From contig NZ_JABTEZ010000001.1 in assembly GCF_015711605.1 (NCBI RefSeq), positions 2,260,001 through 2,324,000 on the forward strand: DNA of 64,000 bases, given 5' to 3'. Below, piece by piece: positions 1-64,000 of this stretch. Position 1 is the first letter of the stretch; each line of letters begins with the position of its first letter. The DNA is from Planomonospora sp. ID67723. Its GTDB lineage: Bacteria > Actinomycetota > Actinomycetes > Streptosporangiales > Streptosporangiaceae. Under the pieces are notes generated by a model. It was given only the letters and a program-made list of their open reading frames with translations. It had not been told where the DNA came from and did no database searches. Made by a program: the position numbers and the translations under genes.

Positions 1-631
1 GGAACGGCATACGCGACCGGATCTCCTCGACGAACCGGTCGAGGCGGTAACCCAGCTCCTCCAGTCGGGCGTAGATGCCGCCGGGGCCGCTGTCGGGCTG
101 CTCGATCCGCGTGCCCTTGGCGATGTCGGCGGGCAGGTAGGAGACGGCCGTCTCGACCGGCTGTCCGTTGATCAGGTATCGGCGGGACCGCACGATCACG
201 GGAGCGCCAGCCGCCAGGCCCAGGAGTTGGGCCACCTCCGGAGGGGCGGCCTGCTCGGTGACCTTGATGGAGTCGACGGAGGGCTTCCCGCCGGCCTCTT
301 CGGTCTCCGCGATGAAGGCCGCCTTGCCCCGCTCACGATGGCGGCGGGCGAACCGGTCGGAGGCGAGCCGGCGGACCGGCGGCCGGGAGCGGACGAAGAC
401 GCCGCGGCCGTGCTCGGCGACGGTGAGCCCTTCGCTCTGGAGGACCTGGAGGGCGTTCCGGATGGTCATCCGAGCCACGCCGTAGTGCTGCATGAGCTGC
501 GCTTCGGAGGGCAGCTTGTCACCCTCGTGGAGGGCTTCGCGCTCGATCGCGTCCCGGATGTGGTCGGCTATCTGGCGGAACACGGCCCGGTCGCTGTGCG
601 CGTCCAGCTCCGGAAACGGCAGCTCCGCCAC
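1..631 (-). CDS. GntR-family (HutC-type) regulator, C-terminus cut by window edge
   Basis: The gene runs off the left edge of the window, so only about 210 residues are present. The N-terminal winged helix-turn-helix (about residues 15-80) contains LPSEAQLMQHYGVARMTIRN and the wing EGLTVAEHGRGVFVR, as in GntR proteins. The following part (SRRYLINGQPVETAVSYLP) matches the UTRA ligand domain of the HutC subfamily. I chose the GTG at 631 because GAGGAG lies just upstream; an in-frame ATG at 655 would add eight residues. It is divergent from a Nudix gene across a 70-bp gap that holds a palindrome, so it probably controls itself and that gene. Its ligand is unknown. Confidence 0.88.
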   Translation of the reverse strand, partial: MAELPFPELDAHSDRAVFRQIADHIRDAIEREALHEGDKLPSEAQLMQHYGVARMTIRNALQVLQSEGLTVAEHGRGVFVRSRPPVRRLASDRFARRHRERGKAAFIAETEEAGGKPSVDSIKVTEQAAPPEVAQLLGLAAGAPVIVRSRRYLINGQPVETAVSYLPADIAKGTRIEQPDSGPGGIYARLEELGYRLDRFVEEIRSRMPF

Positions 632-650
632 GGGCCAACTCCTCAACTCG

Positions 651-662
651 TACATACGTGTA
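651..662. promoter_or_regulatory. Candidate GntR operator (TACA-N4-TGTA)
   Basis: The palindrome TACATACGTGTA lies between the divergent GntR and Nudix genes. GntR-family dimers usually bind short inverted repeats of this kind next to their own gene. The link to this regulator is an inference from position and symmetry. Confidence 0.4.
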
Positions 663-701
663 GCGTCGAGTCTAACGACGGCTACGTGGGAGGGACTGCT
701 G

Positions 702-1163
702 ATGGACTACGAGCACATGCACTCCGTCAGCGTGGCCGGCGTCATCATCGACGACCAGGGGAGAGCTCTCCTTATCCAGCGCCGGGACAACGGCCACTGG
801 GAGGCGCCCGGAGGCATCCTCGAACGAGATGAGGACATCGAATCCGGCTTGATCCGCGAGGTGTGGGAAGAGACCGGTCTGGAGGTCGAGCCCGTCGCAC
901 TGACTGGCGTCTACAAGAACATGCCCCGCGGCATCGTCGCGCTGGTTTTCCGCTGCCGAGCAGTAGCCGGCGCCCTCACGGAGACCGATGAGTCCCGCGC
1001 TTTCCGCTGGGTTACCACTGATGAAGTGCGAGTCCTGGCATCAGAAGCCTTCTCCATCAGGGTGCTGGATGCGATGGACTCAGCCCATGTTCCCGCCATC
1101 CGTCAACACGACGGCAAGCATCTCTTGAACGGTGCCCGCAGTACTGTCGATATGAGTTCATAG
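702..1163 (+). CDS. Nudix hydrolase
   Basis: A 153-residue protein with a perfect Nudix box: G at the start of GILERDE, then REVWEETGL, fitting GX5EX7REUXEEXGU at about residues 37-60. The box binds metal and hydrolyses a nucleoside diphosphate linked to another group; the substrate cannot be read from sequence. The ATG at 702 follows GGGAGGG closely and gives a normal family length; longer upstream starts would run through the promoter region. The divergent GntR gene suggests ligand-controlled expression. Confidence 0.85.
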   Translation: MDYEHMHSVSVAGVIIDDQGRALLIQRRDNGHWEAPGGILERDEDIESGLIREVWEETGLEVEPVALTGVYKNMPRGIVALVFRCRAVAGALTETDESRAFRWVTTDEVRVLASEAFSIRVLDAMDSAHVPAIRQHDGKHLLNGARSTVDMSS

Positions 1164-1330
1164 TCAGAGGGACGGTCACCGCTTCAGGAAAGTGGCGGCC
1201 GTATGGCTGACTCATGCGGTGTGATCTGCATGAACGTCCTGAGAGCCCGTCCCCTTGAGGGATCGCCTCGCGTATGCCCCGTACCTGTGAGGCCAACTTC
1301 AGCAGCGAGTCGCATCCGGCTGCCAGGCGC

Positions 1331-2335
1331 GGACCATCCCCGCGAGCGCGGCGCCGACACGTTCTATCGCCTCCGTGTCACCGAGCACCCCGGACCATCT
1401 CCGCGAGCGCCGGGGCCGACGTGGGCGCTGGCCGGGGCGCAGGGACAAGCAGCGGACCATCCCTACGGGCGTGGGGAGGACCGCTAAGGAGCAAAAGGCC
1501 CGATGCCTAACACTGGCTCACCCCCACGGGCGTGGGGAGGACATGGCAGTAAGGCTTACCGCTGGGTCTCACGACGGCTCACCCCCACGGGCGTGGGGAG
1601 GACTGGTCGGGGTCTTGACGGATCTCGATGGAGTCCGGCTCACCCCCACGGGCGTGGGGAGGACTCTGAGCAGCGAGACAGGCGACTTCTACCACTCCGG
1701 CTCACCCCCACGGGCGTGGGGAGGACGGGCCCGTAGGTCCGGCCGGTCCGGGCTCACCCGGCTCACCCCCACGGGCGTGGGGAGGACCTCCACGACCTGA
1801 CCCAAGGTGCTCACCATGACGGCTCACCCCCACGGGCGTGGGGAGGACACGTTCAGCGACCGCATCAGTTCGACCTGGGCCGGCTCACCCCCACGGGCGT
1901 GGGGAGGACGTGCGCCTGGAACTCGTCAATCGAATCGGCATCGGCTTACCCCCACGGGCGTGGGAAGGACCGCCACGTCGACTCGTCCACGGTGCCGGTG
2001 GCGGCTCACCCCCACGGGCGTGGGGAGGACTAAACCATTCAGTCGTTTCGCGCGTCGGGCGCCGGCTCACCCCCACGGGCGTGGGGAGGACCGGCCTGGC
2101 CACCCTGGCTGACGCCCTGGTCACGGCTCACCCCCACGGGCGTGGGGAGGACCCGAACTGCTGCTCGGCGTCCCGGCGGGCGCGCGGCTCACCCCCACGG
2201 GCGTGGGGAGGACAGTCGGAGTTCGGGGCCGGAGCCGAGGACGAGCGGCTCACCCCCACGGGCGTGGGGAGGACTTGAACGCATACGGCTTGCTGCCGAG
2301 ACGCACCGGCTCACCCCCACGGGCGTGGGGAGGAC
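1331..2335 (-). CRISPR. CRISPR array 1 (type I-E), 14 good and 3 decayed repeats
   Basis: On the + strand 28-bp units CGGCTCACCCCC...GTGGGGAGGAC (29 bp with the first C) start about every 61 bp from 1515 to 2308, separated by spacers of 32-34 bp. Read on the minus strand the repeat is GTCCTCCCCACGCCC followed by GTGGGGGTGAGCCG, the same as in array 2 and of the I-E palindromic type. Three decayed copies sit at 1331, 1392 and 1454, and the repeat at 1943 has two changes. Decay at the low-coordinate end marks that as the old, trailer end, so the leader lies at 2336 and beyond and the array is read leftwards. All spacers differ from each other. Confidence 0.97.
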
Positions 2336-2440
2336 ACTTCGCGACCTGCGACGTTACAGCGGAGACTTCATTTTTCCAATGTCCAGATCCTGCAAGAGGT
2401 CATCCCGTCTATTGAGAAAAACTTTCATATTAGTCAATCT
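2336..2440 (-). promoter_or_regulatory. Leader and crRNA promoter of array 1
   Basis: This AT-rich stretch, unusual for the window, sits between the youngest repeat of array 1 and cas3. On the minus strand a -35-like TTGACT (2432-2437) and a -10-like AATAGA (2408-2413) are 18 bp apart and point into the array. The 14 bp touching the first repeat (2336-2349, GCAGGTCGCGAAGT on the minus strand) match the leader end of array 2 at 12 of 14 positions. The promoter is a prediction; the shared leader end is seen directly. Confidence 0.65.
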
Positions 2441-2542
2441 CTCCGGAAATGTCGGTCCGCCCCTCTACAGTGATGTCGCACTTGATGATCTAGTCGAATT
2501 CCGGTTTTTATCGACCTTGTGTTCCAAAAGTGGAGTGCTCGA

Positions 2543-5269
2543 ATGGGTGGCTCGCCGAACGTCGACCTGATGCTATGGGGGAAGTCCCGGGGGCTTCCTG
2601 GGAGGTACCCGTTGATCTGTCACCTCCTTGACGCTGCCGCTGCGGCAGAGGCCTTGTGGGACGGCTATCTCTCGCCCGGCCTGCGTGTCTCCTTGGCTGT
2701 GGGCCTGGGAGTCGATGAGGGGCATGCACGCCAGTTAATGGCATATTGGGCAGGTATGCACGATATTGGAAAGTGCATGTCCTGCTTTCAGGTTCAGGAC
2801 GAAAACGGGTCCCGTGAACTTGTTGGATACCCGGAAGTGGAAGCTGAGTCGAAAGGTCATGCCTTCGCGGCTCATGTCTGGCTAGGGAAGCTGCTGTCAT
2901 CGAACGGTTACAAGGCAGGCCGGAAAACATCCCCGGCCATCCGGATCGCTCAGCTGCTGGGTGGTCATCACGGAGCCTTCTCCTCATTCAATCATCGCGA
3001 GTTCCTTGATCCTCTCGGTTCGTTGCCTGCGCTAGGAGGAGGCCGATGGGAGGAACAGCGCCAGGTCATCGCCGCTGTGGTGCATGAGCTGACGGGATAC
3101 CCCGAACCGCCGCCGCAGGTGTCGGCCGCGGGTGGAGCGCTTGCCTGCGGGCTGGTGATCCTCGCGGACTGGCTGGTAAGCCAAGACGCATTCCTTCGCG
3201 CGCAGATCAATACCGGCCTGCCGGAACGCGGTGACGTTGACAGTCTCGGGCGTCACCTGGCGCGTAGCCGAGCTGCGACTGCGGGCTTGTTGAAGGAGGC
3301 GGGGCTCGGTCGGCTGACGTTCAAGCCGGGCGGGTTCAGCGATGATTTCCCGTTCCAGCCGAACGGCCTGCAGCGTTCCATCAGTGAACGGCTGCCTGCT
3401 CTCATCAGCGGCGAGCCGGGGCTACTGCTGATCATGGCGCCGATGGGGGAGGGCAAGACCGAGGCCGCGCTGCACGGGGGACGGCTGATGGGTGAGGCAG
3501 CAGGAATGCCGGGCTACTTCGTCGGGCTTCCGACGATGGCCACCTCGGACCAGATGTTGAGACGCGTCGACGACTTCCGCAGGCGCCGTGTCGAGGGGGC
3601 CGACTCGCTGACGCTGCTGCATGGCATGGCCTGGCTGAACGCGGCGTATTCCCCCGAGGGCGATGCGGTCGGCGTCCTGACGCGTGACCCCATGGCGAGC
3701 CGGTGGCTGCGGGGCAGCAAACGCGGTCTGCTCGCCAACCTCGCGGTGGGAACGATCGACCAGGCGCTGCTGGCCGTCCTGCGGGGGCGGCACAACGTGC
3801 TACGGATGCTGGGCCTGGTCGGGAAAGTCCTGGTCATCGATGAGGTGCACGCCTACGACGCCTACATGCAGGGCCTGCTCAAGGTGCTCCTGGAGTGGCT
3901 GGGTGCATTGAAGGTGCCGGTCGTGCTGCTGTCGGCGACCCTGCCGGTGGCGGTCGGGCGACGCCTGGCTGAGGCATACCTCGCAGGTGCGGGTTGCCGC
4001 GATCGCCAGGTCCCTGAAGCGGTCTATCCCGGGTGGATCTACGTGAGCCCGCAGCTTGCTGAGGCCGTACCGGTGGAGAGCAGGAACCGGTCCCTGTACG
4101 TGGAGACCCGACGCGTCCCGATCGACTCGGACGGGCGCCCTGACCGGTCCGCAGCCCTTCGCGAAGTCCTCGGCCCATTGGTCCGTGATGGAGGCTGCGT
4201 GGCGGTCATCTGCAATACCGTTGCCGAGGCCCAGCGCACCTACCTGGCATTGCGGGAGTGGACCCAGCAACCGGAATCACAGGGCGCGGACGCCCCGGTG
4301 ATCAGGTTGCTGCACTCGCGGTTCGAGGCGCACCGCCGTGAGGAGATCACTCAGGAGATGGTCGGGTGGTTCGGCAAGGACGCCGGCGACCGTCGGCCCC
4401 GAGCGGCGATCCTGGTGGCGACGCAGGTGATCGAGCAGTCCTTGGACCTGGACTTCGACGTCATGGTCAGCGACCTGGCCCCGATCGCTCTGCTGCTGCA
4501 GCGTGCGGGCCGCTGCCATCGGCACACGTTGCATGATCCCGTACGGCCTGCTTGGGCGAAGGACATGCGACTGGTGGTGCTGACGCCCGTTGATGCGCAA
4601 GGCACCCTGGACGTGCCGCGAGCCTGGCCTTTCGTCTATCCGAAGGCACTGCTGCACCGTACCCATGATGCGCTGGCGAACCTCCCCGGTGACGTGGTGG
4701 CCATTCCCGACGCCGTCCAGGGGTTGGTCGATCAGGTGTACGACGAGAGCTTCGGTAACGAGATTTCGCCGATCACCGATGACGACGTGGAACGGCTGGC
4801 CGATGAACAGACCAAGGACCTGTATGCGCAGATGGCTGCCATTCCGGCGCCTGGGCGAATCGATGATCTGAGCCAGCTCAGCGGAGACGACTTCGTGAAC
4901 GAGTTCTCGACCCGATTGGGTGCCGACTCCGGACGGGTCGTCTGCTGCACCCCCGACACGGGCGGCCGTCTCATGCTCGGCGGTGAGGAACTTCCCGTCG
5001 CCGAGGCCGGAGGCAGGGACGGCAGGAAATGGTTCACCAAGGAGCAGGTCCGCCTGGTGATGAGCAACACGGTCCCGGTTCCGGGGACGTGGTTGCGCCG
5101 CCTGTCGTCCGACAACACAGCACCGCCGACGTGGGCGGACAATCCGCATCTCAGTGATCTCGTGGTGATCCGGGTGTCTGATGAACACGGCTCCGGGCGG
5201 CTCGGCGACCGGGAGGTGTGGCTGTCGAAGGAACTGGGCCTATCGGAATTTCCCGCTACGGCCGACTGA
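2543..5269 (+). CDS. cas3: Cas3, HD nuclease and helicase of type I-E
   Basis: Cas3 is recruited by Cascade and unwinds and degrades the target DNA. The protein is about 908 residues, close to the E. coli length. An N-terminal HD domain shows CHLLDAAAAAEALW, MHDIGKC and GGHHGAF, supplying the metal ligands. A superfamily 2 helicase follows with Walker A MGEGKTEAAL, Walker B IDEVHAYD, motif III LLSATLP and motif VI QRAGRCHR. I prefer the ATG at 2543 because GGAG stands seven bases before it; a GTG at 2519 in the same frame has no ribosome site. It is the first gene of the cas operon, 32 bp before cas8e. Confidence 0.96.
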   Translation: MGGSPNVDLMLWGKSRGLPGRYPLICHLLDAAAAAEALWDGYLSPGLRVSLAVGLGVDEGHARQLMAYWAGMHDIGKCMSCFQVQDENGSRELVGYPEVEAESKGHAFAAHVWLGKLLSSNGYKAGRKTSPAIRIAQLLGGHHGAFSSFNHREFLDPLGSLPALGGGRWEEQRQVIAAVVHELTGYPEPPPQVSAAGGALACGLVILADWLVSQDAFLRAQINTGLPERGDVDSLGRHLARSRAATAGLLKEAGLGRLTFKPGGFSDDFPFQPNGLQRSISERLPALISGEPGLLLIMAPMGEGKTEAALHGGRLMGEAAGMPGYFVGLPTMATSDQMLRRVDDFRRRRVEGADSLTLLHGMAWLNAAYSPEGDAVGVLTRDPMASRWLRGSKRGLLANLAVGTIDQALLAVLRGRHNVLRMLGLVGKVLVIDEVHAYDAYMQGLLKVLLEWLGALKVPVVLLSATLPVAVGRRLAEAYLAGAGCRDRQVPEAVYPGWIYVSPQLAEAVPVESRNRSLYVETRRVPIDSDGRPDRSAALREVLGPLVRDGGCVAVICNTVAEAQRTYLALREWTQQPESQGADAPVIRLLHSRFEAHRREEITQEMVGWFGKDAGDRRPRAAILVATQVIEQSLDLDFDVMVSDLAPIALLLQRAGRCHRHTLHDPVRPAWAKDMRLVVLTPVDAQGTLDVPRAWPFVYPKALLHRTHDALANLPGDVVAIPDAVQGLVDQVYDESFGNEISPITDDDVERLADEQTKDLYAQMAAIPAPGRIDDLSQLSGDDFVNEFSTRLGADSGRVVCCTPDTGGRLMLGGEELPVAEAGGRDGRKWFTKEQVRLVMSNTVPVPGTWLRRLSSDNTAPPTWADNPHLSDLVVIRVSDEHGSGRLGDREVWLSKELGLSEFPATAD

Positions 5270-5301
5270 CTAGTCGTGGACGCGCATGAGGAAGGGGTGC
5301 G

Positions 5302-6855
5302 ATGACGTATGACCTGGTGACTCGTGACTGGTTACCCGTCCGAGCAGGTGAAGCCCGTCGAAGTGCGGGGTTGCGGCAACTGTTCGAGCAGGCGCATGAG
5401 CTGACCGATATCGAGGCCTCGCCGCCTCCGGGCGCGTCCGGTCTGTGGCGGGTGCTCACGGTGATCGCTGCGCGGATAACCGGCCTGGATGACGTGACGC
5501 TGAGCCCCGAGAGGTGGGGCGATCTCCAAGCGGAGATCCTGGAGCGTGGACGGTTCGATCGGGAGACGGTGGAGGAGTACTTCGCCCGGTATGCCGACCG
5601 TTTCGATCTCTTCGATGCGCGGCGACCGTGGCTGCAGGACCCGCGGCTGCGGGAGCAGTGCAAGACCAGCTCAGGTGTGAACAAGCTCGTCGTGTTCCGG
5701 CCGGCCGGAAACAACCAGGTCTGGTTCAACCACGCGACCGCCCTGGAGCCGCACCCGCTCCCCGCCGAGGAGGCGGTCTTTCACCTACTGACGCAGCTGT
5801 ACTACGGCCCGTCCGGCCAGTGCACGCCGAGGGTGGTCGAGGGGACCTCCGGCGGCAACAGCAAGGCCGGGCCGCTGCGCAGGACCATCTCGTTCCACCC
5901 GCTGGGGCGCAACGTCTTCGAGTCGCTGGTCGCCGGAATTCCTCCGGCCTACCGATACGACACCGGTGGAGTCGATCTCGCTCCGTGGGAGGCCGACGAT
6001 CTGCCCGACTCGCTGGGGGTGCCACCGCGGCCCAGCGGTCTGGGCGGGGTGCTGACCGGCCGTTTCCAGCATGCGGTGTTGCTGGAGCGTTCCGACAGCG
6101 GTGAATCGGTCGTCGACGCCTGGATCACCTGGGCCTGGCGCGACAAGGAGCTTCCGGCTGAGGATCCGTACCTGGTCTACCAGCAGAACAAGGACGGCGA
6201 CTTCTACGCCCGCCAGGCCGATGCCAGCCGGGCGCTGTGGCGGGACTTCGACGCACTGCTACTGGAAGACGCCGGTGACGACCATCGCCGCCGGCCCGCC
6301 GTACTGGCCGCGGTCGAGGACCTGTGCGGGCTGTTGCTGCCGGTGCTGCGGGTACGGGCCTTCGGCTTCGACCAGGACGGCCAGACCCGGGACAAGGAAT
6401 GGACCGTCGGGGTGACGCCGGCGCTGCTGGCGCTGGCCAACGAGACGCAGGTGGCATTGGCGATCAGCGACATGCGGCAGGCGGCCGAGAAAGTGGAGCG
6501 GCACCTGCGGTGGGCGTTACGCGACGCCTGGATCGCGATCAACGATCCGTCCAACGGGGACGGAAAGCCTCAACGCAAGGACGTCTCCGAAGGCCCCTGG
6601 CCGGCGCAGGGGTCATTCCGCTACTGGGCGCGTGCCGAGCGGATCTTCTGGCGGCGGGTGCGTGAACGCGGTTTCGATCACGCAGCGGGTGACTTCCTGC
6701 AGCTGGCGCTGGACGTCTACGACGAGGTGACCGACAGTGCGGGAGCCCTGCCGCGGGCCAAACGGGCCGTGGAGCTCAAGCGAGGACTGATCTTCGCGGT
6801 CGGGGCGTCCCGAGGCAAGGCGACCACGAGGAGTAAAACGAAGGAGCCGGTGTGA
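5302..6855 (+). CDS. cas8e: Cas8e (CasA/Cse1), large subunit of Cascade
   Basis: A 517-residue protein starting TYDLVTRDWLPVR, the typical N-terminus of Cse1, with VVEGTSGGNSKAGPLRRT in the central domain and a helical C-terminal bundle. In the Cascade complex it reads the protospacer-adjacent motif and recruits Cas3. AGGAAGGGG precedes the ATG. The stop codon overlaps the GTG start of the next gene by four bases, so translation of the two is probably coupled. Confidence 0.94.
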   Translation: MTYDLVTRDWLPVRAGEARRSAGLRQLFEQAHELTDIEASPPPGASGLWRVLTVIAARITGLDDVTLSPERWGDLQAEILERGRFDRETVEEYFARYADRFDLFDARRPWLQDPRLREQCKTSSGVNKLVVFRPAGNNQVWFNHATALEPHPLPAEEAVFHLLTQLYYGPSGQCTPRVVEGTSGGNSKAGPLRRTISFHPLGRNVFESLVAGIPPAYRYDTGGVDLAPWEADDLPDSLGVPPRPSGLGGVLTGRFQHAVLLERSDSGESVVDAWITWAWRDKELPAEDPYLVYQQNKDGDFYARQADASRALWRDFDALLLEDAGDDHRRRPAVLAAVEDLCGLLLPVLRVRAFGFDQDGQTRDKEWTVGVTPALLALANETQVALAISDMRQAAEKVERHLRWALRDAWIAINDPSNGDGKPQRKDVSEGPWPAQGSFRYWARAERIFWRRVRERGFDHAAGDFLQLALDVYDEVTDSAGALPRAKRAVELKRGLIFAVGASRGKATTRSKTKEPV

Positions 6856-7472
6856 GCGTGATCCCGTCGATCAGTACGGCCGACAAGTATGTGAACCACC
6901 TCGACAAGGTGGTCCGTCGCGATCCGGGGCGCCGCTCGGGCCTGCGTAGAGGGCTGGGGCGGCCGGTGGACGACGCCATGGTGCGCAAGGCTCACGCCGT
7001 CGTCGTGCCCTGGCTGCCGGTCCGACCCGGCCCGGCAGTCGAAAGCGCCTACTACTCGGTGGCGGCGTTGATCGCCGCCCAGCCCTCCAGACGATCGGAA
7101 GAAGAACCAGAGGCCGAGCCCGCCGTATCGGCGCAGGCGGCCGACGCTCAAGAAGAGCCGAAACGGGCCACCACCAGCATCGGTGGCACGCTGGGCCTGG
7201 CCGTACGGGATGGCAAGCTCAACCCGACCACGGTGGAGGAGCGCCTGCACCTGCTGTGCCGACAGGATCTGGCAGGGCTGCACCGTCACCTGCCCGGCCT
7301 GGTCCGCCAACTGGCGGCGAAGGAGATCACGCCCGACTGGGGCCGGCTCCTGGTCGATCTCAGCTCCTGGGGGCACGGGCGCGACCGAGTGACCAAACGG
7401 TGGCTTCAGGACTTCTACCGCGCCATGAACAGTACGACCCATGACAACGGCTCAGAAAGCGAGGACCAGTGA
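6852..7472 (+). CDS. cas11: Cas11 (CasB/Cse2), small subunit of Cascade
   Basis: A 206-residue protein from a GTG start that overlaps the cas8e stop. The position, the size class and the C-terminal helical part (LLVDLSSWGHGRDRVTKRWL) identify it as Cse2, which lines the belly of Cascade and steadies the R-loop. It is longer than E. coli Cse2 (about 160 residues) because of an acidic, low-complexity insert around residues 78-110 (SEEEPEAEPAVSAQAADAQE). It overlaps cas7 by four bases. Confidence 0.9.
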   Translation: MSVIPSISTADKYVNHLDKVVRRDPGRRSGLRRGLGRPVDDAMVRKAHAVVVPWLPVRPGPAVESAYYSVAALIAAQPSRRSEEEPEAEPAVSAQAADAQEEPKRATTSIGGTLGLAVRDGKLNPTTVEERLHLLCRQDLAGLHRHLPGLVRQLAAKEITPDWGRLLVDLSSWGHGRDRVTKRWLQDFYRAMNSTTHDNGSESEDQ

Positions 7473-8590
7473 CCACCCCCCGATACCTCGACGTGCACGT
7501 GCTGCAGACCGTGCCCTTCGCCAACCTCAACCGCGATGACCTGGGGTCGCCCAAGAGCCTGGTGTACGGCGGAGCCACCCGGACCCGCGTCTCCAGCCAG
7601 TGCTGGAAGCGCGCCGTCCGCCTGGACGTCGAGCGGGCCATCGGCAACCCGGCGGTGCGGACCCGGCGGGTCCCGGCCGAGGTGGCCGCCCGGCTTCAGG
7701 AACGCGGCTGGAGCGAGGAGGCCGCGCTGGCCGCGGGAGCGCAGGTCGCCCTGTCGGCGAACAAGAAGGAAGGGCTCAAACTCGAAGACAAGGGCGGTAC
7801 TTCGGTGCTGCTGTACCTGCCCAAGGCCGCGCTCGACGCCTTGGCCGACCTGGCCGAGGAGCACCGAGAGGCGATCGAGCAGACCGTGGGCGTCAAGAAG
7901 CCCAAGCCGGTCCTGCCCGTCGAGCGGGTGGCCGCTGTGCTGTCGGAGCGGAACGGCGTCATCAACCTGTTCGGCCGGATGCTGGCCGAACTGCCCGGGG
8001 CCGGTGTCGACGGTGTCGTCCAGGTGGCGCACGCGTTCACCACGCACGAGGTAGCCCCGGAGATCGACTTCTTCACAGCGGTCGACGACTGCCTGCCTGA
8101 GGACGCGGTCGGCAGTGGCCATATGAACAGCGCCGAGTTCAGCGCGGGAGTGTTCTACCGGTACGCCAGCCTTGACCTGGCCGGCCTCCTGACCAACCTG
8201 GGCGGCGATGAGGTGATGGCACGAGAGCTCACTGGCGAGTTTCTGCGGGCCTTCGTTTCCTCGCTGCCGACAGGTAAGCAGACCGCCTCTGCCGCCAATA
8301 CGCTGCCTGATCTGGTGCACATTGCGGTGCGCGCCGATCGGCCGATCTCCTTCGCGGCGGCTTTCGAGGCCCCGGTCCGTCCGGAGCACGGAATCGCCGG
8401 CCCTTCCCGTCGACAGCTGGCCCACCACGCGGGACGGCTGGAGAAACTGTGGGGCACCACCGGCGTCATCCACCGCAAGTACGCGTGCATCGAGGACAAG
8501 CCGCTGGACGGCCTGGGGGAGCAGGTGGACTCCTTCGCCGAGCTGATCGACGGTGCGGTAACGGCCGCCCACCGGGAGACCTCGGCATGA
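7469..8590 (+). CDS. cas7: Cas7e (CasC/Cse4), Cascade backbone
   Basis: A 373-residue protein starting TTPRYLDVHVLQTVPFANLN with KSLVYGGATRTRVSSQCWKR, the strongly conserved N-terminus of type I-E Cas7. Six copies form the filament that holds the crRNA. The usual thumb and palm regions are present (HMNSAEFSAGVFYRYASLDL). The GTG start overlaps cas11 by four bases, and its TGA overlaps the ATG of cas5. Confidence 0.96.
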   Translation: MTTPRYLDVHVLQTVPFANLNRDDLGSPKSLVYGGATRTRVSSQCWKRAVRLDVERAIGNPAVRTRRVPAEVAARLQERGWSEEAALAAGAQVALSANKKEGLKLEDKGGTSVLLYLPKAALDALADLAEEHREAIEQTVGVKKPKPVLPVERVAAVLSERNGVINLFGRMLAELPGAGVDGVVQVAHAFTTHEVAPEIDFFTAVDDCLPEDAVGSGHMNSAEFSAGVFYRYASLDLAGLLTNLGGDEVMARELTGEFLRAFVSSLPTGKQTASAANTLPDLVHIAVRADRPISFAAAFEAPVRPEHGIAGPSRRQLAHHAGRLEKLWGTTGVIHRKYACIEDKPLDGLGEQVDSFAELIDGAVTAAHRETSA

Positions 8591-9324
8591 GCGGTCTGGT
8601 GCTGCGGCTGGCCGCTCCGCTGCAGTCCTGGGGTGAGCACAGCGTCTTCACCCAGCGCGACAGCCTGCGCTTCCCGACTCGCTCAGGCCTCATCGGCCTG
8701 CTCGCCTCCGCCGAGGGAGTAGGGAGGGGCCGTTCCCTTGAGGCCTATGAGGCGTTGCGCTTCACCGTCCGCATCGACCGCCCCGGCGTGCAGATGATCG
8801 ACTTCCACACCATCGGGGGCGGACTGCCCCGCGGAGTTCCGCGGCCGGACGGCACGCAGCGGCCTCGCGACACGGCGACGGTAGTCACCAGACGCCAGTA
8901 CTTGTCGGATGCGGTGTTCACCGTCGCGGTCGAAGGTCCCGAGCAGCGCCTGGACGAGCTCGTCCAGGCGCTCCGCCAGCCTCATTGGCAGCCCTACCTC
9001 GGACGGCGTTCCTGCCCGCCGGACCAGCCGCTGCTGTTGAGCCGGGTCGACGATCCGGTGATCCACCTTGAGACCAGGGTGCCGCTCGCCCGCCGGCTCC
9101 GGGAGAAGGAGGAGCCCACGGCGGAGTTCGTCGTCGAAGGCGCCACGGATGCCGCCGACGCGGTCGCCGAGCTGGCTGACGTTCCCGAGAGTTTCAACCG
9201 CTACGACCGCCGCTACCGCATCCGGACGGTCAGCATCACCACCCGGACGCTGCCCAGAGAGCTGTGCCGTACCGGAGAAGCGTTCTGGGACAGCCTCATC
9301 GCCTACATCGAGGGGGAGTCGTGA
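8587..9324 (+). CDS. cas5: Cas5e (CasD), crRNA 5'-handle binding subunit
   Basis: A 245-residue protein with the Cas5 signature LQSWGEHSVFTQRDSLRFPT then RSGLIGLLASAEG near the N-terminus. It caps the 5' handle of the crRNA and anchors Cas8e. I place the start at the ATG 8587 that overlaps the cas7 stop, since this gives the normal family length and start; the reading frame itself is open further upstream inside cas7. Confidence 0.95.
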   Translation: MSGLVLRLAAPLQSWGEHSVFTQRDSLRFPTRSGLIGLLASAEGVGRGRSLEAYEALRFTVRIDRPGVQMIDFHTIGGGLPRGVPRPDGTQRPRDTATVVTRRQYLSDAVFTVAVEGPEQRLDELVQALRQPHWQPYLGRRSCPPDQPLLLSRVDDPVIHLETRVPLARRLREKEEPTAEFVVEGATDAADAVAELADVPESFNRYDRRYRIRTVSITTRTLPRELCRTGEAFWDSLIAYIEGES

Positions 9325-9947
9325 CCGCCTGGTTGGTTCGGATCCTGCCTGACCTGCGGCGACGAGATGTCAACAACGACCTGGCCGACCCCGACCGGCT
9401 CCATAAGCGGATGATGATGCTGATGCCCGACGAGATGGGCGAGCGGGCCAGAGCCCAGACCGGGGTGCTGTTCCGGGTGGAGGACACCCGCAGCGGCCTG
9501 CAGATCCTGGTTCAAAGCAGTATGAAGCCGGACCTCTCCCGGTTGCCCGACGGCTATGGGGAGATCGCTCTACGCGAGCTCAACGGGTTGTTGTCGCGGC
9601 TCCAACCAGGTGTTCTGGTGCATTACCGCATCATCGCCAACCCCTCCAAGCGACTGGGCAAGAATGCCGGACCCAAAGCAGGGAAGATCGAGGCTCTGCG
9701 GGGTGCCGCGGCAGAGGAATGGTGGGTGACTCGTGCCGCCGCCAACGGACTGGCCGTCGCCGCTGTGTCCTCGCAGTCGCAGCAGGACATCCGGGCCAAG
9801 GGCACGGTCCGGCACGCCGCTGTGCGCTTCGACGGCAGCGCGACGGTGACCGACTCCGACACCTTGCGCGCGGCCGTGCTCCAGGGCGTCGGCCGAGGGA
9901 AGACCTACGGGTGCGGACTCCTCAGCCTCGCGTTGGCACAACGATGA
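9321..9947 (+). CDS. cas6e: Cas6e (CasE), crRNA-processing endoribonuclease
   Basis: A 208-residue protein from the GTG at 9321, overlapping the cas5 stop. It cuts the repeat hairpin of the long transcript and stays bound to the 3' end. DRLHKRMMMLMPDE holds the N-terminal histidine expected for catalysis, and the C-terminus has the glycine-rich GVGRGKTYGCGLLSLA loop of Cas6 ferredoxin folds. The repeats of both arrays have the matching palindrome (CCCCACGCCCGTGGGG). Confidence 0.95.
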   Translation: MTAWLVRILPDLRRRDVNNDLADPDRLHKRMMMLMPDEMGERARAQTGVLFRVEDTRSGLQILVQSSMKPDLSRLPDGYGEIALRELNGLLSRLQPGVLVHYRIIANPSKRLGKNAGPKAGKIEALRGAAAEEWWVTRAAANGLAVAAVSSQSQQDIRAKGTVRHAAVRFDGSATVTDSDTLRAAVLQGVGRGKTYGCGLLSLALAQR

Positions 9948-10924
9948 CCACTGCCGCCCGGCGTAAACTCGCCGCTCCCACCCTGGCGATGCTGCCTCGC
10001 ATCTCGGACTCGCTGTCGTTCCTGTACACCGAGGCGGTCCGGATCGTCCAGGACGACACCGGTGTCTGCGCACAGGTCGAGTCCTCCCGCGGAACCGACC
10101 GCGTCTACATCCCGACCGCAGCGCTGGCGTGCATACTTCTCGGGCCCGGCACGTCGATCACCCAGCCGGCCATGGCCACGATCGCCCGGCACGGCACCTC
10201 GCTGGTGTGCGTCGGGGCCGGCGGAGTACGGAGCTACTCCGGGATCATGCCCGCCTCGCTGACCACGGCATGGCTGGAGAAACAGGTCCGGGCCTGGGCG
10301 GATGACGACAGCCGCCTGGAGGTTGCGGTTCGGATGTATGAGGCGCGCTTCGGCTCGGCGTCCACCCCGGCCAGGGTGTCGCTCGCCCAGCTCCGCGGCA
10401 TGGAAGGGCAGCGCGTCAAAGCGTTGTACCGGCTACTTGCGACGAAGTACGGGATCAAGCGCTTCAAACGCAACTACGACCCGGATGCCTGGGACGAGCA
10501 GGACCCCGTCAACAAGGCACTGTCCGGCGCCAACTCCTGCATGTACGGCGTCGTCCATGCAGCGGTCCTGGCGCTCGGCTGCTCTCCGGCGCTGGGATTC
10601 GTCCACAGCGGCACCCAGATGGCCTTCGTCTACGATGTCGCCGACCTGTACAAGGCTCGGATCACCATTCCGTTGGCCTTCTCCCTGCACGCCTCCGAAG
10701 ATCCCGAACGGGAGGCCCGGAGACGCCTCCGGGAAGACTTCAGGGCGTTCAAGCTCATGCCACAGATCGTCGCCGACATCCAGACACTCATCGATCCCAT
10801 CGCCGAAAAAGCTTCGACGGTCGAGCGGAGCAGTGATCTCGTGCACCTATGGGACCCCCAGGCGGGCGCGCTTGCCGCAGGTGTGAACTATGGGTCCGAG
10901 ACCCTCGACTTTTCCCTGGAGTAG
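9944..10924 (+). CDS. cas1: Cas1e integrase
   Basis: A 326-residue protein starting at the ATG that overlaps the cas6e stop. Cas1 with Cas2 inserts new spacers at the leader end. The expected catalytic residues are visible: E in RGMEGQRVK, H in GFVHSG and D in YDVADLYK. The protein looks intact, so spacer uptake is probably possible. Three bases separate it from cas2. Confidence 0.97.
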   Translation: MTTAARRKLAAPTLAMLPRISDSLSFLYTEAVRIVQDDTGVCAQVESSRGTDRVYIPTAALACILLGPGTSITQPAMATIARHGTSLVCVGAGGVRSYSGIMPASLTTAWLEKQVRAWADDDSRLEVAVRMYEARFGSASTPARVSLAQLRGMEGQRVKALYRLLATKYGIKRFKRNYDPDAWDEQDPVNKALSGANSCMYGVVHAAVLALGCSPALGFVHSGTQMAFVYDVADLYKARITIPLAFSLHASEDPEREARRRLREDFRAFKLMPQIVADIQTLIDPIAEKASTVERSSDLVHLWDPQAGALAAGVNYGSETLDFSLE

Positions 10925-10927
10925 CCG

Positions 10928-11266
10928 ATGGCTTCGATGGTTGTCATCTCCACAACCGCGATTCCCGACCACGTCGGAGGAGCCCTCTCCCGCTGGCTCA
11001 TCGAGCCCTGCCCCGGGCTCTTCGTGGGCACCGTATCCGCTCGGGTTCGAGACGAACTCTGGTCGGCGGTCAGCGCAAGCGTGGGTGAGGGTTTGGCGGT
11101 TCTCGTCCATCCGGCGGACACCGAACAGGGATTCGCGATCCGTACGGCAGGCCAACGCCGACGCCATGTGATCGACTTCGACGGCCTGCAGTTGATTAGG
11201 TTCACTGCTGACGGCCTGAACGGTGCGTCTCGCTCGTCAGAAACTCCAAGTGCGATTGTGAAATAG
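10928..11266 (+). CDS. cas2: Cas2e, spacer-integration partner
   Basis: A 112-residue protein of the CT1978 (Cas2e) type, with VVISTTAIPDHVGGALSRWL at the N-terminus and GFAIRTAGQRRRHVIDFDG later. It bridges two Cas1 dimers. Its stop codon ends only 13 bp before the first repeat of array 2, so most of the leader of that array must lie inside the 3' part of cas2. The C-terminal tail after residue 95 (NGASRSSETPSAIVK) is longer than in E. coli and lies over the leader. Confidence 0.95.
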   Translation: MASMVVISTTAIPDHVGGALSRWLIEPCPGLFVGTVSARVRDELWSAVSASVGEGLAVLVHPADTEQGFAIRTAGQRRRHVIDFDGLQLIRFTADGLNGASRSSETPSAIVK

Positions 11267-11279
11267 CAGGTCGGTAAGT
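11266..11279 (+). promoter_or_regulatory. Leader end of CRISPR array 2, shared with array 1
   Basis: The 14 bp GCAGGTCGGTAAGT directly before the first repeat match the leader end of array 1 at 12 of 14 positions, in the same orientation to the repeat. Actinobacteria lack IHF, so a conserved leader-repeat junction may be what guides Cas1-Cas2; that role is inferred. Its first base is the last base of the cas2 stop codon. Confidence 0.6.
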
Positions 11280-13419
11280 GTCCTCCCCACGCCCGTGGGG
11301 GTGAGCCGAGATCCTCGTCACGGTTTTTGAGAGCCTGCACGTCCTCCCCACGCCCGTGGGGGTGAGCCGGTCCGCGACAGCGCGCCCATCATCCCCGACT
11401 GGTCCTCCCCACGCCCGTGGGGGTGAGCCACAGGCCCCCGCCCTCCCCTCAGGGAGAGCGGGGTCCTCCCCACGCCCGTGGGGGTGAGCCGAAACCTTGA
11501 ACCCGCATACCGGCGATCCAGCCGTCCTCCCCACGCCCGTGGGGGTGAGCCGGCCCTCGGTGGTCCCGGCCGGCGCGCGGTGGCGTCCTCCCCACGCCCG
11601 TGGGGGTGAGCCGAACGACGACTCGGGGTTGTCGAGGCTATCGAAGTCCTCCCCACGCCCGTGGGGGTGAGCCGGCTTTCTTGTCCCTGCTGATGTCCGG
11701 CAAGCGGTCCTCCCCACGCCCGTGGGGGTGAGCCGGTCAAGAAGCGCGACTTCCCCGCCCCTGCTGTGTCCTCCCCACGCCCGTGGGGGTGAGCCGCGGG
11801 GCAGGTCGTTGCCGCCCTCACTGCGAACGTCCTCCCCACGCCCGTGGGGGTGAGCCGGATGTGATGACGTCCCGCTTCTGCGTCAGATCGTCCTCCCCAC
11901 GCCCGTGGGGGTGAGCCGGTCGCCGAGGCCGCCCGGCTCTACGCCCTGAGGTCCTCCCCACGCCCGTGGGGGTGAGCCGAACCCGATCCCCTGGCCCGGC
12001 GCCTCCCGGCCGTCCTCCCCACGCCCGTGGGGGTGAGCCGGCGGTCAAACCGGCGACGACGCCTTCTTTGACGTCCTCCCCACGCCCGTGGGGGTGAGCC
12101 GATGCTCAGTACGAACCCGGCCGCGAGGGCCACGTCCTCCCCACGCCCGTGGGGGTGAGCCGCCGACGCCTACGTGCGCACGCTCTCCGCCCACGTCCTC
12201 CCCACGCCCGTGGGGGTGAGCCGACGGTGGCTCGATGGGGCCGGGAAGGGCTGATGTCCTCCCCACGCCCGTGGGGGTGAGCCGGCCGCCCAAGTGCTGC
12301 AGGCGCAGGGCATCCGTCCTCCCCACGCCCGTGGGGGTGAGCCGCCCTCGGCGAGGTCGGACCACTCCAGCGCGGAGTCCTCCCCACGCCCGTGGGGGTG
12401 AGCCGGACGGGTATCGACTGCGCCATCTACTGAGGGCGTCCTCCCCACGCCCGTGGGGGGTGAGCCGGCCGCGTACACCTCCGTGAGCGTGGCGGCCGAG
12501 TCCTCCCCACGCCCGTGGGGGTGAGCCGCCGCCCAGCAGCGGTGGGAACGACGCCAACGCGTCCTCCCCACGCCCGTGGGGGTGAGCCGGGGTCGGCCCA
12601 GGAGTCGGCGCCGCCGGGCAGTCCTCCCCACGCCCGTGGGGGTGAGCCGGCCGACGTGCGTACGAGCCGCGGTCCTGAGGGGTCCTCCCCACGCCCGTGG
12701 GGGTGAGCCGACGTACGCCTGAAAGCGCTGCTCGTCCAGCTCGTCCTCCCCACGCCCGTGGGGGTGAGCCGTTCCCCAGGTAGTTCGCCTGGTGGCTCAT
12801 GTTGTCCTCCCCACGCCCGTGGGGGTGAGCCGAACAGGATGTTGGAGCCGGCCATGTCCGGACCGTCCTCCCCACGCCCGTGGGGGTGAGCCGGTCTGCA
12901 CCGAGATGGCCGACCGATTCGTCAAGTCCTCCCCACGCCCGTGGGGGTGAGCCGACCGAGGCGGCCCTATTGCAGCTCGGCGCCAGGTCCTCCCCACGCC
13001 CGTGGGGGTGAGCCGGCGACGGAGCTGTCTGGGCGCATCCGGGAGAAGTCCTCCCCACGCCCGTGGGGGTGAGCCGAAGAGCAGCACCGCGCCGCGCGGC
13101 CCCACCCGTCCTCCCCACGCCCGTGGGGGTGAGCCGCCGGGTGCCACGCTCCCGGCGCGGCCGGGCGAGTCCTCCCCACGCCCGTGGGGGTGAGCCGGTG
13201 GAGCGGGAGATGCTGAGTTCGGTGCAGAAGTCCTCCCCACGCCCGTGGGGGTGAGCCGTACAGGTGCAGTCCGCCGCGGCGGGTGCGGACGTCCTCCCCA
13301 CGCCCGTGGGGGTGAGCCGTCCGCCGGGCGGATGACAGCGGCCACGTCGTCGTCCTCCCCACGCCCGTGGGGGTGAGCCGCAGAACTCCGGCGAGGATGT
13401 CGCCTGGAACACGTCCTCC
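11280..13419 (+). CRISPR. CRISPR array 2, main part: 35 repeats plus a split 36th
   Basis: Repeats GTCCTCCCCACGCCC then GTGGGGGTGAGCCG start at 11280 and recur about every 61 bp to 13352, with unique 31-33 bp spacers. They are almost perfectly conserved; the copy at 12438 has one extra G. The 36th repeat begins at 13413 and is broken after seven bases by the IS21 element. Repeat orientation puts the leader at the cas2 side, so the array is transcribed away from the cas operon, mirror-wise to array 1. Long open frames rich in SPPRAWGG, TPTGVGRT and HPHGRGED are only translations of the repeat. Confidence 0.98.
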
Positions 13420-13500
13420 TGTCAACGACGCTCGAACTCTGACCCCCTACCGACGACTGAAAGTTGACCCCCTGACGCTGATGTTGGTCACGGATTGTCG

Positions 13501-14298
13501 CTAATGGTCGTTGCCGGATTCGGCCGCAGGAATCCTGCCCAGATCACGGTTCTTCAGCCGGTAACTGTCTCCCTTCAAGCTGATGACCTCGGCGTGATGG
13601 ACGAGACGGTCGATCATCGCCGCGGCCACCACATCGTCGCCGAACACCTCACCCCAGCGCCCGAACGGCTTGTTGCTGGTGACGATCAGCGACGCCCGCT
13701 CGTAACGGCTGGACACCAGCTGGAAGAACAGGTTCGCCGCCTCGGCCTCGAACGGGATGTAGCCCACCTCATCGACGATCAACACCGGGATGCGGGAGAG
13801 CTTGACCAACTCGTCCTGCAACCGGCCGCCGGCATGTGCCTCGGCCAGGCGGGCGACCCATTCGGCCGCGGTGGCGAACGCGACCCGGTGACCAGCCTGA
13901 CAGGCCCGGATGCCCAGCCCGATCGACAGGTGCGTCTTGCCGGTGCCGGGCGGGCCGAGAAACACCACGTTCTCTCTGCCCACCACGAAGTCCAACGTGC
14001 CCAGATGAGCGATGACCTCGCGCTTGAGAGAGCGCTGATGATCGAAATCGAAGTCCTCCAGCGCCTTGCGCGCCGGGAAACGCGCCGCGCGGATGCGAGC
14101 CTCACCGCCGTGCGATTCGCGGGCGGCGACCTCACGCTGCAGGCAGGCGGCCAGGAACTCCTCATGGCTCCAGGACTCGGCCCGGGCGCGTTCGGCCAGG
14201 CGCTCCACCGCCGCCGCCAGCGACGGCGCCTTCAGCACCCGGGTCAGATAGGCCAGCTCAGCGGCGACGTTGCGCGAGCCGGTCGCAGCAGCGGCCAT
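13501..14298 (-). CDS. istB: IstB, ATPase helper of IS21 transposition
   Basis: A 265-residue AAA+ protein with Walker A GPPGTGKTHLSIGL, Walker B VLIVDEVGYIPFE and the family ending AMIDRLVHHAEVISLKGDSY. IstB loads DNA and directs the IstA transposase to its target. Its ATG overlaps the istA stop by one base (TGATG), typical of IS21 elements. Confidence 0.95.
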   Translation of the reverse strand: MAAAATGSRNVAAELAYLTRVLKAPSLAAAVERLAERARAESWSHEEFLAACLQREVAARESHGGEARIRAARFPARKALEDFDFDHQRSLKREVIAHLGTLDFVVGRENVVFLGPPGTGKTHLSIGLGIRACQAGHRVAFATAAEWVARLAEAHAGGRLQDELVKLSRIPVLIVDEVGYIPFEAEAANLFFQLVSSRYERASLIVTSNKPFGRWGEVFGDDVVAAAMIDRLVHHAEVISLKGDSYRLKNRDLGRIPAAESGNDH

Positions 14299-15521
14299 CA
14301 GGCCACCCCCTCGATGCCCAGCAGCGTGTCGTAGTCACTGAGCCGCCGCTGCTCGACCTCCAGCTCGGCCGCGGGCCGAGCGGCCTGGTTGACCGAGCGG
14401 CGCATCGCCGCCGCCGCGGCGGCGTGACCGGCATCAGTGATCGTCTGGTGGGCGGCCCAGCACCGCTCATGCCGGGCCACCAGACGACCGCCGCAGGTCA
14501 CGACCACCTGCTCCAGGTCGGCGGCGACCTCGACCAGCCGGCCAATGACCGACGGGTGGACCGAGTAGTCGTTGGAGGCGATGCGCACGTAGTGGTCGCG
14601 GGCCAGCCGGGTCGAGCTGCGCCAGCCGGTCACCGGGGCGACCGGCGGCAACGTGACCATCGCGGTCCGGTCGGCGTCGAGGCGGTCGATCGGCCGGCAC
14701 TCGATGCGCCGGTGATGACGCGCGTTGGCGCGATTCAGCCAGTCGGTCAGCTGGGCGTTGAAGTCGTGCGGGCCGGCGAAGGAGCGCCCCGGCAGGAACG
14801 AGGTCTCCAGATAGCCGTTGGCCCGTTCGACCAGGCCCTTTGCCTCGGGATCGGCCGGTCGGCACTGGTGGATGGCCACGCCCAGCGTTCCGCGGAACGC
14901 GCTGGCCTCGGTGGTCAGTTGCGGTCGGCCCGCCTTCCACTGCCCGATCGCGCTCTCGTTGTCCCACACCAGCGTCTTGGGCACCGCACCCAGAGCGGTC
15001 AGCAGGGCCCACATCCCGGCGAACAGGTCCCCGGCCGCGCGTGAGGGCAGCATGCGGGCCATCAGCCAGCGCGAGTAGCCGCTGACCATGACCAGCACCG
15101 GCAGGATCGCCGTCTGTCCGGCGCCCACCGGGATCCGCACCGGCGGGAACCACAGGTCGCACTGGGCCAGTTGCCCGGGCTGATACGTCGTGCGCGAGGC
15201 CGGGTCGGCGGGTTTGTAGTGCGGCCGCAGCAATTGGATGCGGTCCTTGAGCACGGTCAGGGAGTTCTGCCAGCCGATCCGCTCGGCGATCACGGTGGCC
15301 GGCATGTCCGGGAACTCCTCCAGCAGTTTGCGGATCTGCGGCTCGGCCGCGTCTGCGATCGATCCCTTGCTCGCCCGCCGGTACTTCGGCGGTTCTGTGG
15401 CCGCCAGCGCGCGCTTGACGGTGTTCTTCGAGATGCCCATCCGCCGAGCGATCGCCTTGATCGGCATGTTCTCGGCCCGGTGCAACCGGCGGGTCTCCGC
15501 CCAGTCCTCCACCTTGATCAC
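14298..15521 (-). CDS. istA: IstA, DDE transposase of IS21
   Basis: A 407-residue protein with an N-terminal helix-turn-helix (IKAIARRMGISKNTVKRAL) and an integrase core. The acidic triad is visible as D in AQCDLWF, D in LVWDNESA and E in AKGLVERANGY. It cuts and joins the element ends. The length is somewhat short for IS21 IstA but no break is seen. Confidence 0.94.
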   Translation of the reverse strand: MIKVEDWAETRRLHRAENMPIKAIARRMGISKNTVKRALAATEPPKYRRASKGSIADAAEPQIRKLLEEFPDMPATVIAERIGWQNSLTVLKDRIQLLRPHYKPADPASRTTYQPGQLAQCDLWFPPVRIPVGAGQTAILPVLVMVSGYSRWLMARMLPSRAAGDLFAGMWALLTALGAVPKTLVWDNESAIGQWKAGRPQLTTEASAFRGTLGVAIHQCRPADPEAKGLVERANGYLETSFLPGRSFAGPHDFNAQLTDWLNRANARHHRRIECRPIDRLDADRTAMVTLPPVAPVTGWRSSTRLARDHYVRIASNDYSVHPSVIGRLVEVAADLEQVVVTCGGRLVARHERCWAAHQTITDAGHAAAAAAMRRSVNQAARPAAELEVEQRRLSDYDTLLGIEGVA

Positions 15522-15592
15522 CCTCCACGATGACAGCGGAGGGGTCAGATTTCGGCCGTCGCCTGAGAGTCAGTTTTCACGCGTCGTCGACA

Positions 15593-15802
15593 CCTCCCCA
15601 CGCTCGTGGGGGTGAGCCGAGCTGCGAGGTCTGCGGCAGCACGACGGCGATGTCCTCCCCACGCCCGTGGGGGTGAGCCGTCCTTGGCCCGTTCGACGGG
15701 CCGGGACTCGAAGTCCTCCCCACGCTCGTGGGGGCGAGCTGATCGACCGTGACCTCTCCCAGCCGCGCGAGCAGTCGTCCCTACGCTCGTGGGGATGATC
15801 TC
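15593..15802 (+). CRISPR. CRISPR array 2, distal end beyond the IS21 element
   Basis: The second half of the split repeat (15593-15619) is followed by repeats at 15652, 15713 and 15774. Three of these carry CGCTCGTGGGG instead of CGCCCGTGGGG, and the last two have further changes, so this is the old trailer end. Array 2 therefore has 39 repeats and 38 spacers in total. Three spacers are now separated from the leader promoter by the IS. Confidence 0.93.
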
Positions 15803-15929
15803 TGCGCCGCCTCTATCATTCGGGTGACAGTAGGTGATCCCAGTGATCCAAAACATGCGGCGCGAGCCATATGCGGGCCAAGAACCCGAGGAGCCGGGAG
15901 AAATTGCAGATCATGGCTTGATCGGGGAG

Positions 15930-15976
15930 GGGCCTCCGGAGCCGGGAGCGCAAGTTCGAATCTTGCAGGGGGCACG
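15930..15976 (+). pseudogene. tRNA 3'-end remnant (possible attachment site)
   Basis: The sequence GCAAG-TTCGAAT-CTTGC (15951-15967) is a perfect T-arm and loop, followed by AGGGGGCA as the 3' acceptor strand. CTCCGGA upstream could be the remains of an anticodon loop reading CCG (arginine), but no matching 5' acceptor or D-arm is present and no CCA is encoded. A copied tRNA 3' end of this kind is the usual footprint of an integrated element. No integrase gene is in the window, so this stays an inference. Confidence 0.5.
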
Positions 15977-15991
15977 CATAGTGCGTTAAGG

Positions 15992-16022
15992 CGGGACAAG
16001 CCAATGCTTGTCCCGCTTTTTA
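15992..16022 (+). terminator. Strong intrinsic terminator
   Basis: The 10-bp stem GCGGGACAAG / CTTGTCCCGC closes a six-base loop and is followed by TTTTT. It stands 16 bp after the tRNA-like end, as expected for a terminator that once belonged to a full tRNA gene. It also isolates array 2 from the genes to the right. Confidence 0.85.
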
Positions 16023-16107
16023 GCGTTTGAGTTTCGGTCGGGTGGTTCGACCTGAAGGTCTGCAGAAGCGATCATCGTGATGGCTGCCGGAGGTTACGCT
16101 TGGCGCC

Positions 16108-16407
16108 GTGGCGGAGTTGAGTGAGGCGCAGTCGGACGCGCTGGTCGAGCAGGCCACCGTTGACGCCTACGACGACGATGAGTGGCTCTCCGGGTTCCAC
16201 GTCATGATCGAGGACAATCTGGCGATGCCGTTCCGGACGACCGTCTTGGGCGTCGAGGTCACGGTCAAAGGGGTCGAGCTGCGGGCGGGGAGCGGGATCG
16301 TTGCGATCTGTGTCCGGGGACGGCACCGTCAGGCGATCGGCATCCTCGACCTTCCGCTGCCGGATCCACCGCCCGAAGGTTCCGAGTGGATCGAGGCATA
16401 CCGGTAA
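16108..16407 (+). CDS. CcbP-like calcium-binding protein
   Basis: A 99-residue soluble acidic protein from a GTG start. AYDDDEWLSGFHVMIEDNL, then FRTTVLGVEVTVKGVEL and the ending PPPEGSEWIEAYR match my memory of the small CcbP family of calcium-binding proteins first described in cyanobacteria. There is no signal peptide or membrane segment. Neither neighbour explains its role, and the next gene is only a fragment. Confidence 0.6.
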   Translation: MAELSEAQSDALVEQATVDAYDDDEWLSGFHVMIEDNLAMPFRTTVLGVEVTVKGVELRAGSGIVAICVRGRHRQAIGILDLPLPDPPPEGSEWIEAYR

Positions 16408-16420
16408 GGGGTCCCTGACG

Positions 16421-16534
16421 GTGAGCGAGTACCAGCCCTACGAGATCCTCGCGGCGGACCGCCCGCTGGATGCCCGGCAGCAGGCCGAGGTCCGCGCGTC
16501 CTCGACCCGGGCCGCGATCACCGCCATCAGCTGA
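16421..16534 (+). pseudogene. N-terminal fragment of a conserved actinobacterial protein
   Basis: The frame starting at the GTG of 16421 encodes SEYQPYEILAADRPLDARQQ then AEVRASSTRAAITAIS and a stop. This resembles the first 35 residues of a several-hundred-residue actinobacterial protein with the start SEYQYYEFLA-DRPL. The rest is missing and the toxin-antitoxin promoter follows at once, so the gene was cut, probably when that module arrived. The family function is unknown to me. Confidence 0.5.
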
Positions 16535-16557
16535 TGTACATCTGATACATTCATGAC
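16533..16557 (+). promoter_or_regulatory. Toxin-antitoxin operator/promoter
   Basis: Just before the antitoxin start lie GATGTACATC (a perfect palindrome) and the related GATACATTC, with TGATACAT able to serve as a -10 region. Phd/YefM antitoxins usually bind such palindromes and repress their own operon. The assignment rests on position and symmetry. Confidence 0.45.
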
Positions 16558-16839
16558 ATGAGCGAGCCGGTGATCGAGTCCATGGCAGATGTCCGTAGCC
16601 ACCTGGCGGATGTTATCGATAGAGCTCGTCGGGATGAGACCCCGACAATCATCACTCGACGCGGCAAGCAAGAGGCGGTGGTGATCGACATCCACGAGTA
16701 CCAGCGTCTGCGTCACATCGCAGAGCAGGTCGAAGAGTCCTGGCTCAATCAGCTGGCTGACGAAGCGGAGTCCGAAGGCACGGCGGGATCCGTCTCTCTC
16801 GAGGAGATGGCCGCTCTGCTCCGCGCCCAGCAGGCTTGA
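16558..16839 (+). CDS. Phd/YefM-type antitoxin
   Basis: A 93-residue protein. SMADVRSHLADVIDRARRDE and TIITRRGKQEAVVIDIHEYQ are the typical DNA-binding half of Phd/YefM antitoxins, and the rest is the toxin-wrapping tail. The stop codon overlaps the start of the next gene by four bases. It would neutralise the toxin and repress the pair. Confidence 0.88.
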   Translation: MSEPVIESMADVRSHLADVIDRARRDETPTIITRRGKQEAVVIDIHEYQRLRHIAEQVEESWLNQLADEAESEGTAGSVSLEEMAALLRAQQA

Positions 16840-17123
16840 TCTCCTTGGGATACATCACGCGGTTCACTCCGCACGCCCAACGGGACATGCTCAAGATTCC
16901 TCGCCCGGACGCCCTGCGGATTCTGTACCGCCTCGCCGAACTGCAGAAGGCGATGGACAGCGGGGACACCGCCGCTTTCGACACCAAGGCTCTTCAAGGA
17001 CATGACGCCCGGTGGCGGCTCCGGGTGGGGGACTATCGTGTCGTATACACGATCGAGGACGGCCAACTGATCGTGTGGGTCCTGGCCGTCGGCAATCGCC
17101 GTGACATCTACCGCAGCCTGTAG
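16836..17123 (+). CDS. RelE/ParE-superfamily toxin
   Basis: A 95-residue protein from a TTG start overlapping the antitoxin stop (TTGA). LQGHDARWRLRVGDYRVVYT then IEDGQLIVWVLAVGNRRDIY is the classic RelE core; RelE-type toxins cut mRNA on the ribosome. Basic residues R and K of the core and the terminal tyrosine are kept. An IS3 remnant begins directly after the stop codon. Confidence 0.88.
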   Translation: MISLGYITRFTPHAQRDMLKIPRPDALRILYRLAELQKAMDSGDTAAFDTKALQGHDARWRLRVGDYRVVYTIEDGQLIVWVLAVGNRRDIYRSL

Positions 17124-17894
17124 ACCTCGGTGCGGGACCAGGCGCCCTCTTGGCGCCCTGCAGCGTCTCGCGCTTGAGCGTGGCATTGAACGCCTCCGCG
17201 GCGGCGTTGTCCGCACTGGAGCCGACCGCGCCCATCGACCGGCGCACCCCCAGCTCGGCGCACACGGCAGCGAAGGCGGCCGAGGCGTACTGCGCCCGTG
17301 ATCGGCATGGAAGACCGCCCCGGCCAGGGTGCCGCCCCGGGTGGCGGCCGCGGTCCGCAGCGCGTCGATCACCAGCTCGGTGCGCATATGGTCGGCGATC
17401 GACCAGCCCGCCAGGCGACGCGAGTGCAGATCGATCACCGTCGCCAGATAGAGGAACCGGCCGTCGCCGGTCGGCAGGTAGGTGATGTCGCCGACGTAGC
17501 GGGTGTTCGGCGCGGACGCGGTGAAGTCACGCTCCAGCAGGTCGGGCACCGCCTGCCCGGCCGGTTCGGGCACCGTGGTGCGGACCTTCCTGCGCAGGTG
17601 TACCCCGACGACACCGTGCGCGCGCATCACCCGCGCCACCCGCTTGCGGTTGACCGCCTCGCCCGCATCCCGCAGCTCAGCGGTGATGCGCGGGCTGCCG
17701 TAGGTGCCGTCGAACGCGGCGTGGATCTTCTTGATCCGGTGCGCGAGGTCGGCGTCGGCCGCCGCTCGCGCGGCCCGGAGCGGGGCGGCGGCCCGCCACC
17801 GGTAGAAGCCCGAGCGGGAGACCTCCAGCACCCGGCACAGCCGCTTGACGCCGAAGGCGCTCGCGTGGTCGGCGACGAACTGGAAGCGGCTCAC
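17124..17894 (-). pseudogene. IS3-family transposase orfB, frameshifted and truncated
   Basis: The N-terminal two thirds (FQFVADHASAFGVKRLCRVL, TYGSPRITAELRDAGEAVNR, RYVGDITYLPTGDGRFLYLA) are a standard IS3 integrase. At about 17296 one base is missing after HADHG, and the protein goes on in another frame as ASAAFAAVCAELGVRRSMG up to FNATLKRETLQG. The usual C-terminus with its RRRHS motif is absent, and the sequence meets the toxin gene instead. It cannot make a working transposase. Confidence 0.85.
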
Positions 17895-18202
17895 CAGTTG
17901 GTCTCGCCCGCGAAATACTCGGCCGCCCGGCGCAGGATGTCGCGCTCGGTCTTCAGCTCCCGAATCCGGGCCTGAAGCTGCTTGTTCTCCTGCTCAAGCG
18001 CGACCTCGGCAGCTGCCGGCCGGGCCGGTGCCGCCGCGGTCGGAGTGGTACCGGCCGCGCGTGCCTGCTGTACCCACAGACGCAGCGTCTCGCGGTTGAC
18101 GCCCAGGTCCTCGGCCACCGATGCGTAGGTCCGGGCCGGGTCCGACAGGTACAGCGCGACGGCGTCGGCCTTGAACTCGGCCGAGTAGGCCTTCATGGCC
18201 AT
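17891..18202 (-). CDS. IS3-family OrfA
   Basis: A 103-residue helix-turn-helix protein (KAYSAEFKADAVALYLSDPA, VAEDLGVNRETLRLWVQQAR) with a C-terminal leucine-zipper-like part EQENKQLQARIRELKTERDI. The ATG at 18202 is chosen because AAGGAG stands at the right distance. Its end overlaps orfB by four bases. Normal frameshifting would fuse it to orfB, but orfB is broken. Confidence 0.85.
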   Translation of the reverse strand: MAMKAYSAEFKADAVALYLSDPARTYASVAEDLGVNRETLRLWVQQARAAGTTPTAAAPARPAAAEVALEQENKQLQARIRELKTERDILRRAAEYFAGETNW

Positions 18203-18538
18203 GCAGAACTCCTTGGTCTCCAGATCTCCATGATCCGGCACTCAAGGTGTCCACACTTCAGGGCGAGGACCCCACGCTGGTTGGGACGGCCACGTCTTCG
18301 GTGACTTTCTGAACACGCTGGCGCTTGGTCTGGTAGGTCTTGCTCACGGTCCCGGTCTCCTTGCTCGGAGTGATTTGGCGATTGCCCGAGACCTACCACC
18401 AGGTAGGCCCCGAGGCGGGGACCGCCACTTCAAGTTCTACGAGCTACGGGACAACCTCCCCCTCAGACGATGCCGCCTCGGCGCCACGATGCACCGCCGG
18501 CCCCTCTTCCGGCCCTCGCACGCGGATCGGTGAGCGAC
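18203..18538. other. Gene-free stretch behind the IS3 remnant
   Basis: No convincing gene. It contains a perfect 10-bp inverted repeat TGGTAGGTCT (18331-18340) / AGACCTACCA (18389-18398), 48 bp apart, which may be an old element end or an operator. The right end of the IS3 remnant should lie near 18240-18280 but I could not fix it. Confidence 0.4.
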
Positions 18539-19756
18539 TCAGTTCCGATGCGTGGGCAATTCTGGGCGTTCGTCGGTCCAGCCGATTGCCCGGAACGAGG
18601 TGGAGAGACGCAGCTCCGCCTGCCGCCCGTTCGCGAGCTTGGTTGTGTTCGTCCTCACCTCGGCAAGAAGCAGGCCGGTGCTGGGGTCGACCACGAGCTG
18701 AACCTTGGAGAACAGGCCCGGCTCTATCTCCTCCTGATAGGTGAGCGTCTGCCCGCGCCGGCCCAGCGGATCGGTCATCTCCCCCTCGGCCCGTATGCCG
18801 GGCAGGGAGGCAAGGATCCGGTACGCGGATGCGTGAACCTCGGGCGAGGCCGGCAGACCACTGATGATGTCCACACAGTCCCGCAGAAGGATGTACGCCC
18901 TCGCCTCCTCTACGTCCATCATGGATCCGGTCAGCTCCAGCCGGCCGATGCGCTCTTCTAGGTAGCTCCGGAGCGCCTCGGGCTCGCCCGGGATTGCGCG
19001 CACTTCCTTCCAGGTCAACGATTTCCCTGCCAGGTCACCGGCCGAGCCCTTCCACTTGCCGTAAAGCCGTTCGGCGGTTCGCTCACCTGCCGCCGCCTTC
19101 AGCGGCTTGAACGGGACGGAGAACAGGTTTTCCGTCTTCATGTTCTTGGGGTATCGCCAGCTGGTGGGCGCCCCCGCAGCCCGCCAGGCCGCCTCGTCCT
19201 GCGGGGTCGCGGGCTTGACGCCGAGATCCTGCCAGATGCGCCAGTACTGCAGATCCGGCCGCTTCGCCCGCCACGTCTCAAGGGACCGGCTGCGCTCGAG
19301 CACATAGCTGCGCGTGGGGTCGGTCAACATCCACTGGCTGACGGTCGCGGTGCGCCAGTAGTCGCCGCTCGCAGGGGCCTTCTCCGCGGCGACGGCAGCG
19401 GCGAGCAGGATCTGCCGGGCGGTCGGTCCGGCCGTCGCGGACACCGACGTGCCGGGCTGAGGCGCGACAGAGATCGTGTTGTCGGACAGCATCGCAGGGG
19501 CGACGACCGCTACCGCGGCGGCGGCCGCGACCAGGCCGAGCAGAGCGCGGCCAGGAGAGAGCAGGAGCCGCCGCCGTGCCGGAACACGCTCCGGCGAGGC
19601 GGTCTGCGTCAGCAGCGCGTCCGCTCCCGCCGAGACCGTGGACGGCCGCGTGGTCGCGGCGGCGATGATCCGGTCGAGCCGTTCCGGATCGTCCACCGGC
19701 TTGAGCGAGGCGGGACGAGTGGCAGAGAGCGACTTCATCACGTCGGTCTTCTTCAC
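18539..19756 (-). CDS. CU044_5270-type membrane-anchored protein
   Basis: A 405-residue protein from a GTG that overlaps the sigma-factor stop (GTGA). A single membrane segment lies at about residues 68-90 (RALLGLVAAAAAVAVVAPAM), leaving an N-terminal cytoplasmic part of about 65 residues and a large outside domain with LTYQEEIEPGLFSKVQLVVD. This architecture next to an ECF sigma gene is common in actinobacteria under the CU044_5270 name. A role as partner or regulator of the sigma factor is plausible but unproven; no zinc anti-sigma motif is seen. Confidence 0.7.
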   Translation of the reverse strand: MKKTDVMKSLSATRPASLKPVDDPERLDRIIAAATTRPSTVSAGADALLTQTASPERVPARRRLLLSPGRALLGLVAAAAAVAVVAPAMLSDNTISVAPQPGTSVSATAGPTARQILLAAAVAAEKAPASGDYWRTATVSQWMLTDPTRSYVLERSRSLETWRAKRPDLQYWRIWQDLGVKPATPQDEAAWRAAGAPTSWRYPKNMKTENLFSVPFKPLKAAAGERTAERLYGKWKGSAGDLAGKSLTWKEVRAIPGEPEALRSYLEERIGRLELTGSMMDVEEARAYILLRDCVDIISGLPASPEVHASAYRILASLPGIRAEGEMTDPLGRRGQTLTYQEEIEPGLFSKVQLVVDPSTGLLLAEVRTNTTKLANGRQAELRLSTSFRAIGWTDERPELPTHRN

Positions 19757-20319
19757 CGGGTTGACTCCTTTGCAGATTCCAGCGATTCGGAGGAGAACAC
19801 GGCGCCGGTGATCGCGTCGGTCTCTGCGGCCATCGCACGCTTCAGCCTGCGCCGGGCGCGATGCAACCGGACAAAGTACGTGGCGGTGGAGCAGCCGACG
19901 ACCTTCGCCGCGTCCACGGCTCGCAGCCCATGCCAGGCGACCAGCGTGAGCAGTTCACGATCTTCATCGGAGAGCGCAGCGAGCCCCCGCAAAATTGCTG
20001 CCCTCTCGGTCACCGACTCGGCGACATCACGCGCCGTCAGCTCCGTGGCCGAGCCCCAAGCCGACAGCTCGTCCTCCAGCGACTGACGCCGAGCCTCTGC
20101 TCGGTAGGACTCGCGCAGTACGTTGCGGGCAACGCCGAGCAGCCATGGGAGCGCCTCATCCGGCACGTCGTCGATCCGCCGCCACGCGACGCAGAATGTC
20201 TCACTCGCCACCTCCTCCGCGAGCTGCCGCCCCGCACGGCTGACCGCGTACGCGTACACGCTCGAATAGCAAGAGCTGTACAAGACGGTGAACCGGTCCC
20301 GGGGACCAGGTTCGATCAT
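19753..20319 (-). CDS. ECF RNA polymerase sigma factor
   Basis: A 188-residue protein. Region 2 is VYAYAVSRAGRQLAEEVASE with TFCVAWRRIDDVP, and region 4 is LRAVDAAKVVGCSTATYFVR then LHRARRRLKR. It would direct RNA polymerase to a dedicated set of promoters. AAGGGAAGGGGGG precedes the ATG. It is translationally coupled to the membrane protein downstream, which suggests co-regulation. Confidence 0.9.
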   Translation of the reverse strand: MIEPGPRDRFTVLYSSCYSSVYAYAVSRAGRQLAEEVASETFCVAWRRIDDVPDEALPWLLGVARNVLRESYRAEARRQSLEDELSAWGSATELTARDVAESVTERAAILRGLAALSDEDRELLTLVAWHGLRAVDAAKVVGCSTATYFVRLHRARRRLKRAMAAETDAITGAVFSSESLESAKESTR

Positions 20320-20491
20320 GCGCCCCCCTTCCCTTAATGCGCCACTAACAGGGAAGTGAGCGAACCGCGCTATTTCTTACAGCCTGAGGGGATCCTGTGC
20401 GCCAGCGGGCGGCGGGATCACGTCCTGATTGCCAGCGTGCAGGTGCTTCGCCAGGGACTCGAACGTGGCGGACCAGTGAGGCGACTGAGGT

Positions 20492-20899
20492 GTGCCCGGG
20501 GCAGGCCGGCAGTGCGAGTTGGTCTGTGCCGACCCTGATGCCCTGGCCGCGTTCCAGCGCGCGTTAGCCGGGGACGAGGAGGTGAACCCGGCGTACCGAG
20601 ACCACCCTCAGACCGTGTGGGAGCATCCGGTCACCACTCTGGAGCCCGCCGTCGTCGCGGTGGCGGCACCGCTGCTGCGGTGGATGGGATCGGTGATGCT
20701 GACCGCTCTCGCAGTGTCCGACGGGGAGATCCCAGCCGCGGTCCGCGAACTGCTTCCGGATGCGGAGCTCCCGCAGGAGTACATGATCCGGCACCTCACC
20801 GCGTTGCTCGACTTCTACGACGGGGCCGCGGAGCTGAGAGACGGTCGTCCTCCTTGCTCACGATCTTTTCTGCTCCTGCGGTTGGCAAGTTGCTGGTGA
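20492..20899 (+). pseudogene. Fragment of an unknown protein
   Basis: The frame has normal high-GC codon use from about 20510 to 20850 (CELVCADPDALAAFQRALAG ... LPQEYMIRHLTALLDFYDGA), which indicates real coding DNA. The last 20 residues look random, and the start (a GTG with no ribosome site) is doubtful. I do not recognise the family. It probably lost its 3' end in a rearrangement. The 220 bp that follow hold nothing I can name. Confidence 0.35.
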
Positions 20900-21118
20900 T
20901 CGTGGTGAACAGCATGATCAACTTAGCGATCAACGCGACCTGCCCGCTCTGTCTGGCCTAACCAGTGGTTGACACATCTAGCGGTGATGACATGCGAACG
21001 CGACCCCCGCTCTTGATCGACTGGCTCGGAACGTGACTCGTCTGGCGGTAAGGCGTGAGATCGCCCATGGGTGCATCGACCGGATGATCTTGGCTGCCAT
21101 CGCCGGAACACACCTCGT

Positions 21119-21841
21119 TCAGGGCCGCGAAGTCGCTTCCGACAGCAGAAACTCCAGCACGGCGTCGGTGAAGGCCTCCGGCTCGGCTTGGTGAATCAGG
21201 TGACCTGCAGGGATCGTGATGTGTCGGCTGCTGCGGATGCGGCGCGCCAACTCGGCGACCCGTTCCTGCGGTATCGGACTTTCCGGTCCGCCCCCGATGA
21301 CAAGCGTGGGTGTCGTGATCTGGCTGAGTTGCTCCAACCAGATGGAATCGGGGTCGTCGATCTGAGCCTTGATCGCCTGCACCATCGCCCAGTCATAGGG
21401 CAGAGGTCCGTCCGGTCGGGTCGTGATGCTCTGCTCACGCGGCAACGGTGCCGGGACATCTTCCAAAACGAGCCGGTGCACCCGCGAGGGAGCCGCCTGA
21501 GCCAGCAGATATCCCACGATCCCGCCCATCGAGTGCCCGATCACATCCACCCGGTCGAGCGACAACCCGTCCATGAATTCAAGAACGTCGTCGCGCATCA
21601 ACTCCAGCGAGTACTCTCCCGGCCAGCCACTCTGACCGTGGCCACGCAGGTCAAGGGCGTATACCCGCCGGTGGACGGCGAAGGCGTCCGCCACACCGCC
21701 CCAATCCGCCGATGACTCCCCCAATGCGTGCAGCAGAAGCAGCGGCGAGGCGTCCTCGGGGCCGACCGACTGATAGGAGAGCCGGATGCCGCCGACATCG
21801 GCGGTCTGATGATCGATCACATTCCGGACGATACCCGCCAT
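21119..21841 (-). CDS. Alpha/beta-fold hydrolase
   Basis: A 240-residue enzyme with the nucleophile elbow GHSMGG, the oxyanion region LLLLHALGESSADWGG, an acid residue near VIGGGPESPIPQERV and the catalytic histidine in IPAGHLIHQ. The substrate is unknown. The frame is open further upstream, but family alignment from memory begins near IDHQTADVGGIRLSYQ, so I place the start at the ATG of 21841; a GTG a few codons later is also possible. One copy of an IS5-family element lies about 200 bp upstream. Confidence 0.8.
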   Translation of the reverse strand: MAGIVRNVIDHQTADVGGIRLSYQSVGPEDASPLLLLHALGESSADWGGVADAFAVHRRVYALDLRGHGQSGWPGEYSLELMRDDVLEFMDGLSLDRVDVIGHSMGGIVGYLLAQAAPSRVHRLVLEDVPAPLPREQSITTRPDGPLPYDWAMVQAIKAQIDDPDSIWLEQLSQITTPTLVIGGGPESPIPQERVAELARRIRSSRHITIPAGHLIHQAEPEAFTDAVLEFLLSEATSRP

Positions 21842-22045
21842 GGCGGCCGGGCGGCTGCCGGCGGGATCACGTACTGGAACAGCGCCCGAAACCCGTCGGG
21901 GACCAGTAGCTGAAGGAACGCATCCACGGACGATCCAACGGCGGTGTTCGCGGCCATCGTCTACGTTCTGGTGAGCGGATGCGCCCGGCGGGCTCTGCCG
22001 CCGTGTTCCGGGATCGCGGAATCCACCGCTCACCGCCGCTTTCGT

Positions 22046-22958
22046 GAGCCCTTTTCAACCTGACGGAGCTGATCAGCGTGGGCGCAAGGAGGCTGGGTCG
22101 AGGTGAGAGGAGGCTCCCGGTAAGACAGCAGTCGACCAAGATCCGATGCCCCAACCGGGAGCCTCGTTGCTGTCATACCGTGCCGCGATTCCGCTGCCTG
22201 ACCACACCCTCGTCCGCCTGGCCGAGCTGATCCGCGCCCACCGTGCCGAACGGCGCTCCCGATGGCGTCGCCTCGGCCCCGGGCAACAAGCCCTCCTGGT
22301 CCTGGCCCACCTGCGCGGGCGGTGATACCTACGCCCGCCTGGCCAGCGGGTTCGCCATCGGCACCACCACCGCCTGGCGCTATGTGCATGAGAGCGTCGA
22401 CCTGGTCGCCGCCCTGGCAGACGACGTGCACACCGCCGCACACAAGGCCTCCCGCCTGGCCTACGTCATCCTCGACGGCACACTCCTGCCGATCGACCGG
22501 CCGGCCGACGATGCGCCGTACTACTCCGGAAAACATCACCGGCACGGGGTCAACGTCCAGTTCCTCGCCGATCCGGCCGGCCGTCCGGTGTGGGCCTCGC
22601 CCGCGCTGCCCGGCGCGGTGCACGATCTGACCGCGGCCCGGCGGACCGGCCTGATCGACGCTCTGACCGGCGCCGGTGTCCAGGTCTTCGCCGACCGGGG
22701 TATCAGGGTGCGGGCGGCACGATCCGGACCCCATTCAAGCGCCACCGGCACCGGCCGCGCCTGTCGCGCCACCAGAAGTCCGTCAACCGCTCCCACGCCC
22801 GTATCCGGGCGATCGGGGAACGCGCCGCCGCCACCCTGAAGGCGTGGAAGGTGCTGGTCCGGCTCCGCTGCTGCCCACGTCACGCCACCGTGATCGTCCA
22901 GGCCATCCTCGTCCCGCAACTCATCGAAGAGGACCGCTGCTCAGGATGAAGAACACTC
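22046..22958 (+). mobile_element. IS5-family element, left copy (913 bp)
   Basis: The left end GAGCCCTTTTCAACCTGA and the inverted right end GAGTGTTCTTCATCCTGA form imperfect terminal repeats. The whole 913 bp recurs in reverse orientation at 24182-25094 with, as far as I can see, one difference (G at the position where the other copy has A, near CGCTGCTCAGG). No target duplication is seen around this copy alone; the outer flanks of the pair both read CGT. Confidence 0.85.
22146..22949 (+). pseudogene. IS5-family DDE transposase, two frameshifts (left copy)
   Basis: The protein would be about 267 residues: an HTH domain (PLPDHTLVRLAELIRAHRAE, GDTYARLASGFAIGTTTAWR) and a DDE_Tnp_4-type core with D in YVILDGTLLP, D in VFADRGYQGA and E in RAIGERAAATLKAW. 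One extra base at 22320 produces a stop (CTG CGC GGG CGG TGA), and one base is missing near 22700 (GACCGGGGTATCAG). The two shifts cancel each other, so the last third is back in the first frame. Both lesions are also in the right copy. Confidence 0.82.
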
Positions 22959-23012
22959 CTGGTAGACCAAAGTTCGATTCACCGTCGGGCGTGGCGGTCC
23001 TATCGTCGCGCC

Positions 23013-24110
23013 ATGACTACTGGCACGACGGAGTTCCCCGTGACGGGCCCGCCTCCAGGCCCCGCCCTGCCGCGATGGCGCCGGTGGGCCCCGGTTCTGG
23101 CGCTCATGGTGCTGGCGCCGTGGGCGGGCGAGTGTTCCTGGGGTGGCTTCTCCGCCGCTGGGTTTGTGTTTGTCGTCGTGGTCCTGGCCCCGCTGTACGG
23201 GGCAGCCGCGGTACTCATCCGTGAGGTCTCCGTCCGGGTCGGCGGAGGCTGGCCGGCGATCGTCTTGCTAGCGGCCGCATTCGGCATCTTTCAGGCCGGG
23301 CTAGTTGATCAGGCGCTGTTCAACCTCGGCTTCACCGAAAACACCGCCTACGCCGATGAGGTGGAGGCCGCCCGGGCCACCACCGTGCCGCTGCTGGGGT
23401 TCAGCGCCGGGAGCGCACTGACCTACGTCGGCAATCACATCGCGTTGAGCATCTGCGCCCCGATCGCGATCGTCGAGTCGTATCTGGCTCCGGCCCGGCG
23501 TCACCAGCCGTGGCTGGGCCGCCCAGGCCTCATCGTGATGGTTGTCCTGTTCGTCCTGGGCTGCTCGATAATCTTCTTCGACGAAGAGAACGGCCGCAAA
23601 GGATTCCTGGCCAGCCCGCTGCAACTGGCATTCGCGGCGCTGACGGTGCTGGCCCTGATCGGCGCTGCGCTGCTGCCCCGGTGGCGGCGCCGGCCTCGGC
23701 CGGTAGCCGGACGCAGCCCGCATCCCCTGTGGGCCGGGATACTGGTGTTCGGTGCCCGCTTCGTCGCAGACCCCCACGACTGGGCCGCGGTCAGCCTGCA
23801 GGTCGCGGTCACCACAGCTGCCGCCGCGGTGATCGTTGTGTGGTCCCGTCGCGCCGGCTGGAATCAGCGGCACGTCCTGACCGCATGGGCCGCCGCGCTG
23901 GTCTCGGCGGCCGTCTTCGCGTACTTCGTTCCGAACTACGACCCCCATTCACGCCTGGTGTCAGCAACGGAGGCATTGCTCAACGACATCGCCATCAGTG
24001 CGATAGTGCTCGCCCTGCTGGGTGGCGCGTACTGGCGGCTACGTCACTCTCCACCTGGGAGCATTGAGGGGGCGTTGCTAACGAAACGTGCGACCAGGGA
24101 TCAAAGTTGA
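23013..24110 (+). CDS. Multi-pass membrane protein of unknown function
   Basis: A 365-residue protein with about eight hydrophobic segments, among them WAPVLALMVLAPWAGECSWG, GFVFVVVVLAPLYGAAAVLI, PGLIVMVVLFVLGCSIIFF and LNDIAISAIVLALLGGAYW. No transport or enzyme motif is visible. There is no ribosome site before the ATG, and a TCCTATCGT element lies only ten bases upstream, so the mRNA may be leaderless. It is the only gene between the two inverted IS copies, which makes it candidate cargo. Confidence 0.75.
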   Translation: MTTGTTEFPVTGPPPGPALPRWRRWAPVLALMVLAPWAGECSWGGFSAAGFVFVVVVLAPLYGAAAVLIREVSVRVGGGWPAIVLLAAAFGIFQAGLVDQALFNLGFTENTAYADEVEAARATTVPLLGFSAGSALTYVGNHIALSICAPIAIVESYLAPARRHQPWLGRPGLIVMVVLFVLGCSIIFFDEENGRKGFLASPLQLAFAALTVLALIGAALLPRWRRRPRPVAGRSPHPLWAGILVFGARFVADPHDWAAVSLQVAVTTAAAAVIVVWSRRAGWNQRHVLTAWAAALVSAAVFAYFVPNYDPHSRLVSATEALLNDIAISAIVLALLGGAYWRLRHSPPGSIEGALLTKRATRDQS

Positions 24111-24114
24111 TCTA

Positions 24115-24149
24115 GGTGGCGGCTCGGTTGATCCCTTGAGACCGCCACC
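24115..24149 (+). terminator. Hairpin after the membrane-protein gene
   Basis: GGTGGCGG (24115-24122) pairs with CCGCCACC (24142-24149) and is followed by GTTT. It lies right after the stop codon of the membrane-protein gene and would end transcription before the right IS copy. Confidence 0.55.
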
Positions 24150-24181
24150 GTTTCCCGAACATGATCAACAACTGTGGTCTG

Positions 24182-25094
24182 GAGTGTTCTTCATCCTGAG
24201 TAGCGGTCCTCTTCGATGAGTTGCGGGACGAGGATGGCCTGGACGATCACGGTGGCGTGACGTGGGCAGCAGCGGAGCCGGACCAGCACCTTCCACGCCT
24301 TCAGGGTGGCGGCGGCGCGTTCCCCGATCGCCCGGATACGGGCGTGGGAGCGGTTGACGGACTTCTGGTGGCGCGACAGGCGCGGCCGGTGCCGGTGGCG
24401 CTTGAATGGGGTCCGGATCGTGCCGCCCGCACCCTGATACCCCGGTCGGCGAAGACCTGGACACCGGCGCCGGTCAGAGCGTCGATCAGGCCGGTCCGCC
24501 GGGCCGCGGTCAGATCGTGCACCGCGCCGGGCAGCGCGGGCGAGGCCCACACCGGACGGCCGGCCGGATCGGCGAGGAACTGGACGTTGACCCCGTGCCG
24601 GTGATGTTTTCCGGAGTAGTACGGCGCATCGTCGGCCGGCCGGTCGATCGGCAGGAGTGTGCCGTCGAGGATGACGTAGGCCAGGCGGGAGGCCTTGTGT
24701 GCGGCGGTGTGCACGTCGTCTGCCAGGGCGGCGACCAGGTCGACGCTCTCATGCACATAGCGCCAGGCGGTGGTGGTGCCGATGGCGAACCCGCTGGCCA
24801 GGCGGGCGTAGGTATCACCGCCCGCGCAGGTGGGCCAGGACCAGGAGGGCTTGTTGCCCGGGGCCGAGGCGACGCCATCGGGAGCGCCGTTCGGCACGGT
24901 GGGCGCGGATCAGCTCGGCCAGGCGGACGAGGGTGTGGTCAGGCAGCGGAATCGCGGCACGGTATGACAGCAACGAGGCTCCCGGTTGGGGCATCGGATC
25001 TTGGTCGACTGCTGTCTTACCGGGAGCCTCCTCTCACCTCGACCCAGCCTCCTTGCGCCCACGCTGATCAGCTCCGTCAGGTTGAAAAGGGCTC
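24182..25094 (-). mobile_element. IS5-family element, right inverted copy (913 bp)
   Basis: It is the reverse complement of the left copy with one visible base change. It begins GAGTGTTCTTCATCCTGA on the + strand and ends at CTC in GGGCTC, after which CGT follows. Together the two copies frame 1223 bp with the membrane-protein gene. Confidence 0.85.
24191..24994 (-). pseudogene. IS5-family DDE transposase, two frameshifts (right copy)
   Basis: The same transposase as in the left copy, with the extra base after CTGCGCGGG and the missing base in GACCGGGGTATCAG at the mirror positions. Its end reads EEDRYSG instead of EEDRCSG, the one visible coding difference between the copies. Confidence 0.82.
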
Positions 25095-25097
25095 CGT

Positions 25098-25701
25098 GAT
25101 CGACGCCCACGGCGGAGATGCCGGCGTCCTCGCACACCACGGCTGCGGTTCTGCCTGCGACATTGCGGTCACGAAACGGCGGAGAGCCCCATCGGCCCCC
25201 GATCGGGATCTTCTTGAAAGGTGACGGGGTGCAGGCGAGCACATGCTCTGGAGATCTCGTCATCGGTTTCCACGGATGAAGCGTTGCATCAGCCGAACGG
25301 CTGGGACGACTCCGCGATCACCTCTCAAACGCGCACTGAGATGGCCGAGCAAAGCTCTGGCTTGAGAATGCCCTCTCTTATCGAGCATCCGGGACAGATC
25401 TGCAAGGCCGTATACTCATGCAAACAGCATTCGGAGTTGGCTATTGAATGCTGTTTGATTGGCTCGAGACTCTCCCGGCATTAATGGATGCTGCATGCCA
25501 GGTTGACGCAAATCGTGTCTGACGGACTCTTCCGGGGCGCCGGATACTCTAGAGTCGGTGAGTAATGTGCAGGATTTGCACAGCCCTCGCCGAACAAGTC
25601 CTGATGCCTTATCCGGTTCACCTCTTGGGGCTGGAATCAGAATGAGGTCTGTGGGGCTCGGGAACGGCGGCATGTCAGTTCGCGTTGGCGCGGCCGGAGG
25701 C
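25098..25701. other. Gene-free stretch with a long hairpin
   Basis: No convincing gene. A perfect 12-bp inverted repeat CAAACAGCATTC (25421-25432) / GAATGCTGTTTG (25446-25457) with a 13-base loop stands in an AT-richer stretch. It could be an operator, a terminator or part of a small RNA. Confidence 0.45.
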
Positions 25702-26553
25702 CTATGGAGGCTGGACTCCGGACCAGGCATCGACTTCGCACTGCCTGTCGGCGTTGTTCCCCGCGGCCACGACTGCGCCATTGGCACGCAGGCCAAGGGT
25801 GTGCGTTGAACCGGCCGCCACGGCGACGATGTCGCGCCAATCGCCGACTTCGCACTGTCCGTAGCTGTTGTCTCCCGCTGCGAGGACCCGTCCGGACGCA
25901 GTGACCCCGACGGTGTGATAGCTGCCCGCGCCGAGCGCCACCACGTCTTCCCACCCATCGACCTCGCACGCTCCAGTTGCCCGGTCTCCGGTCGCTACTG
26001 CCCGCCCGTCGGCTCTGAGGCCGACGGTATGGAGATGTCCGGCCGAAATGGCGGCTAGGTCACGCCACCCTTCAACGGCACACTGCCCTCGTCGGTCGTT
26101 CCCTGCGGCCAGTGCAGAACCGTCCGACCGGACGCCGACCGAGTGCCAGTCACCACACGAGAGGACGACCATCTCGCGCCAGGACTGCACGTTGCACTGT
26201 CCTTCTGAACTCCGGCCAACGGCTAGCACCCGACCATTCGCGAGTAACCCGAGCGTGCGGCGCCAGCCCGCGGCCACGGCCGTGACGCCTCGCCATCCGG
26301 CGACATCGCATTGCCCATCGCCATTCCACCCCGTTGCCAGCACCGTGCCGTCCGACCGGAGTCCCACCGTATGGGACCTGCCCGTGTTCGTCGCGGTATG
26401 GACGTTGCCAGCTGCCACCGCGACGACGTTCTCCCATCGCTCGACACGACATTCAGCGGCTGCGGTATTGCCCACGGCGAGAACGGTTCCATCCCAGCGC
26501 CGTCCGACCGAATGACGCCTTCCGGCCGCCAGCGCCGACGGGTTAGCGAGCAT
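25702..26553 (-). CDS. RCC1-repeat (beta-propeller) protein
   Basis: A 283-residue protein made almost entirely of about six repeats of the form VAVAAG-HTLGLR-DGTVLA-G-N--GQC-V-GWR. Examples are SHTVGLRSDGTVLATGWNGD and SYHTVGVTASGRVLAAGDNS. Such RCC1-like repeats fold into a propeller that binds proteins or DNA. The ATG at 26553 has the strong ribosome site AAGGAGGTGG, while the upstream frame (CRHLLATTEDPALIP) belongs to the neighbouring transposon DNA. No signal peptide is seen. The function is unknown. Confidence 0.82.
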   Translation of the reverse strand: MLANPSALAAGRRHSVGRRWDGTVLAVGNTAAAECRVERWENVVAVAAGNVHTATNTGRSHTVGLRSDGTVLATGWNGDGQCDVAGWRGVTAVAAGWRRTLGLLANGRVLAVGRSSEGQCNVQSWREMVVLSCGDWHSVGVRSDGSALAAGNDRRGQCAVEGWRDLAAISAGHLHTVGLRADGRAVATGDRATGACEVDGWEDVVALGAGSYHTVGVTASGRVLAAGDNSYGQCEVGDWRDIVAVAAGSTHTLGLRANGAVVAAGNNADRQCEVDAWSGVQPP

Positions 26554-26615
26554 TCCACCTCCTTGTCCTCGGCGCGAGTTCGCGACATGGGATTTACCCT
26601 TACTTCGGGCTGGGA

Positions 26616-27118
26616 TCAGAGCGGGGTCCTCAGTCGTCGCCAGCAGATGACGGCACAACCGAGTGTGATGAGGGCCTGGTGGATGTCGTCGCGGATCTCC
26701 CGGCGGATGCGTGGGCGGCGGAACCAGTGCGGCAGTGCGATGGCGCCTTCCACGACCCAGCGGTGTACGCCGAGCCCGGAGCCGTGTTCGGTGCCGCGTC
26801 GGGCGATGTGCGGGGTGATTTCGAACCGTTGGACCTGGTCGCGGTAGCTCTCGTGAGCATAGCCGCGGTCAGCGTAGAGGCGCTTCGGGCGGCGCAGCGG
26901 TTGGCCGCATTCGCCTCGGATCGGCGGGACCGCTCGGATCAGTGGGATCGCTGGGGTACGTCGTTGCGGTTGCCGCCGGTCAGCGTGACGGCCAACGGGA
27001 TGCCGCGGGCCTCGACGATCACGTGGTGCTTGCTGCCGGTCTTGCCCCGGTCCATCGGGAACGGGCCGGTGGACGCACCACCTTTCATCGCCCGCAGATG
27101 GCTCGAGTCGACCGACGC
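26616..27118 (-). pseudogene. IS5-family transposase, C-terminal fragment with a frameshift
   Basis: The DNA encodes SVDSSHLRAMKGGASTGPFP then DRGKTGSKHHVIVEARGIPL, loses the frame after GGNRNDVPQ, and goes on as KRLYADRGYAHESYRDQVQR and HRWVVEGAIALPHWFRRPRI. These are the catalytic DDE segments of an IS5-type transposase. The N-terminal part is missing; at 27118 it meets a different transposase fragment on the opposite strand. Confidence 0.8.
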
Positions 27119-27457
27119 CCGGCGTCCTGCCGGGCAAGATCCATGACCTGACCGCCGCCCGCATCCGGGGCATCCTGCGCATGCTGGAACGGGCCGGCAT
27201 CGTCACGCTCGCCGACAAGGGCTATCAGGGCGCGGAAGGCCCGGTGGTCACGCCGTACAAGGGACAGGAACAAGCCTGTCTCCCAGAAGCGGGCCAACCG
27301 CTCCCACGCCCGGCTGCGCGGCCGGGGTGAACGTGCCAACGCCCAGCTCAAGAGCTGGCGCATCCTGCGCAAGCTCCGCCGCAGTCCCGGCAAGGCCGGG
27401 CACCTGTGCAAGGCCGTCGTCGCCGTCCTGCAGAACTACGAGGTCGCCCGACGATGA
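27119..27457 (+). pseudogene. Second transposase C-terminal fragment, frameshifted
   Basis: On the + strand the sequence reads VLPGKIHDLTAARIRGILRM, GIVTLADKGYQGAEGPVVTP, shifts frame at about 27265, and ends as RGERANAQLKSWRILRKLRR ... AVVAVLQNYEVARR. The motif DKGYQGAE and the E of RGERANAQLKSW belong to another IS5-like family than the fragment to the left. The 285 bp that follow up to the TetR gene hold nothing I can name. Confidence 0.78.
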
Positions 27458-27742
27458 AAAAGGTGCACTTCACCAGTCCCGCCGATCGGCGCTCGTCAGG
27501 CATGGTCGGCCCACCGGCTCCACTTCTTGGGTACGGTGACCTGTCCGGACACCGGTACGGCAACAACCGGCATCCCCGCCCGTCACCGCCGCAGCGGAGC
27601 CATCCACCCCATCGGCCAGACGCTCTCCCGGGAAGCGAGGCAAGGGGCGATGACCTCTCCGACATGGCTGAGCGACCGATCCGGGGTGACCCGGCACACC
27701 AAGCCAGGAGCGGGCCAGGACGCCCCTGCAAGCTACCGATCC

Positions 27743-28384
27743 TCAGTGACGCGCATGAGGTGCGGGCGGCATGGTTGCCGAAGTTTCGCCGGATCGGGGT
27801 GCCGTGTTGAGCGCTCGCAAGGCGTGCTCGATCAACTCGCCGAGTTGGCGAGAATCGGGCATGCCCAGGTGGAAGACGAGCCGGTGGTAGAGAGGTCCGT
27901 ACAGCAGGTCCACCGCGATATCCAGGTCCGCGTCGGTGGCGATTTGTCCTTCGAGCTGCGCTCGGCGCATGCGCTCTTTGAACTGCGCGATGCGGGGTGC
28001 GATGAGCCGTTCCCGGAGTTCGTGCGCCAGATCGGCATTCTGGAGGGCCTCGGCGATCAGCCCGACAACCGCGGAGCGATCCGCGGGCGAGAGCAGAGCG
28101 ATGACGGCGGTGAGTTGGGTACGCAGGTCCACGACAAGATCACCCGTGTCCGGGTAGTCGACCACCGTGGTCGCCAAGTCGTCGAGTGCCTCCAGCACCA
28201 CGGCTCCCTTCGACGGCCACCACCGGTAGATGGTCTTCTTGCTCACGCCGGCGCTCGCGGCGATGCCCTCGATCGTGAGCTGGCCATAGCCGGACTCGAT
28301 GCACAGCCGTAACGCCGCCTCGAGGATGGCGCGACGGCTGGCTTCGCTGCGGCGGTGCGGATTCGGAGGCACGGACACGCTCAC
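27743..28384 (-). CDS. TetR-family repressor
   Basis: About 213 residues. The N-terminal HTH is ASRRAILEAALRLCIESGYG, TIEGIAASAGVSKKTIYRWW then PSKGAVVLEAL, typical of TetR proteins, and the rest is a helical ligand domain. The likely start is a GTG at 28384 (a GTG one codon upstream is possible), just inside a promoter region with a perfect inverted repeat. It is divergent from a dihydrofolate-reductase-fold gene that it probably represses. Confidence 0.87.
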   Translation of the reverse strand: MSVSVPPNPHRRSEASRRAILEAALRLCIESGYGQLTIEGIAASAGVSKKTIYRWWPSKGAVVLEALDDLATTVVDYPDTGDLVVDLRTQLTAVIALLSPADRSAVVGLIAEALQNADLAHELRERLIAPRIAQFKERMRRAQLEGQIATDADLDIAVDLLYGPLYHRLVFHLGMPDSRQLGELIEHALRALNTAPRSGETSATMPPAPHARH

Positions 28385-28402
28385 CACCCTACGGGAAACG
28401 GA

Positions 28403-28437
28403 ACGTGTCGTATTGACATCACGGATAAACGACACGT
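28403..28437. promoter_or_regulatory. TetR operator over a promoter
   Basis: ACGTGTCGT (28403-28411) and ACGACACGT (28429-28437) form perfect 9-bp arms 17 bp apart. A consensus -35 TTGACA (28413-28418) sits between the arms and TAGCGT (28436-28441) is at -10 distance towards the gene at 28522. A bound repressor would block this promoter. Confidence 0.65.
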
Positions 28438-28521
28438 AGCGTGTCGCCTCCGATGTGGGCTCGGTTCTGCGTCGGCAGGCCGCCGGAGTGCCGCCGTACT
28501 ACTACGTAATCGGAGTATCCA

Positions 28522-29127
28522 ATGAGCAAGGTCGTTGCCGCGATGTCGATCTCGGTCGACGGGTACGTCGGGGGAAGTGATCCCGAGCAGTGGTTCCCCG
28601 TACACAACCGGGTGCACGGCTGGGTGTTCCACCTGGCAGCCTGGCGGGAACGCCAGGGCATGACTGGGGGCGACCACACGGTCTCCTCGGACCTGGTCGC
28701 CGAAGAGTTCGCCGACACCGGCGCCTATGTCATGGGACGTACCATGTTCGACTTCGGCGAAGAGCCCTGGGGCGAGCAGCCGCCGTTTCGCGTTCCGGTG
28801 TTCGTGGTCACCCACCACGAGCGTGAGCCCTTGCACCGGATCGGCACCAGCTTCACGTTCGTGACCGAAGGGCTGGAATCCGCAATCAAGCAAGCCGTCG
28901 AGGCCGCCGAGGGGCGCGACGTGTTCCTGTCGGGTGGCGCGAGCATCGTCCAGCAAGCGATCGCCGCCGGACTGCTCGACGAACTGCATCTGCACCAGGC
29001 ACCGGTGCTGCTCGGCGCCGGAATCCGGCTGTGGGACCACATCGGGCCAGGCTGGAAGGAACTCACACCCATCCGCGTCACGCCTGGCAACGGTGTGACG
29101 CACCTGTACTACCAGTTCCTCCGCTGA
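28522..29127 (+). CDS. Dihydrofolate reductase-fold (RibD C-terminal type) protein
   Basis: A 201-residue protein with the start KVVAAMSISVDGYVGG, the central YVMGRTMFDFGEEPWG and the nucleotide-binding VFLSGGASIVQQAIAAGLLD segment, all typical of the RibD C-terminal / DHFR-like family of NADPH reductases. The substrate is unknown. GGAG precedes the ATG. The divergent TetR regulator and the operator suggest induction by a small molecule. Confidence 0.88.
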   Translation: MSKVVAAMSISVDGYVGGSDPEQWFPVHNRVHGWVFHLAAWRERQGMTGGDHTVSSDLVAEEFADTGAYVMGRTMFDFGEEPWGEQPPFRVPVFVVTHHEREPLHRIGTSFTFVTEGLESAIKQAVEAAEGRDVFLSGGASIVQQAIAAGLLDELHLHQAPVLLGAGIRLWDHIGPGWKELTPIRVTPGNGVTHLYYQFLR

Positions 29128-29531
29128 CCTTCGGCACTCGTCGCGAAACCGCCGATTGCGAGGTGGAGGGTCCTCACCCCGACGTGCGGGCACACTGAGT
29201 GCCGGATCACTGAGATCGTTCCATCTCGAAGCCTCAGGTCAACGTGCTGGTGTGATCCAGTAAGGGCGTGCTCCCACTGGTTGCGGACGGTGATCATGCG
29301 GGTGATCGTCTGTCATCGGACGTGCTCGGTGGCGGCCAGCGGTGATGACCGGGTGCTCGGCTTCGTCGTCCAGGTCGACGAAGCCGAGACCGACGAAGGC
29401 ACCCAGCCCGGCCTCACGCAGCCGGGCGGTGAGCCGGTTATGGCGGGCGGCTGCGGTCTCGACGACCCATCCGGCCGCCGACTGGCCCACTTCGGGAGTT
29501 CGCACCACGCCGACGACTGGGTTGAACTTCC
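29128..29531. other. Gene-free stretch
   Basis: Open frames exist here on both strands but none has a start with a ribosome site or a family I recognise. The stretch looks like decayed DNA between the reductase gene and a methyltransferase fragment. Confidence 0.4.
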
Positions 29532-29684
29532 CTCACCGGCAGCCCGCTCTCGATCCGCTTCCAGCGCGTGCCGTTGGAGACGTTCCTGGGCGGGCTACTG
29601 ACCGCCGGGTTCGTCCTGGAACGGCTGATCGAACCGCGGCCGATCCCTGGAGCTGCGAGAAATCAACGAGGCCGCTCACAATAA
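29532..29684 (+). pseudogene. C-terminal fragment, probably of a methyltransferase
   Basis: The frame reads LTGSPLSIRFQRVPLETFLG, LLTAGFVLERLIEPRPIPGA and a stop. The pattern of a hydrophobic R-P-L strand, then LTAGFVLERLIEPRP, is common at the end of class I SAM-dependent methyltransferases. Only about 50 residues remain. The end lies within a tandem duplication. Confidence 0.5.
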
Positions 29685-29702
29685 AACGAGGCCGCTCACA
29701 AT
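29665..29702. repeat. Tandem 20-bp duplication
   Basis: AACGAGGCCGCTCACAAT occurs at 29665-29682 and again at 29685-29702, a head-to-tail duplication with a 20-bp period. It changes the end of the methyltransferase fragment. Confidence 0.85.
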
Positions 29703-29898
29703 GAGCTGCACCGGGCACCGTGCTTCCTCGCTGTCAGGCTGACGCATCCTTGATCACACGAGATGAAAATAGCTCACTCATGTTCAATGCGAGAGACATG
29801 TCAAGATCTTGAGCACGTCGAGCACGTACCGTTCGGCAACGACACGCTGCCCGTCACCACCGATCACGCCGCCACGACCTGCACATGGCGGGACGAGA

Positions 29899-29939
29899 AG
29901 AAGGCCCTTGGGCGGGCATCCCGCCGTTCAGGGCCTTCT
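29899..29939. terminator. Two-part hairpin terminator
   Basis: AGAAGGCCC pairs with GGGCCTTCT, enclosing a second hairpin GCGGG-CAT-CCCGC. It lies about 50 bp behind the stop of the DUF1801 gene on the minus strand and is the only transcription-end signal in the gap 29685-29992, which otherwise holds no gene. Confidence 0.6.
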
Positions 29940-29992
29940 CCCAGGCGTGCCGGTTCGCCGCGGGACCCGCGCGATCACCGATCGGCGCGGTC

Positions 29993-30352
29993 CTACTCGT
30001 CCATCAGATTCACCCAGTCGTTCACCAGCTTCTCCAGCGTGGCCTTGCCCGCTTTGATCTCGGCCATGCTGCGGAACTTGGCGTAGGCCCGCCCCTTGGG
30101 TCCCGCCTCCAGCAGGCCCGACTCGTCCTTGAGCAGGGACCCCTTGTGGAAGATGACGGGGACGTAGTCCTTCACCCTCGGGTTGAGGCTGGCCATTTCC
30201 TCTTTGTAGGCGAAGCTGGGGCCTCCCCACTTCACGTCTTCTTCGATTTTCGGGTTCGCTTTGATGATGATTTCCCGGATGGCTTCCATCTCCGCTTTCA
30301 TGGGATGGTCGAGCTTGCCCAGGAAATCTTCTACTTTCTGCGTTCCGCTCAT
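29993..30352 (-). CDS. DUF1801 (YdhG-like) protein
   Basis: A 119-residue protein with EAIREIIIKANPKIEEDVKW, GGPSFAYKEEMASL and FHKGSLLKDESGLLEAGPKG, the pattern of the DUF1801 family whose molecular role is not settled. It is soluble, rich in lysine and glutamate, and unlike its neighbours in base use (many AAG and GAA codons, TTT runs), which suggests it came from elsewhere. The ribosome site is weak. Confidence 0.85.
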   Translation of the reverse strand: MSGTQKVEDFLGKLDHPMKAEMEAIREIIIKANPKIEEDVKWGGPSFAYKEEMASLNPRVKDYVPVIFHKGSLLKDESGLLEAGPKGRAYAKFRSMAEIKAGKATLEKLVNDWVNLMDE

Positions 30353-30694
30353 GTTCGAGTACTACACCACGGGCATGGAGCGCACAACGCCGCGCATTCC
30401 GTTCTGGGGTCGTGCCGCCGGGCTTAGGGGTGCGGGCGGGCGCGATCGCGCGGCGGCGACGTGGGGCGGGCGGCGGCGCGGTGCCGGAGGGGAGCGGGAG
30501 GTCGTGGCGGCACACCGCCGCAGCCTGCGCACCCCCTTACCGGTCGTCACCCCCGCATCGCAACTGGACTGTTGACAAGAAGTGGATCCGCTTGGGCAAC
30601 TTGCTGACCTCGTCTTTCCTTTCCCGCCGGGCCCCGAGGGAGCAGAGTTGTCCTTGCAAGAGCGAGTCGATCGCCAAATAAAAGGAGTCAGGAA

Positions 30695-31132
30695 ATGCAG
30701 AAGAAGACCGGTTTCCTCGTCAAGCTCGGTGTCGCCGCCACTGTCGCGGCCGGTGCGCTGACCCTCGTGTCGCAGCCGGCGGCCCTGGCTGCCGCTCCCG
30801 GTTTCTCGGTGACGCCGGCCGCGGGCCTGTCGGACGGCGACACCGTCACGGTGGCGATCACCGGCGCGACGGCGGGTGAGCAGTTCAGTGTCGTGCAGTG
30901 TGCGACTGTCGCCGAGCAGCTCGCGTGCAACGAGGCGACCGCCAAGACGGTCACCGTGGGCGCTGACGGGTCCGTCGGCTCCACGTTCGTGGTGCGGAAG
31001 AGCTTCCAGGGTGTGACCCCGCCGGCGAGCACCCCGGTCGGCACGGTGGACTGCACCGTCGTCACCTGCTTCGTCAGCGCCGGGAACGAGAGCTCCTTCC
31101 TCGGCTCCCAGGCGCTCTCCTTCACGGGGTAG
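30695..31132 (+). CDS. Neocarzinostatin-family secreted apoprotein
   Basis: A 145-residue precursor with a clear signal peptide (KKTGFLVKLGVAATVAAGAL, cleavage near LAA-APG). The mature part of about 112 residues keeps the apoprotein pattern: VTPAAGLSDGDTVTVA, QCATVAEQLACN, VVRKSFQGV and GTVDCTVVTCFV. The four cysteines form the two family disulfides. Family members (neocarzinostatin, actinoxanthin) wrap an enediyne chromophore. AAAGGAG precedes the ATG. No enediyne synthase is in the window, so the ligand is open. Confidence 0.9.
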   Translation: MQKKTGFLVKLGVAATVAAGALTLVSQPAALAAAPGFSVTPAAGLSDGDTVTVAITGATAGEQFSVVQCATVAEQLACNEATAKTVTVGADGSVGSTFVVRKSFQGVTPPASTPVGTVDCTVVTCFVSAGNESSFLGSQALSFTG

Positions 31133-32003
31133 CCGTACCCGGTGAGCCGGCGGTGGCCGGGCCGCCCGCGCCGCCTTCCCGAAGAAGACGGCGCGGGCCC
31201 CGGTGCCCGTCCTCCGGTGACCAGCGCCGGTGGGTTACGGCTCGGTTGCGTGGGGTGGCCGGACGGTGATCGTGCAAACGGTCCTGCTCGGCGGCGTTTC
31301 CCGGACGGTGCGGGCGTGGGCCGAAGTGCCTTTGCGCTCACGGATTTTCGCTCGGGAGCGTCGGACGAGTCGAGGGCTGCCCCCGATCTCTTCGAAGGCT
31401 GCGGACGAACCGCAGGCGGCGGCGCGGCCGATCCTGCGGACGAGTGCGCGAAGCGCGACGGTGAAGGAGAACCGGCCAGGGACGACCGGCTTGTTCAGAT
31501 CACATGGGCCACAGCGGCGCGTGCGATCTGGACGAGCCGGTCGACGACGAAAACTGATCACCTCATCGACCACCCAGGAGGGTACGAGTTCGGTGACCGC
31601 CCCCGGTCCGCGACCACCTCCGTTGCGGCCCCTCCGAACCGGCCCGACCAACCCCGCCATCTTGATCGGAGAACAGCGGGCCCGGCCTGCCAACCGCGAC
31701 TTTTCGTTCCCATGCCCGTCGCGGCTCGGTGTCTTACCAGGGCGGTTACCCCGGAGCGCGGTCGCCCGGAAACGAGGGAGGGGCCCGCGAGGAGCAGCGG
31801 AGCGGGGACATCAGACCAGCCCGGCGGGGAAGCCCATTCGGCGTCCCCGAACCGACGCCGAAGCCTGCCGCGTCGGAGGACGACACCGAGCAACCGCTGC
31901 CCCAAGATCAGTGCCGAGACGACCTCTCAAGCCTCGAAACGGCCGTTGACCGGTGGCGTGCCCCTTTCCGGCCCACCTGTCCGCCCCCTCTTCGGGCGGG
32001 TCG
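31133..32003. other. 870-bp gene-free stretch
   Basis: Behind the apoprotein gene a hairpin CCCGCGCCG (31165-31173) / CGGCGCGGG (31189-31197) may end its transcript. The remaining 800 bp have open frames on both strands but none with a plausible start or a family I recognise; most are products of high GC content. Confidence 0.45.
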
Positions 32004-32858
32004 TCAACGGCTTCGCGGGGACGCGGCGAAGTGCTCCTGTCCCACAACGGCGAGCAGTCGCAGCTTCTCGTAGCCCTCGGTGCGCGGGGGAGCGGTGAGC
32101 ACGAGCAGTGCCTGGGACTGGTCCTCGGTGAACAGGACCTGGCAGTCCAGCTCGATGGGGCCGAGTTCGGGATGGATGAGGGTCTTGTGGTCGGCGAAGC
32201 GCTTGGCGACCTCGTGCCGGTCCCACAGCTCGGCGAACTCCGCGCTCGCCTTCTGCAGCGCCCGGACGAGCTCGCCGGCCCGGGACCGGGGCCCCATCGA
32301 TCCGTAGGCGGCACGCAGGTTCGCGACCTGGGCGCGGCTTTGCCTGTCGCGGTCGTTGTCGGGGTAGCGCAGCCGTTCGGCGGGATCGGTGAACCAGCGG
32401 TAGATCTCGCTGCGGGCGAGGCCCGTGTGGCCGGACTTGTCGCCGAACAGGGCGTCGGCCATCCGGTTCTGCACCAGCGTCTCGCCCAGGTTGGACAGGA
32501 TGAGCGCCGGGGTGTCGTCGAGGCGGTCGAGCACCCGCAGCAGGGCGGGAGCCACGTGCGTCGCGGCCACGACCGACACCGGAGGGTTGTGCCCCGCAAT
32601 CTGGAACAGGTAGTCGCGTTCGTCGCCGGTCAGGCGCAGCGCACGGGCGAGGGAGGCGAGCATCTGTCCGCTGGGCTGGGGGCCGCGCTGCTGTTCGAGC
32701 CGCGTGTAGTAGTCGGCCGACATCGCGGCGAGGGCCGCCACCTCCTCGCGCCGCAGGCCGGGGGCCCGGCGGCGTGCGCCGGCGGGGAGGCCGACGTCTT
32801 CCGGCTGCAGTGCCTCCCGGCGGCGGCGGAGGAAGTCGGCGAGTGCTCTGCGGTCCAT
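32004..32858 (-). CDS. XRE-family regulator with MmyB-like ligand domain
   Basis: A 284-residue protein. The N-terminal HTH (RRRAPGLRREEVAALAAMSA, DYYTRLEQQRGPQPSGQML) and the C-terminal domain (NLGETLVQNRMADALFGDKS ... FTEDQSQALLVLTAPP) match the common actinobacterial MmyB-type regulators, whose second domain is PAS-like. It is divergent from a short-chain dehydrogenase gene with about 110 bp between them, and this family usually controls such a divergent oxidoreductase. Confidence 0.92.
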   Translation of the reverse strand: MDRRALADFLRRRREALQPEDVGLPAGARRRAPGLRREEVAALAAMSADYYTRLEQQRGPQPSGQMLASLARALRLTGDERDYLFQIAGHNPPVSVVAATHVAPALLRVLDRLDDTPALILSNLGETLVQNRMADALFGDKSGHTGLARSEIYRWFTDPAERLRYPDNDRDRQSRAQVANLRAAYGSMGPRSRAGELVRALQKASAEFAELWDRHEVAKRFADHKTLIHPELGPIELDCQVLFTEDQSQALLVLTAPPRTEGYEKLRLLAVVGQEHFAASPRSR

Positions 32859-32969
32859 GCGTTCAGTATCCGTCCCGGACCCGAGAGCCGACGACCGCGA
32901 ACCAGGGATCGCCGATCCCCCGATGAGCGCTCTCTGCACCCGCCGGAGCCCGCGGCCCAGAGTGGACGC

Positions 32970-33734
32970 ATGCAGATCTCAGGGAACACCATCTTCATCC
33001 CGGGCTCCACGAGCGGCATCGGCCTGGCCCTCGCGGTCGAGCTGATGGCCGAGGGGAACACGGTCATCGTCGGCGGACGCCGCGCCGACCTGCTGGAGCG
33101 GATCGCCGCGGAGCACCCGGGCATCGACACCGTTCAGATCGACACGACCGATCCCGCGAGCGTCGACTCCGCCGCGAAGGAGGTGCTGGCCAGGCACCCG
33201 GACCTCAACGTCCTGGTCACGATGGCCGGCGTCATGCGCATCGAGGACTGGCACCGGCCCGAGTCGTTCCTCGCCTCGGCCGAGTCGGTCATCACGACCA
33301 ACCTGCTCGGCCCGATCCGCCTCATCGCCGCGTTCGTCGAGCACCTGCAGAAGCAGCCGGACGCCACCATCGTCACCGTCTCCTCGGGCCTGGCGTTCGC
33401 ACCGCTCAAGGTCACGCCGAGCTACAACGCGTCGAAGGCCGCGATCCACATGCTCAGCGAGTCGATCCGGCTGCAGCTCGCCGACACGACCGTGAAGATC
33501 GTGGAACTCGAACCGCCGTCGGTGCGCACCTCGTTGCTGCCCGGTCAGGAGGACAGCGCGTTCGCGATGCCGCTCGAGGAGTTCGTGGCGGAGGTCGTCG
33601 AGCTGCTCCGGACGCAGCCGGACGCCAAGGAGATCCAGGTCGAACGCGTGAAGTTCCTGCGCTACGGCGAGGCGCGGGGTGACTACGACCGGGTCGTCGA
33701 GGTGCTCAACGCGTCCGACCCGCACGGCAGATAA
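32970..33734 (+). CDS. Short-chain dehydrogenase/reductase (DltE-like)
   Basis: A 254-residue Rossmann enzyme: cofactor loop IPGSTSGIGLALA near the start, NVLVTMAGVM, then the catalytic S in TVSSGLAF and YNASKAA (Y and K). The tail EIQVERVKFLRYGEARGDYD is typical of the DltE-like group. The substrate is unknown. The reading frame is open far upstream, but the ATG at 32970 is the first that fits the family and respects the divergent regulator. Confidence 0.92.
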   Translation: MQISGNTIFIPGSTSGIGLALAVELMAEGNTVIVGGRRADLLERIAAEHPGIDTVQIDTTDPASVDSAAKEVLARHPDLNVLVTMAGVMRIEDWHRPESFLASAESVITTNLLGPIRLIAAFVEHLQKQPDATIVTVSSGLAFAPLKVTPSYNASKAAIHMLSESIRLQLADTTVKIVELEPPSVRTSLLPGQEDSAFAMPLEEFVAEVVELLRTQPDAKEIQVERVKFLRYGEARGDYDRVVEVLNASDPHGR

Positions 33735-34148
33735 CCGGGCAGGCGCCGGAGCCGGGGCACCGACCCGGTCCGCGAGGACCGGTGCTCGGAAAAGAGCCGT
33801 TGAGCGGCGGCTTACGCGCCGGCGGCCGGCCTGCGGGAGATCTCCTCACGCCCGGTGAGGGCCGGAGGCCGAGGAGAGCGGCGGGCCGGAGGCCGAGGAG
33901 AGCGGCGGGCCGGAGCCGGTCGGATCCCACCGGCCCGGGTGAGAGACCGGCACAGGTGGTCGGTCGTGGGCGGTGCGTCGGCCCCTTGAGGCCGCCGTCG
34001 TTCTCAGGACGGTGTTCTCACGGGCGGTGTGGAGACCGGCTCGGCACGGGCGTCGTCATCGCCGCCGCTGAAGCGGCTGGCATCTCAAACCAGCTTACGT
34101 TTGTCCTTTTTGTTCCCGTGAGAGGGGTATGAGGTTATTGGACTAGCG
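33735..34148. other. Gene-free stretch with a 24-bp tandem repeat
   Basis: A unit of 24 bp (GCCGGAGGCCGAGGAG plus AGCGGCGG) stands twice in tandem at 33861-33884 and 33885-33908, with the start of a third copy. No gene is seen. The AT-rich end around 34095-34130 (TTACGTTTGTCCTTTTTG) probably holds the promoter of the histidine kinase that follows. Confidence 0.6.
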
Positions 34149-35372
34149 ATGGAGGCGGTCATGGTTCGGCAGTGGTCCGTACTCGGAGAAGGGCCGGGCC
34201 ATGCCGCCCGGCAGATGGCGCTGCTGTTCACCCTGGGCACTGCCCTGACCATGGTGAAGGCGCTGTCGGTCCCGGCCGACCAGCGGCTCCTGTTCGGCGG
34301 TCTGGCCGCGCTGCAGGCGGCCGCGGCCGCGGCCGGATGGTGGTCGATCTGGCGGCGGCTGCACCCATGGGCGCCGCTGGCCTTGGCCCTGCCCGCCTTC
34401 GTGGTCTTATCCGCCTCCATGTGGGCGGCCGGCGGTACCGTCGCCAATGCCGCCCCGTTCTTCGTGCTGGTGTTCGTCTGGATCGGCCTGCACTTTCCCG
34501 CTCGCGCCGCGCTGGCGGTGGCGCCGGTGGCGTTATTGGCCTACCTGACCCCGCTGGTCGCCGCCGGCCGCCCATCGGCGGTGCTCACCAGCGCGGTGTT
34601 GTTCATCCCGACGCTGGTCGCCGTGGCCGCGGTGATCGCCCGCCAGGTCGACCACCACCGCCGCGACCGCGCCGCCCTGCATCGCGCCGAGCGGTGGCGG
34701 GCCGCGCTGACCTCGACCCTGGCCCACGACGTGCGCTCCCCTCTGACCTCGGTGCAGTTCACCCTGGAGACCCTTTACGACGACATCGACGACCTGCCCT
34801 CCGAACAGCGCCGGGAGCTCATCACGATGGCGCTGCGGCAGACCGGCCGGATCCGCCGCCTGGCCATGAGCCTGCTGGATGCCGACCGCGTCGACGCCGA
34901 AGGCCACCTCCGGCTGGATCTGCAGCCCGTCCCGCTGCGCGCCGCGATCGACGAGGCCCTGGCCCACCTGCACGGCCCCGTCACCGTCGACATGGACGAC
35001 GACGTGAAGGTGTACGCCGACCCGCAGCGGCTGGAACAGATCCTGATCAACCTGACCACCAACGCCCTGCGCCACGGTGAGCCTCCGATCGTCATCAGCG
35101 CCGCCCCCACCCTCGGCGGCCACGTCGCCATCCAGGTGCGCGACCACGGCATGGGCGTGCCCGAGGACAAGCGCGAGGCGCTGTTCTCCCGCTTCAGCAG
35201 CGCCGACACCGCCCCCGAATCGGTCGGCCTCGGATTGTGGATCACCCGGCAGCTGGCCCGCGCCCACGGCGGCGACGTCACCTACGCCCCCGCCGACCCC
35301 GGCGCCTGCTTCACCATCACCCTGCCCGAGGCCGATCCGGAACCCTCTCACCGGGCCGGCGCCCGTCTGTGA
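34149..35372 (+). CDS. Membrane sensor histidine kinase
   Basis: A 407-residue protein. About five membrane segments in residues 20-170 (LFGGLAALQAAAAAAGWWSI, FFVLVFVWIGLHFPARAALA) form the sensor. The kinase follows with the H box TLAHDVRSPLTSVQ, N box NLTTNALRHG, G1 DHGMGVP and G2 GLGLWI. It should phosphorylate a response regulator, but none lies in the window. The start is either this codon or the ATG four codons later. Confidence 0.92.
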   Translation: MEAVMVRQWSVLGEGPGHAARQMALLFTLGTALTMVKALSVPADQRLLFGGLAALQAAAAAAGWWSIWRRLHPWAPLALALPAFVVLSASMWAAGGTVANAAPFFVLVFVWIGLHFPARAALAVAPVALLAYLTPLVAAGRPSAVLTSAVLFIPTLVAVAAVIARQVDHHRRDRAALHRAERWRAALTSTLAHDVRSPLTSVQFTLETLYDDIDDLPSEQRRELITMALRQTGRIRRLAMSLLDADRVDAEGHLRLDLQPVPLRAAIDEALAHLHGPVTVDMDDDVKVYADPQRLEQILINLTTNALRHGEPPIVISAAPTLGGHVAIQVRDHGMGVPEDKREALFSRFSSADTAPESVGLGLWITRQLARAHGGDVTYAPADPGACFTITLPEADPEPSHRAGARL

Positions 35373-35538
35373 CGGGAGGACGGCCCTGCCGCCCGCCGCC
35401 GCCCGCCGCCTTCCCCGCACCGGCCGGCGAAGGCGTCCAGGGCGGTCTGCCCGGCACCGGCGGCGGCCGGAGCGTTAAACGATGGGATTCCGCGGTAGAA
35501 CGATGGATCCGTACCCACCTGTTCAGGGAGGCCCCCCG

Positions 35539-35931
35539 ATGGCTCTTTCCCCGGGTGGCGCCCGGTTGTCCGTGGACACCGATGCCGCCACCGGCGGGAT
35601 CACCGTCATGCACGTGCGCGGAGAGCTGGACATCAGCTCGGCACCGATACTGCGGGCGCACCTGGAGCCGCTCCGTAAACAGGCGGATCTGCGTGCTCTG
35701 GTCATGGATATAGCCGAGGTGAGCTTTTGCGACTCCACCGGTCTCAGCGAACTGATCGCGGCCTTCAACCACTGCCGCACCCGTGGTGCCGGGTTCGCCC
35801 TGGCCGGAGCACGGGGGATCATGCAGCGGCTGCTGACCATCACCGGCCTGCGCAGCCATCTGACGATCTTCCCCGACGTGACCACGGCCATTCATGAGAT
35901 GACCAAGGATTCTCTTCCGCTCGACCCCTAG
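35539..35931 (+). CDS. STAS-domain anti-sigma factor antagonist
   Basis: A 130-residue protein of the SpoIIAA/RsbV type, with VRGELDISSAPILRAHLEPL and the phosphorylation site FCDSTGLSELI (serine after D). Such proteins free a sigma factor by binding its anti-sigma kinase when unphosphorylated. AGGGAGG precedes the ATG at 35539. No anti-sigma kinase gene is adjacent; it sits between two histidine kinases. Confidence 0.9.
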   Translation: MALSPGGARLSVDTDAATGGITVMHVRGELDISSAPILRAHLEPLRKQADLRALVMDIAEVSFCDSTGLSELIAAFNHCRTRGAGFALAGARGIMQRLLTITGLRSHLTIFPDVTTAIHEMTKDSLPLDP

Positions 35932-36043
35932 CCCCGCGCGCCCGCCGCGGCGAATGAGTCGCGGGTGGTGCGCTGCCCTCTCGCGAGCGCCATCGTTTTC
36001 GGGGCGATCCCCGAGACGCCTCCGTACGCGCTCCGTTGGCGTG

Positions 36044-37261
36044 CTATGTGCATGGGGCCGGGGCGGGCAGGGTCAGCCGGACCCGGGTGCCGTACCCGGG
36101 CCGGCTGTCGATCTGCACGTCGCCGCCGTGGATGCGGGCGATCTTCTCGGCGATGGACAGGCCGATCCCGGTGCCGCTGATCGCGCGTTCCTCGGCGCCC
36201 AAGCCCCGGTAGAAATCGTCGCAGACGCGTTCGATCTCGTCCGGGTCGATGCCGATGCCGGTGTCGCGCACCTCCACCGCCGGAACCGGGCCGGCGTGCA
36301 CGATGACCTTGATGTGGCCGCCCGGCGGGGTGAACTTGACGGCGTTGTCCAGCAGCTGCTCGATCGCCTGTTGCGTCTGGGAGGCGTCGGCGCAGACCGC
36401 CACCGCGACGGGGGCGTGCACGGCCACGGTGAGGTTGCCGGCACGGGCCTGTTCGGCCAGGGCGGCGCTCGCCCGGCGGGCCAGGTCGGCCAGGTCGGCC
36501 GTTTCGGGGGTGAAGGCAGCGGTACGGGCGTTGAGGCTGGCGATCAGCAGCAGCCGGTCCAGCAGTTCACCGAGACGGACGCTGTTGCGGTCGATGACGC
36601 GCAGGAACTTCTGCTCGGTGGTCTCGTCCAGGCCGCCGTCCTGGACGATTTGCAGGTAGGAGCGAATCGAGGTCAGCGGGGTGCGCAACTCATGGTTGAC
36701 GGTGCGAAGGAACTGGTCTTTCAGCTCATCCAGTTCGCGTGATCGCCGCTGGACCTGCTCGGAGACGCGGGCGTGGTGGTGCAGCTCGGCCAGATGCGCG
36801 ACGGCGGTGGCCAGCGTGGACAGGGTCTGGCGTTGCACGGCGGTCAGCTTGCGGGGGCGGTGGTCGACCACGCAGACGGTACCCAGCGCGTGATCGCGGC
36901 TGGTGATGACGGGTGCACCGGCGTAGAAGCGCACATAAGGCTCGCCGGTGACGGTCGGGTCGCGGCGGAAGCGTGTATCGGTCACGGCGTCGTGCACTTC
37001 CAGCACCTCACGGCCGCAGATGGTCCAGGGGCAGAACGCCAGCCGCCGGTCGAGGCCGGCCAGGTCGAGGCCGTGGCGTCCTTTGTAGTGCTGCCGGTCG
37101 GCGTCGACGAGGTTGACCAAGCCGATCGGGGTACGGCAGGCGCAGGCGGCCGCGGTGGCGATGGCGCCGTAGTCCGGCTCCAGAACCACGTCCAGGGCGT
37201 GCAGTTCCTGCAGTTCTTGAACCCGCTCGGCCTCATTGCTCGGCCACGGTGGGAAAGTCAT
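36044..37261 (-). CDS. GAF-domain sensor histidine kinase
   Basis: A 405-residue cytoplasmic kinase. An N-terminal GAF domain (about residues 25-165; VNLVDADRQHYKGRHGLD, FYAGAPVITSRDHALGTVCV) resembles those that bind small ligands or light cofactors. Then come the H box TVNHELRTPLTSIRSYLQIV, N box QLLDNAVKFTPPGGH, G1 DTGIGID and G2 GTGIGLSIAEKI. No membrane segment and no partner regulator is present. The ATG at 37261 is preceded by AGGCAGGGG. Confidence 0.92.
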   Translation of the reverse strand: MTFPPWPSNEAERVQELQELHALDVVLEPDYGAIATAAACACRTPIGLVNLVDADRQHYKGRHGLDLAGLDRRLAFCPWTICGREVLEVHDAVTDTRFRRDPTVTGEPYVRFYAGAPVITSRDHALGTVCVVDHRPRKLTAVQRQTLSTLATAVAHLAELHHHARVSEQVQRRSRELDELKDQFLRTVNHELRTPLTSIRSYLQIVQDGGLDETTEQKFLRVIDRNSVRLGELLDRLLLIASLNARTAAFTPETADLADLARRASAALAEQARAGNLTVAVHAPVAVAVCADASQTQQAIEQLLDNAVKFTPPGGHIKVIVHAGPVPAVEVRDTGIGIDPDEIERVCDDFYRGLGAEERAISGTGIGLSIAEKIARIHGGDVQIDSRPGYGTRVRLTLPAPAPCT

Positions 37262-37540
37262 CGCCCCTGCCTCGCTTTCCCGCAGGTGCCCGGGTCGATG
37301 CGATGGATGACCCTGGTGCGGCATCGCGTGCGCTACCCGTCGCCCTACCCAGAGTCGGAGCAGGTCACAACATGCATGAGCAGCGGTCGCCCCGGCCACG
37401 CTACCTGTGACCGCTGAACGGTTACATGCCGGTGTACACCGGCGTTTCCCCCGAGGTGCGTTACGGGCCGAATCCGCGTCCGCGGTTCCGGTCAGGGCAC
37501 TCACCGCGGAAGCTTGGGAAGCACCGGGCGGGCGGCGTGC

Positions 37541-38737
37541 TCAACCGGCGCGTTCGGCAGCCCACGCGCTGAGGCCCTCCTCCGTGAGGAGGCTGTCGAG
37601 CGCGGTAACCGCAGCCCCGTGCAGCGCGCCGTCTCCGCCGAGCGAGGCGGCCACCACGGGCGGCGGAGACGGGCGGCGGAACCGCATCAGCCCGTCGGTC
37701 AGGGCCGCGCCGAACTCCGAAGCGGCTGTGGCGCACAGCGGCTCGGCGAAGCCGCCGATCGTGACGATGTCAGGGTCGAAAGCGTTGATCAGCCCGGCGA
37801 GACCGCGGCCGAACTCGCTCGCGGCTCGGCCCACCGCGGACCGTACGAGCGCATCCCCCGTCGCTCTGCCCACGGCCTCCTGTGCGTAGCTGCGCGGATC
37901 GCGGGGCGGCGGCTCCCCGAGATGGCGGGCGATGGCCCGCCCGTCGACGGTGAGATCCCAGCACCCCGTCGCGCCGCACGGGCAGCGCAGCGCGGGGTCG
38001 CCGAACGGCAGGTGGCCGAACTCGCCGCCGGCACCGGTCGCGCCCACGACGGGACGGCCGTCCACGACCAGGGTGCCGCCCACTCCCACCTCGATCGTGA
38101 CATGCAGCGCCGTGCCGGCACCCGTGGCGGCACCGTAGCGGGCCTCGGCGGCACCGGCCAGCGTCGCGTCGTTGCCGATGAACAGCGGAAGACGCGGATC
38201 GGGCACCAGCGCGGTGAGATCCACCGCGTCCCAGCCCAGCGCGGCGGACTGCACGACCCCGCCGTGCCGGACCGTCGCGGCGACGGCCGCCGACACGGCC
38301 CGGACACGGCCGCCATGGTGCTCACAGGCGCGTCGCACCGCCCCCGCGATCACGTCGATCACCTGGCCGGGCTCGCGGCTGGCGTGCGTGCCCGCTTCGA
38401 TGACGCGCGGCCTGCCGTCGAGTGCCGCGACCGCGACCCGCCAGTCCTCCTGCCGGACGTCGGCCGCGATGACGACCGGGCCGTCCGGGTGCGGAGACAG
38501 CACGGTCGTCGGCCGCCCCCGTCCTGAGGAGGCGGCCGGGGTCTCGGCGAGCAGCGCCAGTTCGCGCAGCCGCGCGGTGATCTCGGTGGCCGATCCGGTG
38601 GTCAGGCTGAGCCGCTGCGCCACGCTCGCCCGGGTGACGCCCGGCTCCCGGCGCATCTCTTCCAGTACCGCCAGCGCACCACGCCAGCGGGCGTCCCGGG
38701 CGCGGACGGAGGGCGAGCGACCTGCAGCGCTTGTCAT
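37541..38737 (-). CDS. ROK-family transcriptional regulator
   Basis: A 398-residue protein with an N-terminal winged HTH (VTRASVAQRLSLTTGSATEI) and a ROK sugar-kinase-like domain: IEVGVGGTLVVDG, the zinc motif CPCGATGCWDLTV and GLAGLINAFDPDIVTIGG. ROK repressors usually sense a sugar or sugar phosphate. It is divergent from a HAD phosphatase-MFS transporter pair with about 50 bp between starts, which it most likely controls. Confidence 0.92.
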   Translation of the reverse strand: MTSAAGRSPSVRARDARWRGALAVLEEMRREPGVTRASVAQRLSLTTGSATEITARLRELALLAETPAASSGRGRPTTVLSPHPDGPVVIAADVRQEDWRVAVAALDGRPRVIEAGTHASREPGQVIDVIAGAVRRACEHHGGRVRAVSAAVAATVRHGGVVQSAALGWDAVDLTALVPDPRLPLFIGNDATLAGAAEARYGAATGAGTALHVTIEVGVGGTLVVDGRPVVGATGAGGEFGHLPFGDPALRCPCGATGCWDLTVDGRAIARHLGEPPPRDPRSYAQEAVGRATGDALVRSAVGRAASEFGRGLAGLINAFDPDIVTIGGFAEPLCATAASEFGAALTDGLMRFRRPSPPPVVAASLGGDGALHGAAVTALDSLLTEEGLSAWAAERAG

Positions 38738-38790
38738 GAGTGCCACCGCCTCTTTATCCTCGTGCAACGAGTTTATTGGAAGGGGAGGTT

Positions 38791-39453
38791 GTGCGACGAC
38801 TGGACCTGAGGAGGGTCGAGGCGGTGCTCTTGGACATGGACGGCACTCTCGTCGACTCCGACGCATCTGTCGAACGCGCCTGGATCACGTGGGCAGGCGA
38901 GTACGGCGTGGACGCGCGGACGGTGCTCGCCCTCGCACACGGCAGCCCGGCGGCGAGCACGGTCCGGCGACTCCTGCCGGGACTCGGCGAGGACGGCGTC
39001 GCGGAGGCGGCCCGGCGGCAGCACGCCCTTCAGTACGACGACCCGTCCGACGTCGCCGCCACCGGAGCGCACGGCCTGCTCGCCGAACTCGACCGCCTCG
39101 GGCTGCCGTGGGCCGTGGTGACCAGCGCCGACGGCCGGCTGGCCGAGGCGCGGCTGCGCAGAGCCGGGATCGACCCGCCGCTGCTGCTCACCATCGACGA
39201 CGTGCGCGCGGGCAAGCCGGACCCCGAGGGATACCGGCGAGCCGCGGATCTCCTGGGCGCCGACCCGGCCGCCTGCCTCGTCGTGGAGGACAGCGAGCCG
39301 GGGCTCGCCGCCGGGCGGGCGGCCGGCATGCTCACCGCGGCGCTGCGCGGTCTCGACGGAGACCTGCGCCTGCTCGACCTGGGGCAGCTCGCCCACCTGC
39401 TGCGCACCGAATCCGGGCGGAGGACGACGGACCTGCGAACGGAGAGGCGATGA
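38791..39453 (+). CDS. HAD-superfamily phosphatase
   Basis: About 220 residues. Motif I DMDGTLVDSD, motif II VTSADGR, motif III in RAGKPDPEGY and motif IV VVEDSEPGL identify a phosphatase of the beta-phosphoglucomutase-like group, probably acting on a sugar phosphate. The start is uncertain: the GTG at 38791 has GGGGAGG only two bases away, and a TTG at 38776 is possible. It overlaps the transporter gene by four bases (ATGA). Confidence 0.88.
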   Translation: MRRLDLRRVEAVLLDMDGTLVDSDASVERAWITWAGEYGVDARTVLALAHGSPAASTVRRLLPGLGEDGVAEAARRQHALQYDDPSDVAATGAHGLLAELDRLGLPWAVVTSADGRLAEARLRRAGIDPPLLLTIDDVRAGKPDPEGYRRAADLLGADPAACLVVEDSEPGLAAGRAAGMLTAALRGLDGDLRLLDLGQLAHLLRTESGRRTTDLRTERR

Positions 39454-40751
39454 GCGCAGGAGCGGGGAGCGGCGGGAGAGACGAGCCCGCGGGACGGGAA
39501 GAGCGCGGGAGGCGGAAGGCGGGAGCCGGCACCGCGCGGGAGGCGGTCGCACAGGAGCGGCGGGTCGTCCGGCAGGTCGGGTTCGCGCAGGCGGCGCTCG
39601 GGTTCACCGTCAACAGCCTCGGCGCGTGCCTGGTGCTGCTGGCCCGCGACCTCGGCACAGCCCCCGGCGAGCTGGCCTGGTTGTCGTCGTCCTTCGGGGC
39701 CGGCCTGCTGGCCGTCGGGGCCGCAGGACCGCTGATGCTGCGGCCGGGCCCCCGGCCGGCGCTGCTCACCGCCGCCTTGGTCGCCGCCGCCGGGGCGGCG
39801 CTGCTCGCCGTCGCATCCGTCGAGGCGGCGGCCGCGGCCGGTGCGCTCCTGCTGGGCCTCGGCGCGGCCGGGATCGTCCTGGTCACCCCCGCCCTGCTGC
39901 ACGGCCCGGATGCCGCCGCCCGGCTCGCCCGCGCCAACGCGGCGGCGAGCGTCAGCGCCCTGCTCGGCCCGCCCGTCATCGGTGCCCTCGACGCCGTCGG
40001 CGCGAACGGCCGGCTCGCTCTCCTGCTGGCCGTCCCGCCACTGCTGCTCCTCGCCGCCGACTCGCGGTCCCGCACGCCGGCGACGTCCGGCGCCCATGAC
40101 CGGCGACCGCCCGCCGACTCGCGGAGTTCCCTGCCGGACGCGGACACCGCAGGCAGGGCGCGCGGCTCCTCTCCTGCGGCGCAGAGGGGCGGCGATGGCC
40201 CCGGCCTGCCCACGGCGCGGCGGGCGGCGGGGGCGTGGGCCGCCATCGTGGTGGCCGTGTCCATGGAGTTCTGCTTCACGATCTGGGCCACGACCCGGCT
40301 TCAGAACACCGGACTGACCACGGGTGCGGCCGCCGTGACGGCCACCGCGTTCCTGATCGGGATGGCGGCCGGCCGGCTTGCGGCGCCGCGTCTGCTCGAA
40401 CGCGAGGTCCCGGTCGTCCCGCTGGGGTGCGGGCTCGCGGCGGCCGGAACCCTGGCCGTCGCTCTGACCGGCGCGCCTGCACCGGTCACCGCCGGGCTCC
40501 TCGCGGCCGGGCTGGGGATCGCGCCGCTCTACCCGGTGACGCTCGCCCGGCTGGTCCAGGTGCCCGGGCTCACGGCGGCACAGTCGGCGGCGTACGGCGC
40601 ACTCGCCTCCGGCACCGCGATCCTGGCGGCGCCCGCGGCGCTCGCCGCACTCGGGGCCGCGCTCGACCTGCGGACGGCGTTCCTGATCGCGGTACTGCCC
40701 CTGGCGGCCATTCTGGCCGGCGCATCGTGGTCCCATCCGGGGCGGAAGTAG
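39450..40751 (+). CDS. Major facilitator superfamily transporter
   Basis: A 433-residue protein with about 12 hydrophobic segments in two halves joined by a long hydrophilic loop (residues about 205-265). Examples are LGLGAAGIVLVTPALLHGPD and AAYGALASGTAILAAPAALA. The ATG overlaps the phosphatase stop, so the two act together, perhaps in uptake and dephosphorylation of a sugar-like compound. An in-frame opening upstream is only antisense to the ROK gene. The substrate is unknown. Confidence 0.85.
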   Translation: MSAGAGSGGRDEPAGREERGRRKAGAGTAREAVAQERRVVRQVGFAQAALGFTVNSLGACLVLLARDLGTAPGELAWLSSSFGAGLLAVGAAGPLMLRPGPRPALLTAALVAAAGAALLAVASVEAAAAAGALLLGLGAAGIVLVTPALLHGPDAAARLARANAAASVSALLGPPVIGALDAVGANGRLALLLAVPPLLLLAADSRSRTPATSGAHDRRPPADSRSSLPDADTAGRARGSSPAAQRGGDGPGLPTARRAAGAWAAIVVAVSMEFCFTIWATTRLQNTGLTTGAAAVTATAFLIGMAAGRLAAPRLLEREVPVVPLGCGLAAAGTLAVALTGAPAPVTAGLLAAGLGIAPLYPVTLARLVQVPGLTAAQSAAYGALASGTAILAAPAALAALGAALDLRTAFLIAVLPLAAILAGASWSHPGRK

Positions 40752-40969
40752 GCGAACAGCCGGCTACGGCCGACGCCCCCGAATCCCTTCGACGAACATG
40801 CGGTGCGAGCCGTATGCGGGCATCCTCTACGGACCTCACCGGGACCCAGGCGCCCGGGCCCGCCGGCCGATGCCGGATGTCACGAATCCGCACGGCGATG
40901 CGTCCTTCGGTTTGCGGTGCGACCTTCCGGCTCGCACCGCGAGGACAGGCAACGCGAGGAAGGGCATCC

Positions 40970-42031
40970 ATGACATCGCTTCCGGAGAGAACCGCCGGCG
41001 CCCGCGAGAGGAAAGCACCGGGCAGCGGCAGCACCGACCCCGTCCACGACGGCGAGAACGACCGCCGGCCGACGCCCGGGGGCCGGCGTTTGAAGCGCCG
41101 CCTGATCAGGGGGGTGGCGGCGGCGCTGGCGCTGCTCATGGCTGTGATGCTGTACGGCGCCTACGGATATATGCCCGCCGAAGAGGGCCGCTCCTTCTCC
41201 TCGCCCTTCCTCCGCGAGGCCGGCTCGCGGTTCGCCGACACCCCGCTGGCCAGATTCCACTACATCCGGGCCGGCTCCGGCTCCCCGGTCGTGCTGCTGT
41301 CACCGGGAGCCGGTTCCGTGGTCGGCTGGAAGGAACAGGTGCGAGCGCTCGCCGGCCGGCACACCGTCTACGTGGTCGATCTTCCCGGTCAGGGCTACAC
41401 CCGTCTTCACGATCGCGCCTTCACCTGGGACCTCGACGGCATGACCAGAGCCGTCGGTGTCTTCATGGACGCGGTCGGCCTGCGGCGGGCGGCGCTGGCG
41501 GGCAACTCCTGGAGCGGCGGGTGGGCGCTGGCGTTCGCGCAACGCCATCCCGGACGCGTCAGCAAGCTCGCGCTGCTGGATGCGACCGGCCTGGACCTAC
41601 CGGGCACCTGGCAGTGGGAAGCGCTCAAGATCCCCGTCCTGGGCGAGCTGGCCATCAAGTTCAGCACCGGCAAGCCCACCGTGCGCACCACGATGGAGGC
41701 CATGATGGCCAACCGCGAGCGTGTCACCGATGAGCTGGTCGACGAGTGGTGGGCGCCGATGACCTTCCACGACAACCTGCGCGCCACCTACCTGCTGGAG
41801 CGCGGCCTGGACTGGAGCCGGACCGAGCGTGCGATGCCGGACACGCGGATCCCGACGCTGGTGGTGTGGGGCAGGCAAGACACCGTCCAGCCCGTCGAGC
41901 GGGCTCAGCGCTTCGCGGATCTGCTGCCCGAGGCTCGCCTCCACGTGCTGGAAGGCTGTGGTCATCTCCCGCAGCTGGACTGCCCCGAACCCGTCAACCG
42001 GCTGCTGGGTGCCTTCTTCGGCGACGTCTGA
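40970..42031 (+). CDS. Membrane-anchored alpha/beta hydrolase
   Basis: A 353-residue protein with a basic N-terminus, one membrane segment (GVAAALALLMAVMLYGAYGY, about residues 48-67) and a hydrolase domain: VVLLSPGAGSVVGWKEQV, elbow GNSWSGGWALAFAQ, acid in VVWGRQDTVQP and histidine in EGCGHLPQLD. The elbow GNSWSG follows the G-X-S-X-G pattern. It probably faces outward. GGAAGGG precedes the ATG. The substrate is unknown. Confidence 0.87.
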   Translation: MTSLPERTAGARERKAPGSGSTDPVHDGENDRRPTPGGRRLKRRLIRGVAAALALLMAVMLYGAYGYMPAEEGRSFSSPFLREAGSRFADTPLARFHYIRAGSGSPVVLLSPGAGSVVGWKEQVRALAGRHTVYVVDLPGQGYTRLHDRAFTWDLDGMTRAVGVFMDAVGLRRAALAGNSWSGGWALAFAQRHPGRVSKLALLDATGLDLPGTWQWEALKIPVLGELAIKFSTGKPTVRTTMEAMMANRERVTDELVDEWWAPMTFHDNLRATYLLERGLDWSRTERAMPDTRIPTLVVWGRQDTVQPVERAQRFADLLPEARLHVLEGCGHLPQLDCPEPVNRLLGAFFGDV

Positions 42032-42253
42032 GCCCGAAGTGCGACGGGCGTCCGACGGACGCGTCGCCCTCATCGGCCTCATGGCGCCGATCCGGGTGCC
42101 CGCAGATCCGATCGCCGCTCCACTGCGAATGGCGGCACCCGGGCCGCCGGCCGGAGCGGATCCGGCCGGCCGCGTCCGGAGGGCATCCCCGTCCGGGCGG
42201 CGAAGCCGGAACCGGGCGACCGGGTCTCGGGGGGAGCGGGAGGACCACCGCGG

Positions 42254-42512
42254 TCAGGCCGGCGCAGGGGCGGTGCTGCCCCGGGTGATCAGCTCGGTGG
42301 GGAGCAGGACGTGCCGTGGCGTGGTGGCTTTGCCGGCCCGGGCGTCCGTGATCGCCTCGGTGAGTGCGGCGGCCGCGGCCCGGCCCTTTGCCTCGATGTC
42401 CTGACGTACGGTGGTCAGCGCCGGCCGGACCTGCACGGCCAGCGGGCTGTCGTCGAAGCCGACGACCGACAGCTCCTCCGGGACGCTGATGCCCAGGTCG
42501 GCGGCGACTCGG
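42254..42512 (-). pseudogene. C-terminal fragment of a LacI-family regulator
   Basis: The minus strand encodes ISVPEELSVVGFDDSPLAVQ, VRPALTTVRQDIEAKGRAAA and HVLLPTELITRGSTA followed by a stop, the classic end of a LacI-type repressor. The DNA-binding domain and most of the sensor are missing. It meets a chemotaxis-receptor fragment on the other strand at about 42513. Confidence 0.85.
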
Positions 42513-42516
42513 AGAG

Positions 42517-42696
42517 ATGAACCGCAACGTCACCGCGGTCGCCGGCTCGTCGGAGCAGATCGCCGTCAACATCACCGGGGTCGCCGACTCGGCGCATGCC
42601 ACCGCCCAGGCGATCACGCAGGCGCAGGAGGCCACCGCGTCGCTGGCCCGGATGTCGGAGGAGCTCAGCGCCCTGGTCGCCCGGTTCCGCTTCTAG
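42517..42696 (+). pseudogene. C-terminal fragment of a methyl-accepting chemotaxis protein
   Basis: The frame reads MNRNVTAVAGSSEQIAVNIT, VADSAHATAQAITQAQEATA, SLARMSEELSALVARFRF and a stop. This is the end of the coiled-coil signalling domain of a chemoreceptor. The rest is absent, so a rearrangement joined it tail-inward to the LacI fragment. Confidence 0.8.
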
Positions 42697-42746
42697 CCCG
42701 GCCCGTTGCGGCGGCTGGTCCGCGGAGGGTACCCCGGCGCGGGTTC

Positions 42747-43805
42747 CTACCCGCGCCGTCCCCTCCGCCACAGCCGCGGCATGGCCCGTACGGCCGCGAT
42801 GACCGCCGCGCCCACGGCGCCCACCAGGGGTTCGCGCTCCTCCTCTGCGGTGGGGCCGGGGTCGGGCCCGCACGGAGTGGCGTCCCCGGCCCGGCAGGCT
42901 TCCAGCTGCGCGGCGAAGGCCAGGCCGAGGAAGAGGGCCATCGAGCTGAGGAAGGACCACAGCAGCAGGGCCATCACGGCGGTGAGCGGGCCGTAGGTGG
43001 CGCCGAAGGTGCCGCTGCTCTCGGTGTACAGGGCCAGCAGCAGGGTGAAGACCGTCCACAGGACCAGGGCGACCAGGGCTCCGAAGGCCAGCCAGGTGTG
43101 GCCGGGCTGCCTGCGGCGCGGGGCGGCGCGGAACAGCACGGAGGTGGAGAGCAGGGCGAGCAGGAAACCGGCCGGCCAGCGCACCAGCGCGAAGGCGTTC
43201 TGCGTGCCCTCACCCCACCGGTAGGTCTCGGCCAGGGCGCGGCCGATCGCGCCGCCGCCGACCATCGCGACGAAGCCCGCCGTCATGAAGGCGCCCGCCG
43301 TCAGCGCCATCACCAGGGCCCTGCCGTACTTGCGGTGGAACGGGCGGTCCCGCTCGACGCCGTAGATGCGGTTGGCGCCGCGCTCGACCTGGGCCATGGC
43401 GCTGGTGAGGGAGGCCAGCGCGGTGGCCAGGCCGAGCCACAGGGCCAGGGCGCCGCCGGTCCTGCTGGCCTGCCGGTGGCTGTCGCCCAGCACGTCCCGG
43501 ACGGCTTCGACACCGGGCCCGGGGGCCAGGTGGCTCAGGGTCAGCTCCAGGACCTGGCCGAGATGCTCCTGGTCGACCACCGAGCTCAGCCCGACCAGGG
43601 CGATGGCGCCCGGAATGATCGACAGACAGACCTGGAAGGCCAGCGCGCGGGAGTTGGTGAGGCCGTCGCCGTACCGGAACCGGGTGTAGGAGTCACGGGC
43701 CAGATGCCACCGGCCGTACTTGCGCAGCGTTTCCCAGGCATGGTCCGCGGAGAGCTCTTCCCCGTCCATGCTCCGCGTCTGCGGCACCCTCGTCGCGGTT
43801 CCCAT
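42747..43805 (-). CDS. YihY/BrkB-family inner-membrane protein
   Basis: A 352-residue protein with about six membrane segments (LAFQVCLSIIPGAIALVGLS, RALVMALTAGAFMTAGFVAM, LTAVMALLLWSFLSSMALFL). The order and the motif ATYGPLTAVMALLLW are typical of the YihY family, once called ribonuclease BN by mistake and now of unsettled function. The stop codon lies in the arm of a hairpin GGCGCGGGT / ACCCGCGCC (about 42734-42757) that may end the transcript. Confidence 0.9.
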   Translation of the reverse strand: MGTATRVPQTRSMDGEELSADHAWETLRKYGRWHLARDSYTRFRYGDGLTNSRALAFQVCLSIIPGAIALVGLSSVVDQEHLGQVLELTLSHLAPGPGVEAVRDVLGDSHRQASRTGGALALWLGLATALASLTSAMAQVERGANRIYGVERDRPFHRKYGRALVMALTAGAFMTAGFVAMVGGGAIGRALAETYRWGEGTQNAFALVRWPAGFLLALLSTSVLFRAAPRRRQPGHTWLAFGALVALVLWTVFTLLLALYTESSGTFGATYGPLTAVMALLLWSFLSSMALFLGLAFAAQLEACRAGDATPCGPDPGPTAEEEREPLVGAVGAAVIAAVRAMPRLWRRGRRG

Positions 43806-43865
43806 ACCGGTGAGAAGAATGCCGGAAAAGTTACGTCCTGACCAGCCATGTCGATCCGTCCGCCG

Positions 43866-46298
43866 TCAGACGAGCCCCCGGTCGATCTGCCGGAGGATGC
43901 TCTCGTCGGTGATCTTGCGGTCGTCGGCGAGGAGCAGGGCCTTGCTCAGGATCAGGGTGAGCCGTTCGTCGTCCTCGAACGGCAGGAACAGCCTGCCTCG
44001 CTTGGGGGCGGTGACGATGCACAGATAGACGTCACCCGGCTCCATGCGGACGTTGGCGCTGCCCAGATGGATCTTGTAAGTTCTCAGGTCGCCGCGGACG
44101 ACCAGGTAGCGCTCGGTCAGGGTGCAGCGGTCGGCGACGGCCAGGCGGGGCAGCAGCCGGGCCAGCGCGTCGCGGCGCACCTCGGCCGAGGCGGGCAGCT
44201 CGCCGAACGACGCCTCCCGCCAGTAGTCCTGGTAGCGCTCCTCGCCCCGGTCGGTCCACTGGGGATCGGCGGCGATCGAGGTGACCGCGACGAACAGGTC
44301 CACGTCCCGCATCGCCTCGCTGAACACCAGCGGCGGCACCTCGGCCAGCTCCGTCTCCCGCCAGGCGCGCCCGTCGCGGCGGTCGAAGCGGAGCTGGTCG
44401 GTGGAGGCGAGCGTCGCCTGGTGGGCGTCGACGGCGGCGAGCCCGTAGTGGAACCTGGCCCGCCAGGCGCCTTCGGCCAGCTCCCTGGTGGCCTCGGCGT
44501 CGGAACCGCTGTCGAAGGGGCCGAGCCAGGTGGTCTGCCAGCCGCGCTCCTTGACCAGCGCGTACAGCCGGGGGTGGTCCACGATGTGGGCGGCGAAGCG
44601 GTTGGAGTAGACGCGGGTGTCCTCCTCGGCCGGAGTGAGGAGGTAGACCTCCCGGAAGGCCTGCTTGTACAGCTGGCGGATGCGCCGCTCGGCGATCTCC
44701 TCCCGCCAGGCCGTCACCTCCGCCGGCGGGACGCGCGCGGGATGCCAGAGCCGGATCCGGGTCTCCTCGTCCGGCTCGGGCAGGATCCGGCCGCCAGGAC
44801 CGGACAGGTCGGCGCCGAGGAAGGAGACCCCGTCGGCCTGCCAGATCAGGCCGCGCGCCACGACCCCCGTGATCGGGTGGTCCCGGTAGTGGCGGATCCA
44901 CTCCCCGTACGGCCAGGCGCGGTCGGCGGTGAACAACCCCTCCATGCGGGTCCGTTCGGCCGCGAGGGTCTGCCGGACCTCCTTGCGCACCGCCTTGACG
45001 GCTGCGAGTTCGTCGGCGCGGGACTCCTGGAGCGCCGCGGGCAGCGTGCGGAGCGCGGCGCCGTCGGGTGCGGTGAAGGAGAGCCGTACGGTGCGCGCGT
45101 CGGCGACGCTCAGGATCACGGTGTGCCCGTCCAGCCGCCACGACCTGGTGCCGTCGGCGGCCAAGCCGTGTGCGGGCACGCTCCGCTCCAGCAGCTGGCC
45201 GGGGGTCAGCCCGGCCCGTCCGGCGGCCGCGGCGAGCGCGACGCCGATCTGCTTGCGCAGCGAGCGATGCCGGATCACCTGTTGCAGCCGTCCCAGCGCG
45301 CCCACGGCCGCCGGGTCGTCGCAGTCGCCGAGCGCGTTGATCGCGGCTCCGGCCAGCCGCAGCTCCTCCCGCACCTGCCGCTCTGCCCCCGAGGTCCGCA
45401 CGGCCAGCGCCGACAGGACCGGGACCAGGTCGTCCGCGCCCAGGAGGGCTCCGGCCCAGACGACCCCCCGGGCGGTGTCCACGTTGGGGTCCGACACGAT
45501 CAGGCGAAGGACCGCGTCCCAGACGGTGGTCTGCTCGGTGACCCGGTCGAAGGCTCCGAGCGCCAGCCGTACGAGGTCCTGGGCGTCGGCGGGGCGGAGA
45601 AGCTCCAGGCACCGGGCGCGCCAGGACGCGGAGGGGCGCGGCGCGTGCAGCGCGCCGAGGTGGTTGAGCAGGTGGACGAGGTGCTCGGGCGGCGTCTCGC
45701 CCAGATGGTCGTACAGGGCGGCGGCCCAGTCGTCCAGAGGCGCCAGGGCGTGGAGCGGCGTGCCCGGGCCGGTGTGCAGGATCCGGGTGATCGAGCGCTG
45801 CAGCCGCCGTCGCTTCCCGGCTTCGATGCTGCTCTGGGCGACCGCCCGGATCAGCGGCCTGACCAGCTCCCGCAGCGCCGCCCGTTCCCCGGTCTCGAAC
45901 TCCAGGAGCCGATCCAGGAGCAGGGACAGCCATGCGTCGTCATGCCAGCTGAGATCACAGGAGCGCAGGGCGGTGAGCAGCGCGGCCATCTCCGCCGGAC
46001 TCCACGTCCCTGAGCGCGACAGGGCGATGTCGAGCTCCTCGGCGCAACGCGACGGGGAGGGCTGCGCGAGGCGGATCGCCGCCGCCCGGCATGTCGTCTC
46101 CTCCGCCTGGCGGAGCCGCCGCCTCACCTCATGCTGTATTTGGTCGGCCTGGTGCGACAGCACCCGCCACACCTTCCAGTCGAAGTCGTCGGGCCGGGGT
46201 GACGGGTTCGCACGCTCCCGGAGAGCGCGCTCCCGGGCGATCAGCTCCATGATCTGGTTCTCTGCGACAAAAGCCTCAGTCGCGGTCAATTCGCTCAT
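43866..46298 (-). CDS. DUF4132-domain protein
   Basis: An 810-residue soluble protein. The N-terminal 450 residues are helical, HEAT-like (LLTALRSCDLSWHDDAWLSL, LAGAAINALGDCDDPAAVGA). The C-terminal half has the DUF4132 core (TRMEGLFTADRAWPYGEWIR, HPITGVVARGLIWQ) and the ending RTYKIHLGSANVRMEPGDVY typical of its relatives such as E. coli MolR. The biochemical role is unknown. I chose the ATG at 46298, since the upstream residues look non-coding. Confidence 0.85.
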   Translation of the reverse strand: MSELTATEAFVAENQIMELIARERALRERANPSPRPDDFDWKVWRVLSHQADQIQHEVRRRLRQAEETTCRAAAIRLAQPSPSRCAEELDIALSRSGTWSPAEMAALLTALRSCDLSWHDDAWLSLLLDRLLEFETGERAALRELVRPLIRAVAQSSIEAGKRRRLQRSITRILHTGPGTPLHALAPLDDWAAALYDHLGETPPEHLVHLLNHLGALHAPRPSASWRARCLELLRPADAQDLVRLALGAFDRVTEQTTVWDAVLRLIVSDPNVDTARGVVWAGALLGADDLVPVLSALAVRTSGAERQVREELRLAGAAINALGDCDDPAAVGALGRLQQVIRHRSLRKQIGVALAAAAGRAGLTPGQLLERSVPAHGLAADGTRSWRLDGHTVILSVADARTVRLSFTAPDGAALRTLPAALQESRADELAAVKAVRKEVRQTLAAERTRMEGLFTADRAWPYGEWIRHYRDHPITGVVARGLIWQADGVSFLGADLSGPGGRILPEPDEETRIRLWHPARVPPAEVTAWREEIAERRIRQLYKQAFREVYLLTPAEEDTRVYSNRFAAHIVDHPRLYALVKERGWQTTWLGPFDSGSDAEATRELAEGAWRARFHYGLAAVDAHQATLASTDQLRFDRRDGRAWRETELAEVPPLVFSEAMRDVDLFVAVTSIAADPQWTDRGEERYQDYWREASFGELPASAEVRRDALARLLPRLAVADRCTLTERYLVVRGDLRTYKIHLGSANVRMEPGDVYLCIVTAPKRGRLFLPFEDDERLTLILSKALLLADDRKITDESILRQIDRGLV

Positions 46299-46676
46299 GG
46301 CGGGATCCTGCCCGGCCCCACCGACAGACTCGCCGGTGAGGCGGGTGGACGTCCCGCGCGGCTGCACCACCGTCGGGTCCTTCCGCTCCGGGCCGCCACC
46401 GGCCGCGCCCGGACGGCGCCGAGGGGCCGGGCCCTGTCCCCTCGGAGCCCGTCCGACTGCGGGAAAGCTACGAGGGGAGCGTGAGAATCAGCTTGAGGCG
46501 ACCCGAGGATCACCTTGCGGGCGGTGAATCCGGGGGGTTACGGCCTCTCGCGGGAAATCGGGGCAATCCAGCGGCGCTCCGGGGACGAACAACACGTCGA
46601 GGAACCCGGCCGGATCCTTTTTCTTCCATCCCGAGGCCGGTCACGTCCGTGGCCGGCAGCCGAAAGGACCCACGAC
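46299..46676. other. Divergent promoter region
   Basis: This 378-bp gap lies between the DUF4132 gene (minus) and the DUF4331 operon (plus). No gene is seen. A GGAAAT-type element near 46551 and an AT-rich stretch GGATCCTTTTTCTTCC near 46612 are possible parts of the operon promoter, but I cannot assign a sigma factor. Confidence 0.4.
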
Positions 46677-48059
46677 ATGGAGCTCCGGACCAACCGGCGC
46701 GCCCTGGTCGGCCTGGGCGTGGCGGGAGCGCTGATCGCTTCCTCGTTCACCCTGCTCAGAGCCGACACCGGCACGGCGTCCTCACACCGTGAGGCCCCGA
46801 TGACCGCGGGAGACCCCCGCAACGACAACACCGACGTCTACGCCTTCGTCAGCCCGGACAAGCCGGACACGGTGACGCTGCTGGCGAACTTCATCCCCTT
46901 CGAGGAGCCGAACGGCGGGCCGAACTTCTACCAGTTCGACACCAACTCCCGCTACAACATCAAGATCGACAGCAATGGTGACGCGAAACCCGACATCACC
47001 TACCAGTGGCGTTTCCAGAACCAGGACAAGCGCGGGAACACCACCTTCCTGTACAACAACGGCCCCGTCACCTCGCTGAACGACGAGAACCTGCTGTTCA
47101 GGCAGCGGTACACGCTCACGAGGGTCACCCCGAAGGGCAGCGAGACCCTCGTCTCCGACGGGATCGTGGCGCCGAGCAACGTCGGGCCCGCCTCGATGCC
47201 CGACTACGCCACCCTGCGCGCCCAGTCCGTCACCGGCGTCAAGGGCGGCGGCAAGGCGTTCGCGGGCCAGTCGGACGAGGCGTTCTTCCTCGACCTGCGG
47301 GTCTTCGACCTGCTCTACGGCGGCGACCTGTCCGAGGTCGGCCAGGACACCACCAAGGGCTACAACGTCCACACGCTCGGCCTGCAACTGCCCAAGAACG
47401 AGCTCGCGCTCAAGGGCGACGCCAGGCGCAACCCGGTCATCGGGGTCTGGTCCACCGTGGACAAGAAGGGGCCGAACGGATTCGTCCAGGTCTCCCGCCT
47501 GGCACAGCCGCTGGTCAACGAGGTCGTGCTCCCGGCCGGGCTGAAGGACGCCTTCAACTCGGTCAGCCCGGACAAGGACGCCGACCTGCCGGCCGTCGTC
47601 AACCGCGTCACCGACCCCGAGGTGGCCAGGCTCCTGCAGTCCATCTACGGCATCAAGGCGCCCGCCACCCCGCGCAACGACCTGGTCGAGATCTTCCTGA
47701 CCGGCATCGCCAAGGGCAACGGCCCGATCGACGTGGACCTCAACTCGCAGACCCTCAACAAGGACGCGGGCAAGCTGCGCGCCTCGGAGATGCTGCGGCT
47801 GAACATGTCCATCCCGCCCGGCAAGGACCCCAGCCGCCTCGGCGTGATCGGCGGCGACCCGCAGGGCTACCCCAACGGCCGCCGCCTCGGTGACGACGTG
47901 GTCGACATCTCCCTGCAGGTGATGGCGGGCGCCGCCCAGACCGGCAAGCTCGTCGACGCGCTGGCCGCAGGCGACAGGGTGGACGCGAACGACAAGCCGT
48001 TCGGCGCGACGTTCCCGTACATCCCGCTGCCCGGCAACACCTCGGTCAACCAGAACTGA
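46677..48059 (+). CDS. DUF4331-domain secreted protein
   Basis: A 460-residue protein with a basic N-terminus and hydrophobic segment (RRALVGLGVAGALIASSFTL), so exported. It begins after that with SSHREAPMTAGDPRNDNTDV then YAFVSPDKPDTVTLLANFIP, the hallmark of DUF4331, and ends with NGRRLGDDVVDISLQVMAG. It has no assigned activity. It is the first of three genes with the TPR protein and the NicO transporter, so it may act on metal or stress at the cell surface. Confidence 0.9.
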   Translation: MELRTNRRALVGLGVAGALIASSFTLLRADTGTASSHREAPMTAGDPRNDNTDVYAFVSPDKPDTVTLLANFIPFEEPNGGPNFYQFDTNSRYNIKIDSNGDAKPDITYQWRFQNQDKRGNTTFLYNNGPVTSLNDENLLFRQRYTLTRVTPKGSETLVSDGIVAPSNVGPASMPDYATLRAQSVTGVKGGGKAFAGQSDEAFFLDLRVFDLLYGGDLSEVGQDTTKGYNVHTLGLQLPKNELALKGDARRNPVIGVWSTVDKKGPNGFVQVSRLAQPLVNEVVLPAGLKDAFNSVSPDKDADLPAVVNRVTDPEVARLLQSIYGIKAPATPRNDLVEIFLTGIAKGNGPIDVDLNSQTLNKDAGKLRASEMLRLNMSIPPGKDPSRLGVIGGDPQGYPNGRRLGDDVVDISLQVMAGAAQTGKLVDALAAGDRVDANDKPFGATFPYIPLPGNTSVNQN

Positions 48060-48125
48060 TCCGGCGAGGGGGCGGAGCCGTCCGTGTTCCGCCCTCTCCG
48101 GCCGGGGAGATCCAGGGAGATTACC

Positions 48126-49424
48126 GTGAAGACTTCCGCAACGGCGGGGATCGCCGTGCTGGTGCTGGCCGGGGCGCTGACCGCGGGGGCCGCGCTGGTC
48201 CCCGGCGAGCCGGCGCCTCCCGCCGCCTCCCCCGCGCGGGGAGCGGTCGCCCGCGAGCCCGTGGAGGCGCCCGTCTCGGCCGTCTCGCTGCGGGACACGA
48301 TCAGCGCGCTGACCGGCCGCCTGCGCCGCCTGCCCGGCGACGACCAGGCCTGGGCGGGCCTCGGCGCGGCCTACGTCCAGCAGGCCCGCCTCACCGCCGA
48401 CCCGTCCCTCTACGCCAAGGCCGAGCAGGCGCTGGCCCGCTCCGCCACGCTGAACCCGGGCAACTTCGCCGCACTGACCGGTCAGGCGGCCCTCGCCGCC
48501 GCCCGTCACGACTTCACCCAGGCGGTACGGCTGGCGCGCCTGTCGGCCGCCGCCAACCTCTACGGCCCGGGCGCCCACGCGGTGCTGGCCGACGCCTTCA
48601 CCCAGCTCGGCCGGTACGGCGAGGCGGAACGGGCGATCGACCGGATGATGGAGCTGCGGCCCGGCGTCGCGGCCTTCACCCGGGCCTCCTACGCCGCCGA
48701 GCTGCGTGGCGACCGCGCCGGGGCCCGCCGCCTGCTGGCCGGCGCCCTCGGCGACGCCTTCGCCCCCGCCGACGTCGCCTACTGCCGTTACCACCTGGGC
48801 GAGCTCGCCCTGCACTCCGGCGACCTGGCCGGCGCCGCCGAGCAGTACCGCCTGGCGCTGCGAGCCGCCCCGGAGTTCACCCCGGCGCTGGCCGGGACCG
48901 CCAGGGCCGCCGCGCTCGGCGGCAGGACGGCCGAGGCGCTCGACCTGTACGCGACGGTGGTGGGGCGGCTCCCGCTGGCCCAGTACGTGATCGAGTACGC
49001 CGAGGTGATCCGGGCCTCGGGCGGGGACCCGTCGGGGCAGTGGACGCTGCTGCGGGCGCAGCGGGACCTGATGGCGGGCGCGGGGGTGCGGGACGACCTC
49101 ACCTGGGCCGAGTACGAGGCCGACCACGGCTCTCCCGCCCGGGCCGTCGAGCACGCCAGGGCCGAGTACGCCCGCGCCCCCAACGCGGTCGCCGCCGACG
49201 CCCTGGCCTGGGCCCTGCACCGCGACGGCCGCAGCCGGGAGGCGCTGCCGTACGCGCGGGAGGCCACCTCGACCGGCTGGCGCAACGCCCTGCTCCTGCA
49301 CCACCGCGCCGAGATCGAGCGCGCCCTGGGCCTCACCCGGCGGGCCGAGCGCTCCGCCGCCGAGGCCCGCGCCGCCAACCCCGCCTTCTCTCCCCGCCTG
49401 CCCGCCCTCGCGAGGTTCTCATGA
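48126..49424 (+). CDS. Secreted or anchored TPR-repeat protein
   Basis: A 432-residue protein from a GTG with AGGGAG before it. The signal segment TAGIAVLVLAGALTAGAALV is followed by about eight TPR-like helix pairs (AWAGLGAAYVQQARLTADPS, HAVLADAFTQLGRYGEAERA, VAYCRYHLGELALHSGDLAG). TPR proteins hold partners together; here the partners may be the DUF4331 protein and the transporter. Its TGA overlaps the ATG of the next gene. Confidence 0.85.
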   Translation: MKTSATAGIAVLVLAGALTAGAALVPGEPAPPAASPARGAVAREPVEAPVSAVSLRDTISALTGRLRRLPGDDQAWAGLGAAYVQQARLTADPSLYAKAEQALARSATLNPGNFAALTGQAALAAARHDFTQAVRLARLSAAANLYGPGAHAVLADAFTQLGRYGEAERAIDRMMELRPGVAAFTRASYAAELRGDRAGARRLLAGALGDAFAPADVAYCRYHLGELALHSGDLAGAAEQYRLALRAAPEFTPALAGTARAAALGGRTAEALDLYATVVGRLPLAQYVIEYAEVIRASGGDPSGQWTLLRAQRDLMAGAGVRDDLTWAEYEADHGSPARAVEHARAEYARAPNAVAADALAWALHRDGRSREALPYAREATSTGWRNALLLHHRAEIERALGLTRRAERSAAEARAANPAFSPRLPALARFS

Positions 49425-51079
49425 CCGGTAGAACGGCTCTCCGCCTGGCGGCCGCCTCCGGCCTCGCGACGCTGTGCGCGGTGCTCGCGGCCTCGGCGTC
49501 GCAGGCCGCCGTCACGCCTCCCCGCGCCGCCGCCGTGTCCCCGCACGTCGTCGCGCACCCGCTGGGCGACTTCACCGTCAACCACCACAACGGCCTGAAG
49601 ATCACTCCGGACCGGGTGGAGAACCTCGCCGTCGTCGACAGCGCCGAGCTGCCCACCCTGCAGGCCCGCTCCGCGGTGGACGGTGACGGGTCGGGGACGG
49701 CGTCGCCGCGGGAGCGGTCGGCGTACGGCGCCGCCCGCTGCGCGGAACTGGCCTCCGCGCAGCGGCTGACCGTGAACGGGACGGCGCTCGCCTGGCGGGT
49801 CGGCCCATCGGGGTTCGCCTACGAACCGGGCCGGGGAGGTCTGGAGACCAGCCGTCTGACCTGCCACCTCTCCGCTCCCGTGACCGCGCCGGAGACGATC
49901 GGGTTCGAGGACGGATTCCTCCCCGACCGGCTGGGCTGGCGGGAGATCACCGCGGTCGCGGAGGGCGGGGTACGGCTGGCGGAGCCGCCGGTGCCGGAGA
50001 CGAGCGTGAGCGGGCGGCTGCGGAGCTATCCCGATGACCTGCTGGCCGCCCCGCTCGACCAGCGGGCGGTACGGCTGAGCGTCCGGACCGGGGGCGGGCC
50101 CGCGGCCGGGGACGGTGCCGGGGGCGGTACGGGAACCGGCCCCGGCACCGGGCCCTCAGGGGCCGTGCCCCCGCTGATCTCCTGGGGACCGGCCGGGGAC
50201 GCGCTGGCCGCGCTGGACCGGACCTTCACCGGGCTGGTCGGCACCGGGCCGCCGACGGTCCCGCTCGGCCTGCTCGCGGTGGGCATCGCCGTGCTCCTGG
50301 GCGCCGGGCACGCGCTCATCCCCGGCCACGGCAAGACCGTCATGGCGGCCTACCTGGCCGGGCGGCACGGCCGTCCCCGGGACGCGCTGGCCGTCGGCGC
50401 CACCGTGACCGTCACCCACACCCTGGGCGTCCTCGTGGTGGGCCTGCTGCTGAGCACCTTCTCCTTCCTCACCGGAGAGGTCGTACTCGCCTGGCTCGGC
50501 CTGGTCAGCGGCCTGCTGATCACCGCCGTCGGCGTCCGCCTCCTCCGGACGGCCTGGCGTGCCCGCCGCACCGGAGAGGCGCCCGGCCACGGATACGGAT
50601 ATTTCGGACACGGACACGGGCACGGGCGCGGACACGGGCGTTTCGGGCACGGCCACGCGGCTCACCCGACCGGCCGGACGGCGCTTCCGGAACCGGACGG
50701 CGGGTCTTCCGGCGGAACCACCGGGAGACGCGCGGCGGCGGCCTCGCCCGCCAGTTCCCGGCGCGGGCTGGTGGGGATGGGGATCGCCGGAGGGCTGGTG
50801 CCCAGCCCGTCCGCGCTGGTCGTCCTGCTCGGTTCGATCGCGCTCGGGCGCACCTGGTTCGGGGCCGCGCTCGTCCTGGCGTACGGCGTGGGCATGGCCG
50901 TCACCCTCACCGCCACCGGCCTGCTGCTGGTCAGGCTCGCCGGGCGGCTCGACCGGTTCGCGACGGCGGGCGGAGGTCTCGCGGCCCGCGCGTCGGCCCT
51001 GGCCCCGGTCGGCACCGCAGCGGTCGTCGTCCTGCTCGGCCTGGGCCTCGCCGTGCGCGGCCTCGCCGGAGCGATCTGA
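49421..51079 (+). CDS. NicO/RcnA-type nickel-cobalt transporter with a large outside domain
   Basis: A 552-residue protein with a signal segment, about 220 residues of outside domain, and then a six-helix NicO module: LLGAGHALIPGHGKTVMAAY and VTVTHTLGVLVVGLLL carry the metal-binding histidines. Between the helix groups lies a histidine-rich loop (GYFGHGHGHGRGHGRFGHGH), typical of metal efflux pumps. The outside N-terminal domain is unusual next to E. coli RcnA. It ends the DUF4331-TPR-NicO operon. The metal is inferred, not shown. Confidence 0.85.
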   Translation: MTGRTALRLAAASGLATLCAVLAASASQAAVTPPRAAAVSPHVVAHPLGDFTVNHHNGLKITPDRVENLAVVDSAELPTLQARSAVDGDGSGTASPRERSAYGAARCAELASAQRLTVNGTALAWRVGPSGFAYEPGRGGLETSRLTCHLSAPVTAPETIGFEDGFLPDRLGWREITAVAEGGVRLAEPPVPETSVSGRLRSYPDDLLAAPLDQRAVRLSVRTGGGPAAGDGAGGGTGTGPGTGPSGAVPPLISWGPAGDALAALDRTFTGLVGTGPPTVPLGLLAVGIAVLLGAGHALIPGHGKTVMAAYLAGRHGRPRDALAVGATVTVTHTLGVLVVGLLLSTFSFLTGEVVLAWLGLVSGLLITAVGVRLLRTAWRARRTGEAPGHGYGYFGHGHGHGRGHGRFGHGHAAHPTGRTALPEPDGGSSGGTTGRRAAAASPASSRRGLVGMGIAGGLVPSPSALVVLLGSIALGRTWFGAALVLAYGVGMAVTLTATGLLLVRLAGRLDRFATAGGGLAARASALAPVGTAAVVVLLGLGLAVRGLAGAI

Positions 51080-51136
51080 CCGGCCCCGGACGGCGACCGG
51101 GAGCACGACGCCACCTCCGGCGGATGCCGCCGGGCG

Positions 51137-52030
51137 TCAGGCCAGGACGCGGCCGAGCACGCGGGCGTACATCCGGCCCGGGCTGGGGACCGACGGCGGA
51201 GTGAGGAAACCGGGGAGCATGGGCAGGTCCACGGCGAAGGGCTGCAGCCGCTCGTAGAGGGCGTCGGCGCCCGCCGGGCGGCGGTCGGGATCCTTCTCCA
51301 GCAGGTCGGCCAGGAGGCGGTTCAGGTCGTCCGGGATGCCGGGGACCGGAGGCGGGCGCTCCTTCACCTGGCGCTCGAACACGACGTACTCGGTGGGGCC
51401 GGTGAAAAGCTGCTCGCCCGTCAGCATCTCGTGGATCACGCAGCCCAGGGCGTACAGGTCGCTGCGCGGGCCGGCCAGACCCCGCTGGATCTGCTCGGGG
51501 GCCATGTAGGACGGGGTTCCGAGGATCTGCCCGACCCGGGTGAACTGGGCGGAGCCGGCCTCACGGAACATCGCCAGGCCGAAGTCCAGGACCTTGACGC
51601 TCCCGTCGGGGCAGAGCATCAGGTTGGTCGGTTTGAGGTCGCGGTGGCAGATGGAGAGCGCGTGCGCGGCCGAGAGCACCGCGCAGGCCTGGGCGGCGAT
51701 CGCGGCGGCCCACGGGACGGGGAGCGGGCCGTGCTCGCTGACCAGGTCGGCCACGGTGACGCCCTCGATGAACTGCATCACCTGGAACAGCCGCTGCTCG
51801 AAGGTGCCGAAGTCGTACAGGACCGGGGCGCCGGGGTGCTCCAACCGGGCCAGGATGCGGGCCTCGCGCAGGAAGCGCCGCTTCAGCTCCTCGTCGGGGC
51901 CGGTGAGCAGGCGCAGGAACTTGACCGCCACCCTGCGGTCGAGGTGCTCGTCGTGGCCGGCGTAGACCGCCCCCATCCCTCCCTGCCCGAGGGGGAGGTC
52001 GTCGAGAACGTAGCGGTCGCCGATGACCAT
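51137..52030 (-). CDS. Soluble Ser/Thr protein kinase
   Basis: A 297-residue protein that is almost only a Hanks-type kinase domain: LGQGGMGAVYAG, VAVKFL, HRDLKPTNLM, VLDFGLA, GTPSYMAPEQ and SDLYALGCVIHEML. No membrane segment or PASTA domain is present, which is unusual for actinobacteria. AGGGAGGG precedes the ATG. It lies 26 bp behind the DNA methylase gene on the same strand and near a PP2C gene, so kinase and phosphatase may act on the same target. Confidence 0.92.
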   Translation of the reverse strand: MVIGDRYVLDDLPLGQGGMGAVYAGHDEHLDRRVAVKFLRLLTGPDEELKRRFLREARILARLEHPGAPVLYDFGTFEQRLFQVMQFIEGVTVADLVSEHGPLPVPWAAAIAAQACAVLSAAHALSICHRDLKPTNLMLCPDGSVKVLDFGLAMFREAGSAQFTRVGQILGTPSYMAPEQIQRGLAGPRSDLYALGCVIHEMLTGEQLFTGPTEYVVFERQVKERPPPVPGIPDDLNRLLADLLEKDPDRRPAGADALYERLQPFAVDLPMLPGFLTPPSVPSPGRMYARVLGRVLA

Positions 52031-52056
52031 CGACCCTCCCTGCGGACCTGCGGGCG

Positions 52057-53994
52057 CTACACCCGTTGGTCGCACGGTCTCAGGTGACCGTCGACCAGTC
52101 CATCAAAGCCTAGCCGGATCAAGGTCTCACCCAGTGCCGCCGTCTCGCGCAACCTGTCCTCCAGCACGGCCAGTTCGCGGAAGGCGGTGCCGTAGCGCCG
52201 CTGCTCGGCCACCGGCAGCACCGGCACCCGGGCCCTGCGCACGTCGAGCCGGCTGGAGCTGGGATGGACGCGGGAGGCGTCGGCCGAGCGGAGGAAGCCG
52301 GCCAGGAAGTGGGGGTCGAGCCGTTCGGGGTCCACCCGGTAGAGCGTGAGCTGCGGCCCGAGCGCCGCGCCGGACCGCTCGACCACCCGGACCGCGCCCA
52401 GCGCGGTGGTCACGATGTCGTCCGGCCTGACCATGACCAGCGCCGGGTCGAGGACCGTGCCCCCCGAGGGGGCCGTGCCCGCGACGGCGTCCTCGGCGGT
52501 GAGGACCGGCACCGGCCCGGAGCCGGCGGTCATCTTGGGCGGGGCCTGGAGGATCGTGACCAGGCCCGCCTTGACCAGCTCGCCGACGGTCGTGGTGGGC
52601 AGCTCCTGCCGCTCGGTGAGCGCCTCCAGGGCCGGGGGCGCGTCCGGCAGCGTGGCCGAGGCCTCCCGGAAGCGGTCCAGCGCGCCGGTGAAGTCGCGCA
52701 CGAAGTCCGGCCCGCCCTGCTGGGGGCGGTGCCGCCCCGGAGCGAGGTCCACCTCGTCGTCGAGCAGGTCGATGATCCGCACCGTACGGCTCTCGCCGGA
52801 CAGCTCGGCCTCGGGGTCGGCCGCGTAGGCGTGCCAGGCCGGCTCCACGATCGACAGGTCCTCGCCGGCGTCCACCATCAGCAGCTGGGACGGGGGCCGC
52901 CCGCCGTCGGGGCGGCGGAGCACCCACAGGTCCGGCCCGCCCGGGGCCAGGGCGATCACGGCCCGCAGCGCCCCGGCGCGCAGCAGGTTGCCCCGGATCC
53001 GCTTGCCGGGGCGGCGGCTGGCCGCCGCGGCGGGCATCAGGACCGCCACCAGGCCGCCCGGCCGCACGTGGGCCAGGCAGTGTTGCACCCAGGCGAGCTC
53101 CGGCTCGCCGCGCGGCGGCAGGCCGTACTCCCAGCGGGGGTCACCGGCCAGCTCCTCGTAACCCCAGGCCCGCTCGTTGAACGGGGGGTCGCAGACCACC
53201 GCGGCGGCGAGCTCGCCGGCCAGGCCGTCCTCGCGGAGCGAGTCACCGGCCACGATCCGGGCAGGCGCCCCGCGCAGCAGCAGCCGTACCGCGCTGAGCA
53301 GGGCGTTCGTCTCGTTGATCTCCTGTCCGAGCGGGGCGGCGGCGTTCAGGAGCAGGGTGCCGACGCCGCAGGCCGGATCGAGCACGGGCCCGGCGCCCCC
53401 GCTGTCCCCACCGACCAGCCGGATCATGAGCGCGGCCACGTCATCCCTGGTGACCGAGAGCTGGCGGGAGTGGGCCTCCACGTAGCGCGCGCAGAGGAAC
53501 TCGAACGCGGCCAGCGGGCCGTTCTCCGCGGCGAGCCGGGCGGTCAGCCGGAGCAGCGTACGGTCGTCCGCCCGGAACCCGGGTGCACCCGGCAGGTCGG
53601 TCGTGGCGGCCGCCACCAGCTCGGAGAGGGGACGCGCGCCGGGGTCGCCCGACAGGGACCGCACGCCGTGGTCACGCCAGCCGGAGGGGTCGCGGTGCAG
53701 GAACAGCAGGAAGGCGCCGACCCGGCCGACCAGCTCGCCCAGGCGCAGGTCGTCGACCGTGGTCCGCATCCGCTGCCAGACCAGGTCGCCCAGGGAGACC
53801 TCGAAGGACTTGCCGTTGCCGCGCAGCCAGGCGGTGACCTCGGACAGGGAGAAAAGCGGGCTGGAGGCGGTTCCGCCGACCGGCTGGGGGAAGTCCTCGT
53901 GGCGGCGGCGCCAGTTGCTCACCGCCGCCCGGCCCACATCGGCGAACCGGGCGATGTCGCCCGCGTTCACGGTGATCTCCTGGCTCTCCTCCAT
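52057..53994 (-). CDS. N6-adenine DNA methylase with HTH and specificity-like tail
   Basis: A 645-residue protein. Residues 10-60 form a helix-turn-helix (GDIARFADVGRAAVSNWRRR). The methylase core has the SAM motif LDPACGVGTLLL (about residue 208) and the catalytic CDPPFNERAW (about 268), a variant of the NPPF of type I HsdM. The C-terminal third (TVLDPALVMVRPDDIVTTAL, DPHFLAGFLRSADASRVHPS) resembles half of an HsdS specificity subunit. No HsdR nuclease is nearby. It may be an orphan methylase or a DNA-binding regulator. The long frame upstream of the ATG is antisense to the PP2C gene. Confidence 0.82.
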   Translation of the reverse strand: MEESQEITVNAGDIARFADVGRAAVSNWRRRHEDFPQPVGGTASSPLFSLSEVTAWLRGNGKSFEVSLGDLVWQRMRTTVDDLRLGELVGRVGAFLLFLHRDPSGWRDHGVRSLSGDPGARPLSELVAAATTDLPGAPGFRADDRTLLRLTARLAAENGPLAAFEFLCARYVEAHSRQLSVTRDDVAALMIRLVGGDSGGAGPVLDPACGVGTLLLNAAAPLGQEINETNALLSAVRLLLRGAPARIVAGDSLREDGLAGELAAAVVCDPPFNERAWGYEELAGDPRWEYGLPPRGEPELAWVQHCLAHVRPGGLVAVLMPAAAASRRPGKRIRGNLLRAGALRAVIALAPGGPDLWVLRRPDGGRPPSQLLMVDAGEDLSIVEPAWHAYAADPEAELSGESRTVRIIDLLDDEVDLAPGRHRPQQGGPDFVRDFTGALDRFREASATLPDAPPALEALTERQELPTTTVGELVKAGLVTILQAPPKMTAGSGPVPVLTAEDAVAGTAPSGGTVLDPALVMVRPDDIVTTALGAVRVVERSGAALGPQLTLYRVDPERLDPHFLAGFLRSADASRVHPSSSRLDVRRARVPVLPVAEQRRYGTAFRELAVLEDRLRETAALGETLIRLGFDGLVDGHLRPCDQRV

Positions 53995-54078
53995 ACCGAC
54001 CCACAGTAGTTGACTGTGCTGAAATGGTCTACAACAGCTTTGCTTGTGAAGTGCTTCAACCAGTGCTTTACTGCCTTC

Positions 54079-54876
54079 ATGGCACAAAACGAAGGACCGG
54101 CACTGCGCTATGCCGCCCGCTCCGACGTCGGAGTCCGCCGAGAGGCCAACGAGGACTCGGGTTACGCGAGCGCGCGCCTGCTCGCCATCGCCGACGGCAT
54201 GGGCGGCCACGTCGGCGGAGAGATCGCCAGCTCGCTCGCGGTCACCGCCGTGGCGGCGATGGACGACAGCCTTCCGGAAAGCGGCGCCGACCTCAAGGCG
54301 GCGCTGAAGGCGGTGGCCAAAGACGTCAACCGCATGATCCGCGAGATGGCCGAGCAGGAGCCCGCGCTGCGCGGGATGGGCACCACCCTCACCGCGCTGC
54401 TCTGGGACGGCGACATGTTCGCCCTGGCCCACGTCGGCGACTCCCGTGCCTACATGCTGCGCGACGGCGCCCTCTACCAGATCACCCACGACCACACCCT
54501 GGTGCAGTCGCTGGTCGACGACGGCCGGATCACCCCCGAGCAGGCGGCCGAGCATCCGCGCAGGTCGATGGTCCTGCGCGTGCTGGAGGGCACCGGCGAC
54601 GGCGAGCTCGATCTGACCCTTCGCGAGGCCCACGCGGGCGACCGCTACCTCGTCTGCTCCGACGGCCTGACCGCCGTGGTCGGCCCGGAGACCCTCTTCA
54701 ACACCCTCAGTGAGATCGACGATCCCGACGAGGCCGCCCACCGGCTCATCGACCTCGCCAACCGCGGCGGCGGACCGGACAACATCACCTGTGTCGTGGC
54801 CGACTTCGGGCCCTATCCGGTCGGCGCCGAGCGTTTCGTCGTGGGGGCCGCGACCGAGCGGAAGCTGACGCCCTGA
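54079..54876 (+). CDS. PP2C-type Ser/Thr protein phosphatase
   Basis: A 265-residue single-domain phosphatase: RREANEDS, IADGMGGHVGGE, GTTLTALL, HVGDSRAYMLRDG, CSDGLT and GGGPDNITCVVADF supply the metal ligands. It removes phosphate from serine and threonine and is the natural counterpart of the kinase across the divergent promoter. The ATG at 54079 gives the normal start; TTGTGA and TTTACT 17 bp apart just upstream suggest a leaderless transcript. Confidence 0.93.
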   Translation: MAQNEGPALRYAARSDVGVRREANEDSGYASARLLAIADGMGGHVGGEIASSLAVTAVAAMDDSLPESGADLKAALKAVAKDVNRMIREMAEQEPALRGMGTTLTALLWDGDMFALAHVGDSRAYMLRDGALYQITHDHTLVQSLVDDGRITPEQAAEHPRRSMVLRVLEGTGDGELDLTLREAHAGDRYLVCSDGLTAVVGPETLFNTLSEIDDPDEAAHRLIDLANRGGGPDNITCVVADFGPYPVGAERFVVGAATERKLTP

Positions 54877-54895
54877 GCCCGCCCGCGTCCCCCGG

Positions 54896-55702
54896 TCAGG
54901 CCACCCGGGCGGACGCGGCGGTCCAGGTGTTGCACGCCGACGGAGAGACCGCCCTGAAGCCGCGGTCCATCCAGTAGACGATGTTCGCGCCCTTGCCGTG
55001 GTCGCGGACACCGCCCTCGACGTAGTCGTCACCCGTCATCCTCTGGCTCGCCAGCAGCAGCCGCCAGTCGCCGGCGGTGCGCGCCAGCGACTCCCAGACG
55101 GAACCGGTGAAGACCCCGGTCAGGCACTCGGCCTGCAGTTCCTGCCTGCGGTACTGCTCGTTCAGCTCCTTCTTGTTCCGGTAGGCCAGCCGCTGGTTGC
55201 CCTTCGTGATCCCCGAGAGGCTCTGCACATGGTGGGCGTACTCATGGGCGACCACCGTCAGCAGGAACAGGTCCGACTCGTCGTCGAGCAGGTCGGAGCC
55301 GATCGGGAAGTTCAGGCTCCGCTCCGACCGGCAGTAGATCGCGATCGTGTCCTCCGGCCACTTCTTCCCGCAGGCGCGGCCCTTCTCGGAGACGAACCTG
55401 ACCACCGGTTTGCGGAACGCCAGGCCCCGCCTGCGCAGCTCGGCGGACCAGACGCGGTCGAGGCACCTCACGATCGCGAGCGTGTAGCGCTTGACGGAGG
55501 CCCTGCTGTCCTCGATCTCCGGCTCCTCGCACGCGACCTGCTTGAAGACGCCCCCCTTGTAGAGCGGGTTGTGCGTGAGCAGGGGGGCGTCCTTGACCGG
55601 GTACCGCGCCCCGGCGGCCTCGGCGGTGCCGGGGACGCCGGCGAGGACGAGCCCGGCGAGGAGCGCGGGAAGGAACGTTCCGATGATTCGTCTGGTCGTC
55701 AT
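54896..55702 (-). CDS. Secreted zinc metallopeptidase (YpfJ-like)
   Basis: A 268-residue protein with a signal peptide (IGTFLPALLAGLVLAGVPGT, cleavage near AEA-AGA). The zinc site is VVAHEYAHHVQSLSG (HEYAH, an HExxH motif), with a likely third ligand in RRQELQAECLTGVF. This fits the putative neutral zinc metallopeptidase family (YpfJ). Conserved cysteines (VACEE, IVRCLDR, RACGKKW, IYCRSE) suggest disulfides outside the cell. AGAAAGG precedes the ATG. The target is unknown. Confidence 0.88.
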   Translation of the reverse strand: MTTRRIIGTFLPALLAGLVLAGVPGTAEAAGARYPVKDAPLLTHNPLYKGGVFKQVACEEPEIEDSRASVKRYTLAIVRCLDRVWSAELRRRGLAFRKPVVRFVSEKGRACGKKWPEDTIAIYCRSERSLNFPIGSDLLDDESDLFLLTVVAHEYAHHVQSLSGITKGNQRLAYRNKKELNEQYRRQELQAECLTGVFTGSVWESLARTAGDWRLLLASQRMTGDDYVEGGVRDHGKGANIVYWMDRGFRAVSPSACNTWTAASARVA

Positions 55703-55800
55703 CGATGCGGCCTTTCTGGGGGACGCCTCTGGATCCGGAGGTGCGGGACGGGCCCGGTGCGGGGACGGCCGCACAGGCCGCCGAGGTCGAGGGTCACGGG

Positions 55801-60764
<4,964 letters not shown>

Positions 60765-60768
<4 letters not shown>

Positions 60769-62867
60769 TCCCGGCCCGTGGCGGCGACGGGGGCCGAGCC
60801 GTTGTCGGCCGCCGGGACGTCGGCGGTGACGGCCGCCACGGTCGCGGTGGGCACCACGGTGACCGCCGGAGCCGCGGCGGTCGCGGTGCCGAGCAGCTCG
60901 CGCAGCCGGGCGCCCTCGGGGCCGGTCTCGCTCATCAGCTTCACCAGCAGCGCCGAGAGCGAAAGGTCCCGCACGTCACCGCTGCCCAGCGAGCCGAGGG
61001 CCCGGGTCAGGTCGGCGGGCAGGCTCTGCGACCCGTCCAGATACGGCCCGGCGAGCGTACGGGCGATGCCGGAGCTCTCCACGAAGCCGTCCACGGCCTT
61101 GCCCATGGTGACCGAGCCGACCAGCTTGTCGAAGAAGACGCTGTCGCCGCCGACGATGTCGATGTTGGCCTTCTCCAGACCGGCGGCGAGCACCATGGCC
61201 TGCGCCTCGGCGAGCTTGACCTGGGAGGTGACGCCCGCCAGGCGGATCTCCTTCTCCATGTCGAGGCGGAGGCGGTACTCCTCGTGGCCCCGGCTCGCGT
61301 CGTCCAGCGCGGCCATCGCCGCCGCCTTCTCGGTGAGGCCCTCGGCCTCGGCCTTCAGCCGCTCGCCGATCCGGGCCGCCTCGGCCAGCGCCCTGGCCTG
61401 CTCGCCCTCGGCGGCGGCCAGCGCCTTCTCCCGCTCGACCGCGGCCTCGGCCCGGCCGACCTTCTCGATCGCGGCGGCGTTGCGCTCGGCCACCTGCACC
61501 TCGGCCAGGCCGGTCGCGGCGGCCTCGGCCTGCACGCCCTCGGCCAGGCGGATCTTGGCGCGGGCGTCGAGCTCGGCGGCCTGCTGGCGCGCCTCGGCCA
61601 GCACCAGGGCCTCGCGGGCCTTGTGCTTGGAGGCGGCCTCGGCTGCCTCGGCGGCCTTGATGTCCTTGACCAGGTTCTCCTGGGCCTCGGCCTCCGCCTG
61701 GATGATCACGGCCTGGCGGGTCCGCTCGGCCTCCTCGACCACCCGCAGGCGCTTGATGCTCTCCTCCTGCTCGGCGACCGTCTTCTCGACCGCGATGCGC
61801 TCCCGGACCACCTCGGCGATCGAGCGCTTCTCGCCTTCGACCTCCTTGTCCTTGGAGATGCGCGACAGCTCGGTCTCGCGCTCGCGGGAGATGACCTCCA
61901 GCATGCGGTCCTTCTCGATCCGCTCGCTCTCGACGGCGATGACCCGCTCGCGGTTCTTGGCCGCGACCGCGATCTCCCGGGCCTGGTTCTCCTGCTGGAT
62001 GCCGAGCTGCTCCTGGGTGCGCAGGTCCGCGGCGTGGGCCTTGAGCCGCTCCTCGGCCCGGACCCGGGCGATCTCCGCCTCCTCGCGGGCGCGCATGGTC
62101 TCGACCTCGCGCTTCTGCTTGATCTCCGCGTCGGCCTGGCGGCGCTCCAGCTCCAGGATGGCCTCCCGGGCGTCGACGTTCTGGCGGGTGATCTCCTTCT
62201 CCTCGTGCCGCTGGAACTCGTTGGTCCGCACGTGCTCGATCGCGGTCAGCTCGGTGATCTTGCGGATGCCCTGGGCGTCGAGGATGTTGGCCGGGTCGAG
62301 CTTGCTGAGCGGCGTCTGCTCCAGATGGTCGATCGCCGCGTCCTCCAGGCTGTAGCCGTTCAGGTCGGTGCCGATGACCTGGATGATCTGGTCGCGGAAC
62401 TGGTCGCGCTGGGTGTAGAGGTCGACGAAGTCGAGCTGCTTGCCCACGGTCTTCAGCGCCTCGGAGAACTTGGCGTTGAACAGCTCCTGCAGCGTCTCCT
62501 GGTCGCTGGCCCGGGCGGTGCCGATGGCCTGGGCGACCTTCACGACGTCCTCGACGGTCTTGTTGACCCGGACGAAGAAGGTGATCTTGATGTCGGCGCG
62601 GATGTTGTCCCGGCAGATCAGCCCCTCGTTGCCGGACCGTTCGATCTCGATGGTCTTCACCGAGATGTCCATGAGTTCCGCCTTGTGGAGCACGGGGAGG
62701 ACGACCGCCCCGGTGAAGGTGACGTCCACCTTGTTGACCTTCGAGACGATGAGCGCCTTGCCTTGTTCGACCTTGTTGAACAGGCGGCTGATCATGATCA
62801 CCAGCGCGATGGCGACGAGCAGGACGACGGCGAGGAGTACGCCGAGGCCGGTGGAGATGACGTCCAT
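60765..62867 (-). CDS. Flotillin (YqiK-like SPFH protein)
   Basis: A 700-residue protein with an N-terminal membrane segment (GLGVLLAVVLLVAIALVIMI), an SPFH/band 7 domain to about residue 200 (VEQGKALIVSKVNKVDVTFT, IRADIKITFFVRVNKTVEDV) and a long charged coiled coil with EA-rich repeats to about 560 (ERRQADAEIKQKREVETMRA). Flotillins form scaffolds in the membrane. It lies between the OB-fold protein and the giant ATPase and overlaps the latter by four bases, so the three are probably one complex. Confidence 0.93.
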
Positions 62868-62878
62868 GGAGCCCTTCG

Positions 62879-63493
62879 CTAGATAGGACGATCAGGGTCG
62901 AGTTCCGCGTCGTAGGGCGTCACCCAGAAGAATTCGCCGTCGCTGTCGTAGGCGAAGATCAGGGCGGTGCCGCCGGCGAGGAAGACGTCGTCGCCGGTCT
63001 GACGGACCTGGATGAGAGCGGAGGAGCCGTCGGCGGAGGTGACCTCGGCCTGGCCGAAGCTCCGGGACACCCGGCCGGTGCGGATGACGCACATGCGGCC
63101 CACGAAGTCGGCGCGGGAGGGGACGCGCTCCTTCGGTACGGCGCGCCGCAGCGGCAGCGTCAGCAGGCGGGTGCCGAGCCAGGCGCAGGCGAGCACGGCG
63201 ACGAGCACGGCGGCCAGCGCCGGGGTGCCGGTGACCAGGGTGGAGCCCGCGAGGCTGGTGAACCAGGCGATGACGACCAGCAGCGAGACGGTCACGGCGA
63301 CCGGTACGCCGCCGAGTCCGAGGCCCGACAGGAGACCGGACAGGCCGGCCGTCTCCGCGCCGTCGGCGGTCTCGTCGCCGTCGAGCCCGGTCACGCCGAA
63401 CAGCGCGAGGACCCAGTAGGCGACGACCACCATGAGAAGGAAGCTGAACAGGACGGTGGGAAAGGCTGAGGCGGCATCGACGAACCGGCCCAT
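62879..63493 (-). CDS. OB-fold membrane protein (YqiJ/NfeD-like)
   Basis: A 204-residue protein with membrane segments at about residues 12-33 (PTVLFSFLLMVVVAYWVLAL) and 64-110 (VAVTVSLLVVIAWFTSLAGS, ALAAVLVAVLACAWLGT) and a C-terminal OB-fold (FVGRMCVIRTGRVSRSFGQA, SALIQVRQTGDDVFLAGGTA). This is the YqiJ/NfeD pattern that pairs with flotillins. It is the first gene of the flotillin-ATPase operon, 11 bp before flotillin. A TATAGT element (63553-63558, minus strand) may be the operon's -10 box. Confidence 0.85.
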   Translation of the reverse strand: MGRFVDAASAFPTVLFSFLLMVVVAYWVLALFGVTGLDGDETADGAETAGLSGLLSGLGLGGVPVAVTVSLLVVIAWFTSLAGSTLVTGTPALAAVLVAVLACAWLGTRLLTLPLRRAVPKERVPSRADFVGRMCVIRTGRVSRSFGQAEVTSADGSSALIQVRQTGDDVFLAGGTALIFAYDSDGEFFWVTPYDAELDPDRPI

Positions 63494-63650
63494 CGGCGTG
63501 TGGGATCCCCCTGTGGTGTGGTGAAGCGCGCTCCCCCGAGCGCATGCGCCTGACTATATAGAGATAAAGCGCAAGTAAAGGAGATAGTTCCCGACACCCG
63601 AAGAAATGTTCATTCAGGGATGGGGCCGGCGGGGACCGAGGGCGTGAAGA

Positions 63651-63681
63651 GGCCGGGGAGGCGGAGACCCGTCCCCCGGCC
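63651..63681 (-). terminator. Hairpin behind the small membrane peptide gene
   Basis: GGCCGGGG (63651-63658) pairs with CCCCGGCC (63674-63681). It lies directly behind the stop of the 28-residue gene on the minus strand. There is no T-tract, which is common for actinobacterial terminators. Confidence 0.5.
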
Positions 63682-63704
63682 GTGCTGCAGCTTCGCCGCC
63701 CCCG

Positions 63705-63791
63705 CTAGGCGGTGATCATGTAGGCGAGGCCGATGAGGATGACGACGGGAATGAGCCACACGACCGCTTCGATGGCGAATTCCTTGTACAC
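63705..63791 (-). CDS. 28-residue single-pass membrane peptide
   Basis: The GTG at 63791 has GGAGG nine bases upstream and encodes VYKEFAIEAVVWLIPVVILI then GLAYMITA. It is one hydrophobic helix with a short charged start. A longer frame upstream has no support. It sits alone between the second PP2C gene and the OB-fold/flotillin operon, and small peptides of this kind often sit in membrane complexes. No family is known to me. Confidence 0.6.
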   Translation of the reverse strand: MYKEFAIEAVVWLIPVVILIGLAYMITA

Positions 63792-63879
63792 GGCGGCGTC
63801 CCTCCGGAGCAATGATCGATGAGGAGCACGGATAACCGACGATAGCGTCAGCACCCCGTCCCGGCCAGGATTCACCCGG

Positions 63880-64000
63880 TCAGGAGGAGGGGTCGGCGGA
63901 GCCGACGACCACGGGGACGTCCTGGACCGCACCGGGCTCGTCGACCACGTCGGCCACGACGCAGGTGATGTTGTCCGGTCCGCCGCCCTCGCAGGCGAGC
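63880..64000 (-). CDS. Second PP2C-type phosphatase, C-terminal part (cut by window edge)
   Basis: Only the last 39 residues are present: LACEGGGPDNITCVVADVVD, then a short acidic tail and a stop at 63880. GGGPDNITCVVAD is the final metal-binding motif of PP2C phosphatases and is identical to the one in the gene at 54079, so the two are paralogues. Confidence 0.85.
   Translation of the reverse strand, partial: LACEGGGPDNITCVVADVVDEPGAVQDVPVVVGSADPSS

Follow-up and report, generated by a model that had tools for sequence, protein, structure and literature searches.

A conserved unit of YqiJ-like, flotillin and giant AAA+ ATPase genes in Planomonospora and its apparent bystanders

Operons that combine PspA, a CesT/Tir protein, a band-7 flotillin, an AAA+ ATPase and a YqiJ protein have been described, and abbreviated forms without PspA are more widely distributed (Ravi et al. 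2024, PMC11237479). The same paper proposes that they act like chaperones when membrane complexes are assembled. In Pseudomonas aeruginosa, a single transcript of the bacABCDEF operon covers the genes of a YjfI-type protein, a PspA homologue, an NfeD-like membrane protein and the flotillin PaFlo3, and bacE follows them (PMC2587700, PMC10948618, PMC13086221). The gene PA3728 is listed as 'ATPase' (PMC8190622), and bacE is presumably PA3728 and may encode a DUF3686 protein. Deletion of the bac-operon flotillin lowered biofilm by only about 20%, and SPFH mutants of P. aeruginosa were reported to be non-essential for the traits tested (PMC13086221). Unfolded proteins are held by Staphylococcus aureus FloA, together with NfeD, in an ATP-independent manner (PMC11222466). 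Flotillins form cages, and HflK/C cages contain AAA+ proteases (PMC11260169).

The analysed window is a stretch of 64,000 nucleotides from the soil actinomycete Planomonospora sp. ID67723 (Streptosporangiaceae). It contains three adjacent genes on the minus strand, further referred to as the trio. The first encodes a YqiJ/YuaF-like (NfeD2-type) membrane partner of 204 aa (62879..63493), identified by ORF calling, hydrophobicity and profile alignment. It is followed after an 11-bp gap by the gene of a flotillin-type SPFH protein of 700 aa (60765..62867), which overlaps by 4 bp with the gene of a giant AAA+ ATPase of 1655 aa with a GTG start (55801..60768). Upstream of the trio are a gene for a 28-aa peptide with a single hydrophobic stretch (63705..63791, minus strand) and the PP2C-B phosphatase gene (63880..64000, minus strand), of which the last ~40 codons lie inside the window and the remainder continues in the genome to about position 64656. 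Downstream are the gene of a secreted-type zinc peptidase (PF04228, 268 aa; 54896..55702, minus strand) and the PP2C-A phosphatase gene (54079..54876, plus strand), convergent to the trio. The peptidase has a Zn_peptidase match (Pfam, E=3e-16), the motif HEYAHH at residue 153 and a hydrophobic stretch at 6–24. PP2C-A and PP2C-B, both assigned by Pfam, are 60% identical. The preliminary description had reported the same ORFs: an operon of a YqiJ-like protein with a supposed OB fold, a flotillin and a 1655-residue AAA ATPase with tight junctions, a secreted zinc peptidase and a 28-residue membrane peptide at its ends, and paralogous PP2C genes around the whole block. This layout was recovered in full, with PP2C-B mostly beyond the window.

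The ATPase consists of DUF3686 (36–485, E=7e-224), DUF7902 (603–687, E=8e-27) and, at approximately 1255–1430, an AAA core recognized in Pfam as AAA_5 (E=9e-7), in this order. The core carries Walker A (SPPGYGKTT, 1295–1303), Walker B ending in DD (1363–1364) instead of the usual DE, and a sensor-1-like AGNP (1409–1412). Residues K1301, D1363, D1364 and N1411 are invariant in all 92 aligned sequences, which come from four phyla. The hydrophobicity profile has one marginal stretch (75–93, within DUF3686) and no convincing transmembrane anchor. The Pfam search found no protease family, no nuclease and no known DNA-binding domain in this protein. Among PDB sequences, the AAA core matched VCP, Rix7 and RuvB weakly, and nothing usable was found for the N-terminal part of the ATPase, the flotillin or the YqiJ-like protein. 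Of the named matches listed, the ATPase of Planomonospora venezuelensis is the nearest (88% identity).

The flotillin has a hydrophobic anchor at 8–26 and a Band_7 match at 32–176 (Pfam, E=2.5e-6, above the cut-off), followed by a long A/E/R-rich region. Composition and alignment of this region agree with the long coiled coil proposed earlier. The YqiJ-like protein has about three N-terminal hydrophobic stretches and a soluble C-terminal part. It matched no Pfam family at the cut-off, the best candidate being 'Sensor' at a sub-threshold E of 0.011, and YqiJ_N likewise stayed below the cut-off on its Proteus homologue (E=0.15). Alignment with the partners of five distant trios, one of them annotated DUF1449, was full-length (hhalign 99.9%, E 6.5e-36).

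An ATPase-only scan of public genomes confirmed 439 relatives, and the best 80 of them, all Actinomycetota by their titles, were used as named loci. They received 30 genus labels, with Verrucosispora counted under Micromonospora and [Actinomadura] parvosata (L108) under Nonomuraea; Glycomyces fuscus (L109) wrongly carries the label Nocardiopsis, and the ATPase tree also places it there. In 79 of these best 80 loci the trio is co-directional, with the flotillin and YqiJ-like genes upstream of the ATPase gene; the sole exception (L074) begins at a contig end. Twelve records of a plasmid collection also matched the ATPase. Eleven were taken in, and the second Proteus record (H8) was left out. The trio records of this collection span Actinomycetota, Pseudomonadota, Deinococcota and Bacteroidota. 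The Nonomuraea (11.9 Mb) and Proteus (4.1 Mb) records probably represent chromosomes.

In the combined set of 91 loci (the 80 best named loci of 439 and the 11 from the plasmid collection), ATPase and flotillin genes occur together in 90 and the whole trio in 89, with the YqiJ-like homologue on the same strand upstream of the flotillin gene (89/91). The YqiJ-like gene was not detectable in L128, a Streptomyces globosus plasmid. In L051 its frame lacks an in-frame stop, where a frameshift or sequencing error is possible, and tblastn places the gene directly 5' of the flotillin gene. The gap between the YqiJ-like and flotillin genes is at most 50 bp in 63 of 88 loci (maximum 1286 bp), and that between the flotillin and ATPase genes in 65 of 90 (maximum 218 bp). 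Genome searches yielded 41 short loci, the window included, each with a 1.5 kb flank; 40 have flotillin sequence beside the ATPase, and the remaining one (L014) is the second fragment of a gene counted as L009. The short and named sets overlap, e.g. L016/L044 and L028/L087 (G453/L044, G506/L087) are from the same genomes. The preliminary description had called for neighbour analysis of the trio in many genomes and had named an ATPase occurring mostly without flotillin as the observation that would speak against a joint machine. Such a pattern was not seen, since 79/80 named, 90/91 combined and 40/41 short loci pair both genes. The trio is a real conserved gene unit, far beyond chance.

Over 78 actinobacterial loci, ATPase and flotillin distances correlate with r=0.83, and pairwise distances among the three trio proteins with r from 0.83 to 0.89 (0 of 999 permutations in both cases). 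Vertical descent shared by the three genes would produce such correlations as well. The nearest relative from another genus was the same for ATPase and flotillin in just 42 of the 78 loci. In the ATPase tree, sequences of one genus mostly group together; Acrocarpospora and one Streptosporangium (L091) are among those that do not. Of 200 family genomes sampled, 97 carry DUF3686; in the phylum-wide sample the count is 9 of 396. Both figures include the own genome. E. coli genomes gave no blastn match to the Proteus ATPase DNA (3.9 kb), a search that distant copies would escape. Neighbours were clustered for 49 of the 80 named loci (up to three per genus label), using ORFs of at least 70 aa that passed a codon-position G+C filter. 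Beyond the trio itself, no gene cluster occupies a fixed place near it in these 49 loci. The widest cluster, an ABC-transporter ATPase, covers eight genus labels at scattered places and on both strands.

Approximately 100 bp 5' of the start of the YqiJ-like gene lies a 44-bp promoter-like element, GGGAACTATctcCTTTActtgcgCTTTAtctcTATATAGTC (63549..63592, minus strand), which is common to other trio loci. When as many as two mismatches are allowed, its core lies before the trio in 23 of the 88 loci tested: all 17 with the Nonomuraea label (one titled [Actinomadura] parvosata), four of five Streptosporangium, Planomonospora and Planobispora. The other 65 of the 88 loci lack it; therefore the element marks one part of the family. 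A search of the 8.3-Mb genome that allowed three mismatches located the 28-base core once (reversed control, 0), and a regulon was rejected on these grounds. The element appears to be tied to the trio rather than to the site, because it is carried by Nonomuraea-type loci without the bracket neighbours: in the 16 named loci of this type, the flank examined, which is short in some, contains no PP2C, RF3, methylase or kinase gene. We presume that it is the promoter or operator of the trio. By its letters, TATAGT may be the −10 box and the CTTTA repeats an activator site, which would set the transcription start after PP2C-B and the peptide. A terminator between the peptide and the trio was considered for the window and rejected, the hairpin being no better than shuffles (z −0.40). 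Among six sequences compared with shuffles, the hairpin was clearly better in L045, L047 and L048, and not in the window, L046 and L166.

The preliminary description had seen a membrane-bound ATP-driven machine in this block. This is the natural reading of the trio, because the unit is conserved, has membrane segments and keeps its ATPase motifs invariant. We favour, at about even confidence, one membrane-attached remodelling machine in which an SPFH scaffold positions an AAA+ remodeller. The flotillin, anchored by its N-terminal helix, would assemble at the cytoplasmic face into an SPFH ring or dome, a scaffold that the YqiJ/NfeD-like protein with its three transmembrane segments would stabilise. 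The giant AAA+ protein would be held there, probably via DUF3686 and the middle regions, and would spend ATP on pulling or remodelling membrane clients, either misfolded or complexed membrane proteins or, where PspA is available, PspA-type (ESCRT-III-like) coats. Expression would start at a promoter of the trio itself, perhaps in response to envelope stress. We infer the physical complex, the dome, the client and the stress trigger. The correlated distances of the three proteins, the published work on FloA–NfeD (PMC11222466) and that on SPFH cages with AAA+ enzymes inside (PMC11260169) favour this reading. The small effect of the P. aeruginosa flotillin deletion, in the conditions tested, counts against a strong stress role. 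A more specific version, a further kind of SPFH machine, is tentative: a flotillin–NfeD dome with a dedicated giant non-proteolytic AAA+ motor (Walker B DD), parallel to FtsH–HflK/C and placed under a stress-responsive promoter in part of Streptosporangiaceae. If true, it would mean an ATP-driven flotillin in bacteria. With a giant AAA+ protein hardly ever found apart from flotillin and a YqiJ-like partner, the idea of a flotillin machine driven by energy can be put to a direct test.

The strongest competing explanation narrows the client to PspA. Here the ATPase would be a bacterial counterpart of Vps4 that specifically disassembles the ESCRT-III-like filaments of PspA and docks on flotillin and YqiJ. 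In its favour, the trio of pQBR103 and that of a Hymenobacter plasmid are preceded by PspA and a YjfI- or Tir-type gene, and in the P. aeruginosa bac operon the YjfI-type protein, the PspA homologue and the flotillin are accompanied by bacE and bacF downstream (PMC10948618, PMC13086221). However, PspA and YjfI/Tir matches adjoin the trio in just 2 of 91 loci (L124, L125), as searched with single queries and a three-sequence profile; in leave-one-out runs the omitted PspA was recovered by two of the three pair profiles, so that a divergent PspA could escape. The block in the window contains no CesT/Tir–PspA dyad gene. The single PspA gene of the window genome, located elsewhere than the trio, says little, because PspA genes are widespread, with 9 of 14 control genomes positive. 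We consider a machine dedicated to PspA unlikely.

A role in phage response, raised as possible in the preliminary description, gained no support. An anti-phage defence system would agree with the patchy distribution (97/200 family genomes, 9/396 in the phylum sample), with the presence of the trio in plasmid records and with the match of PP2C-A, which we read as a bystander, to the candidate PADLOC family PDC-M21C (E 8.7e-7). Against this, tblastn with the ATPase found no match in 50,697 phage records, and a peptide-pattern scan, which reaches close relatives only, none in viral contigs. PADLOC returned two weak AAA-core matches for the ATPase (E 0.002 and 0.005) and nothing for the flotillin or the YqiJ-like protein. 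The lack of conserved neighbours in the 49 loci and a tree that mostly follows genus also argue against defence, which we regard as very improbable.

The flanking genes were the basis of another proposal of the preliminary description, namely phosphatase control, with the peptide and the zinc peptidase as further members. All these genes adjoin in the window, and the loci with the PP2C bracket (window, Planomonospora, Planobispora and four Streptosporangium) form one clade of the ATPase tree with support 1.00. Yet the bracket, itself flanked by RF3, a DNA methylase gene and a kinase gene, occurs in only 6 of the best 80 loci of 439, all from this one group. PP2C-A at 80% identity or above was found in nine of 120 family genomes searched. 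Six of these genomes have the trio between the two PP2C genes, whereas in the other three (G410, G495, G400) the two genes are 0.4 to 1.3 kb apart; none of these three is among the 97 DUF3686-positive of 200 family genomes, and G410 and G400 were explicit non-matches. The order in G410 (L166) is RF3, PP2C-B, peptide, PP2C-A, methylase, kinase, with 114 bp from the peptide to PP2C-A. In G495 and G400 the gap between the PP2C genes holds purC, which also lies beside the trio within the PP2C interval of L045–L048 and L169. This gene was identified as SAICAR synthetase by Pfam in two copies and by visible sequence likeness in the other five of the seven relatives. Further genes in the interval of L045, L046, L047 and L169 include, among those tested, MarR, a hydrolase, an oxidoreductase and a multicopper oxidase.

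The conserved 28-aa peptide behaves like the phosphatases. At the trio-less sites it is retained with 81–93% identity, it was found in 33 of 100 family genomes (two copies in six of these), and near the trio it occurs in just 6 of the 91 loci (80 best named of 439 and 11 from the plasmid collection); in L172, which has both trio and bracket, it was not detected. The bracket and the peptide thus fall outside the module, because the pair and the peptide remain in three genomes without the trio. The zinc peptidase is a lineage-specific neighbour: of the loci examined, just those of the window genome and of Planomonospora (L044, L170) have it 3' of the ATPase gene. In addition, PP2C-A is convergent to the trio and the promoter-like element splits PP2C-B and the peptide from it. 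The PP2C pair, an older flanking locus, the peptide and the zinc peptidase look like bystanders. As members of the system they were rejected on the basis of the trio-less sites and neighbour counts, and a phosphatase-regulated machine is largely refuted as a general feature and scarcely credible for the window. This useful negative result on the flanks accompanies the finding of the trio, and the comparison with trio-less sites keeps others from modelling on the phosphatase bracket. Finally, the DNA repair ATPase of public annotation, with which the weak similarity of the AAA core to RuvB (and also to VCP and Rix7) would agree, is most improbable for a protein that is constantly paired with two membrane proteins and has no nuclease or known DNA-binding domain in Pfam.

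The trio was also compared with known systems. SPFH2 flotillins with an NfeD2 partner (PMC2636767) have an SPFH domain and an N-terminal hydrophobic anchor, both present in the window flotillin, whose coiled coil is read from composition and alignment; their operon partner gene is of YuaF/YqiJ type with an OB-like domain, and in the window a partner gene is present with a profile match to partners from other phyla. The S. aureus FloA–NfeD pair is similarly a flotillin and NfeD membrane scaffold, but it is ATP-independent and the cited excerpt reports no AAA+ partner, whereas the window has one (PMC11222466). FtsH–HflK/C likewise sets an SPFH scaffold beside an AAA+ enzyme at the membrane, as proposed for the trio (PMC11260169, PMC12048511). 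An FtsH-type AAA protease has a zinc protease domain and a transmembrane anchor, in contrast to the window ATPase with no protease match and no convincing anchor. The P. aeruginosa bac operon differs from the window locus, which has neither PspA nor YjfI and is taxonomically distant. In the openly available literature, with most subscription journals outside its scope, no paper was found for DUF3686 or for flotillin with 'DNA repair ATPase'. The closest system is the abbreviated operon of Ravi et al. (PMC11237479), in which flotillin, a YqiJ/YuaF-like transmembrane protein and an AAA+ ATPase are adjoining and co-directional, as in the window. The ATPase described there has an N-terminal beta-propeller and a coiled coil before the AAA+ domain, next to DUF3686, DUF7902 and the AAA core in ours, and DUF3686 probably corresponds to that propeller. 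The full PSP operon in the same paper contains the CesT/Tir–PspA dyad that the window locus lacks, and the window differs from these operons by its lineage-specific bystanders and clade-specific promoter-like element. The trio, whose function the preliminary description took to be undescribed, thus belongs to an operon type already in print (PMC11237479), where its role is a proposal; the present analysis adds a census of neighbouring genes, the separation of the bracket from the trio and the 44-bp promoter-like element.

Next to PP2C-A, one of the paired PP2C genes that flank the trio (the genes of the YqiJ-like membrane protein, flotillin and AAA+ ATPase), the minus strand of the window carries an N6 DNA methylase gene and a Ser/Thr kinase gene (51137–54009). 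The methylase gene overlaps the kinase gene and is divergent from PP2C-A. The methylase matches PADLOC MTase_I with an E-value of 2.6e-86, and mad2/mad1-like matches were obtained as well. Related genomes keep both genes together with the two PP2C genes, even at sites that lack the trio. The N6 methylase, Ser/Thr kinase and PP2C genes are a kinase-phosphatase-methylase locus.

A purC-like gene was found between the PP2C genes in all seven compared loci (L045, L046, L047, L048, L167, L168 and L169). The interval is variable, with assorted additional genes in four of them (L045, L046, L047 and L169). The 28-aa membrane peptide (window 63705–63791 and sequence L174 4300–4383, both minus strand; family sequence MYKEFAIEAVVWLIPVV...) belongs to a family present in 33 of 100 Streptosporangiaceae genomes, six of which have two copies. 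No relative of the window's PP2C pair was found within the 9 kb read for the second copy in the window genome.

In the trio of Phytohabitans suffuscus, the YqiJ-like frame (L051 7337–7903, plus strand) has no in-frame stop at the expected gene end. The ATPase of the window contains a Thr-Asp repeat run (TDTDTDTD; about 60391–60417, minus strand) in a poorly conserved stretch of the DUF3686 region. PA3728 is labelled as ATPase, with three references beside the entry, in a gene table of a paper on cystic fibrosis adaptation (PMC8190622).

In plasmid pQBR103, the genes of YjfI, PspA, rhomboid, DUF2491, DUF350, DUF1190 and glutathionylspermidine-synthase-like proteins and the trio form a single run (L124 3887–17091), which unites two operon groups that are handled separately in PMC11237479.
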